A stretch of 64,000 bases of DNA from Betaproteobacteria bacterium (lineage in GTDB: Bacteria; Pseudomonadota; Gammaproteobacteria; Burkholderiales; SG8-41). Shown in pieces: positions 1 through 64,000 of this stretch. Each line of letters begins with the position of its first letter. Positions within the stretch are counted from its first letter, which is position 1. The position numbers and the translations under genes were made by a program. The notes beneath the pieces were generated by a model. The model was not told the DNA's origin. It did not search any database and saw only the letters and a list, made by a program, of their open reading frames with translations. The stretch spans positions 1-64,000 of the forward strand of contig JAKFYK010000040.1 in NCBI GenBank assembly GCA_021730905.1. The letters run 5' to 3'.

Positions 1-1
1 C

Positions 2-640
2 TTAGCGTTCCTTCATGCGGCTGCGGGCGCGCTCGATGAACGACTCGTCCCTCGCGCCGAGCATGATGGTTTCGAGGTAAGGGAGGAACTTTCGTCCTTG
101 CGCGTCGAAATAGGCGAGCTTGTTGTCGATGCCCTCGTCGGCGTGAAAATCGTAAAACTCCCCCGTCAGATAGGTCGCGTAGAGCGGCGGCGTCCAGTAT
201 TTCAGGCTGTCGAACAGGCTCTTGATGGCAGGCGGGGAAAAGCGAAAGTAGTCGTCCGGGTACTTGTGATAGCGCCATACCCACGGGTGACACGAGTACA
301 GCGCGCCGCGCGGCGAGAGCAGCGTTTGAATGTTTTCCGCGAGCTTCCACGGCTTGGGGCAATGCTCCATCACCGAGCACATGATGACCAGATCGAAGCT
401 CGCATGCGGCAAGCCGGCGGTGCCAGTGGAAAGATCGCCGACCACTTCCACGCCGTCGCCCGCCGACATATCCAAACCAACGTAGTCCTGGCCGGGAAAA
501 AGATCGCGGAACGGTTCCGTGTTGCCGTAGTTTTTAGAGCCGACTTCGAGAATCCGGCCGGACATTCCCTTGAGGACATGCTTGGCGTACAAAAATTGGT
601 TTTTTGATCCCATGACAGAAATCGTTTCAGTTATTTGCAA
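2..640 (-). CDS. class I SAM-dependent methyltransferase
   Basis: ORF with ILEVGSKNYG and DLVIMCSVMEHCPKPWKLAENI motifs typical of Methyltransf_11/23; alternative start ATG at 613. Confidence 0.75.
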   Translation of the reverse strand: MQITETISVMGSKNQFLYAKHVLKGMSGRILEVGSKNYGNTEPFRDLFPGQDYVGLDMSAGDGVEVVGDLSTGTAGLPHASFDLVIMCSVMEHCPKPWKLAENIQTLLSPRGALYSCHPWVWRYHKYPDDYFRFSPPAIKSLFDSLKYWTPPLYATYLTGEFYDFHADEGIDNKLAYFDAQGRKFLPYLETIMLGARDESFIERARSRMKER

Positions 641-671
641 TAACGGGTTTCATGGCCGGATATGGATCTTG

Positions 672-1697
672 TCACCGCAACCGGGATAGCGCTTTTTCAA
701 GAACTTTTTCCCATTCGGAAGCAATGTGTTTCGGCGAATATGTCTCGGCAATGTAGTCCTGCGCGGATTGGATGCGTGCCGCGATCAACGACGGATTATC
801 GGCCATCCAGGCTATGCCCTCGGCAATATCCGCGCCTATCCAGGCCCAGTCGCTGAACTCCATGTAGGAAGGAATCGGGTGGGCAACAACAAACCGTCCC
901 GCCCACAGCGACTCGATGATGCGATTCGGGCTCTTCGCAAGAAACCGCGGATGATCCCCTAACGAAGGGATTACCACAAAATCGGTTGCGGCAAGCGAGT
1001 TCCACGTCTCCTGGCCCGACCACGCCGCGAATCGCAAAGCCAAATGATGCCGATGCCTGGCATTAAAATCCTTGCACTCGCGCTCGATACCCTCCACGCG
1101 CTGGGTAACAATCCGCAAATCCATCGGGGTTTTTTTTCCCGCCTGCAGCAGGACAGGCAGCGATTGCGTCAGGCTGTCGAGATTCACGGGATGCCCGAAC
1201 CATAGCGCCTTGAGACGGCCGCCACCCGGAGACCAGCGCGCCTGCCCCCGTGACCCCTCGAACGGATCACTGATAACAACCGCTTCCTTGCCGCTTTCCT
1301 GCTTTACTTTTTGCTGTAACGCAGCGGATGTCGTTACCACGGTGCCGGCCAGTTCGATCATGCGCCGCAAATGCGGCCCGACGTGTCCATGCAACCGGTC
1401 GTCCGACAGGTCGAACACCGTATTTGCGCCTCGCGCCACCGATGCTTCAAGCAATTGTTCGATGAGTTGAGGCGCTTCATAGTTTCTTCGAAAAACAACA
1501 ACATCCGAATCGTCGATCTGCCCGTGCACTGAATCAACACAGGTTGCATCCAGTCCGACGACCGCAGCCCGATGCCCGCGCGCAGCCAGCTCCCGGGCCG
1601 GAATGATCGCGCGATAGCGCACGCCGGCAACGTGGGAACGGGCACCCTCGGACGTTTCGGTCAACTCCGCCCGCGAAGCAATCCAGATTACCTTCAC
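672..1697 (-). CDS. glycosyltransferase-like protein (GT4-like fold)
   Basis: ORF 672-1856; likely GTG start at 1697 (VKVIWIASRAEL...); C-terminal NRIIESLWAGRFVVAHP pattern. Confidence 0.6.
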   Translation of the reverse strand: MKVIWIASRAELTETSEGARSHVAGVRYRAIIPARELAARGHRAAVVGLDATCVDSVHGQIDDSDVVVFRRNYEAPQLIEQLLEASVARGANTVFDLSDDRLHGHVGPHLRRMIELAGTVVTTSAALQQKVKQESGKEAVVISDPFEGSRGQARWSPGGGRLKALWFGHPVNLDSLTQSLPVLLQAGKKTPMDLRIVTQRVEGIERECKDFNARHRHHLALRFAAWSGQETWNSLAATDFVVIPSLGDHPRFLAKSPNRIIESLWAGRFVVAHPIPSYMEFSDWAWIGADIAEGIAWMADNPSLIAARIQSAQDYIAETYSPKHIASEWEKVLEKALSRLR

Positions 1698-1875
1698 TTG
1701 CCGTTCACCTGCCCGCGCCACCCGATGAGCGGACGGGCGGAGTTTGGAGAACGCGGCAGGGGGCAGCGGCGCGGATCCCGTTCGGCGTGAACCCGGTTCA
1801 CTAGCGGGTTCCGAATGGGTTCTCTGATCCCGCGCAACTATGTCGTGACATCGCAAGCCACCCTGTGCCGAGCAG

Positions 1876-2880
1876 CTAGATGCCCAGCGCTTTTAACTGC
1901 TTTTCAGGATAACGCGTGCCTGCCGTGACGTTGAGCGGGAATGCGTCGCTCAGGCGTTTGACTTCATCGGCACCGAGCTTGATATCGAGCGCGGCGCAAT
2001 TTTGCTCAAGGAATACGCGGCGCTTGGTGCCGGGGATCGGCACGATGTCTGCGCCTTGCGCCAGCAACCAGGCGAGCGCAATCTGTGCCGGCGTGCATTG
2101 GTGTGACGCGGCTATGTCTTCGATAGGCTTCAGTAAATTACTGTTTTTATTGATGTTTTCTACAGCAAAGCGGGGATGGTCGCGACGCCGGTCGGAGGGC
2201 AGCAAAGCGTCCAGTGTTTTCATGGTGGCGGTTAAAAAGCCGCGCCCCAGCGGCGCGTACGGCATGAAGCCGATACCCAATTCACGGCAGGTCGGCAGGA
2301 TACCGTTTTCAACATCGCGGCTCCACAGCGAATATTCGGTTTCGAGCGCGACAATCGGATGCACTTTGTTCGCACGCCGTATGGTGTCCGGTCCAGCCTC
2401 CGACAGTTGCAGGTAACGCACCTTACCCTGCTCCACCAGACGTTTCATCGCGCCCACGGTATCTTCAATCGGCACCGTGGCATCGACGCGGTGCAAACCG
2501 TAGATGTCGATCACCTCGACGCCAAGCTGTTTAAGGCTTTTTTCGCAGGCCTGCGGCACATAGTCGGGATGCCCGCCAGTCAACGCGGGAGCACCGCTAC
2601 CATCGCCGCCGCGAGCACCGAGCGCGAGGTTGCCGAACTTGGTGGCAATCAACACCTTGTCGCGCTTGCCCTTAACTGCACGACCTACCAGCGCTTCATT
2701 GACGCCGCTACCGTAAGCATCCGACGTCACGATCAGATTGACGCCGAGGTCGATCGCGCGATGAATGGTCGCAATCGATTCGTCGTCGTTCGGCTTGCCG
2801 TAGCTGATCGACATGCCCATGCAGCCCAATCCCATCGCCGATACTACCGGACCCGTGTTACCCAGCTTAACTGTGCGCAT
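1876..2880 (-). CDS. aldo/keto reductase
   Basis: [24 protein letters not shown], typical AKR; ORF 5' extension beyond 2880 rejected. Confidence 0.9.
2133..2153 (+). repeat. AT-rich dispersed repeat copy A (inside aldo/keto reductase gene, antisense)
   Basis: GTAAATTACTGTTTTTATTGA. Confidence 0.65.
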
Positions 2881-2915
2881 ATCGCCTCCTCTTTGTTGTA
2901 TGGTGTTGTGTGGAT

Positions 2916-3605
2916 TTATTTCGCGTAGCTGACCGTCAGACTGCCCACGCCCTCTACAAACCCTTCCAGCTTGTCGCCGCGCTGCACCGGCCCCACACCG
3001 GCGGGCGTGCCCGACATGATGAGATCGCCGGGACGCAGTGTGATCATTTTCGACAAATAGGAAATCGTCTCCGGAATATTCCAGATCAATTCCGAGAGAT
3101 CGCCTTTCTGCTTGACCACGCCGTTGACCTTGAGCCAGATCGCGCCCTTGGCCGGGTGTCCCGCCATCGCCACGGTTTTCAACGCGGTACACGGCGCTGA
3201 ATCGTCAAATGCCTTGCCCATTTCCCACGGGCGGCCCATTTTTTTGGCCTCGCCCTGCACGTCGCGGCGCGTCATGTCGAGACCGACGCCATAGCCGAAC
3301 ACGTGATCGAGCGCTTTTTCGACCGGGATATCCTTGCCGCCCTTGCCGATGGCCACCGTCATCTCGATTTCGTGATGCAAATCCTTGGTCGCCGTCGGAT
3401 ACGCAATGGTTGCGCCATTCGCCACAATCGCATCCGGCGGCTTCATGAAGAAAAATGGCGGCTCACGATCCGGGTCGTGGCCCATTTCCTTGGCATGTTC
3501 TGCGTAGTTGCGTCCCACGCAGTAAATACGGCCCACCGGAAATGCTTGATTGCTTTCGGCTACCGGCAAGGTGGTGATTCCGGGAAAATCTATGGCATAG
3601 GTCAT
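2916..3605 (-). CDS. fumarylacetoacetate hydrolase family protein
   Basis: [18 protein letters not shown]...[11 protein letters not shown]...[14 protein letters not shown]. Confidence 0.92.
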
Positions 3606-3650
3606 TGTTTTGCTTTCGGTGTTGAGGTGTTACGAAACGGGCGCAGGCGG

Positions 3651-4262
3651 TTAGTGGGGCTTTGCTTCAACCGCGATCCAGAAGCCCTGCGGCATGCGAT
3701 TAAAAGTCGTCAGTTCAAAACGCGACATGAACTTGGGCAACCACCACGACGGGGGTTGCTGGATGAGATGCGCGTTGCGGCCATCCGTCAGCATTTTGAC
3801 TGCAGGACCGGTATGCACGGTAAATACACCGACACCTGTCGTGACGCGCCGGAGATCATCGAGCACATTGTCGATCAGCGCGGGCTCGATATGTTCCAGC
3901 ACGTCGATGCACGCCACAAAGCGGCACGGCTTGGCCGGCACGGACCATTCCGGAATCGCGGGATCATAGTGATGTATGGTGAGCGGCACCTCCGAGTGCT
4001 CGCGCAGCGTCGTGCCCAACCGCCCCTTGCCTGCGCCATAATCCAGCAATTCCGTGGCGCCCACGGCATCCATCACCTGCGCCACCAGTGGCGCATATTC
4101 CACCGACGCCACCCCGTAATGCGGGTTTTTGTGCAGCTCCTGCTGCATGCGGCGGTAGGCTTCGCTGATCAGCGGTGCGCTGGTATCGCTCATGATGGGG
4201 TTGGAATAAAAGCCGCGGAAGGACGCGCCCGGCAGCAGGGGTGCAATTATCCGGGATTCCAT
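3651..4262 (-). CDS. methyltransferase-like protein
   Basis: ELLDYGAGKGRLGTTL and ACIDVLEHIEP motifs; start could be internal (MSDTSAPLISEAY). Confidence 0.65.
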   Translation of the reverse strand: MESRIIAPLLPGASFRGFYSNPIMSDTSAPLISEAYRRMQQELHKNPHYGVASVEYAPLVAQVMDAVGATELLDYGAGKGRLGTTLREHSEVPLTIHHYDPAIPEWSVPAKPCRFVACIDVLEHIEPALIDNVLDDLRRVTTGVGVFTVHTGPAVKMLTDGRNAHLIQQPPSWWLPKFMSRFELTTFNRMPQGFWIAVEAKPH

Positions 4263-4302
4263 CCGCCACGGTCAATCCGCAGCGTGAACGCCCCGTGCGA
4301 CA

Positions 4303-4722
4303 ATGCGCGCCACACGGCCACCCATCATGAGCGAAACTACCAGTCTGTGGGCATTGTTCGCCAGCAGCTTTCTCGCCGCGACACTGCTGCCAGGCGGGTC
4401 CGAGGCCGTCCTGTTCGGCGTGCTGAAACTGCATCCGAACGAGTTGTGGACGGCGCTGGCAGTAGCCACCTTCGGCAATACGCTGGGCGGTATGTCGTCT
4501 TATCTGATCGGACGCATCATTCCGCAAAAGACCGAACTCAAGGGGGTCGCGCGCGCGCAACAATACGGCGCGCCCATCCTGCTGCTGTCGTGGGTTCCGA
4601 TTATCGGCGATCCGCTGTGTGTCGCCGCAGGATGGCTGCGGCTGAATCCGTGGATTTCCGCGCTATGCATCGCCGCGGGCAAGTTCGCACGTTACTGGAT
4701 CATCGCCGTGCTGGCGGTATGA
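4303..4722 (+). CDS. YqaA/DedA (SNARE-associated) family membrane protein
   Basis: FLAATLLPGGSEAVLFG...GNTLGGMSSYLIGR. Confidence 0.8.
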   Translation: MRATRPPIMSETTSLWALFASSFLAATLLPGGSEAVLFGVLKLHPNELWTALAVATFGNTLGGMSSYLIGRIIPQKTELKGVARAQQYGAPILLLSWVPIIGDPLCVAAGWLRLNPWISALCIAAGKFARYWIIAVLAV

Positions 4723-4731
4723 TGAGCGACT

Positions 4732-5160
4732 TTGAGCAAGCAGAACAAAATGTCCTGTGAATTGTGCGCCACCATCGGCGGACAGTTGTTGTGGGAAGAC
4801 AGCCGTTGCCGCATCGTGCTCATCCAAGAGCCCGGCTATTCCGGGTATTGCCGCGTGATCTGGAAAGCGCATACCGCGGAAATGACGGATCTCGCCGATG
4901 CGGATCGAGTGCATTGCATGCGAGTCGTGTTCGTCGTTGAAGCCGTGCTGCGTGAACTACTCGCGCCGGACAAGGTCAATCTTGCCAGTCTGGGCAATTT
5001 CACGCCGCACGTGCATTGGCATGTGATTCCGCGCTTTCACGACGACCCGCACTTCCCGCAGCCGATTTGGGGGGCGCGTCAACGCAATGGCCAAATCACG
5101 GGCACGGCTGACTTGCCGGATCGGATAGCGCGCGAGTTGGCGAGCCGTCTGGATGTGTGA
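4732..5160 (+). CDS. HIT family protein
   Basis: HVHWHVIPRF histidine triad. Confidence 0.9.
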   Translation: MSKQNKMSCELCATIGGQLLWEDSRCRIVLIQEPGYSGYCRVIWKAHTAEMTDLADADRVHCMRVVFVVEAVLRELLAPDKVNLASLGNFTPHVHWHVIPRFHDDPHFPQPIWGARQRNGQITGTADLPDRIARELASRLDV

Positions 5161-5176
5161 AATACCCAAAATCACC

Positions 5177-5213
5177 CGCAAACCGTAAACTATTACCGGT
5201 TTTGCGAATTTTT
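5177..5213 (+). terminator. candidate intrinsic terminator downstream of HIT gene
   Basis: CGCAAACCG-taaactattac-CGGTTTTGCG (one bulge) then AATTTTTAA. Confidence 0.55.
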
Positions 5214-5367
5214 AAGTGCAGGGCGTGACCTGGTTCACAGTCACACTTGCCGCAGATCATTAGGCTATGTTCGGCTGCTCGCGGCGGGAAACCGGGAGTA
5301 AGTTGGGAAATTTGGTAAATGCGCGGAAACTGCGCGGGAACCGTAGTAAAAATTTTAGATCAAGGAG

Positions 5368-6990
5368 ATGCCCATGAGCATCCAGGCACAATCGCTGGCA
5401 AAGTCGTCCACGGCGCTGCAATTCCAGGATGCGGCAGGTTGCATGCGCTGGATCGCTGGCCTTCCCATCACCAACGTCCAGCTTGCACACCAGATGTTGT
5501 CCGAACAGGTCAGCGCGCTGACGGCGGCGGAATTGCCGGCTCTGGAACGGCTCAAGATACTGGAAGCGCTGAAAGAGACGTCGATGTTCACGCAGGCGGA
5601 AGTGGCCAAGCGCTACCTCGGCAAACCGCTGCCGCTGGACCAGGCGGATGCGCAAGCGTGGAAAAGCGTGGTGGGCCTGTGGACTGCGCTCGGCGCCAAT
5701 TACCAGCGCTGCCTCGATGCCTATCGCGAAGGCGATCTGCCGATTTCGCCCTTTGCGGCGCTGGTCACCCTGCGTTGCCTGCGCGCGGCAGGACACGCTT
5801 TGTTTGAGCACTATCAGGTCTACCGCGAGCCGGAGGCGGCAGCCTGGCGCGCCTTCCACCAATTGTTTGCTTTTGCGGAAGAGCATGGCATCTCGCGCAT
5901 GCGTGTGCAGGATGTGTTCGCGCGGCACGACGCCGATACCAGTTGCTCCGAGGCCTACGCGCACGGGCTGCTCGCCAGTCTGGCCAACCCCTACTCGCTG
6001 TCGGTGCGGCAAATGGCGTTCCTGCGGCGTTGGCTCGACAAGTGGTCATCGCTGGTGAACCTGTCGGCGCAGCCTTTGCCGCCGGGACCGATTCCGCCGA
6101 TCGCGGTCGATTTCAACGGGGATGTCCCCGCGGTGCTTGCCGAACGCGTTACTCCAGGAACGTCGGTACGTTATCTCGATCTCGAACAAATCGCCAAGAC
6201 GCTGCGCCAGACCATCAATTTGCTCAAGCAAGGGCAGACACCGGGCAAACTGGGACTGGGCGAGGATGCGCGCCAGCCCGGTTGTGAGAGCCTGATCATG
6301 CTGCTCTACGTGCAATGGTGCCGCGCCGGCACGCTGCGTACCGAAGAACGCCACCCTACCGACGAACCGGCGGAAGTATGCTTTGGCATCGTGGATTCAC
6401 ACAAACTGCTGGGCGGCGAAGCGGAGGCGCCCGCCAAAACGGAATTTTCATCTCGCGACAAATGGGAAATCGACAATCTGGGATATTCCATGCGCATGTC
6501 CACGTCGGCGACGCAATCCGCGATCAAGAAATCCGAGAACTGGCAGATACTCAATCAAAGCAATTCGGGATTCATGTGCATGTTGCGCGAACCGAGCGGC
6601 CTGTTGCGCCTGAATCACAATCAGTTGCTCGGCGTGCGGCATGGCGCGAATGCCGGCACCAGACTCGGCACCGTGCAATGGATCAAAGTCAATGCGCAGA
6701 ACGAATGCCAATGCGGCGTGCGCATGTTCGCCGGCACGCCGAAAGCCATCTCGGTACGTCCGTCGAACTTCAATCTTCCCGGCACGCAAGGGTTCGAGCA
6801 GGCGCTGCTGTTGCCCGAAGCAACCATGCCGGCCACGCCCCTGTCGGTGATCCTGCCGGCGGGCTGGTTCCAGGCCGGTCGCATGATCGAGATCCAGGGT
6901 GAGAAGAAGCAAGTCGCCAAGCTGCTTACGCTGGTCGAGCGCGGCGCGGATTTCGACCGTGGTGCCGTCGCCATTATCGAATCACCGTAA
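5368..6990 (+). CDS. conserved hypothetical protein with C-terminal PilZ-like segment
   Basis: 540 aa; C-terminal NQSNSGFMCM...GTVQWIKV....CGVRMF resembles PilZ NxSxxG / GVxF patterns; no clear RxxxR. Confidence 0.5.
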   Translation: MPMSIQAQSLAKSSTALQFQDAAGCMRWIAGLPITNVQLAHQMLSEQVSALTAAELPALERLKILEALKETSMFTQAEVAKRYLGKPLPLDQADAQAWKSVVGLWTALGANYQRCLDAYREGDLPISPFAALVTLRCLRAAGHALFEHYQVYREPEAAAWRAFHQLFAFAEEHGISRMRVQDVFARHDADTSCSEAYAHGLLASLANPYSLSVRQMAFLRRWLDKWSSLVNLSAQPLPPGPIPPIAVDFNGDVPAVLAERVTPGTSVRYLDLEQIAKTLRQTINLLKQGQTPGKLGLGEDARQPGCESLIMLLYVQWCRAGTLRTEERHPTDEPAEVCFGIVDSHKLLGGEAEAPAKTEFSSRDKWEIDNLGYSMRMSTSATQSAIKKSENWQILNQSNSGFMCMLREPSGLLRLNHNQLLGVRHGANAGTRLGTVQWIKVNAQNECQCGVRMFAGTPKAISVRPSNFNLPGTQGFEQALLLPEATMPATPLSVILPAGWFQAGRMIEIQGEKKQVAKLLTLVERGADFDRGAVAIIESP

Positions 6991-7056
6991 CCCGCTTTGC
7001 GCCGCGCAGCGGCTCGGTTATGATGCGCGTCCTGCTACTCACGGACGCGCATTGTC

Positions 7057-7440
7057 ATGGCCGCATCCCATAGTAACCACAGTTCGCCGCTGCCCACCGA
7101 GATCAAGCTGCATCAGCTTTCGCGCATGCTTGAAATCTCGTTCGACGACGGCAGAACCTTTCAATTGCCGTGCGAATTCCTGCGCGTGTATTCGCCCTCC
7201 GCCGAAGTGCGCGGTCACGGGCCGGGGCAGGAAACCTTGCAGGTCGGCAAGAAAAACGTCGAAATCAAAGCGGTTGAGCCGGTCGGCAACTACGCCGTGC
7301 AGCTTGCGTTCTCTGACGGACACAACACCGGCATTTATTCGTGGGATCTGCTTTACGACTACGGCGCTCGCCGCGACGAACTGTGGACACAGTACCTGAC
7401 GCGCCTCGAAGACGCCGGCAAAAGCCGGGAGTCCCCGTGA
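7057..7440 (+). CDS. DUF971 (GBBH-like N-terminal) domain protein
   Basis: [31 protein letters not shown]...[19 protein letters not shown]. Confidence 0.92.
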
Positions 7441-8180
7441 GCAGTACCGGCAACAACACGCACTTCGGCTACCAGCAAGTACCTGAAGACGAAAAAGCGC
7501 GCAAGGTCGAAGGCGTTTTTACCTCGGTCGCCGGCCGCTACGACCTGATGAACGATTTAATGTCGGCGGGTCTGCACCGGTTGTGGAAGCACTTCACCAT
7601 CGATCAAAGCTATGTGCGCACCGGCGAGCGCGTGCTGGACGTCGCCGGTGGCACCGCTGATCTCGCGCGCGCATTTGCAAAACGGGTCGGCCCCACCGGC
7701 TCGGTAGTGCTTACCGATATCAACGCGGCCATGCTCGGCATTGGGCGCGACCGCCTGATCGACGACGGCGTATTTGCACCGGCGATCCAGTGCGATGCCG
7801 AAAAATTGCCTTTCAACTCCAATCATTTCGATTGCGTGAGCGTGGCCTTTGGCCTGCGCAACATGACCCACAAAGACAGGGCGCTGGCAGAGATGTTCCG
7901 CGTGTTGCGTCCGGGTGGCCGCTTGCTGGTGCTCGAATTCAGCCGCGTGTGGAAACCGCTGCAAGGCGTATATGACGCTTATTCGTTTAACGTGCTGCCG
8001 AGAATGGGCAAGATCGTTACCCAGGATGCAGATAGTTATCGTTATCTGGCCGAATCCATCCGCATGCATCCCGATCAGGAAACGTTAAAACAGATGCTGG
8101 AACAAACGGGGCTTGAACGTGTGGAATATTTCAATCTGGCTACCGGGGTGGCCGCGTTGCATCGCGGCTACAAACTATAA
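7437..8180 (+). CDS. ubiE: bifunctional demethylmenaquinone / 2-methoxy-6-polyprenyl-benzoquinol methyltransferase
   Basis: [47 protein letters not shown] start overlapping DUF971 stop (GTGA). Confidence 0.96.
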
Positions 8181-8182
8181 CC

Positions 8183-8210
8183 GTAAGTATTTGTTTTTAT
8201 TGATATTTTA
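8183..8210 (+). repeat. AT-rich dispersed repeat copy B (just after ubiE stop)
   Basis: GTAAGTATTTGTTTTTATTGATATTTTA. Confidence 0.8.
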
Positions 8211-8282
8211 ATTGAGGCTTTACCCGGCATCCGGGCGTTCTATAATGGCGCGGCACCCACCCCTATAAAGATGGAGGAACAT

Positions 8283-9185
8283 ATGAAAAAGCTATTTGGG
8301 ATTCTCGCAGTTAGTTTTGGATTCGCGATGGTCGCGGTCGATATGGCAGAAGCCGCCCGTGTAGGCGGCGGACGCAGTTCCGGACGCCAAAGCAGCAGCG
8401 CAACCAATTCAGCAGCGCCGGCGCAGAAAACTGCCCCCGCGCAACAAGCAGCACCGACACCCGCGCCAGCACCGTCGGGCATGAGCCGCTGGCTCGGGCC
8501 TTTGGCCGGTTTAGCCGCGGGCATCGGCCTCGCCTCCTTGTTCGGCAGCAGCGGCCTGGGCGCCGCCATGGGCGGCATCATGATGGTGATCCTGCTGCTG
8601 GGCGTGGGCTTTGTCATCTACCGCTTGCTCACGCGCAACAAATCCGCGCCACAACAACCCTTGGGCTACGCAGGTGCCGGCGCTGGCAACAGCACCGCCA
8701 TACCAGCGCCGCAGGCACAACCGGCGCAATTCAGCGGCAACGCTGCAGCGCCCGGCTCACTGGCCGCGACGTTGGGCGGCGCTTCAGCGTTGAATCCGGT
8801 GTCTGCTCCCAGCCGCTGGCCCGCTGATTTCGATGTCGCCGAGTTCGAGCGTCAGGCCAAAATGAATTTCAACCGCCTGCAAGCCGCCAACGACGCTGGC
8901 GACGCCTCAACGCTGCGCGATTTCCTCACGCCGGAACTGTATCGCGAACTCGAAGGCGAAATGAAATCCGCGTGGGGTACGCCGCAGAAAACCGAAGCAG
9001 TCGATCTCCAGTCCGAAGTGCTGGAAGTGGTGACCGAAGGCGATCTTTATGTCGTCAGCGTGCGCTTCACCGGGCAGATCCGCGAGAACGGCGTGTTGGG
9101 CAATCTGAATGAAATCTGGCATCTTGAAAAGCCCGTCAGCGGCCGTTCCGGCTGGCGAGTATCGGGCATCCAGCAAGCGTCCTAA
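8283..9185 (+). CDS. Tim44-like domain protein with N-terminal signal/membrane segment
   Basis: SD GGAGG before 8283; C-terminal FERQAKMNFNRLQAANDAGDASTLRDFLTPELY typical of bacterial Tim44. Confidence 0.85.
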   Translation: MKKLFGILAVSFGFAMVAVDMAEAARVGGGRSSGRQSSSATNSAAPAQKTAPAQQAAPTPAPAPSGMSRWLGPLAGLAAGIGLASLFGSSGLGAAMGGIMMVILLLGVGFVIYRLLTRNKSAPQQPLGYAGAGAGNSTAIPAPQAQPAQFSGNAAAPGSLAATLGGASALNPVSAPSRWPADFDVAEFERQAKMNFNRLQAANDAGDASTLRDFLTPELYRELEGEMKSAWGTPQKTEAVDLQSEVLEVVTEGDLYVVSVRFTGQIRENGVLGNLNEIWHLEKPVSGRSGWRVSGIQQAS

Positions 9186-9214
9186 CAAACGCACGCTTTC
9201 GTCTCATTTTCATA

Positions 9215-9243
9215 AAACGCCCGGCAAGTCCGGGCGTTTTTTT
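9215..9243 (+). terminator. strong intrinsic terminator
   Basis: AAAACGCCCGG-caag-TCCGGGCGTTTTTTT. Confidence 0.9.
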
Positions 9244-9248
9244 CCGCC

Positions 9249-9854
9249 ATGGTTTCACCGCTTCCACCACTTTTACCGCTCTACCTCGCCCCTATCAACC
9301 GGCTGTTGCGGCAAAACCGTTGGGCGCTGGAACGATTGCGTCCGTTCAGCGGAAAAATCGTGCGTGCGGAATGCTTTCCGGTAACGATGCTGCTCGGTAT
9401 AGGCGAAACCGGCGAAGCCGCAGCGCCTCCACCGGAATCAGCGCCCGACGTAACCATACGCCTGACCCCGGGTATTGCGCTGCGCCTCGCCGCGCGCGAC
9501 GTGACTGCATGGAACGACATTGCGGTTGAAGGCGATCCGCAATTGGCCGCAGCGCTTAACCATATTGCGCGCAATATTCGATGGGATATGGAGGAAGACT
9601 TAAGCCGCATCTTCGGCGACATTACTGCCCACCGCATGGTCGAGACCGGGCGCAAACTCGATCACTGGAGCCGTCAGGGTGCAGACAATCTCGCTCGCTC
9701 CTTCGCTGAATACTGGACGGAAGAGCAACCGCTGATCGCGGGCCGTGCCGAGGTTGAACTATTCAACCGCGATGTCGATACGCTGCGCGACGATGTGGCG
9801 CGTCTCGAAAAACGCATCGAGCAGTTCACGACAGCAAATCACCACACCGGATAA
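9249..9854 (+). CDS. ubiJ: ubiquinone biosynthesis accessory factor (SCP2 domain)
   Basis: position between ubiE and ubiB; YLAPINRLLRQNRWALERLRPFSGK, SCP2-like. Confidence 0.85.
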   Translation: MVSPLPPLLPLYLAPINRLLRQNRWALERLRPFSGKIVRAECFPVTMLLGIGETGEAAAPPPESAPDVTIRLTPGIALRLAARDVTAWNDIAVEGDPQLAAALNHIARNIRWDMEEDLSRIFGDITAHRMVETGRKLDHWSRQGADNLARSFAEYWTEEQPLIAGRAEVELFNRDVDTLRDDVARLEKRIEQFTTANHHTG

Positions 9855-9902
9855 AACGCGGCACCGCATGCCGCGCCGGCAGCCTGCGGTTACAATCAGC
9901 TT

Positions 9903-11429
9903 ATGTATTTGTTTCGATTGCTGAAAATTATCGGCGTTGGCCTGCGCTTCGGGCTCGACGAATTTCTGCGCGGCCACGAACGCGTGAGCGGGCTGCACAC
10001 GGTGTTGCGCGTGGTGCTGTTTTGGCGACGTTTTTCAGTGCCGCGCGCGGTGCGGCTGCGGTGTGCGCTGGAAACGCTGGGACCGATCTTCGTCAAGTTC
10101 GGACAGATACTGTCCACGCGGCGCGACCTGCTGCCGGAAGACATCGCCGATGAACTCGCCAAATTACAGGATCAGGTGCCGCCGTTTCCCGGTGATGACG
10201 CTGTGACGGTCATTGAACACGCGCACGGCAAACCGCTCAACGAAATCTTCCGTTCCTTCGACCGCACAGCGCTGGCCAGCGCCTCGGTCGCGCAAGTGCA
10301 TCTGGCCGAACTGCATGATGGCCGCGAAGCTGCCGTCAAGATTTTGCGTCCCGGCATTGCGAAAGTCATCCGTGATGATCTCGAATTGCTCGATACCGGG
10401 GCGTCACTGATGGAGTGGTTGTGGACCGACGGCAAACGGTTAAAACCGCACGAGGTGGTCGCCGAGTTTGGCCGCCATCTCGACGATGAACTCGATCTGA
10501 TGCGGGAGGCCGCCAATGCCAGCCAGTTGCGGCGCAATTTTGCCGGCTCGCCACTGCTGGCGGTGCCCGAAATATACTGGGAACACTGTTCGACCGAGGT
10601 GATGGTGATGCAGCGCATGCGCGGTACGCCGGTGTCGCGCGTCGATGCGTTGCGCGCGCAGGGCGTGGACATCGCGAAGCTCGCGCGAGCCGGCGTGGAA
10701 ATTTTCTTTACTCAGGTATTCCGCGACGGCTTTTTTCATGCCGACATGCATCCCGGCAATATTTTCGTCACGCCGGCGGGCCAGTACGTCGCGCTCGACT
10801 TCGGCATCATGGGCACGCTGACGCCCACCGACAAGCATTATCTGGCGCGGAATTTCCTGGCATTCTTCCGCCGCGATTACCGGCGCGTGGCGGTCGCGCA
10901 TATCGAATCGGGCTGGACACCGCCCGATACGCGCGTGGAGGAATTCGAGACGGCCATACGTGCCGTGTGCGAGCCGATCTTCGACAAGCCGCTCAAGGAT
11001 ATTTCGTTTGGCAAGCTGCTGCTGCGCCTGTTCCAGACCTCGCGGCGATTCAATATGGAGATTCAGCCGCAACTGGTGATGCTGCAGAAAACCCTGCTTA
11101 ACATCGAAGGGCTGGGCCGCGACCTCGACCCTGACCTTGATCTGTGGGCGACCGCGAAACCTTTTCTGGAGCGCTGGATGTCGGAACAAATCGGCTGGCG
11201 CGCGCTGATTCGCCAGGTACAGGAGGAAGCGCCGTTCTGGTCAACCACGATTCCGCAACTGCCGCGGCTGATACATCGTGCCCTGAGTGAAGACCGCGTG
11301 GCGCCCCTGCAAAAGCAAGTCGAATCACTGCAACACCAACAGCAGCGACTGCGGCGTTCGCTGGCACTGGTTGCCACGCTGTTTGCGCTGAGTACGGCGC
11401 TGGTAGCACTGCTCTTCTGGCTGCGCTAG
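9903..11429 (+). CDS. ubiB: ABC1-family ubiquinone biosynthesis regulatory kinase-like protein
   Basis: [37 protein letters not shown]. Confidence 0.97.
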
Positions 11430-11468
11430 CTTTATAATCCTTGCGTTTCGGGTTCCGGGAGGCGCGCC

Positions 11469-12992
11469 GTGCTGATCTGGTTTGTGGTGATTTACCTGCT
11501 GGTCTCTCTCACCATTGGGTTGATCGCCGCTACGCGCGTGCACAACGCGAAGGATTTCGCGGTAGCGGGTCGGAACCTGCCGCTGCCCATTGTCATGGCG
11601 ACTGTGTTCGCCACCTGGTTCGGCGCAGAAACCGTGCTCGGCATTTCTGCCACCTTCGTCAAGGACGGCCTGCGCGGCGTGGTGGCCGATCCATTCGGCT
11701 CTAGCCTGTGCCTGATCTTCGCCGGCCTGTTTTTCGCCGGCAAGCTTTACCGCATGAACCTGCTTACCATTGGCGACTACTATCGTTTGCGCTACAACCG
11801 CACGGTGGAAGTGTTGTGCACGCTGGCTATCGTGGCCTCTTATCTCGGCTGGGTATCGGCGCAAATCAAGGCGCTGGGACTGGTGTTCTTTGTAGTCACC
11901 GATGGCGCCATCAGCCAGCCGGTGGGGATGGTACTGGGCGCGGCCATCGTGCTGACCTACACCACCTTCGGCGGCATGCTGTCGGTGGCCATCCTCGATT
12001 TCGTGCAGATGACCGTCATCATGGGCGGCATGCTGTACATCGGCTATGTCATCTCGGGCATGACCGGCGGCGTCGGCACGGTGGTGTCGCATGCGTATAC
12101 GGCCGGCAAGCTCGATTTCTTTCCCGAAGCAAAAATGACTGCCTGGATTCCGTTTATCGGCGCGTGGATCACCATGATGCTGGGATCAATCCCGCAGCAG
12201 GACGTGTTCCAGCGCATCACTTCGGCCAAGGACGAAAAAACCGCCGTGCGCGGATCCGTGCTCGGCGGTTCGATCTACTTCGTGTTCGCGTTCGTACCGA
12301 TGTTTCTCGCCTATGCGGCGACGCTGGTGGACCCCAAGGTGTTCACCGAACTGCTTACCAAAGACTCGCAACTCATATTGCCCACGCTGATACTGCAGCA
12401 CACGCCGCTGATCGCACAGGTGGTGTTCTTCGGCGCGCTGCTGTCCGCGATCATGAGCTGTTCCAGTGCGACACTGCTGGCGCCGTCGGTAGCGTTCTCG
12501 GAAAACATCATCCGCAACGCGTTTCCGAACATGACCGACCGCGTTTTCCTGCGCACCATGCGCATCGTGCTGGTGTGTTTTGCCTGCATCGTGCTGGTAT
12601 TCGCGCTCAATTCCACGTCGAGCATCTTCAAGATGGTGGAAAACGCCTACAAAATCACGCTGGTGTCGGCGTTCTGGCCGCTGTTCCTCGGCCTCTACTG
12701 GAAGCGCGCCAGCACGCAGGGCGCGCTCGCCGGCATCGCGGCAGGGTTTTCCACCTGGGTACTACTGGAGTTTTTCGGCACGAATAACGAGGTGTGGCTG
12801 CCGCAATTGATCGGATTCGCCGCAGCCGGCGCAGCAATGACCGCGGGGTCTTTGCTGCCGCAAGTAGTAGGACACCCCACGCCACTGCATCCCGAAGCGC
12901 ACATCCCGCATGCGCACGCCGCAAGCCACACGCACCACGTGCCGCCCACCGGCCACCACCATCACCCCGACGGCACACCACACAAGCACTGA
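11469..12992 (+). CDS. sodium:solute symporter (SSS family) with His-rich C-terminal tail
   Basis: multi-TM; AKDFAVAGRNLPLPIVMATVFATWFGAETVLGISATF; tail HIPHAHAASHTHHVPPTGHHHHPDGTPHKH. Confidence 0.9.
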   Translation: MLIWFVVIYLLVSLTIGLIAATRVHNAKDFAVAGRNLPLPIVMATVFATWFGAETVLGISATFVKDGLRGVVADPFGSSLCLIFAGLFFAGKLYRMNLLTIGDYYRLRYNRTVEVLCTLAIVASYLGWVSAQIKALGLVFFVVTDGAISQPVGMVLGAAIVLTYTTFGGMLSVAILDFVQMTVIMGGMLYIGYVISGMTGGVGTVVSHAYTAGKLDFFPEAKMTAWIPFIGAWITMMLGSIPQQDVFQRITSAKDEKTAVRGSVLGGSIYFVFAFVPMFLAYAATLVDPKVFTELLTKDSQLILPTLILQHTPLIAQVVFFGALLSAIMSCSSATLLAPSVAFSENIIRNAFPNMTDRVFLRTMRIVLVCFACIVLVFALNSTSSIFKMVENAYKITLVSAFWPLFLGLYWKRASTQGALAGIAAGFSTWVLLEFFGTNNEVWLPQLIGFAAAGAAMTAGSLLPQVVGHPTPLHPEAHIPHAHAASHTHHVPPTGHHHHPDGTPHKH

Positions 12993-13001
12993 GCATCGAA
13001 C

Positions 13002-13520
13002 GTGGTCTCACACGCACGGCTGGGCGCTGTCATATTCGGTTTGCTCGCCTGCAATACGATCTACTACGTCCTCGCGGGTCGTTTGAGTGAAGCGCTGGAA
13101 TCAGCGGCATGGTATGCGCTGCTGATTCTGTTCATGCTTGAAACCGCGCGCGCGCAGCGGCCACGTTCAGCGCGCACGCTTGCCACGATACATGGATTAC
13201 GCCTGCTCGCCACGCTGGCCATTGCCGTAAGTGCTGTGCTCTACGTGCGTGAAAAAGAATGGCTGGATGCCAGCAATCTTTTCCTGTGGATTGCCGTGGT
13301 CGCGCTGCTGGAAATTGAAGTGCGGCGTCCCGCAGCCATCATCTCGCATCGCAAGAGCCTCACCACAGCGGCTACGCTGCTTTACGCCGCGCTCGGCATT
13401 CTGGTTGTAATTTGGCTGATACGCGGCGAATGGATGGACGCTTGGGATGCCGCGCTGTGGCTCAGCGCATTCGGCGTCCTCGAAATGGATTTGCTGCGCG
13501 CAGACATAAACAAAAAATAA
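13002..13520 (+). CDS. hypothetical integral membrane protein
   Basis: 172 aa, hydrophobic helices. Confidence 0.6.
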   Translation: MVSHARLGAVIFGLLACNTIYYVLAGRLSEALESAAWYALLILFMLETARAQRPRSARTLATIHGLRLLATLAIAVSAVLYVREKEWLDASNLFLWIAVVALLEIEVRRPAAIISHRKSLTTAATLLYAALGILVVIWLIRGEWMDAWDAALWLSAFGVLEMDLLRADINKK

Positions 13521-13554
13521 TATGCTTTAAAACAAGATGTCATAGTCTCTTGCG

Positions 13555-14112
13555 CTACGGCGACTGGCAATTCTGAATAGCGCGCGTTACAAACGCATGC
13601 GACAGCGCTTCGTCTTCCTTGAGGCCCAACTGCTCCAGCATCGGCACAATGGACGCCACAAACGGTTTGAGCAACGTGTCTTCCAGCGACACATGAAACG
13701 CCAGCGTCACCTGCGCCCCGAGGTGATCGGCAAAACGTCTGATACTGTCGTCCGCCGCGCGCGAAGCATGGTGTCCGTAAACCAGAATGTCCAGTGGAAA
13801 TGTCGCAGCCGGAGGATCGGCGGGCAGGCTGCCGGACAAGGCGATGGTTATCGTTCCTGACCGCGCCAGCGCAGCACGCAACGCGTCACGCCCGAAGAGA
13901 TCGCGACAGTGAACCGGTTGATGCGGTGCAAGCACTGCATCCACTGCCTCAAAAGCCGAATTCGTGAGGCAAACGACGGCTACACTGCGGCCGGCCTTGG
14001 CCGATTTGACCGCCTCGGCGCCAATGCCCCTAAAACAGGCCGCCGCCGTTTTCCACACCTGATCGTCTTTATGTTGCGCCGAGGATTTTTTTCCGAACAA
14101 ATTTCCAAACAT
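13555..14112 (-). CDS. hypothetical protein
   Basis: 185 aa ORF, plausible codon usage, tandem with the DHH gene. Confidence 0.6.
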   Translation of the reverse strand: MFGNLFGKKSSAQHKDDQVWKTAAACFRGIGAEAVKSAKAGRSVAVVCLTNSAFEAVDAVLAPHQPVHCRDLFGRDALRAALARSGTITIALSGSLPADPPAATFPLDILVYGHHASRAADDSIRRFADHLGAQVTLAFHVSLEDTLLKPFVASIVPMLEQLGLKEDEALSHAFVTRAIQNCQSP

Positions 14113-14134
14113 GTTGCTTTTCTTTCACGCGGTG

Positions 14135-15091
14135 TTACGTGTAGGCCACGCGAAACGCATCGACAAATGCCGCCAGCTCGGACTGCGGCAGCAGGTTGAT
14201 GCCAGCGGCACCCTTGCGACCGCCGCCCGTCTCAAACCGCGAGCACAATTCGTCCGCACCCTGCGGACGGATGACCGGCGCGCGCACACTCACCGTATAA
14301 CCGCCGGTCTTGGTGACGAGTACCGCATGCGCGCGGTTGGGGTGATCCTGTGCGAGCCGGTTGCCAAACACGCCATTCACACGGCGGCACCATGCGGCAT
14401 CCGGCAAAATGTAGAGCGCCTTGCTCCCGTCGGAAAATTCCGCTTTGGTCTCGCTGGCACGAAAAAGATCTTCCTTGTATGCGCTCTTCAACACATCAAA
14501 CACCGGTTCGTCGACCATGAACTCGCGCGGGTCGCGATACGGCATGATGGACTGATACAAATCCGCGGGGTGGTAATGCAAATCCTCGACGGTCTCGCCG
14601 TAAGCGTTGTAATTGAGACAATCGCCCAGTTCATGCAGGCGTGCGAGCCCGGTATGATCCAGATTGAGCGGCTGCGCTGCGCGTATCGCCGACGCGACAA
14701 GGTTGTCTCCGAACGCTGCCACCACCGCCCATGCGCGCTGACGACCCGACAGATAGCGGTCAACGATGAGACTGGTGCAAACGTCAGGCGCGGTATCGAT
14801 GTGCGCGGTGAGTCCGGGGTGCCTCGGGATAACACCTGCCGCATGATGGTCGAAGTAGCAGCATTTCACCCCGCGACCGAGCAGTTTGCCCAGCGCCGCC
14901 GTATTGGTTTTCAGCGAAATATCGAGTACCGTGATTTCATCGCCGGCGTCTGCATTCACACGCTCCAGCAATTTCACGTCGCGCTTCACGCCGGTGATCC
15001 GTTCAGCGTCGCGCGGCTGTTCCAACCGCAACTGATGCAAAGCACAGATGCCGTCGGCGTCGCCGTTAAAAATGTCGTAATATTTGCTCAA
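14135..15091 (-). CDS. DHH-superfamily phosphohydrolase-like protein
   Basis: FNGDADGICALHQ and YFDHHAAG motifs; TTG start. Confidence 0.8.
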   Translation of the reverse strand: MSKYYDIFNGDADGICALHQLRLEQPRDAERITGVKRDVKLLERVNADAGDEITVLDISLKTNTAALGKLLGRGVKCCYFDHHAAGVIPRHPGLTAHIDTAPDVCTSLIVDRYLSGRQRAWAVVAAFGDNLVASAIRAAQPLNLDHTGLARLHELGDCLNYNAYGETVEDLHYHPADLYQSIMPYRDPREFMVDEPVFDVLKSAYKEDLFRASETKAEFSDGSKALYILPDAAWCRRVNGVFGNRLAQDHPNRAHAVLVTKTGGYTVSVRAPVIRPQGADELCSRFETGGGRKGAAGINLLPQSELAAFVDAFRVAYT

Positions 15092-16209
15092 TGGCGTCTG
15101 TATCGAAACCGGAAGTTGCTGCCGGCCCGCCTCACGTTTACAAATTGGCGCTGGTACTGGCGTTAGCTTACCTGCTCACCATTGTCTACGCCAGCCTGCA
15201 ACCCTTTCGCGGCTGGCGGCTGCCCCCCGAAGACCTTTACGGTTTTCTCACCGCCGCCTGGCCGCGCTACATCACGCTTGAGGACGTGCTGGGCAATGCC
15301 CTTGCCTATGTGCCGCTCGGCTTCATGCTGGCGTTGGGGTTGCGCCAGTTTTTTCGTCCCGGATTTTCGGTCATCACTGGCGCGCTGATCGCCCTTGCAG
15401 TCAGTATCGGCATGGAAAGTATTCAAATGTTTTTACCCGCGCGCATTCCGTCGAATGTGGACGTGCTCGCCAACGGCACCGGCGGTCTGATCGGCGCTCT
15501 GGCGGCGCCGCTCTTTTCACCGTCGCAGATGATCGGCGCGCGGCTCATCGTCTGGCGTGACCGGGTTTTCCGTCCGGGCGCACTCATTGAAACGGGATTG
15601 CTCATCGCGGGACTGTGGGTACTTACCCATCTCAATCCGCTAACGCAGATATTCGGCACCGGCAACCTGCGCGCCACCTTCGACCTGCCGGTATATTTTT
15701 TTCACACGCCCGGACTGCTGCTATCGGCGGAAGCGGCAGTGGTGTTTTTCAATCTGCTCGGCCTCGGGCTCATGCTATCCACATTGCTGCGGCCAAACGT
15801 TCGCCGGGGCCTGGTCATTGCGGGCTTCATTCTGGCAGCGATAGCACTCAAGATGATTATCGCCGCGGTATTCGCCATTCCACTGGGCGCGTTTGCGTGG
15901 ATGACGCCCGGCGTAATGCTCGGCTTTGTCGCGGGCACGACGCTGCTGATGTCCCTGCTTTTGCTCGGGCACCAGGCGCGTCTATGGCTTTCGCTGCTAT
16001 GCCTGCTGCTGGCGCTGGCGGCCATCAATCTCGCGCCGGACAATCCTTACTTCAATATGCCGCCGCGGATGGCCAGTGGCCGTTACAGTCATTTGCTCAG
16101 TTTTTCCGCCATACTTCGCGCCTTGTCAGAATTGTGGCCTTTGCTTGCGCTGGCCTACCTTGTCACCTTGTCGCGGCAGGACCGGGGGCAGCAAACGCCG
16201 GCATCGTGA
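15091..16209 (+). CDS. VanZ-like family membrane protein
   Basis: GNALAYVPLGFMLALGLRQFF...SIGMESIQMFLPARIPSNVDVLANGTGGLIGA. Confidence 0.85.
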   Translation: MASVSKPEVAAGPPHVYKLALVLALAYLLTIVYASLQPFRGWRLPPEDLYGFLTAAWPRYITLEDVLGNALAYVPLGFMLALGLRQFFRPGFSVITGALIALAVSIGMESIQMFLPARIPSNVDVLANGTGGLIGALAAPLFSPSQMIGARLIVWRDRVFRPGALIETGLLIAGLWVLTHLNPLTQIFGTGNLRATFDLPVYFFHTPGLLLSAEAAVVFFNLLGLGLMLSTLLRPNVRRGLVIAGFILAAIALKMIIAAVFAIPLGAFAWMTPGVMLGFVAGTTLLMSLLLLGHQARLWLSLLCLLLALAAINLAPDNPYFNMPPRMASGRYSHLLSFSAILRALSELWPLLALAYLVTLSRQDRGQQTPAS

Positions 16210-16266
16210 TCGGCATATAATGCGCCCCTGCCATCACCGCAACTCATTACCAAGAAAGGCAATATC

Positions 16267-16575
16267 GTGAGTTATTTCGAACGACATGTTTTTTTTTGTT
16301 GCAACCAGCGCGACGCCGGCGCGAACTGCTGCAACAACCACGGCGCGAGCAAAATCCGCGACTACGCCAAGGATAAGGTCAAATCACTCAAGCTGTCGGG
16401 CAAGGGCAAGGTACGCGTCAATATGGCGGGCTGCCTCGATCGTTGCGATGAAGGCCCGGTGATGGTGATATACCCGGAAGAGGTCTGGTACACCTACGTC
16501 GATCAGGAAGACGTGGACGAAATCGTGCAGGAACACCTGGTCAACGGCCGCGTGGTGGAGCGGTTGAAGATTTGA
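16267..16575 (+). CDS. (2Fe-2S) thioredoxin-like ferredoxin
   Basis: FFCCNQRDAGANCC...VRVNMAGCLDRCDEGPVMVIYPEEVWY. Confidence 0.9.
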   Translation: MSYFERHVFFCCNQRDAGANCCNNHGASKIRDYAKDKVKSLKLSGKGKVRVNMAGCLDRCDEGPVMVIYPEEVWYTYVDQEDVDEIVQEHLVNGRVVERLKI

Positions 16576-16678
16576 GATCCGGTGAAAAATGAACGCATGA
16601 ACGGGTGAACGAGTCAGTACGAAGACCGACACCGGGGAAAGGGACCACCCCTTTCATTCGTCCACGCCTCTCTACTCC

Positions 16679-17284
16679 ATGCCCTCCCCCGCCGAGCGCT
16701 TGCTGATCCCCGGACCCGCAGGCAGTATCGAAATCGACATCCATGATTCGGGCGAACCGCGGCGCGGCATCGCGCTCATCGCGCATCCCAATCCTTTGCA
16801 GGGCGGCACCAAAGACAACAAGGTGGTGACAACCCTTGCACGCGCGCTTGCGGGGTTGGGCTATGTCGCCGTGCGTCCGAATTTTCGCGGGGTAGGTGCG
16901 AGCGAAGGCAGGCACGACCAAGGCATCGGCGAGACCGACGATCTGATCGCCGTGGCCGAGTACGCCAAGGCTCGCTTCAATACGCAAATCCTGTTACTGG
17001 CGGGATTTTCGTTCGGCAGCTTCGTGCAAACGCGTGTCGCGAAACGCGTCGATTGCGAACGCATGGTGCTGGTGGGCCCGGCGGTCAATCGCTTTGCAGC
17101 GGAGACCGTGCCGGAAAATACACTGGTCGTTCACGGCGAACTGGACGACGTTGTACCGCTTGCGGCCGTACTCGATTGGGCACGTCCGCAGAATCTGCCG
17201 CTGGTGGTGGTGCCCGGCGGCGAGCATTTCTTCCACGGCCGGCTGAACCTGCTGTCGCAAATCGTCGCCCGCTGGTGCGCATGA
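16679..17284 (+). CDS. alpha/beta hydrolase
   Basis: [19 protein letters not shown]...[12 protein letters not shown]...GFSFGSFVQ. Confidence 0.9.
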
Positions 17285-18192
17285 CGCATTTGGCGGTCAG
17301 CGGGTTGCGCAAATCCTATGATGGCCGCGAGGTCGTTGCAGGCGTTGATTTCGAATTGGCACCCGGAGAATGTTTTGGCCTGCTCGGCCCCAATGGCGCA
17401 GGCAAAACCACCACGCTGCGTCTCGCGCTGGGACTCGCGCAACCCGACAGCGGCTGCATCACCCTGCTGGGTCACAACGTTGCCACGCACGCGCGCGAGG
17501 CGCGCGCACGCGTCGGCGTAGTCCCGCAGCTCGACAATCTCGACCCTGATTTTACGGTGCGTGAAAACCTCCTCGTCTATGGACGTTATTTCGGCATGAC
17601 ACGTGCCGGTGTAGAACGGCGCATCCCCGAATTGCTGGATTACGCGGAGTTGACCGCGCGTGCCGATGCGCGCATTCAAACACTGTCCGGCGGCATGAAG
17701 CGGCGGCTGACGCTGGCGCGCGCATTGATCAACGACCCTGATTTGCTGTTTCTGGACGAGCCGACTACCGGGCTTGATCCGCAGGCGCGGCACCTGATCT
17801 GGGAACGGCTGCGGCAACTCATGCTGCGCGGCAAAACGCTGCTGCTCACCACGCATTTCATGGAAGAAGCGGAGCGCTTGTGCCATCGCCTCGCCATCAT
17901 GGATCACGGGCGCATTATTTCCATCGGCACGCCGCGCGAACTGATCGCGGCCAATATCGAACCGGAGGTGCTTGAAGTGTACGGCGATGGCGCCGATGAG
18001 TGGGCAGCGGCCGTCGGCAACAAACTCGCAGAACGCTGCGAAACGCATGGTGAAACTGTCTTTTGTTATGCGCGCGACGCGCACGCCCTCGTCGCCGACC
18101 TGGCAGATCGCAACGACATACGTTACCTGCACCGCCGCGCGAATCTTGAGGACGTGTTTCTCAAGCTCACCGGCCGCGAACTGCGAGACTGA
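17281..18192 (+). CDS. NodI-like ABC transporter ATP-binding protein
   Basis: Walker [29 protein letters not shown] overlap with upstream gene; paired with a permease. Confidence 0.9.
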
Positions 18193-18197
18193 TCGCC

Positions 18198-18974
18198 ATG
18201 ACCACCACCTCAGCGGCATTCAGCCTGCGCTTCATCCACGTATGGCGGCGCAACCTGCTGGTGTGGCGCAAACTCGCAATACCCTCGGTACTGGGCAATC
18301 TCGCCGACCCGCTGCTCTACATGGTGGGACTCGGCTATGGCCTTGGCAGCATGCTGCCGCAGATGCAGGGCGTGAGTTACGTGGCGTTTCTGGCCGGCGG
18401 CGTGGTGTGTTCCTCGACCATGATGACAGCCTCGTTTGAAGCCATGTACTCGGCGTTTTCGCGCATGCACGTGCAGCGCACCTGGGATGCGATTATCAAT
18501 GCACCGTTGACGCTCGACGATGTGGTGCTGGGCGAACTCGTTTGGGCGGCTAGCAAAAGCGTGCTCTCGGGTTGCGCGGTGTTGGTTGTCGCAACCACGC
18601 TCGGACTTGTCGGATCATCCTTGGCACTGCTCATCGTTCCGGTGATACTGCTCACCGGCCTGGTATTCGCCGGGCTGGGCCTGATCATTACGGCATTGTC
18701 GCCCAGCTATGATTTCTTCATGTATTACTTCACGCTCGCCATCACGCCTATGATGCTGCTGTGCGGCGTGTTCTTTCCGCTCGAACAATTGCCTGGCGTG
18801 GCGCAAGCAGCGGCGCAGGTGCTGCCGCTGTCACACGCCGTAGCACTGTCGCGTCCGCTGATGAACGGCGTGCTGCCCGATCACGCCTGGCTGCATGCGC
18901 TGGTGCTGGCGCTTTACGCCGGTGTAAGCTACAGCGTGGCGCGCCACTTGTTGAAAAAAAGAATTCTCAAGTAA
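18198..18974 (+). CDS. NodJ-like ABC transporter permease
   Basis: RNLLVWRKLAIPSVLGNLADPLLYMVGLGYGLG; ABC-2 type. Confidence 0.92.
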   Translation: MTTTSAAFSLRFIHVWRRNLLVWRKLAIPSVLGNLADPLLYMVGLGYGLGSMLPQMQGVSYVAFLAGGVVCSSTMMTASFEAMYSAFSRMHVQRTWDAIINAPLTLDDVVLGELVWAASKSVLSGCAVLVVATTLGLVGSSLALLIVPVILLTGLVFAGLGLIITALSPSYDFFMYYFTLAITPMMLLCGVFFPLEQLPGVAQAAAQVLPLSHAVALSRPLMNGVLPDHAWLHALVLALYAGVSYSVARHLLKKRILK

Positions 18975-18980
18975 ACCAAT

Positions 18981-19391
18981 ATGTTATGGATTAAAACGCT
19001 GCATATCGTATTCGTCACTGCCTGGTTCGCGGGGCTGTTCTATTTGCCGCGCATCCTGGTCAATCTGGCGATGGAGACGGACGCGGCAGCCAATGCCCGT
19101 CTGTTGACGATGGCGCGCAAGCTCTACCGCTTCATGACGCTGTTGGCAATTCCCGCGCTGGGATTCGGCGTGTGGCTGTGGCTTGGCTACGGAATCAGCG
19201 GCGGCTGGCTGCATGCCAAGCTGGCGCTGGTGGCGCTGCTGGCCGGTTATCACCATGCTTGTCAACGGCTGCTGCAGAAATTTGAGCAGTGCCGCAACAC
19301 GCGCACACATGTATGGTTTCGCTGGTTTAATGAAGTACCGGTGATTATTTTGCTGCTGATTGTCATCCTGGTTGTGGTCAAGCCGTTTTGA
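18981..19391 (+). CDS. CopD/HemJ family membrane protein
   Basis: LWIKTLHIVFVTAWFAGLFYLPRILVNLA...RWFNEVPVIILLLIVILVVVKPF. Confidence 0.85.
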   Translation: MLWIKTLHIVFVTAWFAGLFYLPRILVNLAMETDAAANARLLTMARKLYRFMTLLAIPALGFGVWLWLGYGISGGWLHAKLALVALLAGYHHACQRLLQKFEQCRNTRTHVWFRWFNEVPVIILLLIVILVVVKPF

Positions 19392-19396
19392 TTTTC

Positions 19397-19762
19397 ATGC
19401 GACTTTATATTGCGCTGCTAATGCTGGCTTTGCTGCCGAAAGCTGTTCACGCCGAAGCCAGCATCATTGTGCAGCAATCGCCTCTGGCAGGCTTTCAGTT
19501 TTGCGATGGCAAAGCGCGGTGGGATGAGATGAAGCCTGGCGACACGCTGACCCTGGTGCGGGAACGCGACAATCCGCACGACGCCAACGCCGTGCGCATC
19601 GAGTGGAACGGCAGCCGGCTCGGCTATATTCCGCGCCGCGAAAACGCCGATGTCGCGCGGCAAATGGATCGCGGCGCGCCAGTCAAGGCGCGCATCGTCA
19701 AACTGACTCAGGCGCGTAACCCCTGGCAGCGTATTTTGTTCGAGGTCTACGTTGATCTGTAA
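19397..19762 (+). CDS. HIRAN domain protein with N-terminal signal-like sequence
   Basis: LAGFQFCDGKARWDEMKPGDTLTLVRERDNPHDANAVRIEWNGSRLGYIPRREN; MRLYIALLMLALLPKAVHA. Confidence 0.85.
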   Translation: MRLYIALLMLALLPKAVHAEASIIVQQSPLAGFQFCDGKARWDEMKPGDTLTLVRERDNPHDANAVRIEWNGSRLGYIPRRENADVARQMDRGAPVKARIVKLTQARNPWQRILFEVYVDL

Positions 19763-19780
19763 TGCCTCAGTGAAAAGCGT

Positions 19781-20974
19781 GTGAACCAGATGCCTGGAAG
19801 CGCGCATTTTTTTGCGAGCTGTCCGCGCGGGCTTGAGTCTGTGCTCGCCAGGGAACTCACGGCGCTGGCTGCATCCGACGTCAAAGCGGTCGATGGCGGC
19901 GTGCATTTCTCGGGTGCGCTCGCGCTGGGTTACGCCGCCAACCTGCACAGCCGCGTGGCAAGCCGCGTGTTATGGCGTGTCGGCCAGTCGCGCTACCGTA
20001 CTGATCAGGATATTTACGATGTCTCGCGCCGGCTCGATTGGCCGGCATGGTTCAGCGTGGATCGCACTTTGCGGGTGAACGTGTCCGCGATAAAAGCGCC
20101 GGTAAAAAGCCTCGATTTCATTACGCTGCGTATCAAGGACGCGATCTGCGACGCTTTTCGCGCGCACAACGGCGGGCGGCCCAGCATCGATACCCACGCG
20201 CCGGATGTGCGCGTGCATGCGTTTCTCACCGCAAGCGATCTCACGCTGTATCTCGACACCTCTGGCGAACCCCTGTTCAAGCGCGGTTACCGGCGCGAGG
20301 CGGGTGATGCGCCGCTGCGCGAAAATCTTGCTGCGGGCATGCTGGCGCTATCAGGCTGGACGCCTGACGTTGCGCTGCTCGATCCGATGTGTGGCAGTGG
20401 CACTATCCTGTGCGAAGCCGCGCAGATGGCGGCAAACCGCGCGCCCGGTATTGGCCGCGCCTTTGGCTTCGAAAAGTTCCTGAATTTCGATGCTCAAACC
20501 TGGGATGCACTGCGAAACATCGCTTACGCATCTGAAAATAACTCAATAAAAACAAATATTTACGGATCGGACCTGCGAGGCGATGCACTGCAGCTTGCAC
20601 GCGCCAATCTTGAGGAGCTCGACCTGGTTACCAAGGTCACGTTAAAGCAAGCCAACGTGTTTGAAATGCCGCCCCCCGCCCCATCGGGCATCATCGTCAC
20701 CAATCCGCCCTATGGCGTGCGCATGGAGGATCGCGACGACCTCGCCGCGTTCTATCCCAAATTGGGTGACGCGTTGAAGAAAAATTTCAGTGGCTGGACA
20801 GCTTACATCCTGTCATCGGACATGCAGCTCGCGAAGCGTATCGGCTTGGCCGCGTCAAAGCGCACGCCGCTGTTCAACGGCGCACTGGAATGCCGGCTGT
20901 TTGAATACAAGCTGGTAGCCGGCAGCATGCGGCGCGCGAAGCCGGCGCCAGTTGCCACGCCGGTGCAGGATTAG
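19781..20974 (+). CDS. THUMP-domain class I SAM RNA methyltransferase (RlmL-N type)
   Basis: FFASCPRGLESVLARELTAL...LDPMCGSGTILCEAA...IIVTNPPYGVRM. Confidence 0.93.
   Translation: MNQMPGSAHFFASCPRGLESVLARELTALAASDVKAVDGGVHFSGALALGYAANLHSRVASRVLWRVGQSRYRTDQDIYDVSRRLDWPAWFSVDRTLRVNVSAIKAPVKSLDFITLRIKDAICDAFRAHNGGRPSIDTHAPDVRVHAFLTASDLTLYLDTSGEPLFKRGYRREAGDAPLRENLAAGMLALSGWTPDVALLDPMCGSGTILCEAAQMAANRAPGIGRAFGFEKFLNFDAQTWDALRNIAYASENNSIKTNIYGSDLRGDALQLARANLEELDLVTKVTLKQANVFEMPPPAPSGIIVTNPPYGVRMEDRDDLAAFYPKLGDALKKNFSGWTAYILSSDMQLAKRIGLAASKRTPLFNGALECRLFEYKLVAGSMRRAKPAPVATPVQD
20543..20563 (-). repeat. AT-rich dispersed repeat copy C (inside RNA methyltransferase gene, antisense)
   Basis: GTAAATATTTGTTTTTATTGA, 20/21 identical to copy B. 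Confidence 0.8.
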
Positions 20975-21714
20975 CCGGCAGCGCGCGCCAGCAGCGACAC
21001 GCCGATCAGCATCAGCAGCGCGCTCACCAGCTTGGATACCTGCGAACGTGACACACGCGCGTGCAACCGATTGCCGAGCCACAACCCCGCAAACATAATA
21101 GGCGCGAGCACCGCGAAGCCGATCACGCACTTCCACAGCATGAATCCGCCCGCGATAAATACCAGCAGGCGTATCGAGGTGGACAGCAGCACCATATTGG
21201 ACAGCGTGGCTCGCAGCACGGACTTGTCGGCGCACCGCCGCGACAGATAGACCGCATACGGCGGCGCGCCCACGCCGAACAGCGTGCCCATGGCGCCGCC
21301 GGCGAATCCGGAAACAGGCGCCCAGTGCCGGCTGATCATGGTCGCGGTTTCTCCCTCGCGCAGCGCATAAATCGCATACGCCACCAGCAGTAAACCGAAT
21401 CCGGCCAAGGTGGCGTTGCGCGGCAACCACACCAGCAGCACCACGCCGACCACCGCGCCGATCAGCGAAAACGGCGCCATCCATTTGAGTTCCGTAATAT
21501 CGGCATCGCGCGAGAATCGTCTGCCCAACGCCAGCGACGCCAGCACATCCAGCAACACGCACAGCGGCAGCACGAACTCCAGGGGGAAAAAATGCGACAA
21601 CACCGACGTGGTGAACAGCGCGGCGCCGAACGCGGTAACCCCAAAAATGACGTACGCGCCGAACGTCACCACGGCGGCGATGACAAAGGTCTCGAGATCA
21701 AAGGGAATATTCAA
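20971..21714 (-). CDS. sulfite exporter TauE/SafE family protein
   Basis: GAMGTLFGVGAPPYAVYLSRR, multi-TM. Confidence 0.85.
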   Translation of the reverse strand: MNIPFDLETFVIAAVVTFGAYVIFGVTAFGAALFTTSVLSHFFPLEFVLPLCVLLDVLASLALGRRFSRDADITELKWMAPFSLIGAVVGVVLLVWLPRNATLAGFGLLLVAYAIYALREGETATMISRHWAPVSGFAGGAMGTLFGVGAPPYAVYLSRRCADKSVLRATLSNMVLLSTSIRLLVFIAGGFMLWKCVIGFAVLAPIMFAGLWLGNRLHARVSRSQVSKLVSALLMLIGVSLLARAAG

Positions 21715-21717
21715 GAA

Positions 21718-21748
21718 GCAAAAACGCCGGCTTTGACCCCGGCGTTTG
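21718..21748 (-). terminator. intrinsic terminator between tauE-like start and pilU 3' end
   Basis: minus strand AAACGCCGG-ggtcaaag-CCGGCGTTTTTGCTT. Confidence 0.6.
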
Positions 21749-21772
21749 CCCGTACATCAGCGGCGTGCGTGA

Positions 21773-22909
21773 TCAGGTGATTTGCAGATGTTCAATGCCG
21801 GTCATGACGTCCCGATCCTTGGCTTCCTTGCCCTGGAGTTTGATCATCAGCCGCAGTTCATTGAGCGAATCGGCATTGCGCAACGCATCCTCGTAACTGA
21901 CGAGACCGCCTTCATACAGATCGAACAGCGCCTGGTCGAAGGTCTGCATGCCGAGTTCACGCGATTTCTTCATAATTTCCTTGATCTCATGCACCTCACC
22001 CTTGAAGATCAAATCGGAGATCAGCGGCGAATTGAGCATGATCTCCACCGCCGCCGCGCGTCCTTTGCCGTCGCGCTTGGGCAGCAGGCGCTGTGACACG
22101 ATGCCGCGCAGGTTCAGCGACAGATCCATCAGCAGTTGGTGCCGGCGTTCTTCCGGGAAGAAGTTGATGATGCGATCCAGCGCCTGGTTGGCGCTGTTCG
22201 CGTGCAGCGTTGCCATGCACAGGTGGCCGGTTTCAGCAAAGGCAATGGCGTAATCCATGGTGTCGCGGTCGCGAATCTCGCCGATCAGAATTACATCAGG
22301 CGCCTGACGCAGGGTATTCTTCAGCGCCGCGTGCCATGAATCAGTGTCCACGCCGACTTCGCGCTGCGTGATGACGCAATTCTTGTGTTCATGCACAAAC
22401 TCGATCGGGTCTTCGATGGTAATGATGTGCCCGTGACTGTTCTCGTTGCGGTGCCCGACCATCGCCGCCAGCGAGGTTGACTTGCCCGATCCCGTGCCGC
22501 CGACCATGATCACTAGTCCGCGCTTGGTCATCACCACTTCCTTCAGCACGCCCGGCAACCCGAGTTCGTCGAAATTCGGTATTTTCGCCACGATAGTGCG
22601 CAGCACCATGCCCACACGCCCCTGCTGCACGAAGGCGCTCACGCGGAAGCGTCCGATGCCGCCAGGGCTGATCGCGAAATTGCATTCCTTGGTGGATTCG
22701 AATTCTGCCGACTGCTTGTCGTTCATCATGGCGGCGGCCAGATCCGCCGTGTGCTGCGCGGTCAGCGCCTGATTGGCAACCGGCGTCATCTTGCCGTCGA
22801 GCTTGATCGCAGGCGGGAAACCTGCCGTGATGAACAGATCGGACGCCTTCTTCGAGACCATTGCTCGCAGCAGGTCGTGCATGAATTTAACACCCTGGTC
22901 TCTGTCCAT
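21773..22909 (-). CDS. pilU: type IV pilus retraction ATPase PilU
   Basis: MVSKKASDLFITAGFPPAIKLDGKMTPV...GGTGSGKSTSLAAM. Confidence 0.93.
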   Translation of the reverse strand: MDRDQGVKFMHDLLRAMVSKKASDLFITAGFPPAIKLDGKMTPVANQALTAQHTADLAAAMMNDKQSAEFESTKECNFAISPGGIGRFRVSAFVQQGRVGMVLRTIVAKIPNFDELGLPGVLKEVVMTKRGLVIMVGGTGSGKSTSLAAMVGHRNENSHGHIITIEDPIEFVHEHKNCVITQREVGVDTDSWHAALKNTLRQAPDVILIGEIRDRDTMDYAIAFAETGHLCMATLHANSANQALDRIINFFPEERRHQLLMDLSLNLRGIVSQRLLPKRDGKGRAAAVEIMLNSPLISDLIFKGEVHEIKEIMKKSRELGMQTFDQALFDLYEGGLVSYEDALRNADSLNELRLMIKLQGKEAKDRDVMTGIEHLQIT

Positions 22910-22988
22910 CCGTGTCTCCCGCGTTCAATGATGTAAGTGGGTTAGGTAACGAAAGCACCTGATTTACGTAACTAAGTATCGCAACCGC

Positions 22989-24029
22989 TTAGTTGAAATT
23001 GTCCTTGTTCGCCGCCTTATTGCGCGCCTCTTCCTTGCTGATGACATTGCGCTTGACCAGATCCGTCAGGTTCTGATCGAGGGTCTGCATGCCGAGTTGC
23101 GCGCCGGTCTGAATCGCTGAATACATCTGCGCCACTTTGCCTTCGCGTATCAGGTTGCGGATCGCCGGCGTGCCGACCATGATCTCGTGCGCAGCGACGC
23201 GGCTGGTGCCGTCCTTGGTTTTAAGCAGCGTCTGCGAAATGACCGCGCGCAGCGATTCCGACAGCATCGCGCGCATCATTTCCTTTTCTTCCGCCGGGAA
23301 CACGTCGATGATGCGGTCGATGGTCTTGGCCGCCGAACTGGTATGCAGCGTGCCAAACACCAAGTGGCCGGTCTCGGCAGCGGTCATCGCAAGACGTATG
23401 GTTTCCAGATCGCGCATCTCGCCCACCAGAATAATATCCGGGTCTTCACGCAGCGCCGAGCGCAGCGCATTGGCGAACGACAGCGTATGCGGCCCGACTT
23501 CGCGCTGGTTCATCAGGCATTTCTTGGATTCGTGCACGAACTCGATCGGATCTTCAACGGTGAGGATATGGCCGTATTCGTTTTCGTTGACGTGGTTGAC
23601 CATCGCCGCCAGCGTCGTCGACTTGCCGGAACCGGTGGGACCGGTCACCAGCACCACGCCGCGCGGCTGGTTGGCAATTTCGCCGAACACCTTGGGCGCC
23701 TTCAGGTCTTCCAGCGAAAGCACTTTCGACGGAATGGTACGAAACACGCCGCCCGCGCCGCGATTCTGGTTAAATGCATTGACGCGAAAGCGCGCCAGAT
23801 TGGGAATCTCAAACGAAAAATCGCATTCGAGATTTTCTTCGTAGAACTTGCGCTGGCCGTCGTTCATGATGTCGTACACCATGGCATGCACGTCCTTGTG
23901 CTCCAGCGGCGGCAGATTGATGCGCCGGATGTCGCCGTGCACACGGATCATCGGGGGCAGGCCCGAGGACAGATGCAGGTCGGAAGCTTTGTTCTTGACT
24001 ACGAAGGCCAGCAGCTCGGAGATGTCCAT
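22989..24029 (-). CDS. pilT: type IV pilus retraction ATPase PilT
   Basis: MDISELLAFVVKNKASDLHLSSGLPPMIRVHGDIRRI. Confidence 0.96.
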   Translation of the reverse strand: MDISELLAFVVKNKASDLHLSSGLPPMIRVHGDIRRINLPPLEHKDVHAMVYDIMNDGQRKFYEENLECDFSFEIPNLARFRVNAFNQNRGAGGVFRTIPSKVLSLEDLKAPKVFGEIANQPRGVVLVTGPTGSGKSTTLAAMVNHVNENEYGHILTVEDPIEFVHESKKCLMNQREVGPHTLSFANALRSALREDPDIILVGEMRDLETIRLAMTAAETGHLVFGTLHTSSAAKTIDRIIDVFPAEEKEMMRAMLSESLRAVISQTLLKTKDGTSRVAAHEIMVGTPAIRNLIREGKVAQMYSAIQTGAQLGMQTLDQNLTDLVKRNVISKEEARNKAANKDNFN

Positions 24030-24142
24030 TATAATTTCCCTGAAAAGCCTGAATCCAGTTGTACTGCAGCGGCCCCCCGGCCGCTGCGCAAACTAAGGTA
24101 TTGATTCTACGCCAATCCGGCTATGGCACGCACCCGCAAATT

Positions 24143-24826
24143 ATGACGCCAATTTCCGCCAACTTGCAAGCCGTAAAGACGCGCATGGCGGCGGCAGCGC
24201 GCGCAGCGGGCCGTCCCGCGGAATCCATCACCTTGCTTGCCGTGAGCAAAACCTTCGACACCGCGCGGATTCGCGAGTGTCACGCCGCCGGACAGCGCGC
24301 GTTCGGCGAAAACTACGTGCAGGAAGCGCTGGGCAAAATAGCCGCCCTGGCGGACTGCGACATGGCGTGGCACATGATCGGCCCGATTCAGAGCAACAAG
24401 ACCCGCGCCATCGCCGAACACTTCCAATGGGTACACAGCGTCGAACGGGACAAAATCGCGCTGCGCCTGAACGCGTCGAGGCCCGCCGATTTGCCGCCGC
24501 TCAATATCTGCATACAAGTCAATGTCAGCGGGGAAACCAGCAAGTCCGGCATCGGGCCGGGCATGGAAATCGCGCTCGCCGACGTCATCTCGAATCTGCC
24601 GCGCCTGCGGCTGCGCGGATTGATGGCCGTCCCTGAACCGACATCGGACACGACGCTGCGGCGGCAGCGGTTTGCACAACTGCGCGAAATGCACGAAAAC
24701 CTGATGGCGCGCGGGCACGCACTCGACACGCTGTCGATGGGCATGTCGGACGACATGGAAGAGGCCATCGCCGAAGGCGCGACGATGGTGCGCATCGGCA
24801 CAGCCATCTTCGGCGCAAGAACATAA
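24143..24826 (+). CDS. yggS: YggS family pyridoxal phosphate enzyme
   Basis: LLAVSKTFDTARIRECHAAGQRAFGENYVQEALGK. Confidence 0.95.
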   Translation: MTPISANLQAVKTRMAAAARAAGRPAESITLLAVSKTFDTARIRECHAAGQRAFGENYVQEALGKIAALADCDMAWHMIGPIQSNKTRAIAEHFQWVHSVERDKIALRLNASRPADLPPLNICIQVNVSGETSKSGIGPGMEIALADVISNLPRLRLRGLMAVPEPTSDTTLRRQRFAQLREMHENLMARGHALDTLSMGMSDDMEEAIAEGATMVRIGTAIFGART

Positions 24827-24917
24827 GTCGTGAAAAAGAAGGGGTGAAATGTGAACAGTAACCGCTCGTGGCGCGCTACCATTGCAATCGCCCTTCACTC
24901 CTCACTGCCCTAACCAA

Positions 24918-25730
24918 ATGAACATCACCTTCATCGGCGGCGGCAACATGGCGACCGCGATCATCGGCGGTCTCCTGCAACGCCAGTGGGACCCAAAGCA
25001 ACTATGTGTTGTCGAAATCATGGCTGCTGCGCGCGAAAAGCTCGAACAGACGTACCAAGTCCGGACTTTCCCCGCCGTGAATGCCGAATCGATGCAATCC
25101 GATTGCGTGATACTGGCAATAAAACCTCAGCAGATGCATGAAGTGGCGGCGCAGCTCGCACCGTTGATCGGTGGTGCGCTGGTGATTTCTATAGCGGCCG
25201 GCATACGCGGCACAGACCTGTCGCGCTGGCTCGGCAATCACCAACGCATCGTGCGTGTGATGCCCAATACGCCGGCGCTGCTGCTGGCCGGCGTATCCGG
25301 CCTCTACGCCATGCCGGGCGTTGCCAACGCTGACCGCAATCGTACCGAAGACATCATGGGCGCGGTCGGCGCCACGGTATGGGTGGAGCGCGAAGAAGAC
25401 ATCGATACCGTGACCGCGGTGTCCGGCAGCGGTCCCGCGTATGTGTTTTACTTCATCGAAGCGCTGGAGCTGGCGGCACGCGAGCTCGGCATGAACGCCG
25501 ATGCGGCAAGACAGCTCGCAGTCACTACATTTACCGGCGCATCCAAACTCGCGGCGCACAGCACGGAAGATGCGGCAACGCTGCGCGCGCGCGTGACCTC
25601 GAAAGGCGGCACCACCGAGCGCGCCATCGCATCCATGGAAAACGACCACATCAGAGCCGCGATCGTGCGCGCGGTGAAAGCCGCTGCGGATCGTTCGCGC
25701 GAACTGGGCGACGAATTGGGGCGCGGGTGA
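24918..25730 (+). CDS. proC: pyrroline-5-carboxylate reductase
   Basis: MNITFIGGGNMATAIIGGLL...VSGSGPAYVFYFIEAL. Confidence 0.96.
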   Translation: MNITFIGGGNMATAIIGGLLQRQWDPKQLCVVEIMAAAREKLEQTYQVRTFPAVNAESMQSDCVILAIKPQQMHEVAAQLAPLIGGALVISIAAGIRGTDLSRWLGNHQRIVRVMPNTPALLLAGVSGLYAMPGVANADRNRTEDIMGAVGATVWVEREEDIDTVTAVSGSGPAYVFYFIEALELAARELGMNADAARQLAVTTFTGASKLAAHSTEDAATLRARVTSKGGTTERAIASMENDHIRAAIVRAVKAAADRSRELGDELGRG

Positions 25731-25750
25731 CTGGATTCCGATCGGAATAT

Positions 25751-25767
25751 ATAACTATATGTTTTTA
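25751..25767 (+). repeat. AT-rich dispersed repeat copy D (upstream of yggT start)
   Basis: ATAACTATATGTTTTTA. Confidence 0.75.
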
Positions 25768-25777
25768 AAGTATTTTT

Positions 25778-26347
25778 ATGATTGACGATGCGTTGCTTTA
25801 TCTGCTCCAGACGCTCGGCGGATTTTTCGCCGGGATGTTGCTGCTGCGTTTCTGGATGCAGTGGTGCCGCGCACCCATACGCAATCCGCTGTCGGAATTT
25901 GTGCAGGCATTGACCAATTTCGCCGTGTTGCCCGCGCGCCGCGTCATTCCCGGGCTGTGGGGGCTGGATCTGGCGACGCTGGTTTTATCGTGGCTGGTTC
26001 TGGTGATCGAGGCCGTGCTGATGTTGGCGATCAAGGGCATGGCGCCGGCATCCGGCGCCGCGATCGGCATGGTGTTGCTGCTGGCGCTGGTAATGTTGAT
26101 GCGGCTTGCGGTTTATCTCGCCATCGGCAGCCTCATCCTGCTGGTGATTATCTCGTGGGTCAATCCGGCGAGTCCGATGTACTCGCTGATCAATACCCTC
26201 ACGCGCCCTCTGCTCAGGCCGATACAACGCCTTGTTCCGCCGATCGGCATGGTAGATCTCTCACCGCTGGTCGCGCTGCTGTTGTTGCAACTGATATTGA
26301 TGGTGCCGCTGGCTTATCTGGAGCGGATGATTGGCTTCATCATCTGA
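25778..26347 (+). CDS. YggT family membrane protein
   Basis: two YggT repeats; gene order after proC. Confidence 0.93.
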   Translation: MIDDALLYLLQTLGGFFAGMLLLRFWMQWCRAPIRNPLSEFVQALTNFAVLPARRVIPGLWGLDLATLVLSWLVLVIEAVLMLAIKGMAPASGAAIGMVLLLALVMLMRLAVYLAIGSLILLVIISWVNPASPMYSLINTLTRPLLRPIQRLVPPIGMVDLSPLVALLLLQLILMVPLAYLERMIGFII

Positions 26348-26666
26348 TCGGCCGGAAAACTTTCTGACGCACGATCCGGATCGCAACCGGATAGTGCTTA
26401 ACGTTCACCTGCAGCCCGGCGCCAAATCCAATGCGATTGCGGGTGAACACGGCGGCGCCTTGAAGATTCGCATCGCGGCGCCGGCGGTCGACAACAAAGC
26501 CAATGCCGCACTGGTGGCATTCATGAGTCTATGGCTGGGTGTGCCCGCAAGCAATATCAGCATCCTCAGCGGCCTGCGTTCGCGCCGCAAGCGGATCGCC
26601 ATCGTCAGTGCCGCCAGTGGTGTTATGGCGCGACTGCGGTCGGCTATCCACGACGTATCCGACTAA
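26331..26666 (+). CDS. DUF167 (YggU) family protein
   Basis: LNVHLQPGAKSNAIAGEHGGALKIRIAAPAVDNKANAALVAF. Confidence 0.93.
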   Translation: MASSSDRPENFLTHDPDRNRIVLNVHLQPGAKSNAIAGEHGGALKIRIAAPAVDNKANAALVAFMSLWLGVPASNISILSGLRSRRKRIAIVSAASGVMARLRSAIHDVSD

Positions 26667-28147
26667 CCTACACCTCGCGTATTATCACCGTCAGCTTGTT
26701 TTTCACCGGCGTCGTGTCCTTTCTGGCGCAGCACAAATGCGCGCACCAGCAGTGACACGGCGATCCACGCGCCGAGCAGGGACAACGGCAGCAGCAGCAC
26801 CAGCGGCCACAGCAGGCCCACCGCAACGATACCCAGTATCACCAAACCTACCATCGCCATGATACCGGCCTCCGCCGGCCCCAGCACCCGGTGATTCGTG
26901 ATCGCTGCGCCCACCGTATTGCCGATGCGCAACGCGCCCGCCGCCGCGCGCGAAGCGCTGCCGCGAAAACGGCCACGTGCGTGCGTGCGCTTAGCCGGCA
27001 CAACGGGTCGCACGCGATTGCGCGGCGACAGCAGAATTTCCGTAGCATTCGCCAGATCATCCTCGTACATCGCCTCCATTTCGCCCGCGAAGCCGGAATC
27101 CTCGATCGCGATGTCGAGTTCATAATTGCCGATCCAGCTCGTCACGTTGAGGTTGGTCGAACCCACGCGCGCCCAGCGCCCATCCGCCACCGCGGTTTTC
27201 GCATGCAGCATCGGCCCATTCCATTCAAACACCCGTATGCCGCCTTCCAGCAGCGAGCGGTAACCGGTGCGCGACAGCGTCGATACCGCGAACAGGTTGC
27301 TCGCACCGGGCACCAGCAACCGCACATCCACGCCATCCAGCGCGGCCGACCGCAACGCCTGCACATACGGCGCCATCCCCACGAAGTACGCATCCGTCAG
27401 CCACAGCGTGCGCGTGGCCATCGCGGCAACGAGTTGGTCCAGCCGATACAGATTCGCGACATTGGGCTGATTCGCCAGCACCCGCAAGGTGACATCGCCC
27501 GCGCGCGGGATTGCCCGGGGATCGGTGCAGGCATCGTCCGGCAGTGGCGCGCCCGCTGCCGCCCACACCTGGCCGAAAGCCCGTTCAATATCCGCCACCG
27601 CAGGGCCGATGATTTCGACCCCGGTATCACGCCAGGGTGCAATGCCGCGCGCGGGGTCTCCCTCCCATCGGTTGCTCACGCACAAGCCCGACACGTAGCC
27701 GATGGCGCCGTCGACCGTCATCATTTTGCGATGATCGCGCTGCATCCATCCGAACGGACTGCCGATCCACGGCGGATTAAACACGCGCACTTCCGCGCCC
27801 GCGGCGACCAGCGGCTCCAGTAACCGTTTCGATCCCAGACCCAGTGCACCGAACCAGTCGTAAATCACCCGCACCTGCACACCGGCGCGCGCCCGCGCCG
27901 CCAGGGCATCGACAAAACGCTGCCCGGTGACGTCGTTTTCTATAATGTAATTCTCGAACAGGATGAAACGCTGCGCAACGGCAATCGCCTCGAGCCACGC
28001 CGGATAGTTTTGCGCGGCGTCCCGCAGCAAACGTACACAATTGCCAGACACCAGCGGCGCTCCGGCAGCGCGCGACAACGCCTGTTCCGCCAGCACACGG
28101 ACCGGCGATGAGGAATGCGGATCAAAGCGGCGCAAATCGCCTGCCAC
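26663..28147 (-). CDS. phospholipase D / cardiolipin synthase family protein
   Basis: HRKMMTVDG and HAKTAVADG HKD motifs. Confidence 0.9.
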   Translation of the reverse strand: MAGDLRRFDPHSSSPVRVLAEQALSRAAGAPLVSGNCVRLLRDAAQNYPAWLEAIAVAQRFILFENYIIENDVTGQRFVDALAARARAGVQVRVIYDWFGALGLGSKRLLEPLVAAGAEVRVFNPPWIGSPFGWMQRDHRKMMTVDGAIGYVSGLCVSNRWEGDPARGIAPWRDTGVEIIGPAVADIERAFGQVWAAAGAPLPDDACTDPRAIPRAGDVTLRVLANQPNVANLYRLDQLVAAMATRTLWLTDAYFVGMAPYVQALRSAALDGVDVRLLVPGASNLFAVSTLSRTGYRSLLEGGIRVFEWNGPMLHAKTAVADGRWARVGSTNLNVTSWIGNYELDIAIEDSGFAGEMEAMYEDDLANATEILLSPRNRVRPVVPAKRTHARGRFRGSASRAAAGALRIGNTVGAAITNHRVLGPAEAGIMAMVGLVILGIVAVGLLWPLVLLLPLSLLGAWIAVSLLVRAFVLRQKGHDAGEKQADGDNTRGVG

Positions 28148-28173
28148 GGTCTGTCCCTCGGTTGAAGATCGGG

Positions 28174-29640
28174 CTACATCAGAACAATATCAAACTGCTC
28201 CTGGTTGTACACGCTTTCGACTTGCAGCGACACCGGCTTGCCGATGAAATCCGACAACATGGCGAGGCTCTGCGACTCTTCGTCCAGAAACATGTCGATC
28301 ACTTGCTGCGATGCAAGTATGCGAAACTCCCGCGCGTCGAACTGTTTGGCCTCGCGCGCCAATTCGCGCAGAATCTGGTAGCACACGGTCTGCGCGGTTT
28401 TCAGTTCGCCACGGCCCCCGCACACCGGACACGGCTCGCACAGCACATGCGCGAGCGATTCGCGCGTGCGCTTGCGCGTCATCTCCACCAGCCCCAGTTG
28501 CGTAAAACCATTGATCGTCATGCGCGTGCGGTCGCGCGCCAGCGCCTTGCGAAACTCGTTAAGCACGGCGTTGCGGTGCTCCTCGGTATCCATGTCGATA
28601 AAATCGATGATGATGATGCCGCCCAGATTGCGCAGCCGCAGTTGGCGCGCTATCACTTGCGCCGCCTCGAGATTGGTCTTGAAAATGGTGTCATCGAAGC
28701 TGCGTACCCCTACGAAGGCGCCCGTATTCACGTCCACCGTGGTCAGCGCCTCGGTCTGGTCAATAATCAGGTACCCGCCCGACTTGAGATCCACCCGCCG
28801 TGCCAGCGCTTTTTCGATTTCGTCTTCAACACCATATAAATCAAACAACGGGCGCTCGCCCTGATAGTGGCTGATACGCTCGGCGCTGGCAGGCATATAG
28901 TCGCGGGCGAACACCTTCATCGTGTCGTACACAGCCTCGGCATCGACCATGATGCGCGTGGTTTCGTCGTCCACGAAGTCGCGCAGCACACGCAACCCGA
29001 GATTGAGATCCTGATACAGCAGCGCGAGCGCCGCGGCCGTCTGCGCGCGCTCCTGTATCCCCGACCACAGCTTGCGCAGATAGGCGAGATCGGACGCCAA
29101 CTCGGCTTCGGACGCTGTTTCCGCCATGGTACGCATGATGAAGCCGCCCTTTTCCTCGGGCGGAAGGAGGTGCTGGAGTTTCTCACGCAGATGCGCGCGC
29201 TCGTCCTGATCTTCGATGCGTTGTGAAATACCAATACGCGCATCATCCTGCGGCAGATAAACCAGAAAGCGTCCGGCGATGCTGATCTGGGTTGAAAGGC
29301 GCGCCCCTTTGGTGCCGAGTGGATCCTTGACCACCTGCACGATCAGATTTTCGCCTTCGGAAAGCAGGCGTTCGATCGGCGGCCCCGCTTCGCCGCCATG
29401 GGCGCCACTGCGGCTGCTCCAGATATCGGCCACATGCAAAAACGCCGCGCGGTCGCCCGCAATATCCACAAAAGCCGACTGCATGCCCGGCAGCACGCGC
29501 ACCACTTTACCCATGTAGATGTTACCGACGAGACCGCGCGCGGAAGTGCGCTCGATATGCAGTTCCTGCGTCACGCCGTGGTCGATGACGGCGACGCGGG
29601 TCTCCTGAGGCGTAACGTTGATAAGGATCTCTTCGCTCAT
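28174..29640 (-). CDS. rng: ribonuclease G
   Basis: EEILINVTPQETRVAVIDHGVTQELHIERTSARGLVGNIYMGKVVRVLPGMQSAFVDIG-like. Confidence 0.96.
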   Translation of the reverse strand: MSEEILINVTPQETRVAVIDHGVTQELHIERTSARGLVGNIYMGKVVRVLPGMQSAFVDIAGDRAAFLHVADIWSSRSGAHGGEAGPPIERLLSEGENLIVQVVKDPLGTKGARLSTQISIAGRFLVYLPQDDARIGISQRIEDQDERAHLREKLQHLLPPEEKGGFIMRTMAETASEAELASDLAYLRKLWSGIQERAQTAAALALLYQDLNLGLRVLRDFVDDETTRIMVDAEAVYDTMKVFARDYMPASAERISHYQGERPLFDLYGVEDEIEKALARRVDLKSGGYLIIDQTEALTTVDVNTGAFVGVRSFDDTIFKTNLEAAQVIARQLRLRNLGGIIIIDFIDMDTEEHRNAVLNEFRKALARDRTRMTINGFTQLGLVEMTRKRTRESLAHVLCEPCPVCGGRGELKTAQTVCYQILRELAREAKQFDAREFRILASQQVIDMFLDEESQSLAMLSDFIGKPVSLQVESVYNQEQFDIVLM

Positions 29641-29649
29641 GATTCGGCT

Positions 29650-30272
29650 TTACACGCTCTCGATATCAAACGCCACAAGCAGTTCAACCGTCTCAGCCAG
29701 CGGCAAACCCATGATCCCGGAGTAGCTGCCTTCGATGCGCGTAATGAACGCCGCCGCGCGCCCCTGCACTGCATACGCGCCGGCTTTGTCCATCGGCTCG
29801 CCGCTGGCGATATAGCGCCGTATCAACGCATCGTCGAGCGCACGCATCGACACGGTCGATACGCTGATACGCGTTTCGAGCCGTTCAGCGAACGCCATCG
29901 CGACTACAGTAATCACCGTATGGCTGCGGCCCGACAGCATATTCAAAATACGCGCCGCATCCGCGGTATCCACCGGTTTACCGATAATGGCGTCGTCCAG
30001 CGCGATCGTGGTGTCGGCAGCGAGCACCGGTTTGATCATGCCGCCCGCGCGCCGCGCCACGACCTGCAACCCGGCCGTGGCCTTGGCCGTCGCCACGCGC
30101 AGCACGTAGTCGCGCGGCGTTTCATCCGTGCGCGGTGTCTCGTCGACATCAACGCTGCGCCGCGGATCTTCACGCAGCAGCAGCAATTCGTGTCCGACCC
30201 CAATCTGCCGCAGCAGCTCGCGGCGGCGCGGACTGCGCGAGGCCAGATAGATTTTTCTGTCGGAAATGGCCA
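29650..30272 (-). CDS. maf: Maf family nucleotide pyrophosphatase
   Basis: IYLASRSPRRRELLRQIGV; probable GTG start at 30272. Confidence 0.92.
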
Positions 30273-30278
30273 CGATGT

Positions 30279-30761
30279 TCAGGCCCGGTGATAAGGATGA
30301 TTGCCGATGATCGATATTGCGCGATAGAGCTGCTCCGCGACAACCACGCGTACCAGACCATGTGGCAAAGTGAGCGGTGACAGCGACCACAGCCAGTCGG
30401 CGCTTTTTTTCAGCCGCACCGCTGTACCATCAGCGCCGCCGATGGCAAACGAAACGTCGCGCCCGTCTTCGCGCCAACGCATGATGCGATCGGCCAGTTG
30501 CCGCGTTGTTACCGCTTTGCCTGTTTCATCGAGCACGACGGTGACGCTGCCGCCCTTGGGAAGCGCGGCCTCGACGCGTTGCGCTTCCTGCTCCAGAATG
30601 CGCGCGATATCACCGGCGCTCGGCTTGTCGCCGCGCGGTTCCGGCTTGATTTCAGCGAGCGTGAGCGGCATCTCGCGCGGCATGCGGCGCGCGTAGTCTG
30701 CAAACCCGGCGCTGATCCATTCCGGCATGCGATGTCCCACCGCGACGACGCGCAGCTTCAC
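30279..30761 (-). CDS. rlmH: 23S rRNA (pseudouridine1915-N3)-methyltransferase
   Basis: KLRVVAVGHRMPEWISAGFADYARRMPREMPLTLAEI; GTG start inside a longer ORF. Confidence 0.93.
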   Translation of the reverse strand: MKLRVVAVGHRMPEWISAGFADYARRMPREMPLTLAEIKPEPRGDKPSAGDIARILEQEAQRVEAALPKGGSVTVVLDETGKAVTTRQLADRIMRWREDGRDVSFAIGGADGTAVRLKKSADWLWSLSPLTLPHGLVRVVVAEQLYRAISIIGNHPYHRA

Positions 30762-30765
30762 GACA

Positions 30766-31242
30766 CTATGTGGTTTTTGCACGGCTGCGCTTCGGCACAG
30801 CAGGCGTATGACGCGCAAGCGGTGTACGAGACGCGGCCGGCTTGCGCGGCGCCGCGGGCTTGGCCGATTTTTTGGCCTTCGCCGGTTTAGCGGCCTTGGG
30901 CGCTTTGACCGATTTCGGAGCAGGTGCCCACAACTCCTCGAGGTTGTAATACTGGCGTATCGCGGGTTGCATGATGTGCACCACCGCCTCGCCGATATCC
31001 ACCAGGACCCACTCGCCGGATCGTTCGCCTTCGACGCCATAAATTTTGCCACCGGCCGCTTTCACCTGCTCCTGCACCCGACTCGACAACGCCCGGCATT
31101 GCCGGTTCGACTCGCCGGTGGCGACGATCACCTTGTCGAAAAACGCCGTCATTTTCTTGACGTCGAATACCACGATGTCGCGCGCTTTCACATCTTCGAG
31201 CGCATCAACCGCCGCGCGCGTCACTTTATCCAGCCGCATCAT
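30766..31242 (-). CDS. rsfS: ribosome silencing factor
   Basis: VKARDIVVFDVKKMTAFFDKVIVATGESNRQCRAL...VLVDIGEAVVHIMQP; Lys/Ala/Pro-rich C-tail. Confidence 0.94.
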   Translation of the reverse strand: MMRLDKVTRAAVDALEDVKARDIVVFDVKKMTAFFDKVIVATGESNRQCRALSSRVQEQVKAAGGKIYGVEGERSGEWVLVDIGEAVVHIMQPAIRQYYNLEELWAPAPKSVKAPKAAKPAKAKKSAKPAAPRKPAASRTPLARHTPAVPKRSRAKTT

Positions 31243-31919
31243 TGTTTTGAATTATCCTTTAAAAATAATTGTTTATCGTTTATGTAATCAAACACCGCCG
31301 GCGGCAGTAAATAACGCGCACTGCGCCGTGCGTGCACCATCGCGCGTATCTTGGTGGCAGAAATATCCAGCGCGGTTATCGGCACTTCGACGATGGTACC
31401 GGCCGGCGCGCGATGTATCGCCTGTGCATCGTTACTGCGCCGCTGCGCGAATTCCTGTGCCAATGGCGCCGGCATCCCGCCCAGCGCCGCACCCGGCCGG
31501 TGCGCGACCGCGATGTGCGCGAGATTGAATATCTCCTGCCAGCGATGCCATGACTCGAATCCCAGAAACGCATCCGCGCCCATCATCAGCACCAGTGGGC
31601 ACGTAACGCCGAGTTCCGCACGCAACTCGCTCAGCGTGTCAAAAGTGTACGACGGTCCTGTACGCTGCGTCTCTCTTTCATCCAGCACAAACATTGGATG
31701 GTCGGCGATGGCCAGCTTGACCATCATTACGCGATCCGCGACCGCCGTTTGCGGCTTGGCGCGATGAGGCGGCTGGCCGCCGGGCACGAAATGCACCGAA
31801 CGCAGCGCCAATGTTTCGGCCACTTCCTGCGCAAACCGCAAATGACCGAGGTGTATCGGATCGAAAGTGCCGCCGAGTATGCCAATGGCGCCGTGTGTCA
31901 GTGCACTCAAAGCAGTCAA
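31239..31919 (-). CDS. nadD: nicotinate-nucleotide adenylyltransferase
   Basis: IGILGGTFDPIHLGHLRFAQE. Confidence 0.95.
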   Translation of the reverse strand: MTALSALTHGAIGILGGTFDPIHLGHLRFAQEVAETLALRSVHFVPGGQPPHRAKPQTAVADRVMMVKLAIADHPMFVLDERETQRTGPSYTFDTLSELRAELGVTCPLVLMMGADAFLGFESWHRWQEIFNLAHIAVAHRPGAALGGMPAPLAQEFAQRRSNDAQAIHRAPAGTIVEVPITALDISATKIRAMVHARRSARYLLPPAVFDYINDKQLFLKDNSKQ

Positions 31920-33259
31920 AGCACCAGGCGGCGAATGTCGGAGAGCGTTTGCGAAAGGAACGACACGAAGCGCGCGCCCTGCGCGCCGTCGATCACGCGA
32001 TGATCATACGACAGCGACAACGGCAGCATCAGCCGCGGTTGAAATGCCTTGCCGTCCCACACCGGCTTCATCACGGCCTTGCCTACGCCGAGGATCGCCA
32101 CTTCCGGCGCATTGATGATGGGCGTAAAGAAAGTGCCGCCGAGGCCACCGAGACTGGAAATTGAAAAACAACCGCCCTGCACATCGGCGGGTGCGATTTT
32201 GCCGCTGCGCATGCGCTCGCTTACCGCGCCCAGTTCCTGCGCGATTTCCAGCAAACCTTTCTTGTCGAGATCGCGTATCACCGGCACCACCAATCCATTC
32301 GGCGTATCGACGGCGATGCCGATGTGGAAATAATGCTTCAGCACCAGGCTTTCACCGTCGGCGGACAGCGACGAGTTGAATTCCGGGAATTGCTTCAACG
32401 CCACCACCGAGGCCTTGAGCAAGAAGCCGAGCATGGTGAACTTGATGCCCTTCTGTTTGGCTTCTGCCGCCTGCGACTTGCGGAACACTTCGAGTTCAGT
32501 AATGTCCGCTTCGTCGTGCTGCGTGACGTGCGGAATGCTTACCCAGTTGCGATGCAGAAACCCGCCCGACAGCTTGCGGATGCGCGACAGCGGCTTCATT
32601 TCAACGCTGCCGAACTTCGAGAAATCGATTTGCGGCAACGGCGGCAGATTGAATCCCAATGTGCCCGCTGCGCCGGGCGATCCTGCCGCCCCTGTTGCGG
32701 CACGAGCCCGCGCCAATTCCGCCTTTACAAATGCCTGCACATCTTCGCGCAGGATACGATCCTTGGGGCCGTTGCCCTTTACCAGCGACAGATCGACGCC
32801 GAGCTCGCGTGCGAACTGCCGCACTGACGGACTGGCGTGCGCCATGCGGTGTTGCGTGTCGTCTATCGGCAGCGCGGGCGGTGCAGCGCTTGGCGTGGGA
32901 GCCGTTGTAGCAGACGCGGGCGCAACGGCTGCCGGCGCAGGCGACTTTGGTGGAGCAACCACGGCAGCAACAGGCACAGACTTTGCTGGATTTACGGGTA
33001 CGGCTGCGCCGTCGCCGTCATTCGCCTCCAACTTCAGCACCAGCGTGCCCTTCGACACTTTGTCGCCGGGCTTGATGATGACCTCTTTCACCACGCCGCT
33101 CGCCGGGGACGGCACGTCCATCGTTGCTTTATCCGACTCCAGCGTCATCAGCGAATCTTCCGCTTTGACCGTGTCGCCCGCCTTGACGAACACCTCAATC
33201 ACCGGAATATTTTTAAAGTCGCCGATGTCGGGAACGGTTACTTCAATTACGTTTGCCAT
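31916..33259 (-). CDS. aceF: pyruvate dehydrogenase E2 (dihydrolipoamide acetyltransferase), one lipoyl domain
   Basis: lipoyl LESDKATMDVPSP; catalytic SLSYDHRVIDGAQGARF. Confidence 0.95.
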   Translation of the reverse strand: MANVIEVTVPDIGDFKNIPVIEVFVKAGDTVKAEDSLMTLESDKATMDVPSPASGVVKEVIIKPGDKVSKGTLVLKLEANDGDGAAVPVNPAKSVPVAAVVAPPKSPAPAAVAPASATTAPTPSAAPPALPIDDTQHRMAHASPSVRQFARELGVDLSLVKGNGPKDRILREDVQAFVKAELARARAATGAAGSPGAAGTLGFNLPPLPQIDFSKFGSVEMKPLSRIRKLSGGFLHRNWVSIPHVTQHDEADITELEVFRKSQAAEAKQKGIKFTMLGFLLKASVVALKQFPEFNSSLSADGESLVLKHYFHIGIAVDTPNGLVVPVIRDLDKKGLLEIAQELGAVSERMRSGKIAPADVQGGCFSISSLGGLGGTFFTPIINAPEVAILGVGKAVMKPVWDGKAFQPRLMLPLSLSYDHRVIDGAQGARFVSFLSQTLSDIRRLVL

Positions 33260-33292
33260 GATGAATGGTGATCCGCGCCGCCAATTATTTTA

Positions 33293-33309
33293 TTAAGTGT
33301 TTGTTTTTA
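33293..33309 (+). repeat. AT-rich dispersed repeat copy E (aceE/aceF junction)
   Basis: TTAAGTGTTTGTTTTTA. Confidence 0.7.
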
Positions 33310-33317
33310 AACGATAT

Positions 33318-35999
33318 TTATACAGAAGTAGGGCTGGGCTTTTCTGCATCGATGCCATAGCGCTTTATCGCATCGGCTACTTTGGCGCGCGGGATCGCCT
33401 CTTGATCCGCCAGCGCCTTGAGCGCGGCTACTGCCACATAGTTGCGATCCACCTCGAAGAAGCGGCGCAACGCGCGGCGCGTGTCGGAGCGGCCAAAGCC
33501 GTCGGTGCCCAGCACCGCGTAATGCTGCGTCGGCAGGAATGCGCGTATCTGATCGGCGTAAGTCTTGATGTAGTCGGTTGCCGCCACCACCGGCCCGGTT
33601 CGGTCCTTGAGACATTGCTCGACGTAGGAATGCCGCGGTTCAGCATCCGGATGCAGCAGATTCCAGCGTTGCGCGTCGAGACCATCACGCCGCAATTCGT
33701 TAAAGCTGGTGACGCTCCAGATGTCCGCCGCGACACCGTAATCCTTGTCCAGCATTTCGGCAGCAGCGATGACTTCGCGCAGTATCGTGCCACTGCCCAG
33801 CAGTTGCACGCGTGGCTGATTTTTCTGCCCCTTGCCTTCGGCAAACAAATACATGCCGCGCAGAATTCCTTTTTCCACGCCTTCGGGCATCGCCGGATGC
33901 GTGTAATTTTCGTTCATCACGGTGATGTAGTAGAAGACGTCTTCCTGCTCCTGATACATGCGCCGCATGCCGTCCTGAATGATCACCGCCAATTCATAGG
34001 CAAAGGTCGGATCGTACGAAATGCAATTGGGGATGGTGGATGCCATCAGGTGACTGTGCCCGTCCTCATGTTGCAAGCCTTCGCCGTTCAGCGTGGTGCG
34101 CCCCGCGGTACCGCCGAGCAAAAACCCGCGCGCGCGCATGTCGCCCGCCGCCCATGCCAGATCGCCGATGCGCTGAAAGCCGAACATCGAATAAAAAATA
34201 TAAAACGGGATCATCATCTGCGCATGATTGGTGTACGCAGTCGCCGCAGCGATCCACGATGACATCGCGCCGGCTTCGTTGATGCCCTCCTGCAGAATCT
34301 GCCCGGTTTTATCTTCCTTGTAGAACATCAACTGATCGGCGTCCTGCGGCGTGTAAAGCTGCCCCACCGACGAATAGATGCCGAGCTGGCGGAACATGCC
34401 TTCCATGCCAAACGTGCGCGACTCATCGGGCACGATCGGCACTACAAACTTGCCGACTTTCTTGTCACGAATAATCGTGTTCAGAATGCGCACAAACACC
34501 ATCGTGGTGGAAATCTCGCGCTCTTCCGTGCTTTTCAGCTGCGTGTCAAACGCCGACAACGGCGGCACTTCCAGCGCTGTCGCTTTACGTTTGCGCGCCG
34601 GCAGCGATCCGCCCATGGCCTCAGTGCGGCTCCTCAGATATTTCATTTCAGGCGCGTCTTCGGGCGGGCGATAAAACGGCACCTTCTCCAACTGGTCATC
34701 GGGAATCGGCACGCTGAAGCGGTCACGAAACGCCTTGATCGAAGAGGTGCCCATCTTTTTCTGCTGATGGGTAATGTTCTGCCCTTCGCCGGATTCGCCC
34801 ATGCCATAGCCCTTGATGGTCTTGGCGAGGATCACCGTCGGCTGGCCTTTGTGCTTGGTTGCAGCGGCGTAGGCGGCGTACATTTTGTACGGATCGTGGC
34901 CGCCGCGATTCAGCCGCCAGATATCGTCGTCGGACATGCTGGCGACCAGTTCGGCGAGCTCCGGATATTTGCCGAAGAAATGTTTGCGCACGTAGGCGCC
35001 ATCGTGCGATTTCATCGCCTGGTATTCGCCGTCCACGCATTCTTCCATGCGTTTTAGCAGTATGCCGGACTTGTCTTTCATGAACAGCGGGTCCCAGTAC
35101 GAACCCCAGATCACCTTGATCACGTTCCAGCCCGCGCCGCGAAAAGCAGCTTCGAGTTCCTGGATGATCTTGCCGTTGCCGCGCACCGGGCCGTCGAGCC
35201 GCTGCAAATTGCAGTTGACCACGAAGATCAGGTTATCCAGCTTCTCCCGCCCCGCCAGCGAAATCGCGCCCAGCGATTCAGGCTCGTCCATTTCGCCGTC
35301 GCCCATGAACGCCCATACCTTGCGGCCCTGTGCCGGGATAATGCTGCGGTCACGCAGGTAACGCGTGAAGCGCGCGTGATATATCGCCATCAGCGGGCCG
35401 AGACCCATCGATACCGTCGGGAACTGCCAGAAGTCCGGCATCAGCCACGGATGCGGATACGAAGACAATCCCTTGCCGTCCACCTCCTGCCGGAAATGCA
35501 CGAGTTGGTCTTCAGTGACGCGCCCCTCCAGAAAAGCGCGCGCATAGACGCCGGGCGCCGAGTGCCCCTGAAAATAAATCATATCGCCCAGAAACTTATC
35601 GTTGGCGGCGCGGAAAAAATGATTGAAGCCCACATCATACAAAGTCGCGGCCGAGGCGAAACTCGCGATGTGCCCACCGAGCTCGGAGGATTCCTTGTTG
35701 GCACGCACCACCGTCGCCATCGCGTTCCAGCGCACCAGCGAGCGGATGCGATGCTCCATCTCCGAGTCGCCCGGCGAGCGCTCTTCGCGGTCGGGCGGAA
35801 TGGTGTTCATGTAAGCAGTGTTCGCGTTGTACGGGATATACGCGCCTGAACCGCGCGCACGCGCCACCAGTTGTTCCAGCAGGAAATTGGCGCGCGCCGG
35901 ACCCTCGCGTTCGATTACCGCGTCAAGCGAATCCAGCCACTCGCGGGTTTCTTGCGGATCGACGTCGGGAAAAGAACCAGTCGGGTCGTTCATGTCCAT
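33318..35999 (-). CDS. aceE: pyruvate dehydrogenase E1, homodimeric type
   Basis: DPQETREWLDSLDAVIEREGPARANFLLEQL; ATG at 35999. Confidence 0.96.
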   Translation of the reverse strand: MDMNDPTGSFPDVDPQETREWLDSLDAVIEREGPARANFLLEQLVARARGSGAYIPYNANTAYMNTIPPDREERSPGDSEMEHRIRSLVRWNAMATVVRANKESSELGGHIASFASAATLYDVGFNHFFRAANDKFLGDMIYFQGHSAPGVYARAFLEGRVTEDQLVHFRQEVDGKGLSSYPHPWLMPDFWQFPTVSMGLGPLMAIYHARFTRYLRDRSIIPAQGRKVWAFMGDGEMDEPESLGAISLAGREKLDNLIFVVNCNLQRLDGPVRGNGKIIQELEAAFRGAGWNVIKVIWGSYWDPLFMKDKSGILLKRMEECVDGEYQAMKSHDGAYVRKHFFGKYPELAELVASMSDDDIWRLNRGGHDPYKMYAAYAAATKHKGQPTVILAKTIKGYGMGESGEGQNITHQQKKMGTSSIKAFRDRFSVPIPDDQLEKVPFYRPPEDAPEMKYLRSRTEAMGGSLPARKRKATALEVPPLSAFDTQLKSTEEREISTTMVFVRILNTIIRDKKVGKFVVPIVPDESRTFGMEGMFRQLGIYSSVGQLYTPQDADQLMFYKEDKTGQILQEGINEAGAMSSWIAAATAYTNHAQMMIPFYIFYSMFGFQRIGDLAWAAGDMRARGFLLGGTAGRTTLNGEGLQHEDGHSHLMASTIPNCISYDPTFAYELAVIIQDGMRRMYQEQEDVFYYITVMNENYTHPAMPEGVEKGILRGMYLFAEGKGQKNQPRVQLLGSGTILREVIAAAEMLDKDYGVAADIWSVTSFNELRRDGLDAQRWNLLHPDAEPRHSYVEQCLKDRTGPVVAATDYIKTYADQIRAFLPTQHYAVLGTDGFGRSDTRRALRRFFEVDRNYVAVAALKALADQEAIPRAKVADAIKRYGIDAEKPSPTSV

Positions 36000-36131
36000 G
36001 GGGAATACCTTTGGAGGCTTTTTCTGGCAGGCGGCTACGACAAACATCGGCGCTTGTGGCACCGCGCCTGATGTTGCGAATTATACATTCGACGTCATGA
36101 TACCTTACGCTACGACATCCATGACTATATC

Positions 36132-36148
36132 GTAAGTATATGTTTTAT
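36132..36148 (+). repeat. AT-rich dispersed repeat copy F (rlpA/aceE junction)
   Basis: GTAAGTATATGTTTTAT. Confidence 0.7.
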
Positions 36149-36153
36149 TGTAA

Positions 36154-37119
36154 CTATCTAACAAGCACCATGGGTTTGATCCCCATCGCCTGACTGATGC
36201 GGTCAGCCGCCTGCCGCGCCTCATTCTGGCTGGAGAACGGTCCGGCATGAACCCGAAACAGGCCATCCCGTGTGTACACCTGCAGTTGCGCCGCGAGCCA
36301 GGGCTGCTCCGCGCGTAACCGGCCGGCGTAGGCTTCGGCGTTGTCTCTGGCGCCAAACGCCGCGAGTTGTAAATAGATACCGCTGCTTTCGGAGGCTACC
36401 GGAATCTGCCGCTCGGACGCGGCATCGAGCGGCGGCGCAGGCGTAACCACGACTGGTGGCACAGGACTCGCCGGCAGTACTCCGCGCGGCGCCTCAACGA
36501 CGGCCTGCGGTGCGCCCGGAATGATGGTTTCCACCTCCACCATTGCGCTGCCACCTGCGAGCACGCCCAGTTTATGCGCGGCAGTGTACGACAAATCGAT
36601 CAGCCGGCTGTCGATGAACGGGCCGCGATCGTTGATTCGCACGATCACTGATTTACCGCTAGCGACACTAGTGACGCGTGCGTAGCTCGGGATCGGTAGC
36701 GTAGTGTGCGCGGCCGTCATCGCATACATGTCGTAGATTTCGCCCGACGAAGTTTGCTTGCCATGGTAACGCCGGCCGTACCACGATGCCACGCCGCGCG
36801 CGCGATACGGCGCAACGGCGGTCATCGGCACGTAATTGCGCCCCATCACGGTATAAGGCCGCAACGCGCCGCGATGCAAAGGCTCGGCGCGCGGCACGGC
36901 ATCCGCCACGCTGTCGAGATTCGCTGGCGCATTGTCGCCGGGACCGTCGTCGAGGTAGTAGCCGCCTTTGGCGGTTGGCGGCGTACTGGGCGTGGCCGCC
37001 GGCGGGCGCGGCGCTTCACGTCTGCCGCCAAAAACGCCGCAGCCGGAAAGCAAGACCAGGCATGCAATCATCGCGCAACAGGCGCGACGGCGCGCAACAG
37101 TGATAGTGATGCCCTTCAC
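36154..37119 (-). CDS. rlpA: septal ring lytic transglycosylase RlpA family lipoprotein (SPOR domain)
   Basis: LLSGC lipobox; GVASWYGRRYHGKQTSSGEIYDM; GTG start overlapping rodA stop. Confidence 0.92.
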   Translation of the reverse strand: MKGITITVARRRACCAMIACLVLLSGCGVFGGRREAPRPPAATPSTPPTAKGGYYLDDGPGDNAPANLDSVADAVPRAEPLHRGALRPYTVMGRNYVPMTAVAPYRARGVASWYGRRYHGKQTSSGEIYDMYAMTAAHTTLPIPSYARVTSVASGKSVIVRINDRGPFIDSRLIDLSYTAAHKLGVLAGGSAMVEVETIIPGAPQAVVEAPRGVLPASPVPPVVVTPAPPLDAASERQIPVASESSGIYLQLAAFGARDNAEAYAGRLRAEQPWLAAQLQVYTRDGLFRVHAGPFSSQNEARQAADRISQAMGIKPMVLVR

Positions 37120-38222
37120 GTATGTACCAGTCTTCTGTGCGTATGGATGCTCATCAGAATTCCAAATCCCAGACACAACGACACCAGCGACGTTCCGCCG
37201 TAGCTAATCATCGGCAACGGCACGCCCACCACCGGCAGGATGCCGCTTACCATGCCCATGTTAACGAACGCATAGGTAAAAAAGATCAGCGTAATCGCAC
37301 CTGCGAGCAGCCGCGCAAACAGCGTCGGCGCCTGCGCCGCGATGACAAAGCCACGCGAGATGACCAGCAGGAACAGCAGCAGCAGCACAATGTTGCCGAC
37401 CAGGCCGAACTCCTCGGAATACACCGCAAAAATGAAATCCGTGGTGCGCTCCGGGATGAAATCCAGATGCGTCTGCGTACCGCTCATCCAGCCCTTGCCG
37501 GTAATGCCGCCGGAACCCACTGCGATGGTCGACTGGATGGTGTGGTAACCCGCACCCAACGGGTCGTCCATGGGGTTTATCAACGTCAGAATGCGCTGCC
37601 GCTGATAATCGTGCATCATCGACCACGCGATCGGCGCGCTTGCCAGCGCGGCCACGCCCAGCCCGGCAATGATCTTCCACGACAGACCCGCCAGAAACAT
37701 CACGTAGCCGCCGCTCGCTATTATCAGCACCGCTGTCCCGAGATCGGGCTGACCCGCAATCAGTCGCGCTGGTACCAGCACCATGATCGTGGCGATGACA
37801 AAATGGCGCGCGCGCAAGGTGCCCTCATAGCGATGGAAATACCACGCCAGCATCAGCGGCACGGCTATTTTCATCAATTCAGAAGGCTGTATGCGCGTCA
37901 CGCCCACGTTCAGCCAGCGGCGCGCGCCGTTAATGACTTCCCCCTTCCATGCCACACCCGCCAGCAATATCAGTCCGACAACGAATACCGGCAGTGCCAG
38001 CCGCATCAGAAAATGCGGTGGCACATTGGCGGCGACCCACATCACGGCGAGCGCGACCAGCATGTTCGTCATCTGCCCGGTGACGCGCGGCCAGCCGGCA
38101 TTCGATGCGCTGTAGAGGACGGTAAGGCCGGCGCCCATCAACAACAGCACTGCCGCAAGCAGCGGGCCGTCAATATGCGCGGTCGCCAGTCGTCCCAGAC
38201 GCCGCAGATACCAGGCGATCAC
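37116..38222 (-). CDS. rodA: rod shape-determining protein RodA
   Basis: SEDS family; GWMSGTQTHLDFIPERTTDFIFAVYSEEFGLVG. Confidence 0.97.
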   Translation of the reverse strand: MIAWYLRRLGRLATAHIDGPLLAAVLLLMGAGLTVLYSASNAGWPRVTGQMTNMLVALAVMWVAANVPPHFLMRLALPVFVVGLILLAGVAWKGEVINGARRWLNVGVTRIQPSELMKIAVPLMLAWYFHRYEGTLRARHFVIATIMVLVPARLIAGQPDLGTAVLIIASGGYVMFLAGLSWKIIAGLGVAALASAPIAWSMMHDYQRQRILTLINPMDDPLGAGYHTIQSTIAVGSGGITGKGWMSGTQTHLDFIPERTTDFIFAVYSEEFGLVGNIVLLLLFLLVISRGFVIAAQAPTLFARLLAGAITLIFFTYAFVNMGMVSGILPVVGVPLPMISYGGTSLVSLCLGFGILMSIHTHRRLVHT

Positions 38223-40099
38223 TTCGACGCCGCCTCCTTGGCAGCGGCCGGTTCCTTGCCCAGCAGGTAATAGTCAAACACCTGTCGCGCGATGGGTGCC
38301 GCCGCGCGCGCGCCAAACCCCGCGTTTTCGACAATCACCGCCAGCGCAATGGTCGGCTTCTCGGCCGGGGCATAGGCGATAAACAAAGCGTGGTCACGAA
38401 ACCGCTCCTGCACCCGGCTTTCGACGTATTTTTCACCCTGCTTGATCGCAATCACTTGCGAGGTGCCGGTCTTGCCCGCACTCACATATTCCGCACCGGC
38501 AAACACCGAGGCGCTGGTGCCCTCCTTGTTTACGCCTACCAGCGCCTTTTTGATGATGTCGATATGTTCCGGGTTCAGTTCGAGCGAGGGCAACGGCTTG
38601 GGTTCAACCGGTGTGCGTACCTTGGTCCGCACGTCCTCAACATAGTCCACCACGTGCGGCCGAAACATCACGCCGTCGTTGGCCACGGTGGCAATCGCCG
38701 ACGCCAGTTGCAGCGGCGTGTACGAGTTGTAGCCTTGACCGATTCCGATGCTCACGGTTTCGCCGGCAAACCATTTTTGCTTGAAGCGTTGCATCTTCCA
38801 TTCCTGCGACGGCAATATGCCGGCGGATTCGCCGGTGAGGTCGATTCCTGTACGCGAACCAAAGCCCAACCGCGTCATGAATCTGGCGATGGCGTCTATG
38901 CCCATGTCGTTGGCCAGTACGTAGTAATAGGTGTCGCACGACACGACTATGGATTTGTACATATCGACCGAGCCGTGCCCGAACTCCGCGTCGTCACGAA
39001 AACGGTGATTGCCAAACTGGAAGTAGCCCGGATCACTGATGGCCTGCTGCGGCGTGCGTTTGCCGCTGGTCAATGCGGCCAGCGCCATGAACGGCTTGAA
39101 CGTCGAGCCCGGCGGATAGGTGCCCGCCAGCGCGCGGTTAAGCATCGGGCGATCCGGCGAGTTTCTTAACTCGCTCCAGCTTTGCGGATCGATGCCTTCC
39201 ACGAACAGATTCGGATCGAAACCCGGCTTGCTGACGAATGCGAGCACGCCGCCGGTCTGCGGGTCGAGTGCTACCAAGGCGCCGCGGCGGTTGCCGAACG
39301 CCTTGTCCGCCAGCGCCTGCAATCCGGCGTCCAGCTTGAGCGCGAGATTGGAGCCCGACGTGGGCGGTATGCGCGACAGTACCCGCACCGCGCGTCCGGC
39401 GGAATCGATCTCGACCTGTTCCACGCCGGTCGTGCCGTGCAGCACGTTTTCGTAGCTTTGCTCCAGACCCATCTTGCCGATGTAGTCGGTGCCGCGATAG
39501 TTGGCAAGGTCGCCGTCGGTTTCGAGCTTTTCGATCTCTTTCTTGTTGATGCGGCCGATATACCCGATGACATGCGAAAACAGTTCCCCTTGCGGATACT
39601 GCCGGAACAGCCGCGCCTTGATATCGACGCCGGGAAAGCGGTAGCGATGGGCGGCGAAGCGCGCAATTTCGTCATCGGCCAGGCGCGAGCGTACCGGCAG
39701 ACTTTCAAAGCTTTTACTTTCCTCCAGCAATTGCCGAAAGCGGCGACGGTCGCGCGGCGTGATTTCCACGATTTCGGCAAGCCGGTCGATGGTGCCATTG
39801 ACATCCATCGCTTTGCCGGGGGTGATTTCCAGCGTGTGCGCGGTGTAGTTGAATGCCAGTTGCACACCGTTGCGGTCGAAGATCACGCCGCGACCCGGCG
39901 GGGCCGGAACAACGGAAATACGGTTGGCCTCGGCCAGCGTATGGTAGTGATCGTGCTGCAGCACCTGTAAATAAGCAAACCGCACCAGCAATAATGCAAA
40001 CATCACCAGCACGAAACCGGACATGACCGCCAGCCGCACCTTGAACTGCTGCTCCTCGCGCTGCGCATCGCGGAATTCGATGCCGGGGTTGAACAGCAT
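38219..40099 (-). CDS. mrdA: penicillin-binding protein 2
   Basis: GTYPPGSTFKPFMALAAL; next to rodA. Confidence 0.96.
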   Translation of the reverse strand: MLFNPGIEFRDAQREEQQFKVRLAVMSGFVLVMFALLLVRFAYLQVLQHDHYHTLAEANRISVVPAPPGRGVIFDRNGVQLAFNYTAHTLEITPGKAMDVNGTIDRLAEIVEITPRDRRRFRQLLEESKSFESLPVRSRLADDEIARFAAHRYRFPGVDIKARLFRQYPQGELFSHVIGYIGRINKKEIEKLETDGDLANYRGTDYIGKMGLEQSYENVLHGTTGVEQVEIDSAGRAVRVLSRIPPTSGSNLALKLDAGLQALADKAFGNRRGALVALDPQTGGVLAFVSKPGFDPNLFVEGIDPQSWSELRNSPDRPMLNRALAGTYPPGSTFKPFMALAALTSGKRTPQQAISDPGYFQFGNHRFRDDAEFGHGSVDMYKSIVVSCDTYYYVLANDMGIDAIARFMTRLGFGSRTGIDLTGESAGILPSQEWKMQRFKQKWFAGETVSIGIGQGYNSYTPLQLASAIATVANDGVMFRPHVVDYVEDVRTKVRTPVEPKPLPSLELNPEHIDIIKKALVGVNKEGTSASVFAGAEYVSAGKTGTSQVIAIKQGEKYVESRVQERFRDHALFIAYAPAEKPTIALAVIVENAGFGARAAAPIARQVFDYYLLGKEPAAAKEAASK

Positions 40100-40113
40100 T
40101 CTGTTACAGGCTC

Positions 40114-40638
40114 CTAGACGTGATCCGGATCGAAGCGCGGCCGCTGCGGCAGCTTGAGCAGAAACGACAGCGCCGGCCACAACAGGCCGCCAATCACGCT
40201 GCCGAGGAAATACCAGTACCCCGGAAAATCGCTGCCAGCCGAGAGACGAATCAACAGCACGATGACGTCATTCAATAACAGCAGCGGCACCACATGCAGC
40301 GCTTGCGGCGTGATCGAAAAGCGCTGCACGCGGCGGTGCAGCACAATGCCGGCGTAGGCCACGATGGTGTAGGCGAGCGCGTGCTGGCCAAACAGACTGC
40401 CGTCGGCCACGTCCATCAGCAATCCTAGCACCCATGCGATGCCAAACCCGATCTTGCGCGGCTGGTCTATGCACCAGTACAACAACACCAGCGCGACGAA
40501 ATCCGGCCGCACCCACAAGCCCCATCCTGACCACGGCAACAGATTCAGCAGCAACGCCGCCACCAGCGTCACGACGATGAAACCGGTTTTGGCGGGCCGC
40601 AGAATTTCCTGGGGAGTGCCGGGGTAGAGGTTAATCAT
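40114..40638 (-). CDS. mreD: rod shape-determining protein MreD
   Basis: MINLYPGTPQEILRPAKTGFIVVTLVAALLLNLLPW; internal ATG. Confidence 0.92.
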   Translation of the reverse strand: MINLYPGTPQEILRPAKTGFIVVTLVAALLLNLLPWSGWGLWVRPDFVALVLLYWCIDQPRKIGFGIAWVLGLLMDVADGSLFGQHALAYTIVAYAGIVLHRRVQRFSITPQALHVVPLLLLNDVIVLLIRLSAGSDFPGYWYFLGSVIGGLLWPALSFLLKLPQRPRFDPDHV

Positions 40639-40645
40639 GGATGGA

Positions 40646-41551
40646 TCATCCGCCTTTTCTGCCTTTGCGCGATCGCAGCGACTTCTCCACTTCCTCTGCC
40701 GGGCGCGGCAGCAGTTCGGAAGCAGCATGCACCACAAACACGCGGGTATGGCCACCCACGCTGCCCAGCGGCCGGCACATGACTTTCGCGAACAATTGCG
40801 CCGGATTGTGTTCGATGGCAACCACCTCCGCAACGGGCAATCCAGCGGGATAAACCCCGTCGATACCCGAGGTCACCAACTGGTCGCCTTTCTGCACGTC
40901 CGCGTTGAGCGGGGCATACTGCAGTTCCAGCGCGCCCTGCACACCCGTGCCCGCCAGCACCGAACGCAGGCCGCTGCGCACGTTGAGCACGGGCACCAGG
41001 TGTCCCTTGTCGGTAATCAGGGTAACTTCGGAGAGCATGGGATAAACGCGCGTCACCTGACCCACCACGCCGGACGCATCAACCACGGGATGCCCGGCGC
41101 GTACCTCGTGCTGCGCACCCTTGTCGATCACGATACGCCGCGAGAACGGATCGCGCGCGGCGTACAGCACTTCCGCCAGTGTCAATCTTTCCGGCAGCCG
41201 CTGGCGGACCTCAAGCAGCGTGCGCAGGTGCGCATTCTCGGATTCGAGCGCCTTGGCCTGCTGCACCCTGGTTGCAACGGCCAGGTTGTCCTGACGCAAC
41301 TGTGCGTTCTCATCGCGCAACGTGGCGTGTGTCACCAATAACTCACCCGCACGGCGCATCAGACTCATCGGCGCGGCGGCCACGCGTTGCAACGGATAGA
41401 TGATGACCGCGGCAATCTGCCGCAACGTCTCCAGATACCTGTAGTTTGCATCGCCCGCCAGCAATGCCAGCGACAAAATGGAAAATGCCAGCAGGCGGGC
41501 AAACGGCGTGGGACCGGTTTTGAAGAAGGGCGGCGGTGCGTGTTCCATCAC
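40646..41551 (-). CDS. mreC: rod shape-determining protein MreC
   Basis: GVVGQVTRVYPMLSEVTLITDKGHLVPV. Confidence 0.95.
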   Translation of the reverse strand: MMEHAPPPFFKTGPTPFARLLAFSILSLALLAGDANYRYLETLRQIAAVIIYPLQRVAAAPMSLMRRAGELLVTHATLRDENAQLRQDNLAVATRVQQAKALESENAHLRTLLEVRQRLPERLTLAEVLYAARDPFSRRIVIDKGAQHEVRAGHPVVDASGVVGQVTRVYPMLSEVTLITDKGHLVPVLNVRSGLRSVLAGTGVQGALELQYAPLNADVQKGDQLVTSGIDGVYPAGLPVAEVVAIEHNPAQLFAKVMCRPLGSVGGHTRVFVVHAASELLPRPAEEVEKSLRSRKGRKGG

Positions 41552-41647
41552 TCAGCCGGGTGTTGCCGTCACGCGCTCGGTTATGTACTCGGTTGCGTAC
41601 TCAGTTGCGCACATTGTCACGCACCCGAGCGGGCGGCGCGCGAGCAT

Positions 41648-42697
<1,050 letters not shown>

Positions 42698-42801
42698 CTA
42701 TTGAGGAAAACACCCGCTGTGATGGGCGATTATGATACCCTATTGTGTTAAATGATGCTTCGTTTGTTTCGTTTTTTTGGCAGGAATTTCCGGAAATTTT
42801 C

Positions 42802-43089
42802 ATGGCACTGACGCTTGATGATGTGAAGCGTGTTGCGCACCTGGCGCGCATCGCAATCAACGACGAAGAAGCGCAATCCACGCAGTCCCAGCTCACCGGC
42901 ATCTTCAAACTGATCGGCGAGATGGAAGCAATCGATGTCAGCGCCATCACGCCGATGTCCCACGCGCAAGATGTGGTGCAGCGACTGCGCGACGACGCGG
43001 TCACCGAGGCCGACCAGCGCCAGCGTTTTCAGGCCATCGCGCCACAAGTCGAAGCCGGGCTATACCTCGTGCCCAAAGTTATCGAATAG
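42802..43089 (+). CDS. gatC: Asp-tRNA(Asn)/Glu-tRNA(Gln) amidotransferase subunit C
   Basis: [24 protein letters not shown]. Confidence 0.95.
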
Positions 43090-43154
43090 GTCATCGAACA
43101 GATTTTGACTCCCGGAAAACGCGTTCCTCCCGCTTCGTAATCAAGCACCGCGCC

Positions 43155-44624
43155 ATGCTGCACGCCACCCTCAAACAACTGTGTGACGGCCTCGCCGCCG
43201 GAAAGTTCTCCAGCGTCGAGGTGACGCAGTATTTTATTAATAGAATCAAATACTTAAATAAATACCTCAATTGTTTTATTTCTGTCGATACGGAAAAAAG
43301 TCTGGCGCAGGCGCGCGCTGCCGACAACATGCGCGCCACCGGCAAAGCACAAATGCTGACCGGCGTGCCACTCGCCCAGAAAGATATTTTTTGCGCTCAG
43401 GGCTGGCTCACCACTTGCGGTTCGAAAATGCTGTCGAACTTCGTCTCGCCCTACGATGCTCACGTAATCGAACGCTTCAATGCCGCCGGCGCAGTCAATC
43501 TGGGCAAGACCAATATGGACGAGTTCGCGATGGGCTCGTCAAACGAGACCTCGTTCTACGGTCCGGTACGTAATCCGTGGAATCGCGAAACAGTACCCGG
43601 CGGCAGTTCCGGCGGTTCGGCGGCAGCAGTGGCCGCCCGCCTCGCACCGGCGGCCACTGGCACCGATACCGGCGGCTCCATCCGCCAGCCCGCGGCACTC
43701 ACCGGCATTTGCGGCCTGAAACCTACCTACGGAGTAGTTTCGCGCTACGGCATGATCGCCTTCGCCTCCAGCCTCGATCAGGGCGGGCCGATGGCGCGCA
43801 CTGCCGAAGATCTCGCGCTGATGCTGAACGTGATGGCCGGCTTCGATGCACGCGACTCCACCAGCCTGCAACGCGAGCCCGAAGATTACGGGCGTGATCT
43901 CACCATGCCGCTGGCAGGGCTGCGTATCGGCCTGCCCAAGGAATTTTTTGCCGAAGGGGTATCCGCCGATGTCATCGGGGCTGTCGAGCGCGCGGTGGCC
44001 GAATACCGCAAACTCGGCTGCGAGATGGTTGAAGTCAGTCTGCCCAATATGGCGCTGTCGGTGCCAGTGTATTACGTGCTCGCGCCGGCGGAAGCGTCGA
44101 GCAACCTGTCACGCTTCGACGGCGTGCGCTATGGTTACCGCGCAAAAGACTACGGCAATTTGAATGACATGTACGAGAAAACCCGTGCCGAGGGGTTCGG
44201 CGCCGAGGTCAAACGCCGCATCCTGATCGGCACCTACGTGCTGTCGCACGGCTACTATGATGCTTATTACATCCGCGCGCAAAAACTGCGGCGGCTGATC
44301 GCGCAAGATTTTGTCGAGGCCTTCAAAAAGTGCGATGTCATCATGGGTCCGACCAGCCCCTCGACCGCGTTCAGGATTGGCGAGAAATCGGGCGACCCGG
44401 TGCAAATGTATCTCTCCGACATCTACACCATCGCGGTTAATCTGGCGGGGCTGCCCGGCCTGTCGATCCCGTGCGGATTCGACACCGGCGGACTGCCGGT
44501 GGGACTGCAGATTATTGGCAACTATTTCTCGGAAGCGCGCATGCTGAATGTGGCGCATCAATATCAGCTCGCGACGGATTGGCATACGCGCTCGCCCGAG
44601 GATATCGAGGAGACGACACCATGA
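43155..44624 (+). CDS. gatA: Asp-tRNA(Asn)/Glu-tRNA(Gln) amidotransferase subunit A
   Basis: amidase signature [34 protein letters not shown]. Confidence 0.97.
43241..43257 (-). repeat. AT-rich dispersed repeat copy J, diverged (inside gatA, antisense)
   Basis: TTAAGTATTTGATTCTA; 14 of 16 match to TAAGTATTTGTTTTTA. Confidence 0.5.
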
Positions 44625-46066
44625 AATGGGAAGTCGTCATCGGTCTCGAAACTCACGCCCAGTTATCCACCACGTCGAAAATATTTTCCGGTGCATCCAC
44701 GGCCTTTGGCGCGAAACCTAACACGCAGGCTTGCGCTGTCGATATCGCATTGCCCGGCGTGTTGCCAGTGCTCAACAAGGGTGCCGTCGAAAGGGCGATA
44801 CGTTTCGGATTGGCAGTAGGCGCGAAAATCAACCGCCGCTCGATATTCGCACGCAAAAATTATTTCTACCCAGATCTGCCGAAAGGCTATCAAATCAGCC
44901 AGTATGAAACACCCATCGTTGAGGGTGGTTCACTGACGATACTTGTGAACGGAGAGGAAAAAACCGTGCGGCTGACACGCGCACACCTTGAAGAGGACGC
45001 CGGCAAATCGCTGCATGAAGATTTTCAGGGTGCCACCGGCATCGACCTTAATCGCGCCGGCACGCCGCTTCTGGAAATTGTCACCGAACCCGACATGCGC
45101 TCAGCGGCGGAAGCGGTTGCTTACGCAAAAGCACTGCATAGACTCATTGTCGAGGATATTGAAATCTGTGATGGCAACATGCAGGAGGGCTCATTTCGAT
45201 GCGATGCCAACGTATCGATTCGTCCAACAGGTTCCGACAAGTTTGGGACACGACGTGAGATAAAGAATTTGAATTCTTTCGCATTTTTGCAGCAAGCGAT
45301 TGAATTTGAAAGAAATTGGCAAATCGAAACGCTGGAGAATGGTGGATCAATCCAGCAGGCCACAGTATTGTTCGATCCTGATACCGGTGAAACGCGAACC
45401 ATGCGAACCAAGGAGGATGCGCACGATTATCGCTACTTTCCCGATCCCGACTTGTTGCCACTTGAAGTAACTGAGGAATTTATTGACCAGATAAAAGCAT
45501 CCAAGCCGAAATCCTTGGAAGAACAACGTCAGGAAATGATTGCCCTAGGCTTAGAAGGAACAGCAAATCAGATTACGTCCAGTCGCGCCATGTCAACGTT
45601 TGCACTTCCAATTTTTGCCAAGTTCGATCAAGTAGAGGATAGAAAAGTCCTTGCTAACTGGATTCTGGGACCACTCAGTGCAAAACTGAATGAGGAAAAC
45701 CTCGACATTTCTCAGAGCAAGGTTACAGGACATCAACTTATCAAGATGTATGAGCACGTAAAAAGCGGTGCTATCTCTGCGTCGACCTCGACAAACGTTT
45801 TGCTCGCGGCAATGTGGGCCGGCGAATATGGCGGCGATCCCGACGCCATCATCGCCGCGAAAGGACTGAAACAAATCTCCGACACCAATACCATCGAAAA
45901 AATCGTCGATGAAGTGCTCGCCGCCAACGCCCAACAGGTCGCCGACTACAAAGCCGGCAAGGAAAAAGCGTTTAACTCGCTGGTCGGCCAGGTGATGAAA
46001 GCAACCAAGGGCAAAGCCAACCCGCAGCAGGTCAACGACATCCTCAAGCGCAAGCTGGCCGGGTAG
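44621..46066 (+). CDS. gatB: Asp-tRNA(Asn)/Glu-tRNA(Gln) amidotransferase subunit B
   Basis: [26 protein letters not shown]...[10 protein letters not shown]. Confidence 0.97.
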
Positions 46067-46095
46067 AGCTCGGCAGCCCTACCGGTAAACTGACG

Positions 46096-46851
46096 TTACT
46101 TTTTAGCCGCGGCAGGTGCCGGCGCGGTCGCCGGGCCGGTTGCCGTGGTCGCGGGGGCGGGAGTCGCAGCAGCAGGTGCCGGCGCCATGCCCTTGAGTTC
46201 CTGATAACGCTTCTTGTACGCCGCGTACTTGGTCATGGTGTCCTGCTTGTCTTTTTCCTTGGCCGCGATGTCTTGTTCGATACGCGCTTTTTCGCCTTCC
46301 GCGCGCACTAGATCATCCTTGATCCCCGGAGGCGCCGGCTTCTTGTCCTTGTTGCCCTTCTCGAAAGCTGCCGAGCGCTGCTGCGCCTCTGCCACCCGTT
46401 CGTTAGCCACCTTCAGCGCGCCGCGCTGCTGGGTAACGTTGTTGTGAATCGCCTGTAACTCGCGATCGCGCTTCAGATCGATCTCTTTCTCATTGGAAAA
46501 AGTATTCAGCAGCGCCGAATCCTGGCGCTTCTGCTCCGCCACGCGTTTTTGCTCTTCCGCTTTTAACTGCGCCTGTTCCTGTTCCTGCGCTCTGCGCTTG
46601 GCAGCCTCTTCGGCGGATTCGCCGGTCTTGCGCACGTTGCCGCCTTTATCCAGTTCTTTGGTTGCGCTGTTTGAATATTCCAGCGGAACCTTGTCCCCGC
46701 AGCCGACGACCTTGCCCGAGGCGTCCTTCCAGCACACAATCTTGCCACTGCCACCCCCCTTGCTTTGCGCGACGGCAACCGGCGCGATACCCAACACAAG
46801 CGCCAGTGCGGCGACCGCGCTTATTCCTGTCTTGAATTTATTTGTGGTCAT
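46096..46851 (-). CDS. DUF4124-type periplasmic protein with coiled-coil region
   Basis: signal peptide; KIVCWKDASGKVVGCGDKVPLEY. Confidence 0.8.
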   Translation of the reverse strand: MTTNKFKTGISAVAALALVLGIAPVAVAQSKGGGSGKIVCWKDASGKVVGCGDKVPLEYSNSATKELDKGGNVRKTGESAEEAAKRRAQEQEQAQLKAEEQKRVAEQKRQDSALLNTFSNEKEIDLKRDRELQAIHNNVTQQRGALKVANERVAEAQQRSAAFEKGNKDKKPAPPGIKDDLVRAEGEKARIEQDIAAKEKDKQDTMTKYAAYKKRYQELKGMAPAPAAATPAPATTATGPATAPAPAAAKK

Positions 46852-47063
46852 GAAACACCTCGTGTCGTTAGCCGCCAAAAATGTCCGCCTTATGGCGATT
46901 TTCCCCGAATCCGGTCATTATAGCGATACCCCATGTTACGGAATAGCGGCTACGCAACAGCGCCTGCCATCGGATACAGCCTGTTACCAGCAATAGCGCG
47001 CCACCCGCCTGACGGTTGACAGCGTAGCCATCCAACCTGCCTCGATATAATAAGCGACACCTC

Positions 47064-47840
47064 ATGTTACGCATCGTATCTCTTAACCTGAACGGTATCC
47101 GCTCGGCCGAACGCAAGGGTTTCCTGCCGTGGCTCGCAAAACACAAGCCTGATGTGTTGTGCGTTCAGGAAATCAAGGCGCAGCAGGCTGACATGACAAC
47201 GCAGATGCTCGCCCCGGCTGGATATCTGTCCCATTTTCATTACGCCCAAAAGAAAGGCTACAGCGGCGTAGGTCTGTACAGCCGGCAAAAGCCGTCACAC
47301 GTGAGCATCGGATTCGGCGTACGCGAGTTCGATGACGAAGGTCGTTACGTACGCGCGGATTTCGGCAGGCTTTCCGTCATCTCGGTTTACCTGCCGTCAG
47401 GCTCCAGCGGCGAGGAACGCCAGCAAGCGAAGTTCCGCTTCATGGAAAAGTTCTACCCGCATCTGAAAAAACTCAAGGCCAGCGGCCGCGAAATCGTGCT
47501 GTGCGGCGACTGGAACATCGCCCACAAGGAAATCGATCTGAAGAACTGGCGCGGCAACCGCAAGAATTCGGGCTTCCTGCCCGAGGAACGCGAGTGGCTG
47601 ACCAAAGTGTTCGATGAACTGAAATGGGTGGACGTGTTTCGTCGCATTGACGACCGGCCCGATCAGTACACCTGGTGGTCGAACCGCGGACAGGCCTATG
47701 CAAAAAACGTGGGCTGGCGCATCGACTACCACATCGCCACGCCGGGCATCGCGGCAACGGCAAAGCGCGTCGCGATTTACAAGGACGAAAAGTTCTCCGA
47801 CCACGCGCCGCTGACCATAGACTACGACTACCCGCTTTGA
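47064..47840 (+). CDS. xth: exodeoxyribonuclease III
   Basis: MLRIVSLNLNGIRSAERKGFLPWLAKHKPDVLCVQEIKAQ. Confidence 0.96.
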   Translation: MLRIVSLNLNGIRSAERKGFLPWLAKHKPDVLCVQEIKAQQADMTTQMLAPAGYLSHFHYAQKKGYSGVGLYSRQKPSHVSIGFGVREFDDEGRYVRADFGRLSVISVYLPSGSSGEERQQAKFRFMEKFYPHLKKLKASGREIVLCGDWNIAHKEIDLKNWRGNRKNSGFLPEEREWLTKVFDELKWVDVFRRIDDRPDQYTWWSNRGQAYAKNVGWRIDYHIATPGIAATAKRVAIYKDEKFSDHAPLTIDYDYPL

Positions 47841-49120
47841 CGACCGACGCTAACGCCGCGCGCACGCCAACGTTAACATGGCGCGAAACGCTGCTGGCCA
47901 TGCTGAGCGGGCGCATGCTGATTGCGCTACTGATGGGATTCGCGTCCGGGCTGCCTTTGCTGCTCACCGGCTCGGTATTGCAGGCGTGGCTCAAGGACGG
48001 CGGTATCAACCTCACCGACATCGGCTTGTTCGCGCTGGTGGGCTTGCCTTACACCCTGAAATTCCTGTGGGCGCCGCTGTTTGACCGCTACGCGCTGCCG
48101 CGTTTCGGACGCCGGCGCGGCTGGTTAATCGCCATGCAACTGGCGCTGGCGGCAGCACTCGCCGCATTGAGCCTCGCGCGGCCCACGCCGGATCATCTGT
48201 TGTGGATATCAGTAGCTTCGCTGATTGTGGCGTTTTTCTCGGCATCGCAGGATATTGTGATCGACGCCTACCGCCGTGAAAGCCTCTCCGACGACGAACT
48301 GGGGCTGGGCTCGGCACTCTACGTCAACGGCTACCGCATCGGCATGCTGCTCGCCGGCGGTGGCGGACTGATCATCGCCGACCATACGTCGTTTGCATTC
48401 ATGTATCAACTGATGGCGGCGTGCATGGCGGCGTGTGTGATCGTTACGTTTTGTGCGCCGGAGCCACCGCTGCTCGCAGGACATCCGACAACGCTGCAGC
48501 AAGCCTTTATTCTGCCACTGCGCGACTACATCGAGCGCGAAGGTGCATGGCTCGCGCTGGCGTTCATTCTGCTCTACAAAATCGGCGACACCATGGCTTC
48601 TGCCATGACCACGCCGTTCTATCTGGAACTCGGTTACAGCAAGACCGAAATCGGTGCGGTGGTAAAGCTGTTCGGCTTCTGGGCCACCATCGCCGGCGGC
48701 ACCATCGGCGGCATTATCATCATGCGCATCGGCATGCGGCGCGCACTATGGGCGTTCGGCCTCGGACAGATGCTGTCGACACTGGGGTTTGTCGCGCTCG
48801 CGTATATCGGGCACGACAATGTGGCGCTGGCCGCCGTTATTGCCCTGGAGAATTTCACCGGCGGGCTCGGCACTGCGGCTTTCGTCGGCTTCATGGGTGC
48901 GCTCACCAACCGCCGCTTCACCGCCACGCAATATGCCCTGCTGTCGAGCCTGATGGGCGTGCCGCGGGTGCTGCTGTCGGCACCCACAGGGTGGCTGGCG
49001 CTTACGCTGGGATGGCCGGTATTTTTCGCATTGTGCACGCTACTCGCCATCCCCGGCTTGATGCTGATCCGCAGCGTGACGCGCCTGTCGGAACCCCCAC
49101 TTCAGTCCGCACCGAAGTGA
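47837..49120 (+). CDS. AmpG-like MFS permease
   Basis: MLIALLMGFASGLPLLLTGSVLQAWLKDGGINLTDIGLFALVGLPYTLKFLWAPLFDR; possible TTG start overlapping xth stop. Confidence 0.9.
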   Translation: MTTDANAARTPTLTWRETLLAMLSGRMLIALLMGFASGLPLLLTGSVLQAWLKDGGINLTDIGLFALVGLPYTLKFLWAPLFDRYALPRFGRRRGWLIAMQLALAAALAALSLARPTPDHLLWISVASLIVAFFSASQDIVIDAYRRESLSDDELGLGSALYVNGYRIGMLLAGGGGLIIADHTSFAFMYQLMAACMAACVIVTFCAPEPPLLAGHPTTLQQAFILPLRDYIEREGAWLALAFILLYKIGDTMASAMTTPFYLELGYSKTEIGAVVKLFGFWATIAGGTIGGIIIMRIGMRRALWAFGLGQMLSTLGFVALAYIGHDNVALAAVIALENFTGGLGTAAFVGFMGALTNRRFTATQYALLSSLMGVPRVLLSAPTGWLALTLGWPVFFALCTLLAIPGLMLIRSVTRLSEPPLQSAPK

Positions 49121-49698
49121 TAAATGGCCAGCGCACCCAGCAGGTTGGGCATCACGCTCACGGACTCGCCATCGGTCAACACTTTGCGTTCAAGAATACG
49201 TATCCCGCGCTCTGTGCAAAAACGCTCGAAGTCGTCCAGCGTACACAGATGGATGTTGGGCGTGTCGAACCACTGGTAAGGTAAATTCTCCGACACCGGC
49301 ATGCGTCCGCGCAGCACGTGCATGCGATTGCGCCAATAGCCGAAATTCGGAAACGTGACGATGCCTTCGCGCCCGACACGCAGCATTTCACGAATGATGC
49401 GTTCGCCGTTGCGCATGGCTTGCAGCGTCTGAGACAGTATCACGTAATCGAATGACTGGTCTTCAAACTCGCTCAGCCCGCGTTCCAGATTGCGTTGCAC
49501 CACGTTGACGCCGTTTTTCACGCACGCCAGCACGTTTGCGTCGTCGATCTCAACACCATAGCCCGAAATATCGCGCTCGCGTTTCAGATACTTGAACAAC
49601 ACGCCGTCACCACAACCCAGGTCAAGCACACGCGCGCCAGGATTGACCCACTGCGCAATCGCCGCAAAATCGGCGCGGTCTATGCTGATGCCGTTCAC
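49102..49698 (-). CDS. metW: methionine biosynthesis protein MetW
   Basis: [50 protein letters not shown]. Confidence 0.96.
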
Positions 49699-50852
49699 TT
49701 TCTCGCCTCAGCATCAATTCGCGCAAAGTAGGCAGCCACCAGATTGTGGTACCGCGCGTCATCCAGCAGGAATGCATCGTGGCCATGCGGCGCATCGATC
49801 TCGGCATACGTGACGTCACGCCTGTTTTTCAGCAGCGCATGCACGATCTCGCGCGAACGTTCGGGCGAAAACCGCCAGTCGGTGGTAAACGACACCACGA
49901 GAAAGCCCGCGGTGGCAGGCGCCAGCGCCTTGGCCAGATTGCCGCCGTGGTCAAGCGCCGGATCAAAATAGTCAAGCGCCTTGGTGATGCGCAGATAGGT
50001 ATTCGCATCGAAGTAGCCGGAAAACTTGTCGGCCTGATGCCTTAGATATGATTCGATCTCGAATTCCGAATCAAACGAATAATTCACGCGGCCATGTTTG
50101 AGCGTGCGGCCAAATTTGCTCGCCATCTCGTCGTCGGAAAGGTACGTGATATGCCCCACCATGCGCGCCACGCGCAGCCCGCGGCGCGGATTCGCGCCCT
50201 GCGCATAGTAGTCCCCGCCGTGAAAGTCCGGATCGGTCAGTATCGCCTGGCGCGCCACTTCGTTAAACGCAATATTTTGCGCCGAGAGATTGGGTGCACA
50301 AGCGATCACCAGCGCGTGCCGCACCCGTTCCGGGTACGCAATCGCCCATTGCAGACACTGCATGGCGCCAAGGCTGCCGCCCATCACCGCGGCAAATTGT
50401 TCGATCCCCAACTGATCTGCCAGACGAGCCTGTGCGTTAACCCAGTCTTCGACGGTCACCACCGGAAAATTCGCGCCCCACGGCATGCCGGTATCGGGGT
50501 TGATCGACAGCGGCCCGGTGGAACCGTGGCAGCCGCCGAGATTGTTCACACCCACCACAAAAAACCGGTTGATATCAAGCGGCTTGCCGGGACCGATCAT
50601 ATTGTCCCACCAGCCCACGTTGCCCGGCTCGCCCGCATACACGCCCGCCGCATGGTGCGATGCATTGAGCGCATGGCATACCAGCACCGCGTTCGAGCGC
50701 GCGGCATTGAGCGTGCCATAGGTCTCGTAGGCAAGCTCGTAGTTGGCAATGGCGCGGCCACACTTCAGCGGCAGCGGCTCGCGAAAAGCTGCCCGCTGCG
50801 GCGTGACCACGCCTACGCTGGTTTTGGCGGAAGTTGTAACGGTTGTATCCAT
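49695..50852 (-). CDS. metX: homoserine O-acyltransferase
   Basis: [15 protein letters not shown]...[24 protein letters not shown] at 50852; operon with metW. Confidence 0.96.
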
Positions 50853-50854
50853 GA

Positions 50855-50917
50855 AAACAAAAACCCGGTGAGTATTTCGCGCTATACCTTCATTACGATC
50901 GCGCAATCACCGGGTTT
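50855..50917 (-). terminator. terminator-like hairpin abutting metX start (candidate attenuator)
   Basis: minus strand AAACCCGGTGA ... TCACCGGGTTT (11 bp arms, 35 nt loop) then TTGTTTTC-ATG. Confidence 0.55.
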
Positions 50918-50949
50918 GAGTGTCATGGCCTGAACTGCTCTGCCATCAT

Positions 50950-51000
50950 CTCTTTAGCCGGATTTATTGCGCGCCCGCAATCTGATATCAAATCGGCGCG
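50950..51000 (-). promoter_or_regulatory. SAM-II (SAM_alpha) riboswitch-like aptamer upstream of metX
   Basis: minus strand CGCGCCGATTTGATATCAGATTGCGGGCGCGCAATAAATCCGGCTAAAGAG: P1 CGCGCC/GGCGCG, AUUG/CAAU pseudoknot-type pairing, conserved AUAAAU and GCUAAA blocks, correct genetic context. Confidence 0.82.
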
Positions 51001-51017
51001 TAAAAACAGATACTTAC
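51001..51017 (-). repeat. AT-rich dispersed repeat copy I (abutting the SAM-II-like aptamer)
   Basis: GTAAGTATCTGTTTTTA. Confidence 0.75.
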
Positions 51018-51018
51018 C

Positions 51019-51408
51019 TTACCTCCCTGTTGCAGTCTTGTCAAGCGTCACCGCATAGTCGAGCAGCCGCTCACGGATAAAATCGCGTATGCGCGGCTCG
51101 ATGCCGGCCGTACGTGCATCGAATTTTTCCAGCACCACGGGCAGCGGCAGCACGCCGTCCGCCACCATGATCGGCGTCCGATTTTTGATGGGTGATGCCT
51201 CGCCACCGTCAACGCGGTGGTGCGAATAGCCTTTCGATTCGCGCCAGCTCAGCACGCGCTCGTATGCGGGCAGGTCATAGCACAACTGAAATCCGACAAC
51301 GCGTCCATCGGTGTTTTGCCACGTAAAAATATCGAAATAATCGTCGCGAAACCAGCGCCGCCGCAATTGCGGGTCCTGCTGATGCACGTTGCCGATCTCG
51401 CGCAACAT
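51019..51408 (-). CDS. conserved hypothetical protein
   Basis: MLREIGNVHQQDPQLRRRWFRDDYFDIFTWQ; tandem with ptsI. Confidence 0.7.
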   Translation of the reverse strand: MLREIGNVHQQDPQLRRRWFRDDYFDIFTWQNTDGRVVGFQLCYDLPAYERVLSWRESKGYSHHRVDGGEASPIKNRTPIMVADGVLPLPVVLEKFDARTAGIEPRIRDFIRERLLDYAVTLDKTATGR

Positions 51409-51410
51409 TA

Positions 51411-53141
51411 TCAAACCTCGTTCAGTTTTCGCAGCAGCGCGCGCAGCCGGTCGGGATCGCTAGCGCGCAACATCCTCCGCAGCAGCGGCTTCAACGCGCC
51501 GGTATCGGTGCTCAGAATGCGCTCTTTAACGTCAAGCACATGCGCCGAATGCATTGAAAACCCGCGCAACCCCAGCGCCAGCAGCAGGCGTGTCAGCGCC
51601 ACGTCTCCCGCCATCTCGCCGCACAACGCCACCGGCACACCGGCCTTGTCCGCGCGTTTGATAATGGACGACAGCAGGCCGAGGATTGCCGGATGCAACG
51701 GATCATAAAGATACGCGACGCTGTCATCGGTGCGATCTATCGCCAGCGTGTACTGGATCAGATCATTGGTGCCTATCGAAATAAAATCCAGCTTGCGCAG
51801 GAAAACATCCAGCGCCAGCGCCGCCGCCGGCACTTCAATCATGCCGCCGATATGCACGCTGCGGTCGTAGGGAATCCTCTCCTCATCAAGGCTTTCCTTT
51901 GCACGCGCAATCATGAGCAGCGTCTGATCGATTTCGCTGGACGATGCCAGCATCGGGATCAGAATGCTGATTCGGCCATGGTGCGACGCGCGCAGCAACG
52001 CGCGCAACTGGATCAAAAACCGCTGCGGCTCGGTCAGACACAAACGAATCGCGCGCAGGCCCAGCGCCGGATTGAGCGTGGTTGGCTGCGCTTCCTCGGT
52101 TTGCTTGTCCGCGCCCAGGTCGTAGGTGCGTATGATCACCGGCAGGCCATTCATCGCTTGGGCGACCTTGCGATAGGCCTCAAACTGCTCGTCCTCATCG
52201 GGCAGATCGCTGCGGTTCAAAAACAGAAACTCGCTGCGAAACAGGCCGATGCCGGTGGCGCCATTGGCAATGACTTGCTCCACGTCTTCCGGCAGTTCGA
52301 TATTCGCATGCAGTTCCACGGCAACGCCGTCGCGTGTCACCGCACGCGTGTCGCGCAGTTCCAGCAGTTTGCGCCGTCCGCTTTCGAACTCGCGCTTGCG
52401 GCGCTGGTATTCGGCCAGCACGCGTTCATCGGGATCCGCAATCAGCACGCCGTTGGTGCCATCGACAATCACCAGTTCGTTTTCGCGAATCAGGTCGCGC
52501 GCGCGATGCAGCGCGACAATCGACGGAATGTTGAGACTGCGCGCCACCACCGCCGTGTGCGATGTGGTGCCGCCCGAGTCGGTGACAAAACTCGCGAATT
52601 GATGACGCTTGAATTGCACCACGTCGGCGGGCGATAAATCGTGCGCCACCAGAATCAATTCCTGTTCAGTGTCCGCGGCAGGGGGAGGCGTATACCCCGG
52701 CTGGCCGGACAACGCTCGGAGCACGCGTTCGACCACCTGGATCACGTCGTTGCGGCGCTCGCGCAGGTAAGTATCTTCAATGGCATCGAATTGCGCCAGC
52801 AGCGCATCGGTCTGCACCTTGAGCGCCCACTCCGCATTGCACTGTTCGGTTTCGATAATGCGGCGCGGCTCCACCGACAGCGTCGAATCGTCAAGTATCA
52901 TCTGGTGCAGATTGACGAACGCTGAAAACTCCGTCGGTGCGCCCGCCGGAATTTCGGTTCGCAATTCGGTGAATTCGGCGCGCACCTTGCGCACGGCCGC
53001 GTCGAATCGCGCGGACTCTTCCAGCACCTGATGCGGCGGCACCAGGTAGTGGCTGACCTCCAGCGTGGCGTGCGACACCAGATGCGCGCGGCCGATGGCG
53101 ATGCCGCCGGACACGCCGATACCGTGCAGGGTAAAACTCAT
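51411..53141 (-). CDS. ptsI: phosphoenolpyruvate-protein phosphotransferase (PTS EI)
   Basis: GGTTSHTAVVARSLNIPSIV; C-terminal CGEMAGD. Confidence 0.96.
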   Translation of the reverse strand: MSFTLHGIGVSGGIAIGRAHLVSHATLEVSHYLVPPHQVLEESARFDAAVRKVRAEFTELRTEIPAGAPTEFSAFVNLHQMILDDSTLSVEPRRIIETEQCNAEWALKVQTDALLAQFDAIEDTYLRERRNDVIQVVERVLRALSGQPGYTPPPAADTEQELILVAHDLSPADVVQFKRHQFASFVTDSGGTTSHTAVVARSLNIPSIVALHRARDLIRENELVIVDGTNGVLIADPDERVLAEYQRRKREFESGRRKLLELRDTRAVTRDGVAVELHANIELPEDVEQVIANGATGIGLFRSEFLFLNRSDLPDEDEQFEAYRKVAQAMNGLPVIIRTYDLGADKQTEEAQPTTLNPALGLRAIRLCLTEPQRFLIQLRALLRASHHGRISILIPMLASSSEIDQTLLMIARAKESLDEERIPYDRSVHIGGMIEVPAAALALDVFLRKLDFISIGTNDLIQYTLAIDRTDDSVAYLYDPLHPAILGLLSSIIKRADKAGVPVALCGEMAGDVALTRLLLALGLRGFSMHSAHVLDVKERILSTDTGALKPLLRRMLRASDPDRLRALLRKLNEV

Positions 53142-53248
53142 GCTGGCGTTGGGAGTCTGCAGTTAAGCGTTGGGCGTAAAGATTACCACGGCGCGCGCCT
53201 TCCGCGCCCACTCCCAACTCTGCACTCCGAACCCCAAACGGGGTACCG

Positions 53249-53518
53249 CTACTCGTCTTCGCCGAATTTGTCCGCGATCAGCGCGGTGACGGCCTGCATG
53301 GCCAGCGCTTCGTCGGTGCCGCTGGTTTCCACGGTAATACGCGTGCCTTTGGCCGCGGCAAGCATCATCACGCCCATGATGCTTTTGGCGTTGACCCGGC
53401 GGTTATTGCGGGTGACCCATACTTCCGAAGCGTATTGGCCGGCGACCTGCGTCAGTTTGGCGGAAGCGCGGGCATGCAGCCCGAGCCGATTAACGATTTC
53501 AACTTCCTGTAGCAGCAT
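53249..53518 (-). CDS. ptsH: HPr family phosphocarrier protein
   Basis: NRLGLHARASAKLTQVAGQYASEVWV...KSIMGVMMLAA. Confidence 0.96.
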   Translation of the reverse strand: MLLQEVEIVNRLGLHARASAKLTQVAGQYASEVWVTRNNRRVNAKSIMGVMMLAAAKGTRITVETSGTDEALAMQAVTALIADKFGEDE

Positions 53519-53915
53519 GGTGCAGGGTAAATGCCGGCACGCGCGTGACGCCTTCGCAGCCGCCGCTGATCGCCTTGGTCACCATCGTCTCAAGCGACTT
53601 CTCGCGGTAAGTCAGCGCGCGAATCAGCATCGGCAGGCTGACGCCAGCCACGGCATCGACCTTGCCGGGAACAATCAACTTGGCGGTAATGTTGGACGGC
53701 GAACCGCCATACATGTCGGTCAATATCAGCACCCCGTCGCCGTCGTCGAGTTCTTTCACCAAGGCACGTGCCTGCGGCAGCAGCAGCAGCGGGTCATCCT
53801 GCATGGTCACGCCCAGTTGCTTGAGGCGCGGCGGACGTTTGTTCACCACATGAATCGCGGTCTGAATCAGGCTTTCACCCAGTGTGCCGTGCGTAATCAG
53901 CAGAATTCCGATCAT
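53499..53915 (-). CDS. PTS EIIA component, mannose type
   Basis: IGILLITHGTLGESLIQTA...DMYGGSPSNIT. Confidence 0.94.
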   Translation of the reverse strand: MIGILLITHGTLGESLIQTAIHVVNKRPPRLKQLGVTMQDDPLLLLPQARALVKELDDGDGVLILTDMYGGSPSNITAKLIVPGKVDAVAGVSLPMLIRALTYREKSLETMVTKAISGGCEGVTRVPAFTLHHAATGS

Positions 53916-54049
53916 TTGCGCCAGAGTTTGATAGTAATAAACGAACAGAATTTTACGCTATTGCACCGCAACAAGCAGGTGTTTTCAAGGCGTTATATGC
54001 AAAAGTTACAGTCCTTTTGCAATCACGATACAACTAAGTCAGTATAGTT

Positions 54050-54066
54050 ATAACCATCTGTTTTTA
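54050..54066 (+). repeat. AT-rich dispersed repeat copy G (downstream of gshB stop)
   Basis: ATAACCATCTGTTTTTA. Confidence 0.72.
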
Positions 54067-54070
54067 TTGG

Positions 54071-55015
54071 TTATTTTATTTCTGAGCCCAGTGCGTCCAT
54101 GAATAAGCCTGCGACGTTACATCCCGTCTGCTGGGTAATCTCCTGGAAGCACGTGGGGCTGGTGACGTTGATTTCGGTCAGGCAACTGCCGATGACATCC
54201 AGTCCCACCAGCAGCAACCCTTGCGCGTGCAAGAGCGGCGCCAGCGTTTCGGCGATTTCACGGTCGCGCGGAGTCAGTTCACGCGCCACGCCGGTGCCGC
54301 CCGCCGCAAGATTACCCCGTGTTTCACCAGCCTTGGGTATGCGCGCCAGGCAAAACGGTACCGGCTTGCCGCCAATCAGGAGCACGCGCTTGTCGCCTTC
54401 GCTGATTTCCGGCAAATAGCGCTGCGCCATGATGGTGCGTTTGCCGAATTGCGTGAGCGTTTCGATGATCACGCTGACATTCGGATCGTCGCGGCGCACG
54501 CGAAATATCGACGCTCCGCCCATGCCGTCGAGCGGCTTGAATATCACATCACCATGCTCGGTGAGGAAATCCCGCAGCACTTTTTCCAGCCGCGTCACCA
54601 CCGTCGGCGCGATAAATTGCGCGTAGCGCGCAATCGCCATTTTCTCGTTGTGATCGCGTATTGCGCGCGGCCGGTTGAACACGCGCGCACCCTGCGCTTC
54701 CGCCGACTCCAACAGATACGTGCTGTAGACGTATTCCATATCGAACGGCGGATCCTTGCGCATGATCACCGCATCGAATTGTGCGAGATCGGTTTCCACC
54801 GCTGCGTCGCTGCGATACCACGCGTCCTTTTGTTGGCCGGTGAGATACAAACGCGTGGCACAGCCTGCCACACGGTGTTTGCGCCAGAAAATATCTTCCT
54901 GCTGCAAGGTGTAAAGCTCGCAGCCGCGCGCGGCCGCCTCGCGCATCATCGCAAAAGTGGTGTCCTTGTAGATCTTGAATTCGTCGAGTGGATCGACAAC
55001 AAACGCAAGCTTCAT
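54071..55015 (-). CDS. gshB: glutathione synthetase
   Basis: DPLDEFKIYKDTTFAMMREAAARGCELY...GDVIFKPLDGMGGASIFRV. Confidence 0.97.
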   Translation of the reverse strand: MKLAFVVDPLDEFKIYKDTTFAMMREAAARGCELYTLQQEDIFWRKHRVAGCATRLYLTGQQKDAWYRSDAAVETDLAQFDAVIMRKDPPFDMEYVYSTYLLESAEAQGARVFNRPRAIRDHNEKMAIARYAQFIAPTVVTRLEKVLRDFLTEHGDVIFKPLDGMGGASIFRVRRDDPNVSVIIETLTQFGKRTIMAQRYLPEISEGDKRVLLIGGKPVPFCLARIPKAGETRGNLAAGGTGVARELTPRDREIAETLAPLLHAQGLLLVGLDVIGSCLTEINVTSPTCFQEITQQTGCNVAGLFMDALGSEIK

Positions 55016-56316
55016 GCTGCGACCGGTGCGACCGGTGCGACCAGCGACTCCGTGCGCTCCAGTTCAATTGCCGCCGCCAGCAACGCAAGCCGCGCGATCA
55101 CGCCGTAGGCGTAAAAGCGGTTCGGCGCGCAGTCGGGATCATCCGGATTTGGCGACGAACACGGTTCGGCGAACGCCAGCGGCTCGAACTGCATGCCCGG
55201 CGCATTGAGATTCTGATCCGTGCCGCGCTGCGTGTTCAGGCGGTAAAACCCGCCCACCACGAAGCGGTCGATCATGTACACCACCGGTTCGGCCGCCGCA
55301 TCGCGCACCGTTTCAAAGGTATAGACCCCTTCCTGAACGAGCACCTCATGTACCGCCATGCCTTCTTTCACCACCGCCATCTTGTTGCGCTGCTTGCGGT
55401 TCAGTCCACGCACTTCGGACGCATCCTTCACCGTCATGATGCCCATGCCATAGGTGCCCGCGTCCGCCTTGACGATGACGAACGGTTCGTCGGTAATGCC
55501 GTATTCCTTGTACTTGGCGCGGATGTCATTGAGGATTTCCGACACGTAACCCGCCAGACATTCCTCACCCTGATTTTCCTGGAAATTAATCTTGCCACAC
55601 ATCTCGAAATACGGATTGATCAACCACGGATCTATTCCCAGCAGCTTCGCGAAGTCCTTTGCGACTTCGTCATAGGCCTCGAAATGGTTCGACTTGCGGC
55701 GCACCGCCCAGCCCGCATGCAGCGGCGGAAACAGCGGCTGTTCGATATTGCGCAGCACATCGGGAATGCCCGCCGACAGATCGTTATTCAGCAGCACCAC
55801 GCACGGATCGAAACCATCGAGCCCCAGACGATTGCCCGAACGCTTCAACGGCTCCAGTTTGAGCTTCTTGCCGTCGGGCAAATCCACATCCATCGGCGCA
55901 TTCAATCCCGGCAGCAGGCTGCCGATGCGCACATTCATGCCGGCGTGACGCAAAATGCGCGCCAGCGTAGCGACGTTTTGCAGATAGAACTGGTTGCGTG
56001 TATGGTTCTCGGGAATCAGCAATGCGTCGCGCGCATCGGGGCAGATTTTTTCAATTGCCGTCATCGTTGCCTGCACGCACAACGCATGAAAATCCGGATT
56101 CAGATTGTTGAAGCCGCCCGGATAAAGATTGGTGTCCACGGGCGCCAGCTTGAAGCCGCTGTTGCGCAAATCCACCGAACCATAAAACGGCGGCGTGTGC
56201 TCCTGCCACTGGCCGCGAAACCAGTGTTCAATGCTGATCGATTGCGCTAGCAACTGGCTTTCCAGCGCGGGCGGCGGGCCGGACAACGCAGTAATGAGTC
56301 GGGGAACGGCTGACAT
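55012..56316 (-). CDS. gshA: glutamate-cysteine ligase (proteobacterial GshA type)
   Basis: VIVKADAGTYGMGIMTVKDASEV; next to gshB. Confidence 0.94.
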   Translation of the reverse strand: MSAVPRLITALSGPPPALESQLLAQSISIEHWFRGQWQEHTPPFYGSVDLRNSGFKLAPVDTNLYPGGFNNLNPDFHALCVQATMTAIEKICPDARDALLIPENHTRNQFYLQNVATLARILRHAGMNVRIGSLLPGLNAPMDVDLPDGKKLKLEPLKRSGNRLGLDGFDPCVVLLNNDLSAGIPDVLRNIEQPLFPPLHAGWAVRRKSNHFEAYDEVAKDFAKLLGIDPWLINPYFEMCGKINFQENQGEECLAGYVSEILNDIRAKYKEYGITDEPFVIVKADAGTYGMGIMTVKDASEVRGLNRKQRNKMAVVKEGMAVHEVLVQEGVYTFETVRDAAAEPVVYMIDRFVVGGFYRLNTQRGTDQNLNAPGMQFEPLAFAEPCSSPNPDDPDCAPNRFYAYGVIARLALLAAAIELERTESLVAPVAPVAA

Positions 56317-56444
56317 AGGATTCCTTAAACCGCTATTTTAAATCAGTACGGCGCTACGGGCACAAGCCGTCGAACTGTAGCTATTTGAGCATTGCGGCCC
56401 TATGGTATGTTCGCACTCCGCACAACAACCCTGCTCACGTCATC

Positions 56445-57311
56445 ATGATCGTAGACACCCACGTACACGTCTTCACCGACGACCGTAAAAACTACCCGCA
56501 GATACGCGACACCGCGCGCGCCGGTTCCATTCCGTCCATCACCGAAATCGGGCAAACGGAATGGCCGCTGACCACCACCGAGAATCTTATCGCGATGATG
56601 GATGATGCCGGTGTCGATAAAGCGACGCTGGTTCAGGCTTACTTCGTTTACGAATACGACAATCGCTATACCGTGGATTCGGCGTTGAAATATCCCGACC
56701 GCTTTGCCAGCGTGGTGGTGCTTGACCCCATGGACAAGAATGCGCCGGATGAACTGAGCCGGCTGGTTGAAAAACAAGGCGTTACCGGTATACGCTTCAT
56801 GCGCGGGCGGCTGCCGGAAAGTTCACTGGGCCGTCCCGAGACTTTTCCGCTGTGGCAACGCATCCAGTCGCTGAAGCTGCCGCTGGCAGTGAACGACCGG
56901 GTGTGGGAAGTCCCGAAAATCACCAAGGCCATGGAAAAATACCCGGATGTGAAAGTGGCATTCGAACATGCTTGGGGCCATAAAGTCGGCGCGCCACCCG
57001 ATTACAGCGTGCTTGAGCCGCTGTTCGCGTTGGCCGCTAATCCCAATGTGTATATCAAGACCGCGATCAACAACATCGTCGCCGCGCGCGATGGCGGCGG
57101 CACCCCGGAACAGCTTTACACCAAACTGGTGCAGGTATTCGGCGCTAAACGCATCATGTGGAGTTCAAACTACCCTGCTCACCCAAAGTTCGGTGGCATC
57201 AAGCCGCGGCTGGAAGAATCAAAAAAAGCACTAGCGCATCTAAGCGCTGACGATCAGGCGTGGATTCTGGGCAAAACGGCGCTGGGTTTTTACCCGAGCT
57301 TGCAGAAGTAG
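56445..57311 (+). CDS. amidohydrolase family protein
   Basis: MIVDTHVHVFTDDRKNYPQ; VAFEHAWGH; MWSSNYPAHPKFG. Confidence 0.9.
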   Translation: MIVDTHVHVFTDDRKNYPQIRDTARAGSIPSITEIGQTEWPLTTTENLIAMMDDAGVDKATLVQAYFVYEYDNRYTVDSALKYPDRFASVVVLDPMDKNAPDELSRLVEKQGVTGIRFMRGRLPESSLGRPETFPLWQRIQSLKLPLAVNDRVWEVPKITKAMEKYPDVKVAFEHAWGHKVGAPPDYSVLEPLFALAANPNVYIKTAINNIVAARDGGGTPEQLYTKLVQVFGAKRIMWSSNYPAHPKFGGIKPRLEESKKALAHLSADDQAWILGKTALGFYPSLQK

Positions 57312-57341
57312 GGGCGCGCAGAACGATTACCTGCGGGCGCA

Positions 57342-59159
57342 CTACTTTGCAGCGCCCGCCTTACTGTCCAGGCGCACGCTGACATAAGTTCCCGGCGCGT
57401 CTTCCAGCGCCTTCAACTTGCCTTTGCCCGGGATTCGCGCGGCAACTTTGCCGCCACCGTGCTTTTCCACCCACTGCTGCCAATCCACCCACCACGAACC
57501 CGCGTGCTGCCGGGCGCCGCCCAACCAGGCATCGGGATCATCGGCGAGTTTGCCGTTGGTCCAGTAGCCGTACTTGTTGGCCGACGGCGGATTGACGATA
57601 CCCGCGATGTGCCCCGATCCGCCGAGCACGAATCGCACCGGACTCTCGAACACGCGCGCGCCGGCATAGACGGTTTTCCACGGCGCGATATGGTCTTCGA
57701 CGGTGGAAATAAAATACAGCGGTGTGCTGACCTTGGTCAAATCAATCGGGGTACCGTTCAACGTGATGCCGCCGGGTTTGCGCAGCAAGTTCTTCAAATA
57801 CATATTGCGCAGATAAAAGCTATGCATGGCCGCCGGCATGCGCGTGGAATCCGCATTCCAGTACAGCAAATCGAACGGCATCGGATCGCGGCCCATCAGG
57901 TAATTGTTGACCACGAATGACCAGATCAGATCGTTGGCGCGGAGCATGTTGAACGTGGTCGCCATCTCCGAGCCTTCGAGATAGCCGCGTTTGTTCATGC
58001 GTTTTTCGAGCGCCGCGATCTGTTGTTCATCGATGAACACTTCGAGTTCGCCGGCTTGCTTGAAATCCACCAGTGTTGCAAAGAACGTGGTGCTCGCCAC
58101 GCGCTTGTCATGGTGCGCGGCGAGGTAACCGAGCGTCGCCGCAGCGAGCGTGCCGCCGAGGCAAAATCCAATCAGGTTGAGGTCTTCCGTGCCAGCCGCC
58201 TTGAGCGTTGCATCGATCGCCGCCAGCGTGCCTTCGCTCAGATAGTCCTCAAACGTTTTACCCGCGTGTTTGGCATCAGGATTGATCCATGAAACGATGA
58301 ATACGGTGTGACCCTGTTCCACCGCCCAGCGCACAAACGAATTGTCGGTGCGCATATCCAGCACGTAGTATTTGTTGATCCACGGCGGCACGATCAACAA
58401 CGGGCGGCGATACACTTCTTTGGTAGTGGGCGCGTACTGAATCAACTGCAGCAGGTCGTTCTGGAATACCACTTTGCCCGGTGTGGCTGCAATATTTTCG
58501 CCGAGTTTGAAGGCGCTGCCATCGACCATTTTCACGCGCAGCCCGGTGCCGTCGGCTCGCGCGAGATCATCCAGCAGGTTATTGAATCCCTTGAGCAGAT
58601 TTTTCCCGCCACTGCGCACCGTTTCGCTCAGCACTTCGGGATTGGTCAGCGCGAAATTCGACGGCGATAGCGCGTCAATGTACTGGCGAGTATAGAAATC
58701 GACTTTCTTCGCTGTGCTTTCGTCCAGCCCCTGCACATCGCACATGGCTTTGTGCAAATGACGTGCGGCAATCAGGTATGACTGCTTGAGATAATCGAAC
58801 AAGAATTTGTTCTGCCAATCATCGTGCCGAAAACGCCGGTCGCCTTTTTGCGTCTCGATCGCCGGCGCAGGCTTTTGCCCGCTCATTGCCAGCAGCGAGT
58901 TTTGCCACAGCATGGCGTAATCCTGCCACGCCTTCATTTGTGCCTGCACCATTTGCACCGGGTCGCTGGCCATTTTTACCCAGGCATCGAAGAAAGCACG
59001 CGCGATACCCAGTTCATCATCAAATGCTTTCTGCGGATTCGCGCCGGCTTTTTGCATCGCGCGGGTAAGCAGTTCGCCGCTCTTGCGCGCGATGTCGGCG
59101 TATAGCTGCATCATTTCCACCGGATCAAACGCCTTCTGTTGCGGTTCAGTCGTGCTCAC
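57342..59159 (-). CDS. phaC: class I poly(3-hydroxyalkanoate) synthase
   Basis: lipase-like box GFCLGGTLAAATL; PPWINKYYVLDM; GGSGHIAGIVNPP. Confidence 0.96.
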   Translation of the reverse strand: MSTTEPQQKAFDPVEMMQLYADIARKSGELLTRAMQKAGANPQKAFDDELGIARAFFDAWVKMASDPVQMVQAQMKAWQDYAMLWQNSLLAMSGQKPAPAIETQKGDRRFRHDDWQNKFLFDYLKQSYLIAARHLHKAMCDVQGLDESTAKKVDFYTRQYIDALSPSNFALTNPEVLSETVRSGGKNLLKGFNNLLDDLARADGTGLRVKMVDGSAFKLGENIAATPGKVVFQNDLLQLIQYAPTTKEVYRRPLLIVPPWINKYYVLDMRTDNSFVRWAVEQGHTVFIVSWINPDAKHAGKTFEDYLSEGTLAAIDATLKAAGTEDLNLIGFCLGGTLAAATLGYLAAHHDKRVASTTFFATLVDFKQAGELEVFIDEQQIAALEKRMNKRGYLEGSEMATTFNMLRANDLIWSFVVNNYLMGRDPMPFDLLYWNADSTRMPAAMHSFYLRNMYLKNLLRKPGGITLNGTPIDLTKVSTPLYFISTVEDHIAPWKTVYAGARVFESPVRFVLGGSGHIAGIVNPPSANKYGYWTNGKLADDPDAWLGGARQHAGSWWVDWQQWVEKHGGGKVAARIPGKGKLKALEDAPGTYVSVRLDSKAGAAK

Positions 59160-60221
59160 TCAGGAGTGCTCCGTGCGTTGAAAAAGATAATTTCCGCGGT
59201 CGTTCACTTGCCGGTGCAAGGTTCCGCGATGCATAAGATAGTTCAGGTGCGCGATGGCTTCGCCCATCGCGAACAGCAGATGGTGATCGTCGAACTTGCG
59301 ATCAAACAGTACCGGCAGACTGTCCGCCGCGCTTTGCGGCGTAACGCAGGCACGGGTCAGGCGTTCGAGCCGCGAACGATGATGTTCGCACAGCGCATCG
59401 ATGCGCGCGCGCATGCCGTAAAAAGGCAGGCCATGTGACGGCAGCACCAGCGTATCGGCAGCCAGTGTCGCGTAACGGCTGAGCGAGTCCAGAAAATCGC
59501 CTACCGGATCAGCCTCCGGCTCCACCGGCCACACGCTTACATTGGTGGAAATGCGCGGCAACAGCATGTCGCCCGCGATAAATACGCCCAGCTTCGCGCA
59601 ATGCAAACTGGCGTGTTCGGGCGAGTGACCATGGCCGACAATCACACGCCAGGTGTGCGCGCCAATCACAATATTTTCGTTGTCGCGGATGCGGCGGTGC
59701 GCGCGCGGCAATTGCGGCACGCCGCTGTCGTAAAGATTGTCACGCAGATCGATCCATTTCAGGCGCACCTCGTCGAGCCCGTGCCGCTTCATCAAATCGC
59801 GCAAGCAGTCGGCCTCGGTGCCTGCCACACGCTTGCGAACGGCATGCGCCTGCAAGAATTCGGCTTTGGTCATCCACGGCATGAGCCCGTGCCTTTCGCA
59901 CAGCCAATCACACAAGCCGATATGGTCGGGATGAAAATGCGTGACGATCACGCGCTTGACCGGCTTGCCGCCCAGATGCCGCGCGAAAATTTGTTCCCAG
60001 CAACCGCGCGCCTCGTCCGTGGCGAAACCGCAATCGACGATGGTCCAACTGTCGCCGTCTTCCAGCAGCCACAGGTTGATGTGATTCAACACAAACGGCA
60101 GTGGCATGCGCAGCCAATAGACACCGGGCACGACGGCGGTAATCGTACCGGGCGCGGGTGGTTCGGAAATCGGATAAACGAGGTCGATTTCAGGCTTTTT
60201 CAGGGTGGTCACAGCTTGCAT
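59160..60221 (-). CDS. MBL-fold metallo-hydrolase
   Basis: HFHPDHIGLCDW, VGHGHSPEHASLH. Confidence 0.93.
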   Translation of the reverse strand: MQAVTTLKKPEIDLVYPISEPPAPGTITAVVPGVYWLRMPLPFVLNHINLWLLEDGDSWTIVDCGFATDEARGCWEQIFARHLGGKPVKRVIVTHFHPDHIGLCDWLCERHGLMPWMTKAEFLQAHAVRKRVAGTEADCLRDLMKRHGLDEVRLKWIDLRDNLYDSGVPQLPRAHRRIRDNENIVIGAHTWRVIVGHGHSPEHASLHCAKLGVFIAGDMLLPRISTNVSVWPVEPEADPVGDFLDSLSRYATLAADTLVLPSHGLPFYGMRARIDALCEHHRSRLERLTRACVTPQSAADSLPVLFDRKFDDHHLLFAMGEAIAHLNYLMHRGTLHRQVNDRGNYLFQRTEHS

Positions 60222-60242
60222 TACGCTTGATCTTGTACTATG

Positions 60243-60260
60243 TTTACGCTAACGTTAACG
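60243..60260. promoter_or_regulatory. candidate LiuR operator 1 (divergent MBL-fold gene / liuR)
   Basis: TTTACGCTAACGTTAACG, 17/18 identical to operator 2. Confidence 0.75.
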
Positions 60261-60319
60261 ATAGCTTACTCATGATTTCAATAGAGTCTTCATAATACTC
60301 ACTTATATTGCGGGGCACA

Positions 60320-60718
60320 ATGGCAGCGTCTTATACCATCAGTGAGCTGGCACAGGAATTTAACGTTACCACGCGCACCATACGCCACTACGAGGAACAG
60401 GGACTGCTAAACCCTGCTCGTGAAGGGACCAATCGCGTCTTCAGTTCACGCGACCGCGTGCGGCTGAAATTGGCGCTGCGCGGCAAGCGACTGGGGTTTT
60501 CGCTCAATGATATCCGTGAGCTTTTCGAGCTATACGATGCCAAGGACGAGAAAAGACAGATGACTCAATTCGTGGCCAGGCTGGATAAGCGGCGCATAGC
60601 GTTGGAGCAGCAGCGCGAGGACATTGAGATCATGCTGACCGAAATTAATTTTTTTGCCAGCCAATGCCAGCGCGTTATGGATGGCGCACCACCGGAAGCC
60701 ACTAGCAAAGCCGACTAG
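60320..60718 (+). CDS. liuR: MerR-family regulator, LiuR-like
   Basis: YTISELAQEFNVTTRTIRHYEEQGLLNPAREGTNRVFSSRDRVRLKLALRGKRLGFSLNDIRELFELYD. Confidence 0.85.
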   Translation: MAASYTISELAQEFNVTTRTIRHYEEQGLLNPAREGTNRVFSSRDRVRLKLALRGKRLGFSLNDIRELFELYDAKDEKRQMTQFVARLDKRRIALEQQREDIEIMLTEINFFASQCQRVMDGAPPEATSKAD

Positions 60719-60739
60719 GATACTGGCGTGCAACATTGA

Positions 60740-60757
60740 TTTACGCTAACGTAAACG
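60740..60757. promoter_or_regulatory. candidate LiuR operator 2 upstream of isovaleryl-CoA dehydrogenase
   Basis: TTTACGCTAACGTAAACG. Confidence 0.78.
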
Positions 60758-60786
60758 GTTATAGGTTTATAAAATAAGGATAATTT

Positions 60787-60803
60787 ATAACTATTTGTTT
60801 TTA
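60787..60803 (+). repeat. AT-rich dispersed repeat copy H (upstream of isovaleryl-CoA dehydrogenase start)
   Basis: ATAACTATTTGTTTTTA. Confidence 0.75.
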
Positions 60804-60812
60804 AACAATTTT

Positions 60813-61967
60813 ATGAATTTACTGTTTCCTCTTGACGAAGAACTTGGACTGCTGCGTGACAGCGTTGAAAAGTTCGCGCAAGAGCAAATCGCGCCGCGCG
60901 CCGCAGCCATTGACCAGACCGGCGAATTTCCACGCGACCTGTGGCCCCAACTAGGTGCTTTAGGGTTATTGGGCATCACCGTCGAAGAGACCTTTGGCGG
61001 CGCGGGCATGGGTTACCTCGCGCATGTGGTGGTCATGGAAGAAATCAGCCGCGCGTCGGCCTCGGTCGGGCTGTCGTACGGCGCGCACTCCAATTTGTGC
61101 GTCAACCAGATACGCCGCAACGGCAGCGACGCGCAAAAACGCCGTTACCTGCCCAAACTCATTTCAGGTGCACACGTCGGCGCGCTTGCAATGAGCGAAG
61201 CCGGTTCCGGTTCCGATGTGGTGAGCATGCGCCTGCGTGCCGACGCCAGGGCCGACCGTTACGTGCTGAACGGCACAAAGATGTGGATCACCAACGGCCC
61301 GGATGCGGACACACTGGTGGTTTACGCCAAAACTGATGGCGCTGCAGGCTCGCGCGGGATTACCGCATTCATCGTCGAAAAATCCTTCAGGGGTTTCAGC
61401 GCCTCGCCCAAACTCGACAAACTCGGCATGCGCGGCTCCAATACCTCCGAACTGGTGTTTGAAGATTGCGAAGTGCCAGCCGAAAACGTTTTGGGTGCGG
61501 TCGGCCAGGGCATCAACGTGCTGATGAGCGGCCTCGATTATGAGCGTACCGTGCTCGCGGCAGGGCCGCTCGGCATCATGCAGGCATGCCTGGACGTGGC
61601 ATTACCGTATCTGCACCAGCGCCATCAATTCGGGCAAGCTATCGGCGAATTCCAGCTGATGCAAGGCAAGCTCGCCGACATGGTCACCACATCGAATGCC
61701 TGCCGCGCCTATGTGTACGCCGTGGCGCGAGCCTGCGACGCGGGCAACATCACACGCCGCGATGCTGCCGGCGCCATTCTGTACACCGCCGAACGCGCTA
61801 CCGAACTGGCGCTGCAAACCATACAATGCCTTGGCGCCATGGGCTATATGAACGATAGCCCTGCCGGCCGTTTGCTGCGCGACGCCAAACTATACGAAAT
61901 TGGAGCTGGCACCTCTGAAATACGGCGCTGGCTGATAGGACGGGAACTGTTCAAGGAAACAAAATAG
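60813..61967 (+). CDS. liuA: isovaleryl-CoA dehydrogenase
   Basis: [60 protein letters not shown] family, IVD-like. Confidence 0.9.
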
Positions 61968-61971
61968 ATTT

Positions 61972-63063
61972 ATGGCAAAACTACACACACCGCTATGCGA
62001 TCTTCTCGGCACGAGACTGCCGATTATTCAGGCGCCGATGGCGGGCGGCGTCACCACGCCGGCGCTGGTCGCGGCTGCCAGCAGCGCCGGCGCGCTCGGT
62101 TCATTCGGATTCGCCTACACGCAACCTGAAGCGATGCAGCGCGATGTCGAAGCTGTGCGCGCGCTGACCGATGCGCCCATCAATCTCAATTTTTTCGTCA
62201 ACACACAGCCCACGCCCATCGCGCCCGCATCGCAAACGGCCGCCATCGATGCCGTCGCCGGCTACTACCAGGCACTGGGATTGCCCGCACCCGCGCCGGT
62301 GCGCGCCCCTTATGCGCCGGATCTCCATGCACAACTGTCGATGGCCGAAGACATCCGGCCCGAAGTGCTGACGTTTCATCTGGGCGATCTGCCCGCTGAC
62401 CGAATCCGAGGACTGCGCACGCTTGGCATCAAAACCGGCGGCAGCGCCACCTGCGTGGCCGAAGCGCAGCACCTCGAGGCGCTGGGCGTCGATTTCATCG
62501 TGGCGCAGGGTATGGAAGCGGGCGGCCATCGCGGCACGTATCAACGCAACCCGTATGAAGCAATGACCGGAACGCTGGCACTGACACGGCTGATCGTGCG
62601 CGCCGTAAAAATTCCGGTGGTTGCTGCCGGCGGCATCATGGACGGCTCGGGCATTGCCGCGGTGCTGGCGCTCGGCGCGCAGGGCGCGCAACTCGGCACG
62701 GCATTCATCCCGTGCGCGGAAAGCGGCGCGCCACGCATCCATAAAGACAGCCTGCTTGCTGCGCGAGAAGACACCACCATGGTCACCGAAAAGTTCACCG
62801 GCAAACCGGCGCGCGGTCTCGCCAACCGCTATATGCGCGAGATGCAGTCACGCAATGCACCGCAACTCGCGTTCCCGGCGCAGGGCACGCTGTCCGGGCC
62901 GCTGCGCGCCGCTTCCGGCAAGGCAGGCAATCCCGATTTTCTGGCAATGTGGGCGGGGCAGGCAGCGCCGTTGTCGCGCGCACTGTCGGCCACGGAACTG
63001 GTCGCCACGCTGGAAAAGGAAACGCTGGAAACGCTCGACCGGCTCGCCGCATTGCGCCGCTAG
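61972..63063 (+). CDS. nitronate monooxygenase family protein
   Basis: PIIQAPMAGGVTTPALVAAASSAGALGSFG...QGMEAGGHRGTY. Confidence 0.93.
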   Translation: MAKLHTPLCDLLGTRLPIIQAPMAGGVTTPALVAAASSAGALGSFGFAYTQPEAMQRDVEAVRALTDAPINLNFFVNTQPTPIAPASQTAAIDAVAGYYQALGLPAPAPVRAPYAPDLHAQLSMAEDIRPEVLTFHLGDLPADRIRGLRTLGIKTGGSATCVAEAQHLEALGVDFIVAQGMEAGGHRGTYQRNPYEAMTGTLALTRLIVRAVKIPVVAAGGIMDGSGIAAVLALGAQGAQLGTAFIPCAESGAPRIHKDSLLAAREDTTMVTEKFTGKPARGLANRYMREMQSRNAPQLAFPAQGTLSGPLRAASGKAGNPDFLAMWAGQAAPLSRALSATELVATLEKETLETLDRLAALRR

Positions 63064-63078
63064 AACAGGAGTCCTGTC

Positions 63079-63681
63079 ATGGCCAATCCGATTGATTTCT
63101 ACTTCGACTTCTCGTCGCCTTACGGCTATTTCGCCGCAACCAAAATCGACGCGCTCGCCGCGCGGCATGACCGCGCCGTGACATGGCGCCCGATTCTGCT
63201 GGGCGCGGTATTCAAGATCAGCGGCCAGCAACCGCTGCCGAACATTCCATTGAAAGGCAGCTACGCCAAGCACGACATGTTGCGTTCGGGCCGATGGTTC
63301 GAAGTGCCGTTCAAAATTCCAACAAAATTTCCCATAGGAACGATCGCACCGTGCCGCGCGTTCTACTGGGTGCATGACAAGGACGCTGCGCTGGCGAAAA
63401 AATTCACGCTCGCCCTCTATCACGCCTACTTCGCCGAAGACCGCGATATTTCCAACCCCGAAGTCACCGGCAACGTGGCCGCCAAACTCGGCATCGACAA
63501 AAACGCGCTGACCGCCGCGTTGAACGATGCCGCGGTCAAGGAGCGCACCAGGATCGAAGTCGATGCCGCTATCGAGCGCGGCGTGTTCGGCTCGCCGTAC
63601 ATCGTGATCGACGGCGAACCGTTCTGGGGCGCGGACCGGCTTGGTCAGGCTGAACGCTGGCTGGAAAAGGGACGTTGGTGA
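63079..63681 (+). CDS. 2-hydroxychromene-2-carboxylate isomerase (DsbA-like family)
   Basis: IDFYFDFSSPYGYFAATKIDALA...FGSPYIVIDGEPFWGADRL. Confidence 0.93.
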   Translation: MANPIDFYFDFSSPYGYFAATKIDALAARHDRAVTWRPILLGAVFKISGQQPLPNIPLKGSYAKHDMLRSGRWFEVPFKIPTKFPIGTIAPCRAFYWVHDKDAALAKKFTLALYHAYFAEDRDISNPEVTGNVAAKLGIDKNALTAALNDAAVKERTRIEVDAAIERGVFGSPYIVIDGEPFWGADRLGQAERWLEKGRW

Positions 63682-63708
63682 GAACGGCTTGTTGATGCCC
63701 TGCCCGAT

Positions 63709-64000
63709 ATGCCTGCACAACTGGAAGCGATACAAGCCAACATCGTGACGCTGAACGTTGACGCCATCGTCAACGCAGCGAATACGTCATTGCTCGGCGG
63801 TGGCGGTGTTGATGGCGCGATACACCGCGCGGCAGGGCTCGGGTTGCTGGCCGAGTGTCGCACGCTGAACGGCTGCAAGACCGGGCAATCCAAGATCACC
63901 AGCGGCTACCTGCTGGCACCAAGGCTCGTCATACACACCGTTGGGCCGATTTGGCAGGGCGGCAACCATGGCGAACCGGAATTGCTGGCATCCTGCTATC
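63709..64000 (+). CDS. macro domain protein (O-acetyl-ADP-ribose deacetylase-like), truncated by window end
   Basis: own translation: [85 protein letters not shown]. Confidence 0.92.

Follow-up and report, generated by a model that had tools for sequence, protein, structure and literature searches.

A SAM-II riboswitch aptamer was confirmed on the minus strand of the 64,000-nt stretch of DNA analysed here (the window), in front of the metXW operon; judging from its sequence, it presumably binds SAM. The reading we favour, at a probability of about 0.82, is that this cis-acting element shuts off metXW by transcription attenuation when SAM is plentiful, with a terminator and a predicted antiterminator as the competing structures. 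The element belongs to an ordinary, already known class of switch; the interest would seem to lie in its expression platform, which is unusual and unproven, and in gaps in annotation. Coordinates are collected in Table 1.

Table 1. Features of the metX leader and neighbouring genes, in window positions
Feature	Position	Strand	Basis
SAM-II aptamer, beta-type model match	50945-51001	-	R1 74.4 bits; RF00521 36.3 bits over 50933-51009
P1 5' strand CGCGCC	50995-51000	-	sequence, alignment
L1 GAUUUG	50989-50994	-	invariant, 22-sequence alignment
P2a 5' strand AUC	50984-50986	-	covaries with 50948-50950 over 133 aptamers
P2b 5' strand UUGC	50977-50980	-	invariant in alignment; partner GCUA
P1 3' strand GGCGCG	50970-50975	-	sequence, alignment
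GCUAAA, conserved, P2b 3' strand	50953-50958	-	invariant in alignment
P2a 3' strand GAU	50948-50950	-	covariation, 133 aptamers
Predicted antiterminator strand A CGCGCAAU, partner AUUGCGCG at 50900-50907	50966-50973	-	minimum-energy fold, 129-nt prefix
Predicted antiterminator strand B CCGG, partner CCGG at 50910-50913	50958-50961	-	minimum-energy fold, 129-nt prefix
Terminator segment (5' arm and loop) predicted to pair with strands A and B	50900-50913	-	minimum-energy fold, 129-nt prefix
Terminator 5' arm AAACCCGGUGA	50907-50917	-	leader comparison
Terminator loop, 35 nt; with 5' arm, degenerate reverse complement of aptamer	50872-50906	-	SW p = 0.0185 (2000 shuffles); p about 0.003
Terminator 3' arm UCACCGGGUUU	50861-50871	-	leader comparison
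U-rich tail UUGUUUUC, directly before metX start codon	50853-50860	-	leader comparison
metX, homoserine O-succinyltransferase (succinyl type)	49695-50852	-	NF047916, 669 bits (cut-off 560)
metW, overlapping metX stop codon	49102-49698	-	TIGR02081, 273.7 bits (cut-off 189.5)
Promoter TTGACA, 17 nt, TAAGGT	51016-51044	-	-10 begins at stop codon of 131-aa ORF, ends 15 nt before P1

The aptamer was identified with covariance models. RF00521 (SAM_alpha, equivalent to SAM-II) matched at 51009-50933 of the minus strand with 36.3 bits, the gathering score being 36 (E = 1.5e-4, whole window), and was the sole Rfam family above its own cut-off anywhere in the 64 kb. Taken by itself this pass is narrow, the score only just exceeding the cut-off, and a separate model, R1, was therefore built from 22 dissimilar SAM-II sequences, all from other genomes, with the window's genome left out. 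R1 scored the aptamer at 74.4 bits (E about 1e-18, whole genome). The original prediction, which placed a SAM-II aptamer upstream of metX in a genome of betaproteobacterial appearance and for which an RF00521 search had been suggested, is thus borne out by both models in a Burkholderiales genome; the sequence it had quoted is exactly 51000-50950 of the minus strand. Low Rfam scores such as this one result from the GC-rich P1 and UUGCGG core of what we call the beta-type aptamer.

The P1 helix named in the original prediction (CGCGCC/GGCGCG) occurs as described, the outer pair covarying among relatives (C-G, A-U, U-A). The compensatory AUUG/CAAU helix proposed alongside it was rejected: of 93 standard-form relatives no more than 14 could make it, and the SAM-II fold has no such helix. 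UUGC pairs with GCUA (P2b) instead, and CAAU lies in loop L3, from which it could pair with an AUUG of the downstream terminator. Helices P2a and P2b were assigned after the SAM-II crystal structure 2QWY, the support in the present data coming from conservation and covariation. For P2a, three of the four tested pairs were formed above permutation expectation over 133 aptamers (p < 0.0005 each), and the fourth, innermost pair showed hardly any variation. When the pairing was slid as a control, eight of nine registers were not significant; the exception, a shift of the innermost 5' letter by -1, was just 11% paired. An earlier covariation test of P2a that used unique types alone had not reached significance (p = 0.16).

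The aptamer starts 148 nt before metX, the promoter-like sequence lies just upstream of it, and a GC-rich hairpin with a U tract (50917-50853) lies between aptamer and gene. Relatives likewise carry TTGACA-N17-TAAnGT at their metX and metZ leaders, and at least 9 of 12 promoter consensus letters were present in 69% of leaders, compared with 2% of shuffles. The hairpin is present in 14/14 metX leaders of the window clade; the end of its 3' arm, the hairpin base, is 8 nt upstream of the metX start codon, and the U tail fills the gap to the AUG. A simple promoter and terminator scan of the window picked up neither, the terminator being missed because its loop is 35 nt and the scan limited loops to 3-8 nt. 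On another contig of this genome (C9), a second SAM-II aptamer with terminator lies before a gene of the cystathionine gamma-synthase family (MetZ-like). Between ptsI and metX, upstream of the aptamer, is a 131-aa ORF (51019-51414, minus strand) that matched no Pfam or NCBIfam family. A leader peptide at AUGAUG after AAAGAG was considered and rejected; neither AUG nor frame is conserved in sister leaders, and the Shine-Dalgarno-like GAG touches the AUG.

Under the favoured attenuation reading, which goes beyond the original prediction in including an expression platform, transcription would begin a few nucleotides before P1. With SAM plentiful, the H-type pseudoknot (P1, P2a, P2b) would be stabilised and CGCGCAAUAAAUCCGG locked up; the bound aptamer would hold P1 3', L3 and GGC, leaving the terminator 5' arm free to pair with the 3' arm UCACCGGGUUU, so that the hairpin with its U tract would stop RNA polymerase immediately ahead of the metX start codon. 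Because no G-rich stretch precedes the AUG other than the one within this hairpin, the terminator may also hide the ribosome site. With SAM scarce, the nascent aptamer is predicted to open and pair with the terminator, in its loop and 5' arm (CGCGCAAU:AUUGCGCG, CCGG:CCGG and more pairing back to P1), and this antiterminator would let the metXW operon be transcribed. Such OFF logic is usual for a biosynthetic operon. It is also in line with PMC2258182, according to which SAM-II of alpha- and beta-Proteobacteria goes mostly with terminators.

The predicted switch between the two structures was followed by folding the leader at successive lengths, with an energy model that leaves out pseudoknots and kinetics. 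Before the 3' arm is made, the antiterminator is the best fold (-44.9 kcal/mol, compared with -37.7 kcal/mol with P1 forced), its predicted pairs being those just named together with AUUGCG:CGUAAU, AUAUC:GGUAU and CGCGC:GCGCG. Once the 3' arm is made, the terminator wins (-50.3 versus -45.3 kcal/mol). The interaction energy of the window aptamer with its tail beats that of dinucleotide-shuffled tails (z -2.9, p about 0.003) and is strongest in one relative, L040 (z -5.6). Across the window clade, 13 of 14 leaders gave p < 0.06 for this pairing, these leaders being related and their p-values not independent, compared with 0/20 other leaders (19 from other clades and the genome's own metZ-like leader). 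Alignment of the tail to the reverse complement of the aptamer also beat shuffles for the window (p = 0.0185), L040 (0/2000), L045 and L046, and did not go beyond shuffles for L037, L038 and L044. The predicted antiterminator showed no two-sided covariation, because its aptamer strand is nearly invariant. A tentative interpretation, to which we give somewhat less than an even chance, is that the window clade has an 'anti-aptamer' platform: the long loop and 5' arm of the terminator would repeat the aptamer in degenerate antisense form, an arrangement that may go back to an inverted duplication. In the absence of SAM, almost all of the aptamer (its P1 5' strand, P2 strand, P1 3' strand and L3) would then unfold into one antiterminator of 25-32 bp.

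It is unlikely, in our estimate, that the terminator is constitutive, the hairpin setting a fixed read-through while SAM affects translation or the stability of the RNA. Exactly this has been proposed for metA of S. meliloti, whose metZ and metA leaders resemble that of the window in combining SAM-II with a terminator and gave short terminated leader RNAs; at metA, unlike in the window, where an antiterminator is predicted, none was found after SAM-II (PMC9373788). The aptamer-tail complementarity, consistent within the window clade and so in favour of a regulated hairpin, is not significant in sister-clade leaders. The loop diverges except for a UUGCGC stretch, which is kept, and the aptamer's AAAGAG directly abuts unconserved AUG triplets, which leaves no translation target there; both argue against SAM acting beside a fixed terminator. 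Conservation of a GC-rich stem of 8-11 pairs and a U-rich tail in the closest relatives likewise makes it very improbable that the hairpin 3' arm (CCGGG) is simply the ribosome-binding region of a translational switch and the U tract incidental, even though the metX AUG has no other Shine-Dalgarno-like stretch ahead of it and, in the platform of Burkholderia and Trinickia relatives, UUUAGCCGC could pair with either aptamer GCGGCUAAA or the Shine-Dalgarno AAGGCGG.

Comparison with known systems bears on whether the aptamer is SAM-II at all. Like SAM-II as first described (RF00521; Corbino 2005), the window element has P1, a GAUUUG L1, a UUGC/GCUAAA P2b and a covarying P2a, and it shares the association with methionine genes, the promoter just upstream and the terminator downstream; it differs in its beta-type features (GC-rich P1, UUGCGG core) and in the long predicted antiterminator. 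Bordetella was already among the SAM-II carriers in Corbino 2005 (PMC1273637). A different pseudoknotted methionine leader with another ligand would be suggested by Leyn 2014, whose account of these elements limits SAM_alpha to alpha-proteobacteria (Rhizobiales and Rhodobacterales) and presents a 'metXZ' element of beta-proteobacteria as new, with no link to SAM-II drawn in that account (PMC4239095). As described there, the metXZ element precedes metXW or metZ, forms a pseudoknot from regions 1/4 and 2/6, and is followed by a terminator, with an antiterminator speculated (PMC4239095). Because it matches SAM-II in genes, taxa and topology, the features by which it was compared here, the metXZ element is most likely SAM-II itself, and this orphan element probably has a known ligand. 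With conserved cores and helices that match SAM-II, and with RF00521 reaching its cut-off in the window and in 52/300 genomes of the order, we regard a non-SAM-II identity as extremely improbable.

Those 52 genomes (about 17%) compare with 137/300 in which RF00521 matched at E <= 0.001, and an exact core pattern was found in 205/399 genomes and its reversal in about five. R1 matched in 149/200 order genomes (about 75%) and 87/108 genera, of which the weakest per-genome matches (E 1e-4 to 1e-3) may be chance. The original prediction had placed SAM-II mostly in alphaproteobacteria, which understates its frequency in Burkholderiales. The sampled metX leaders of Burkholderia, Trinickia, Paraburkholderia, Caballeronia, Herbaspirillum and Undibacterium were missed by RF00521 at its cut-off and found by R1, mostly at E <= 1e-5 and more weakly for Herbaspirillum forms; in most, an additional hairpin separates P1 from the GCUAAA core, and some leaders of Herbaspirillum have a second such hairpin before P2. 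SAM-II is thus widespread across Burkholderiales, poorly catalogued and largely missed at the current Rfam cut-off. In other genomes of the class, SAM-II was also seen before metK, the SAM synthetase gene (L128, L129, L132, L139, L140, L151, L153, L154, L157), before the methionine transporter gene metN (L130, L145, L146), and before the methyl-cycle targets metF (L144, L147) and metH (L031, L127), the genes being named by eye from translated starts.

A strand problem became apparent with RF02424, the 'Burkholderia sRNA Bp2_287', which occupies the same loci as leaders of the window type and is modelled on the opposite strand. Nine of 14 RF02424 matches overlap RF00521 matches on opposite strands. 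At L171:1460-1632 (minus strand), a 203.9-bit RF02424 match lies directly over SAM-II before metZ, the plus strand reading SAM-II (R1 35.6 bits), terminator, metZ; the start of the RF02424 model, AAAAAGCCCGC, is the complement of a terminator 3' end. By sequence comparison, RF02424 represents the strand opposite to a SAM-II leader and terminator upstream of metZ, and so is mis-stranded. In the window itself, an antisense sRNA as the main product was rejected, as RF02424 reached 19.9 bits against a cut-off of 70, on the antisense strand. The B. cenocepacia sRNA RIT77, reportedly up in worm infection and biofilm, has been equated with Bp2_287 (135 nt, chromosome 2, 1,106,447-1,106,581; PMC10987360), and may be a terminated SAM-II leader instead of a trans-acting sRNA. 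Neither this link of RF02424 to SAM-II nor that of metXZ was found in the literature searched.

The Burkholderia-type platform, within about 100 nt before metX, has no terminator (L084, L087, L090, L092, L096, L099, L100, L102, L103, L105-L107, L109, L111, L113), and its alternative pairings of UUUAGCCGC suggest translational control. In two metX leaders of the Herbaspirillum group (L085, L104), a UUUAGCC or UUAGCC that is complementary to aptamer GGCUAAA overlaps the terminator 5' arm, a putative different antiterminator design. Sister-clade GCGCAAGC terminator loops were considered as coevolving with CUUGCG; this was unsupported, and the loops fit a GNRA-capped hairpin. A second, divergent SAM-II-like element (GAUUUAA..ACUUGC..GCUAAAGCG) was seen in tandem after SAM-II and terminator at L116:1696-1754, L119:1692-1750, L125:1630-1688 and L032:1653-1708. 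These tandem elements scored 35-48 bits with R1, and RF01826 (SAM-V) gave no match at them; in L116 and L119 they have their own promoter-like sequence and are followed by a small protein without known family and then, by eye, a MATE-like transporter. Finally, several public MAG records titled 'Bordetella parapertussis' (L034, L038, L039, L041, L042, L044, L055, L081, L094) encode a MetX like that of the window's uncultured Burkholderiales relatives, mostly with a similar leader too, and by these sequences their titles look wrong.
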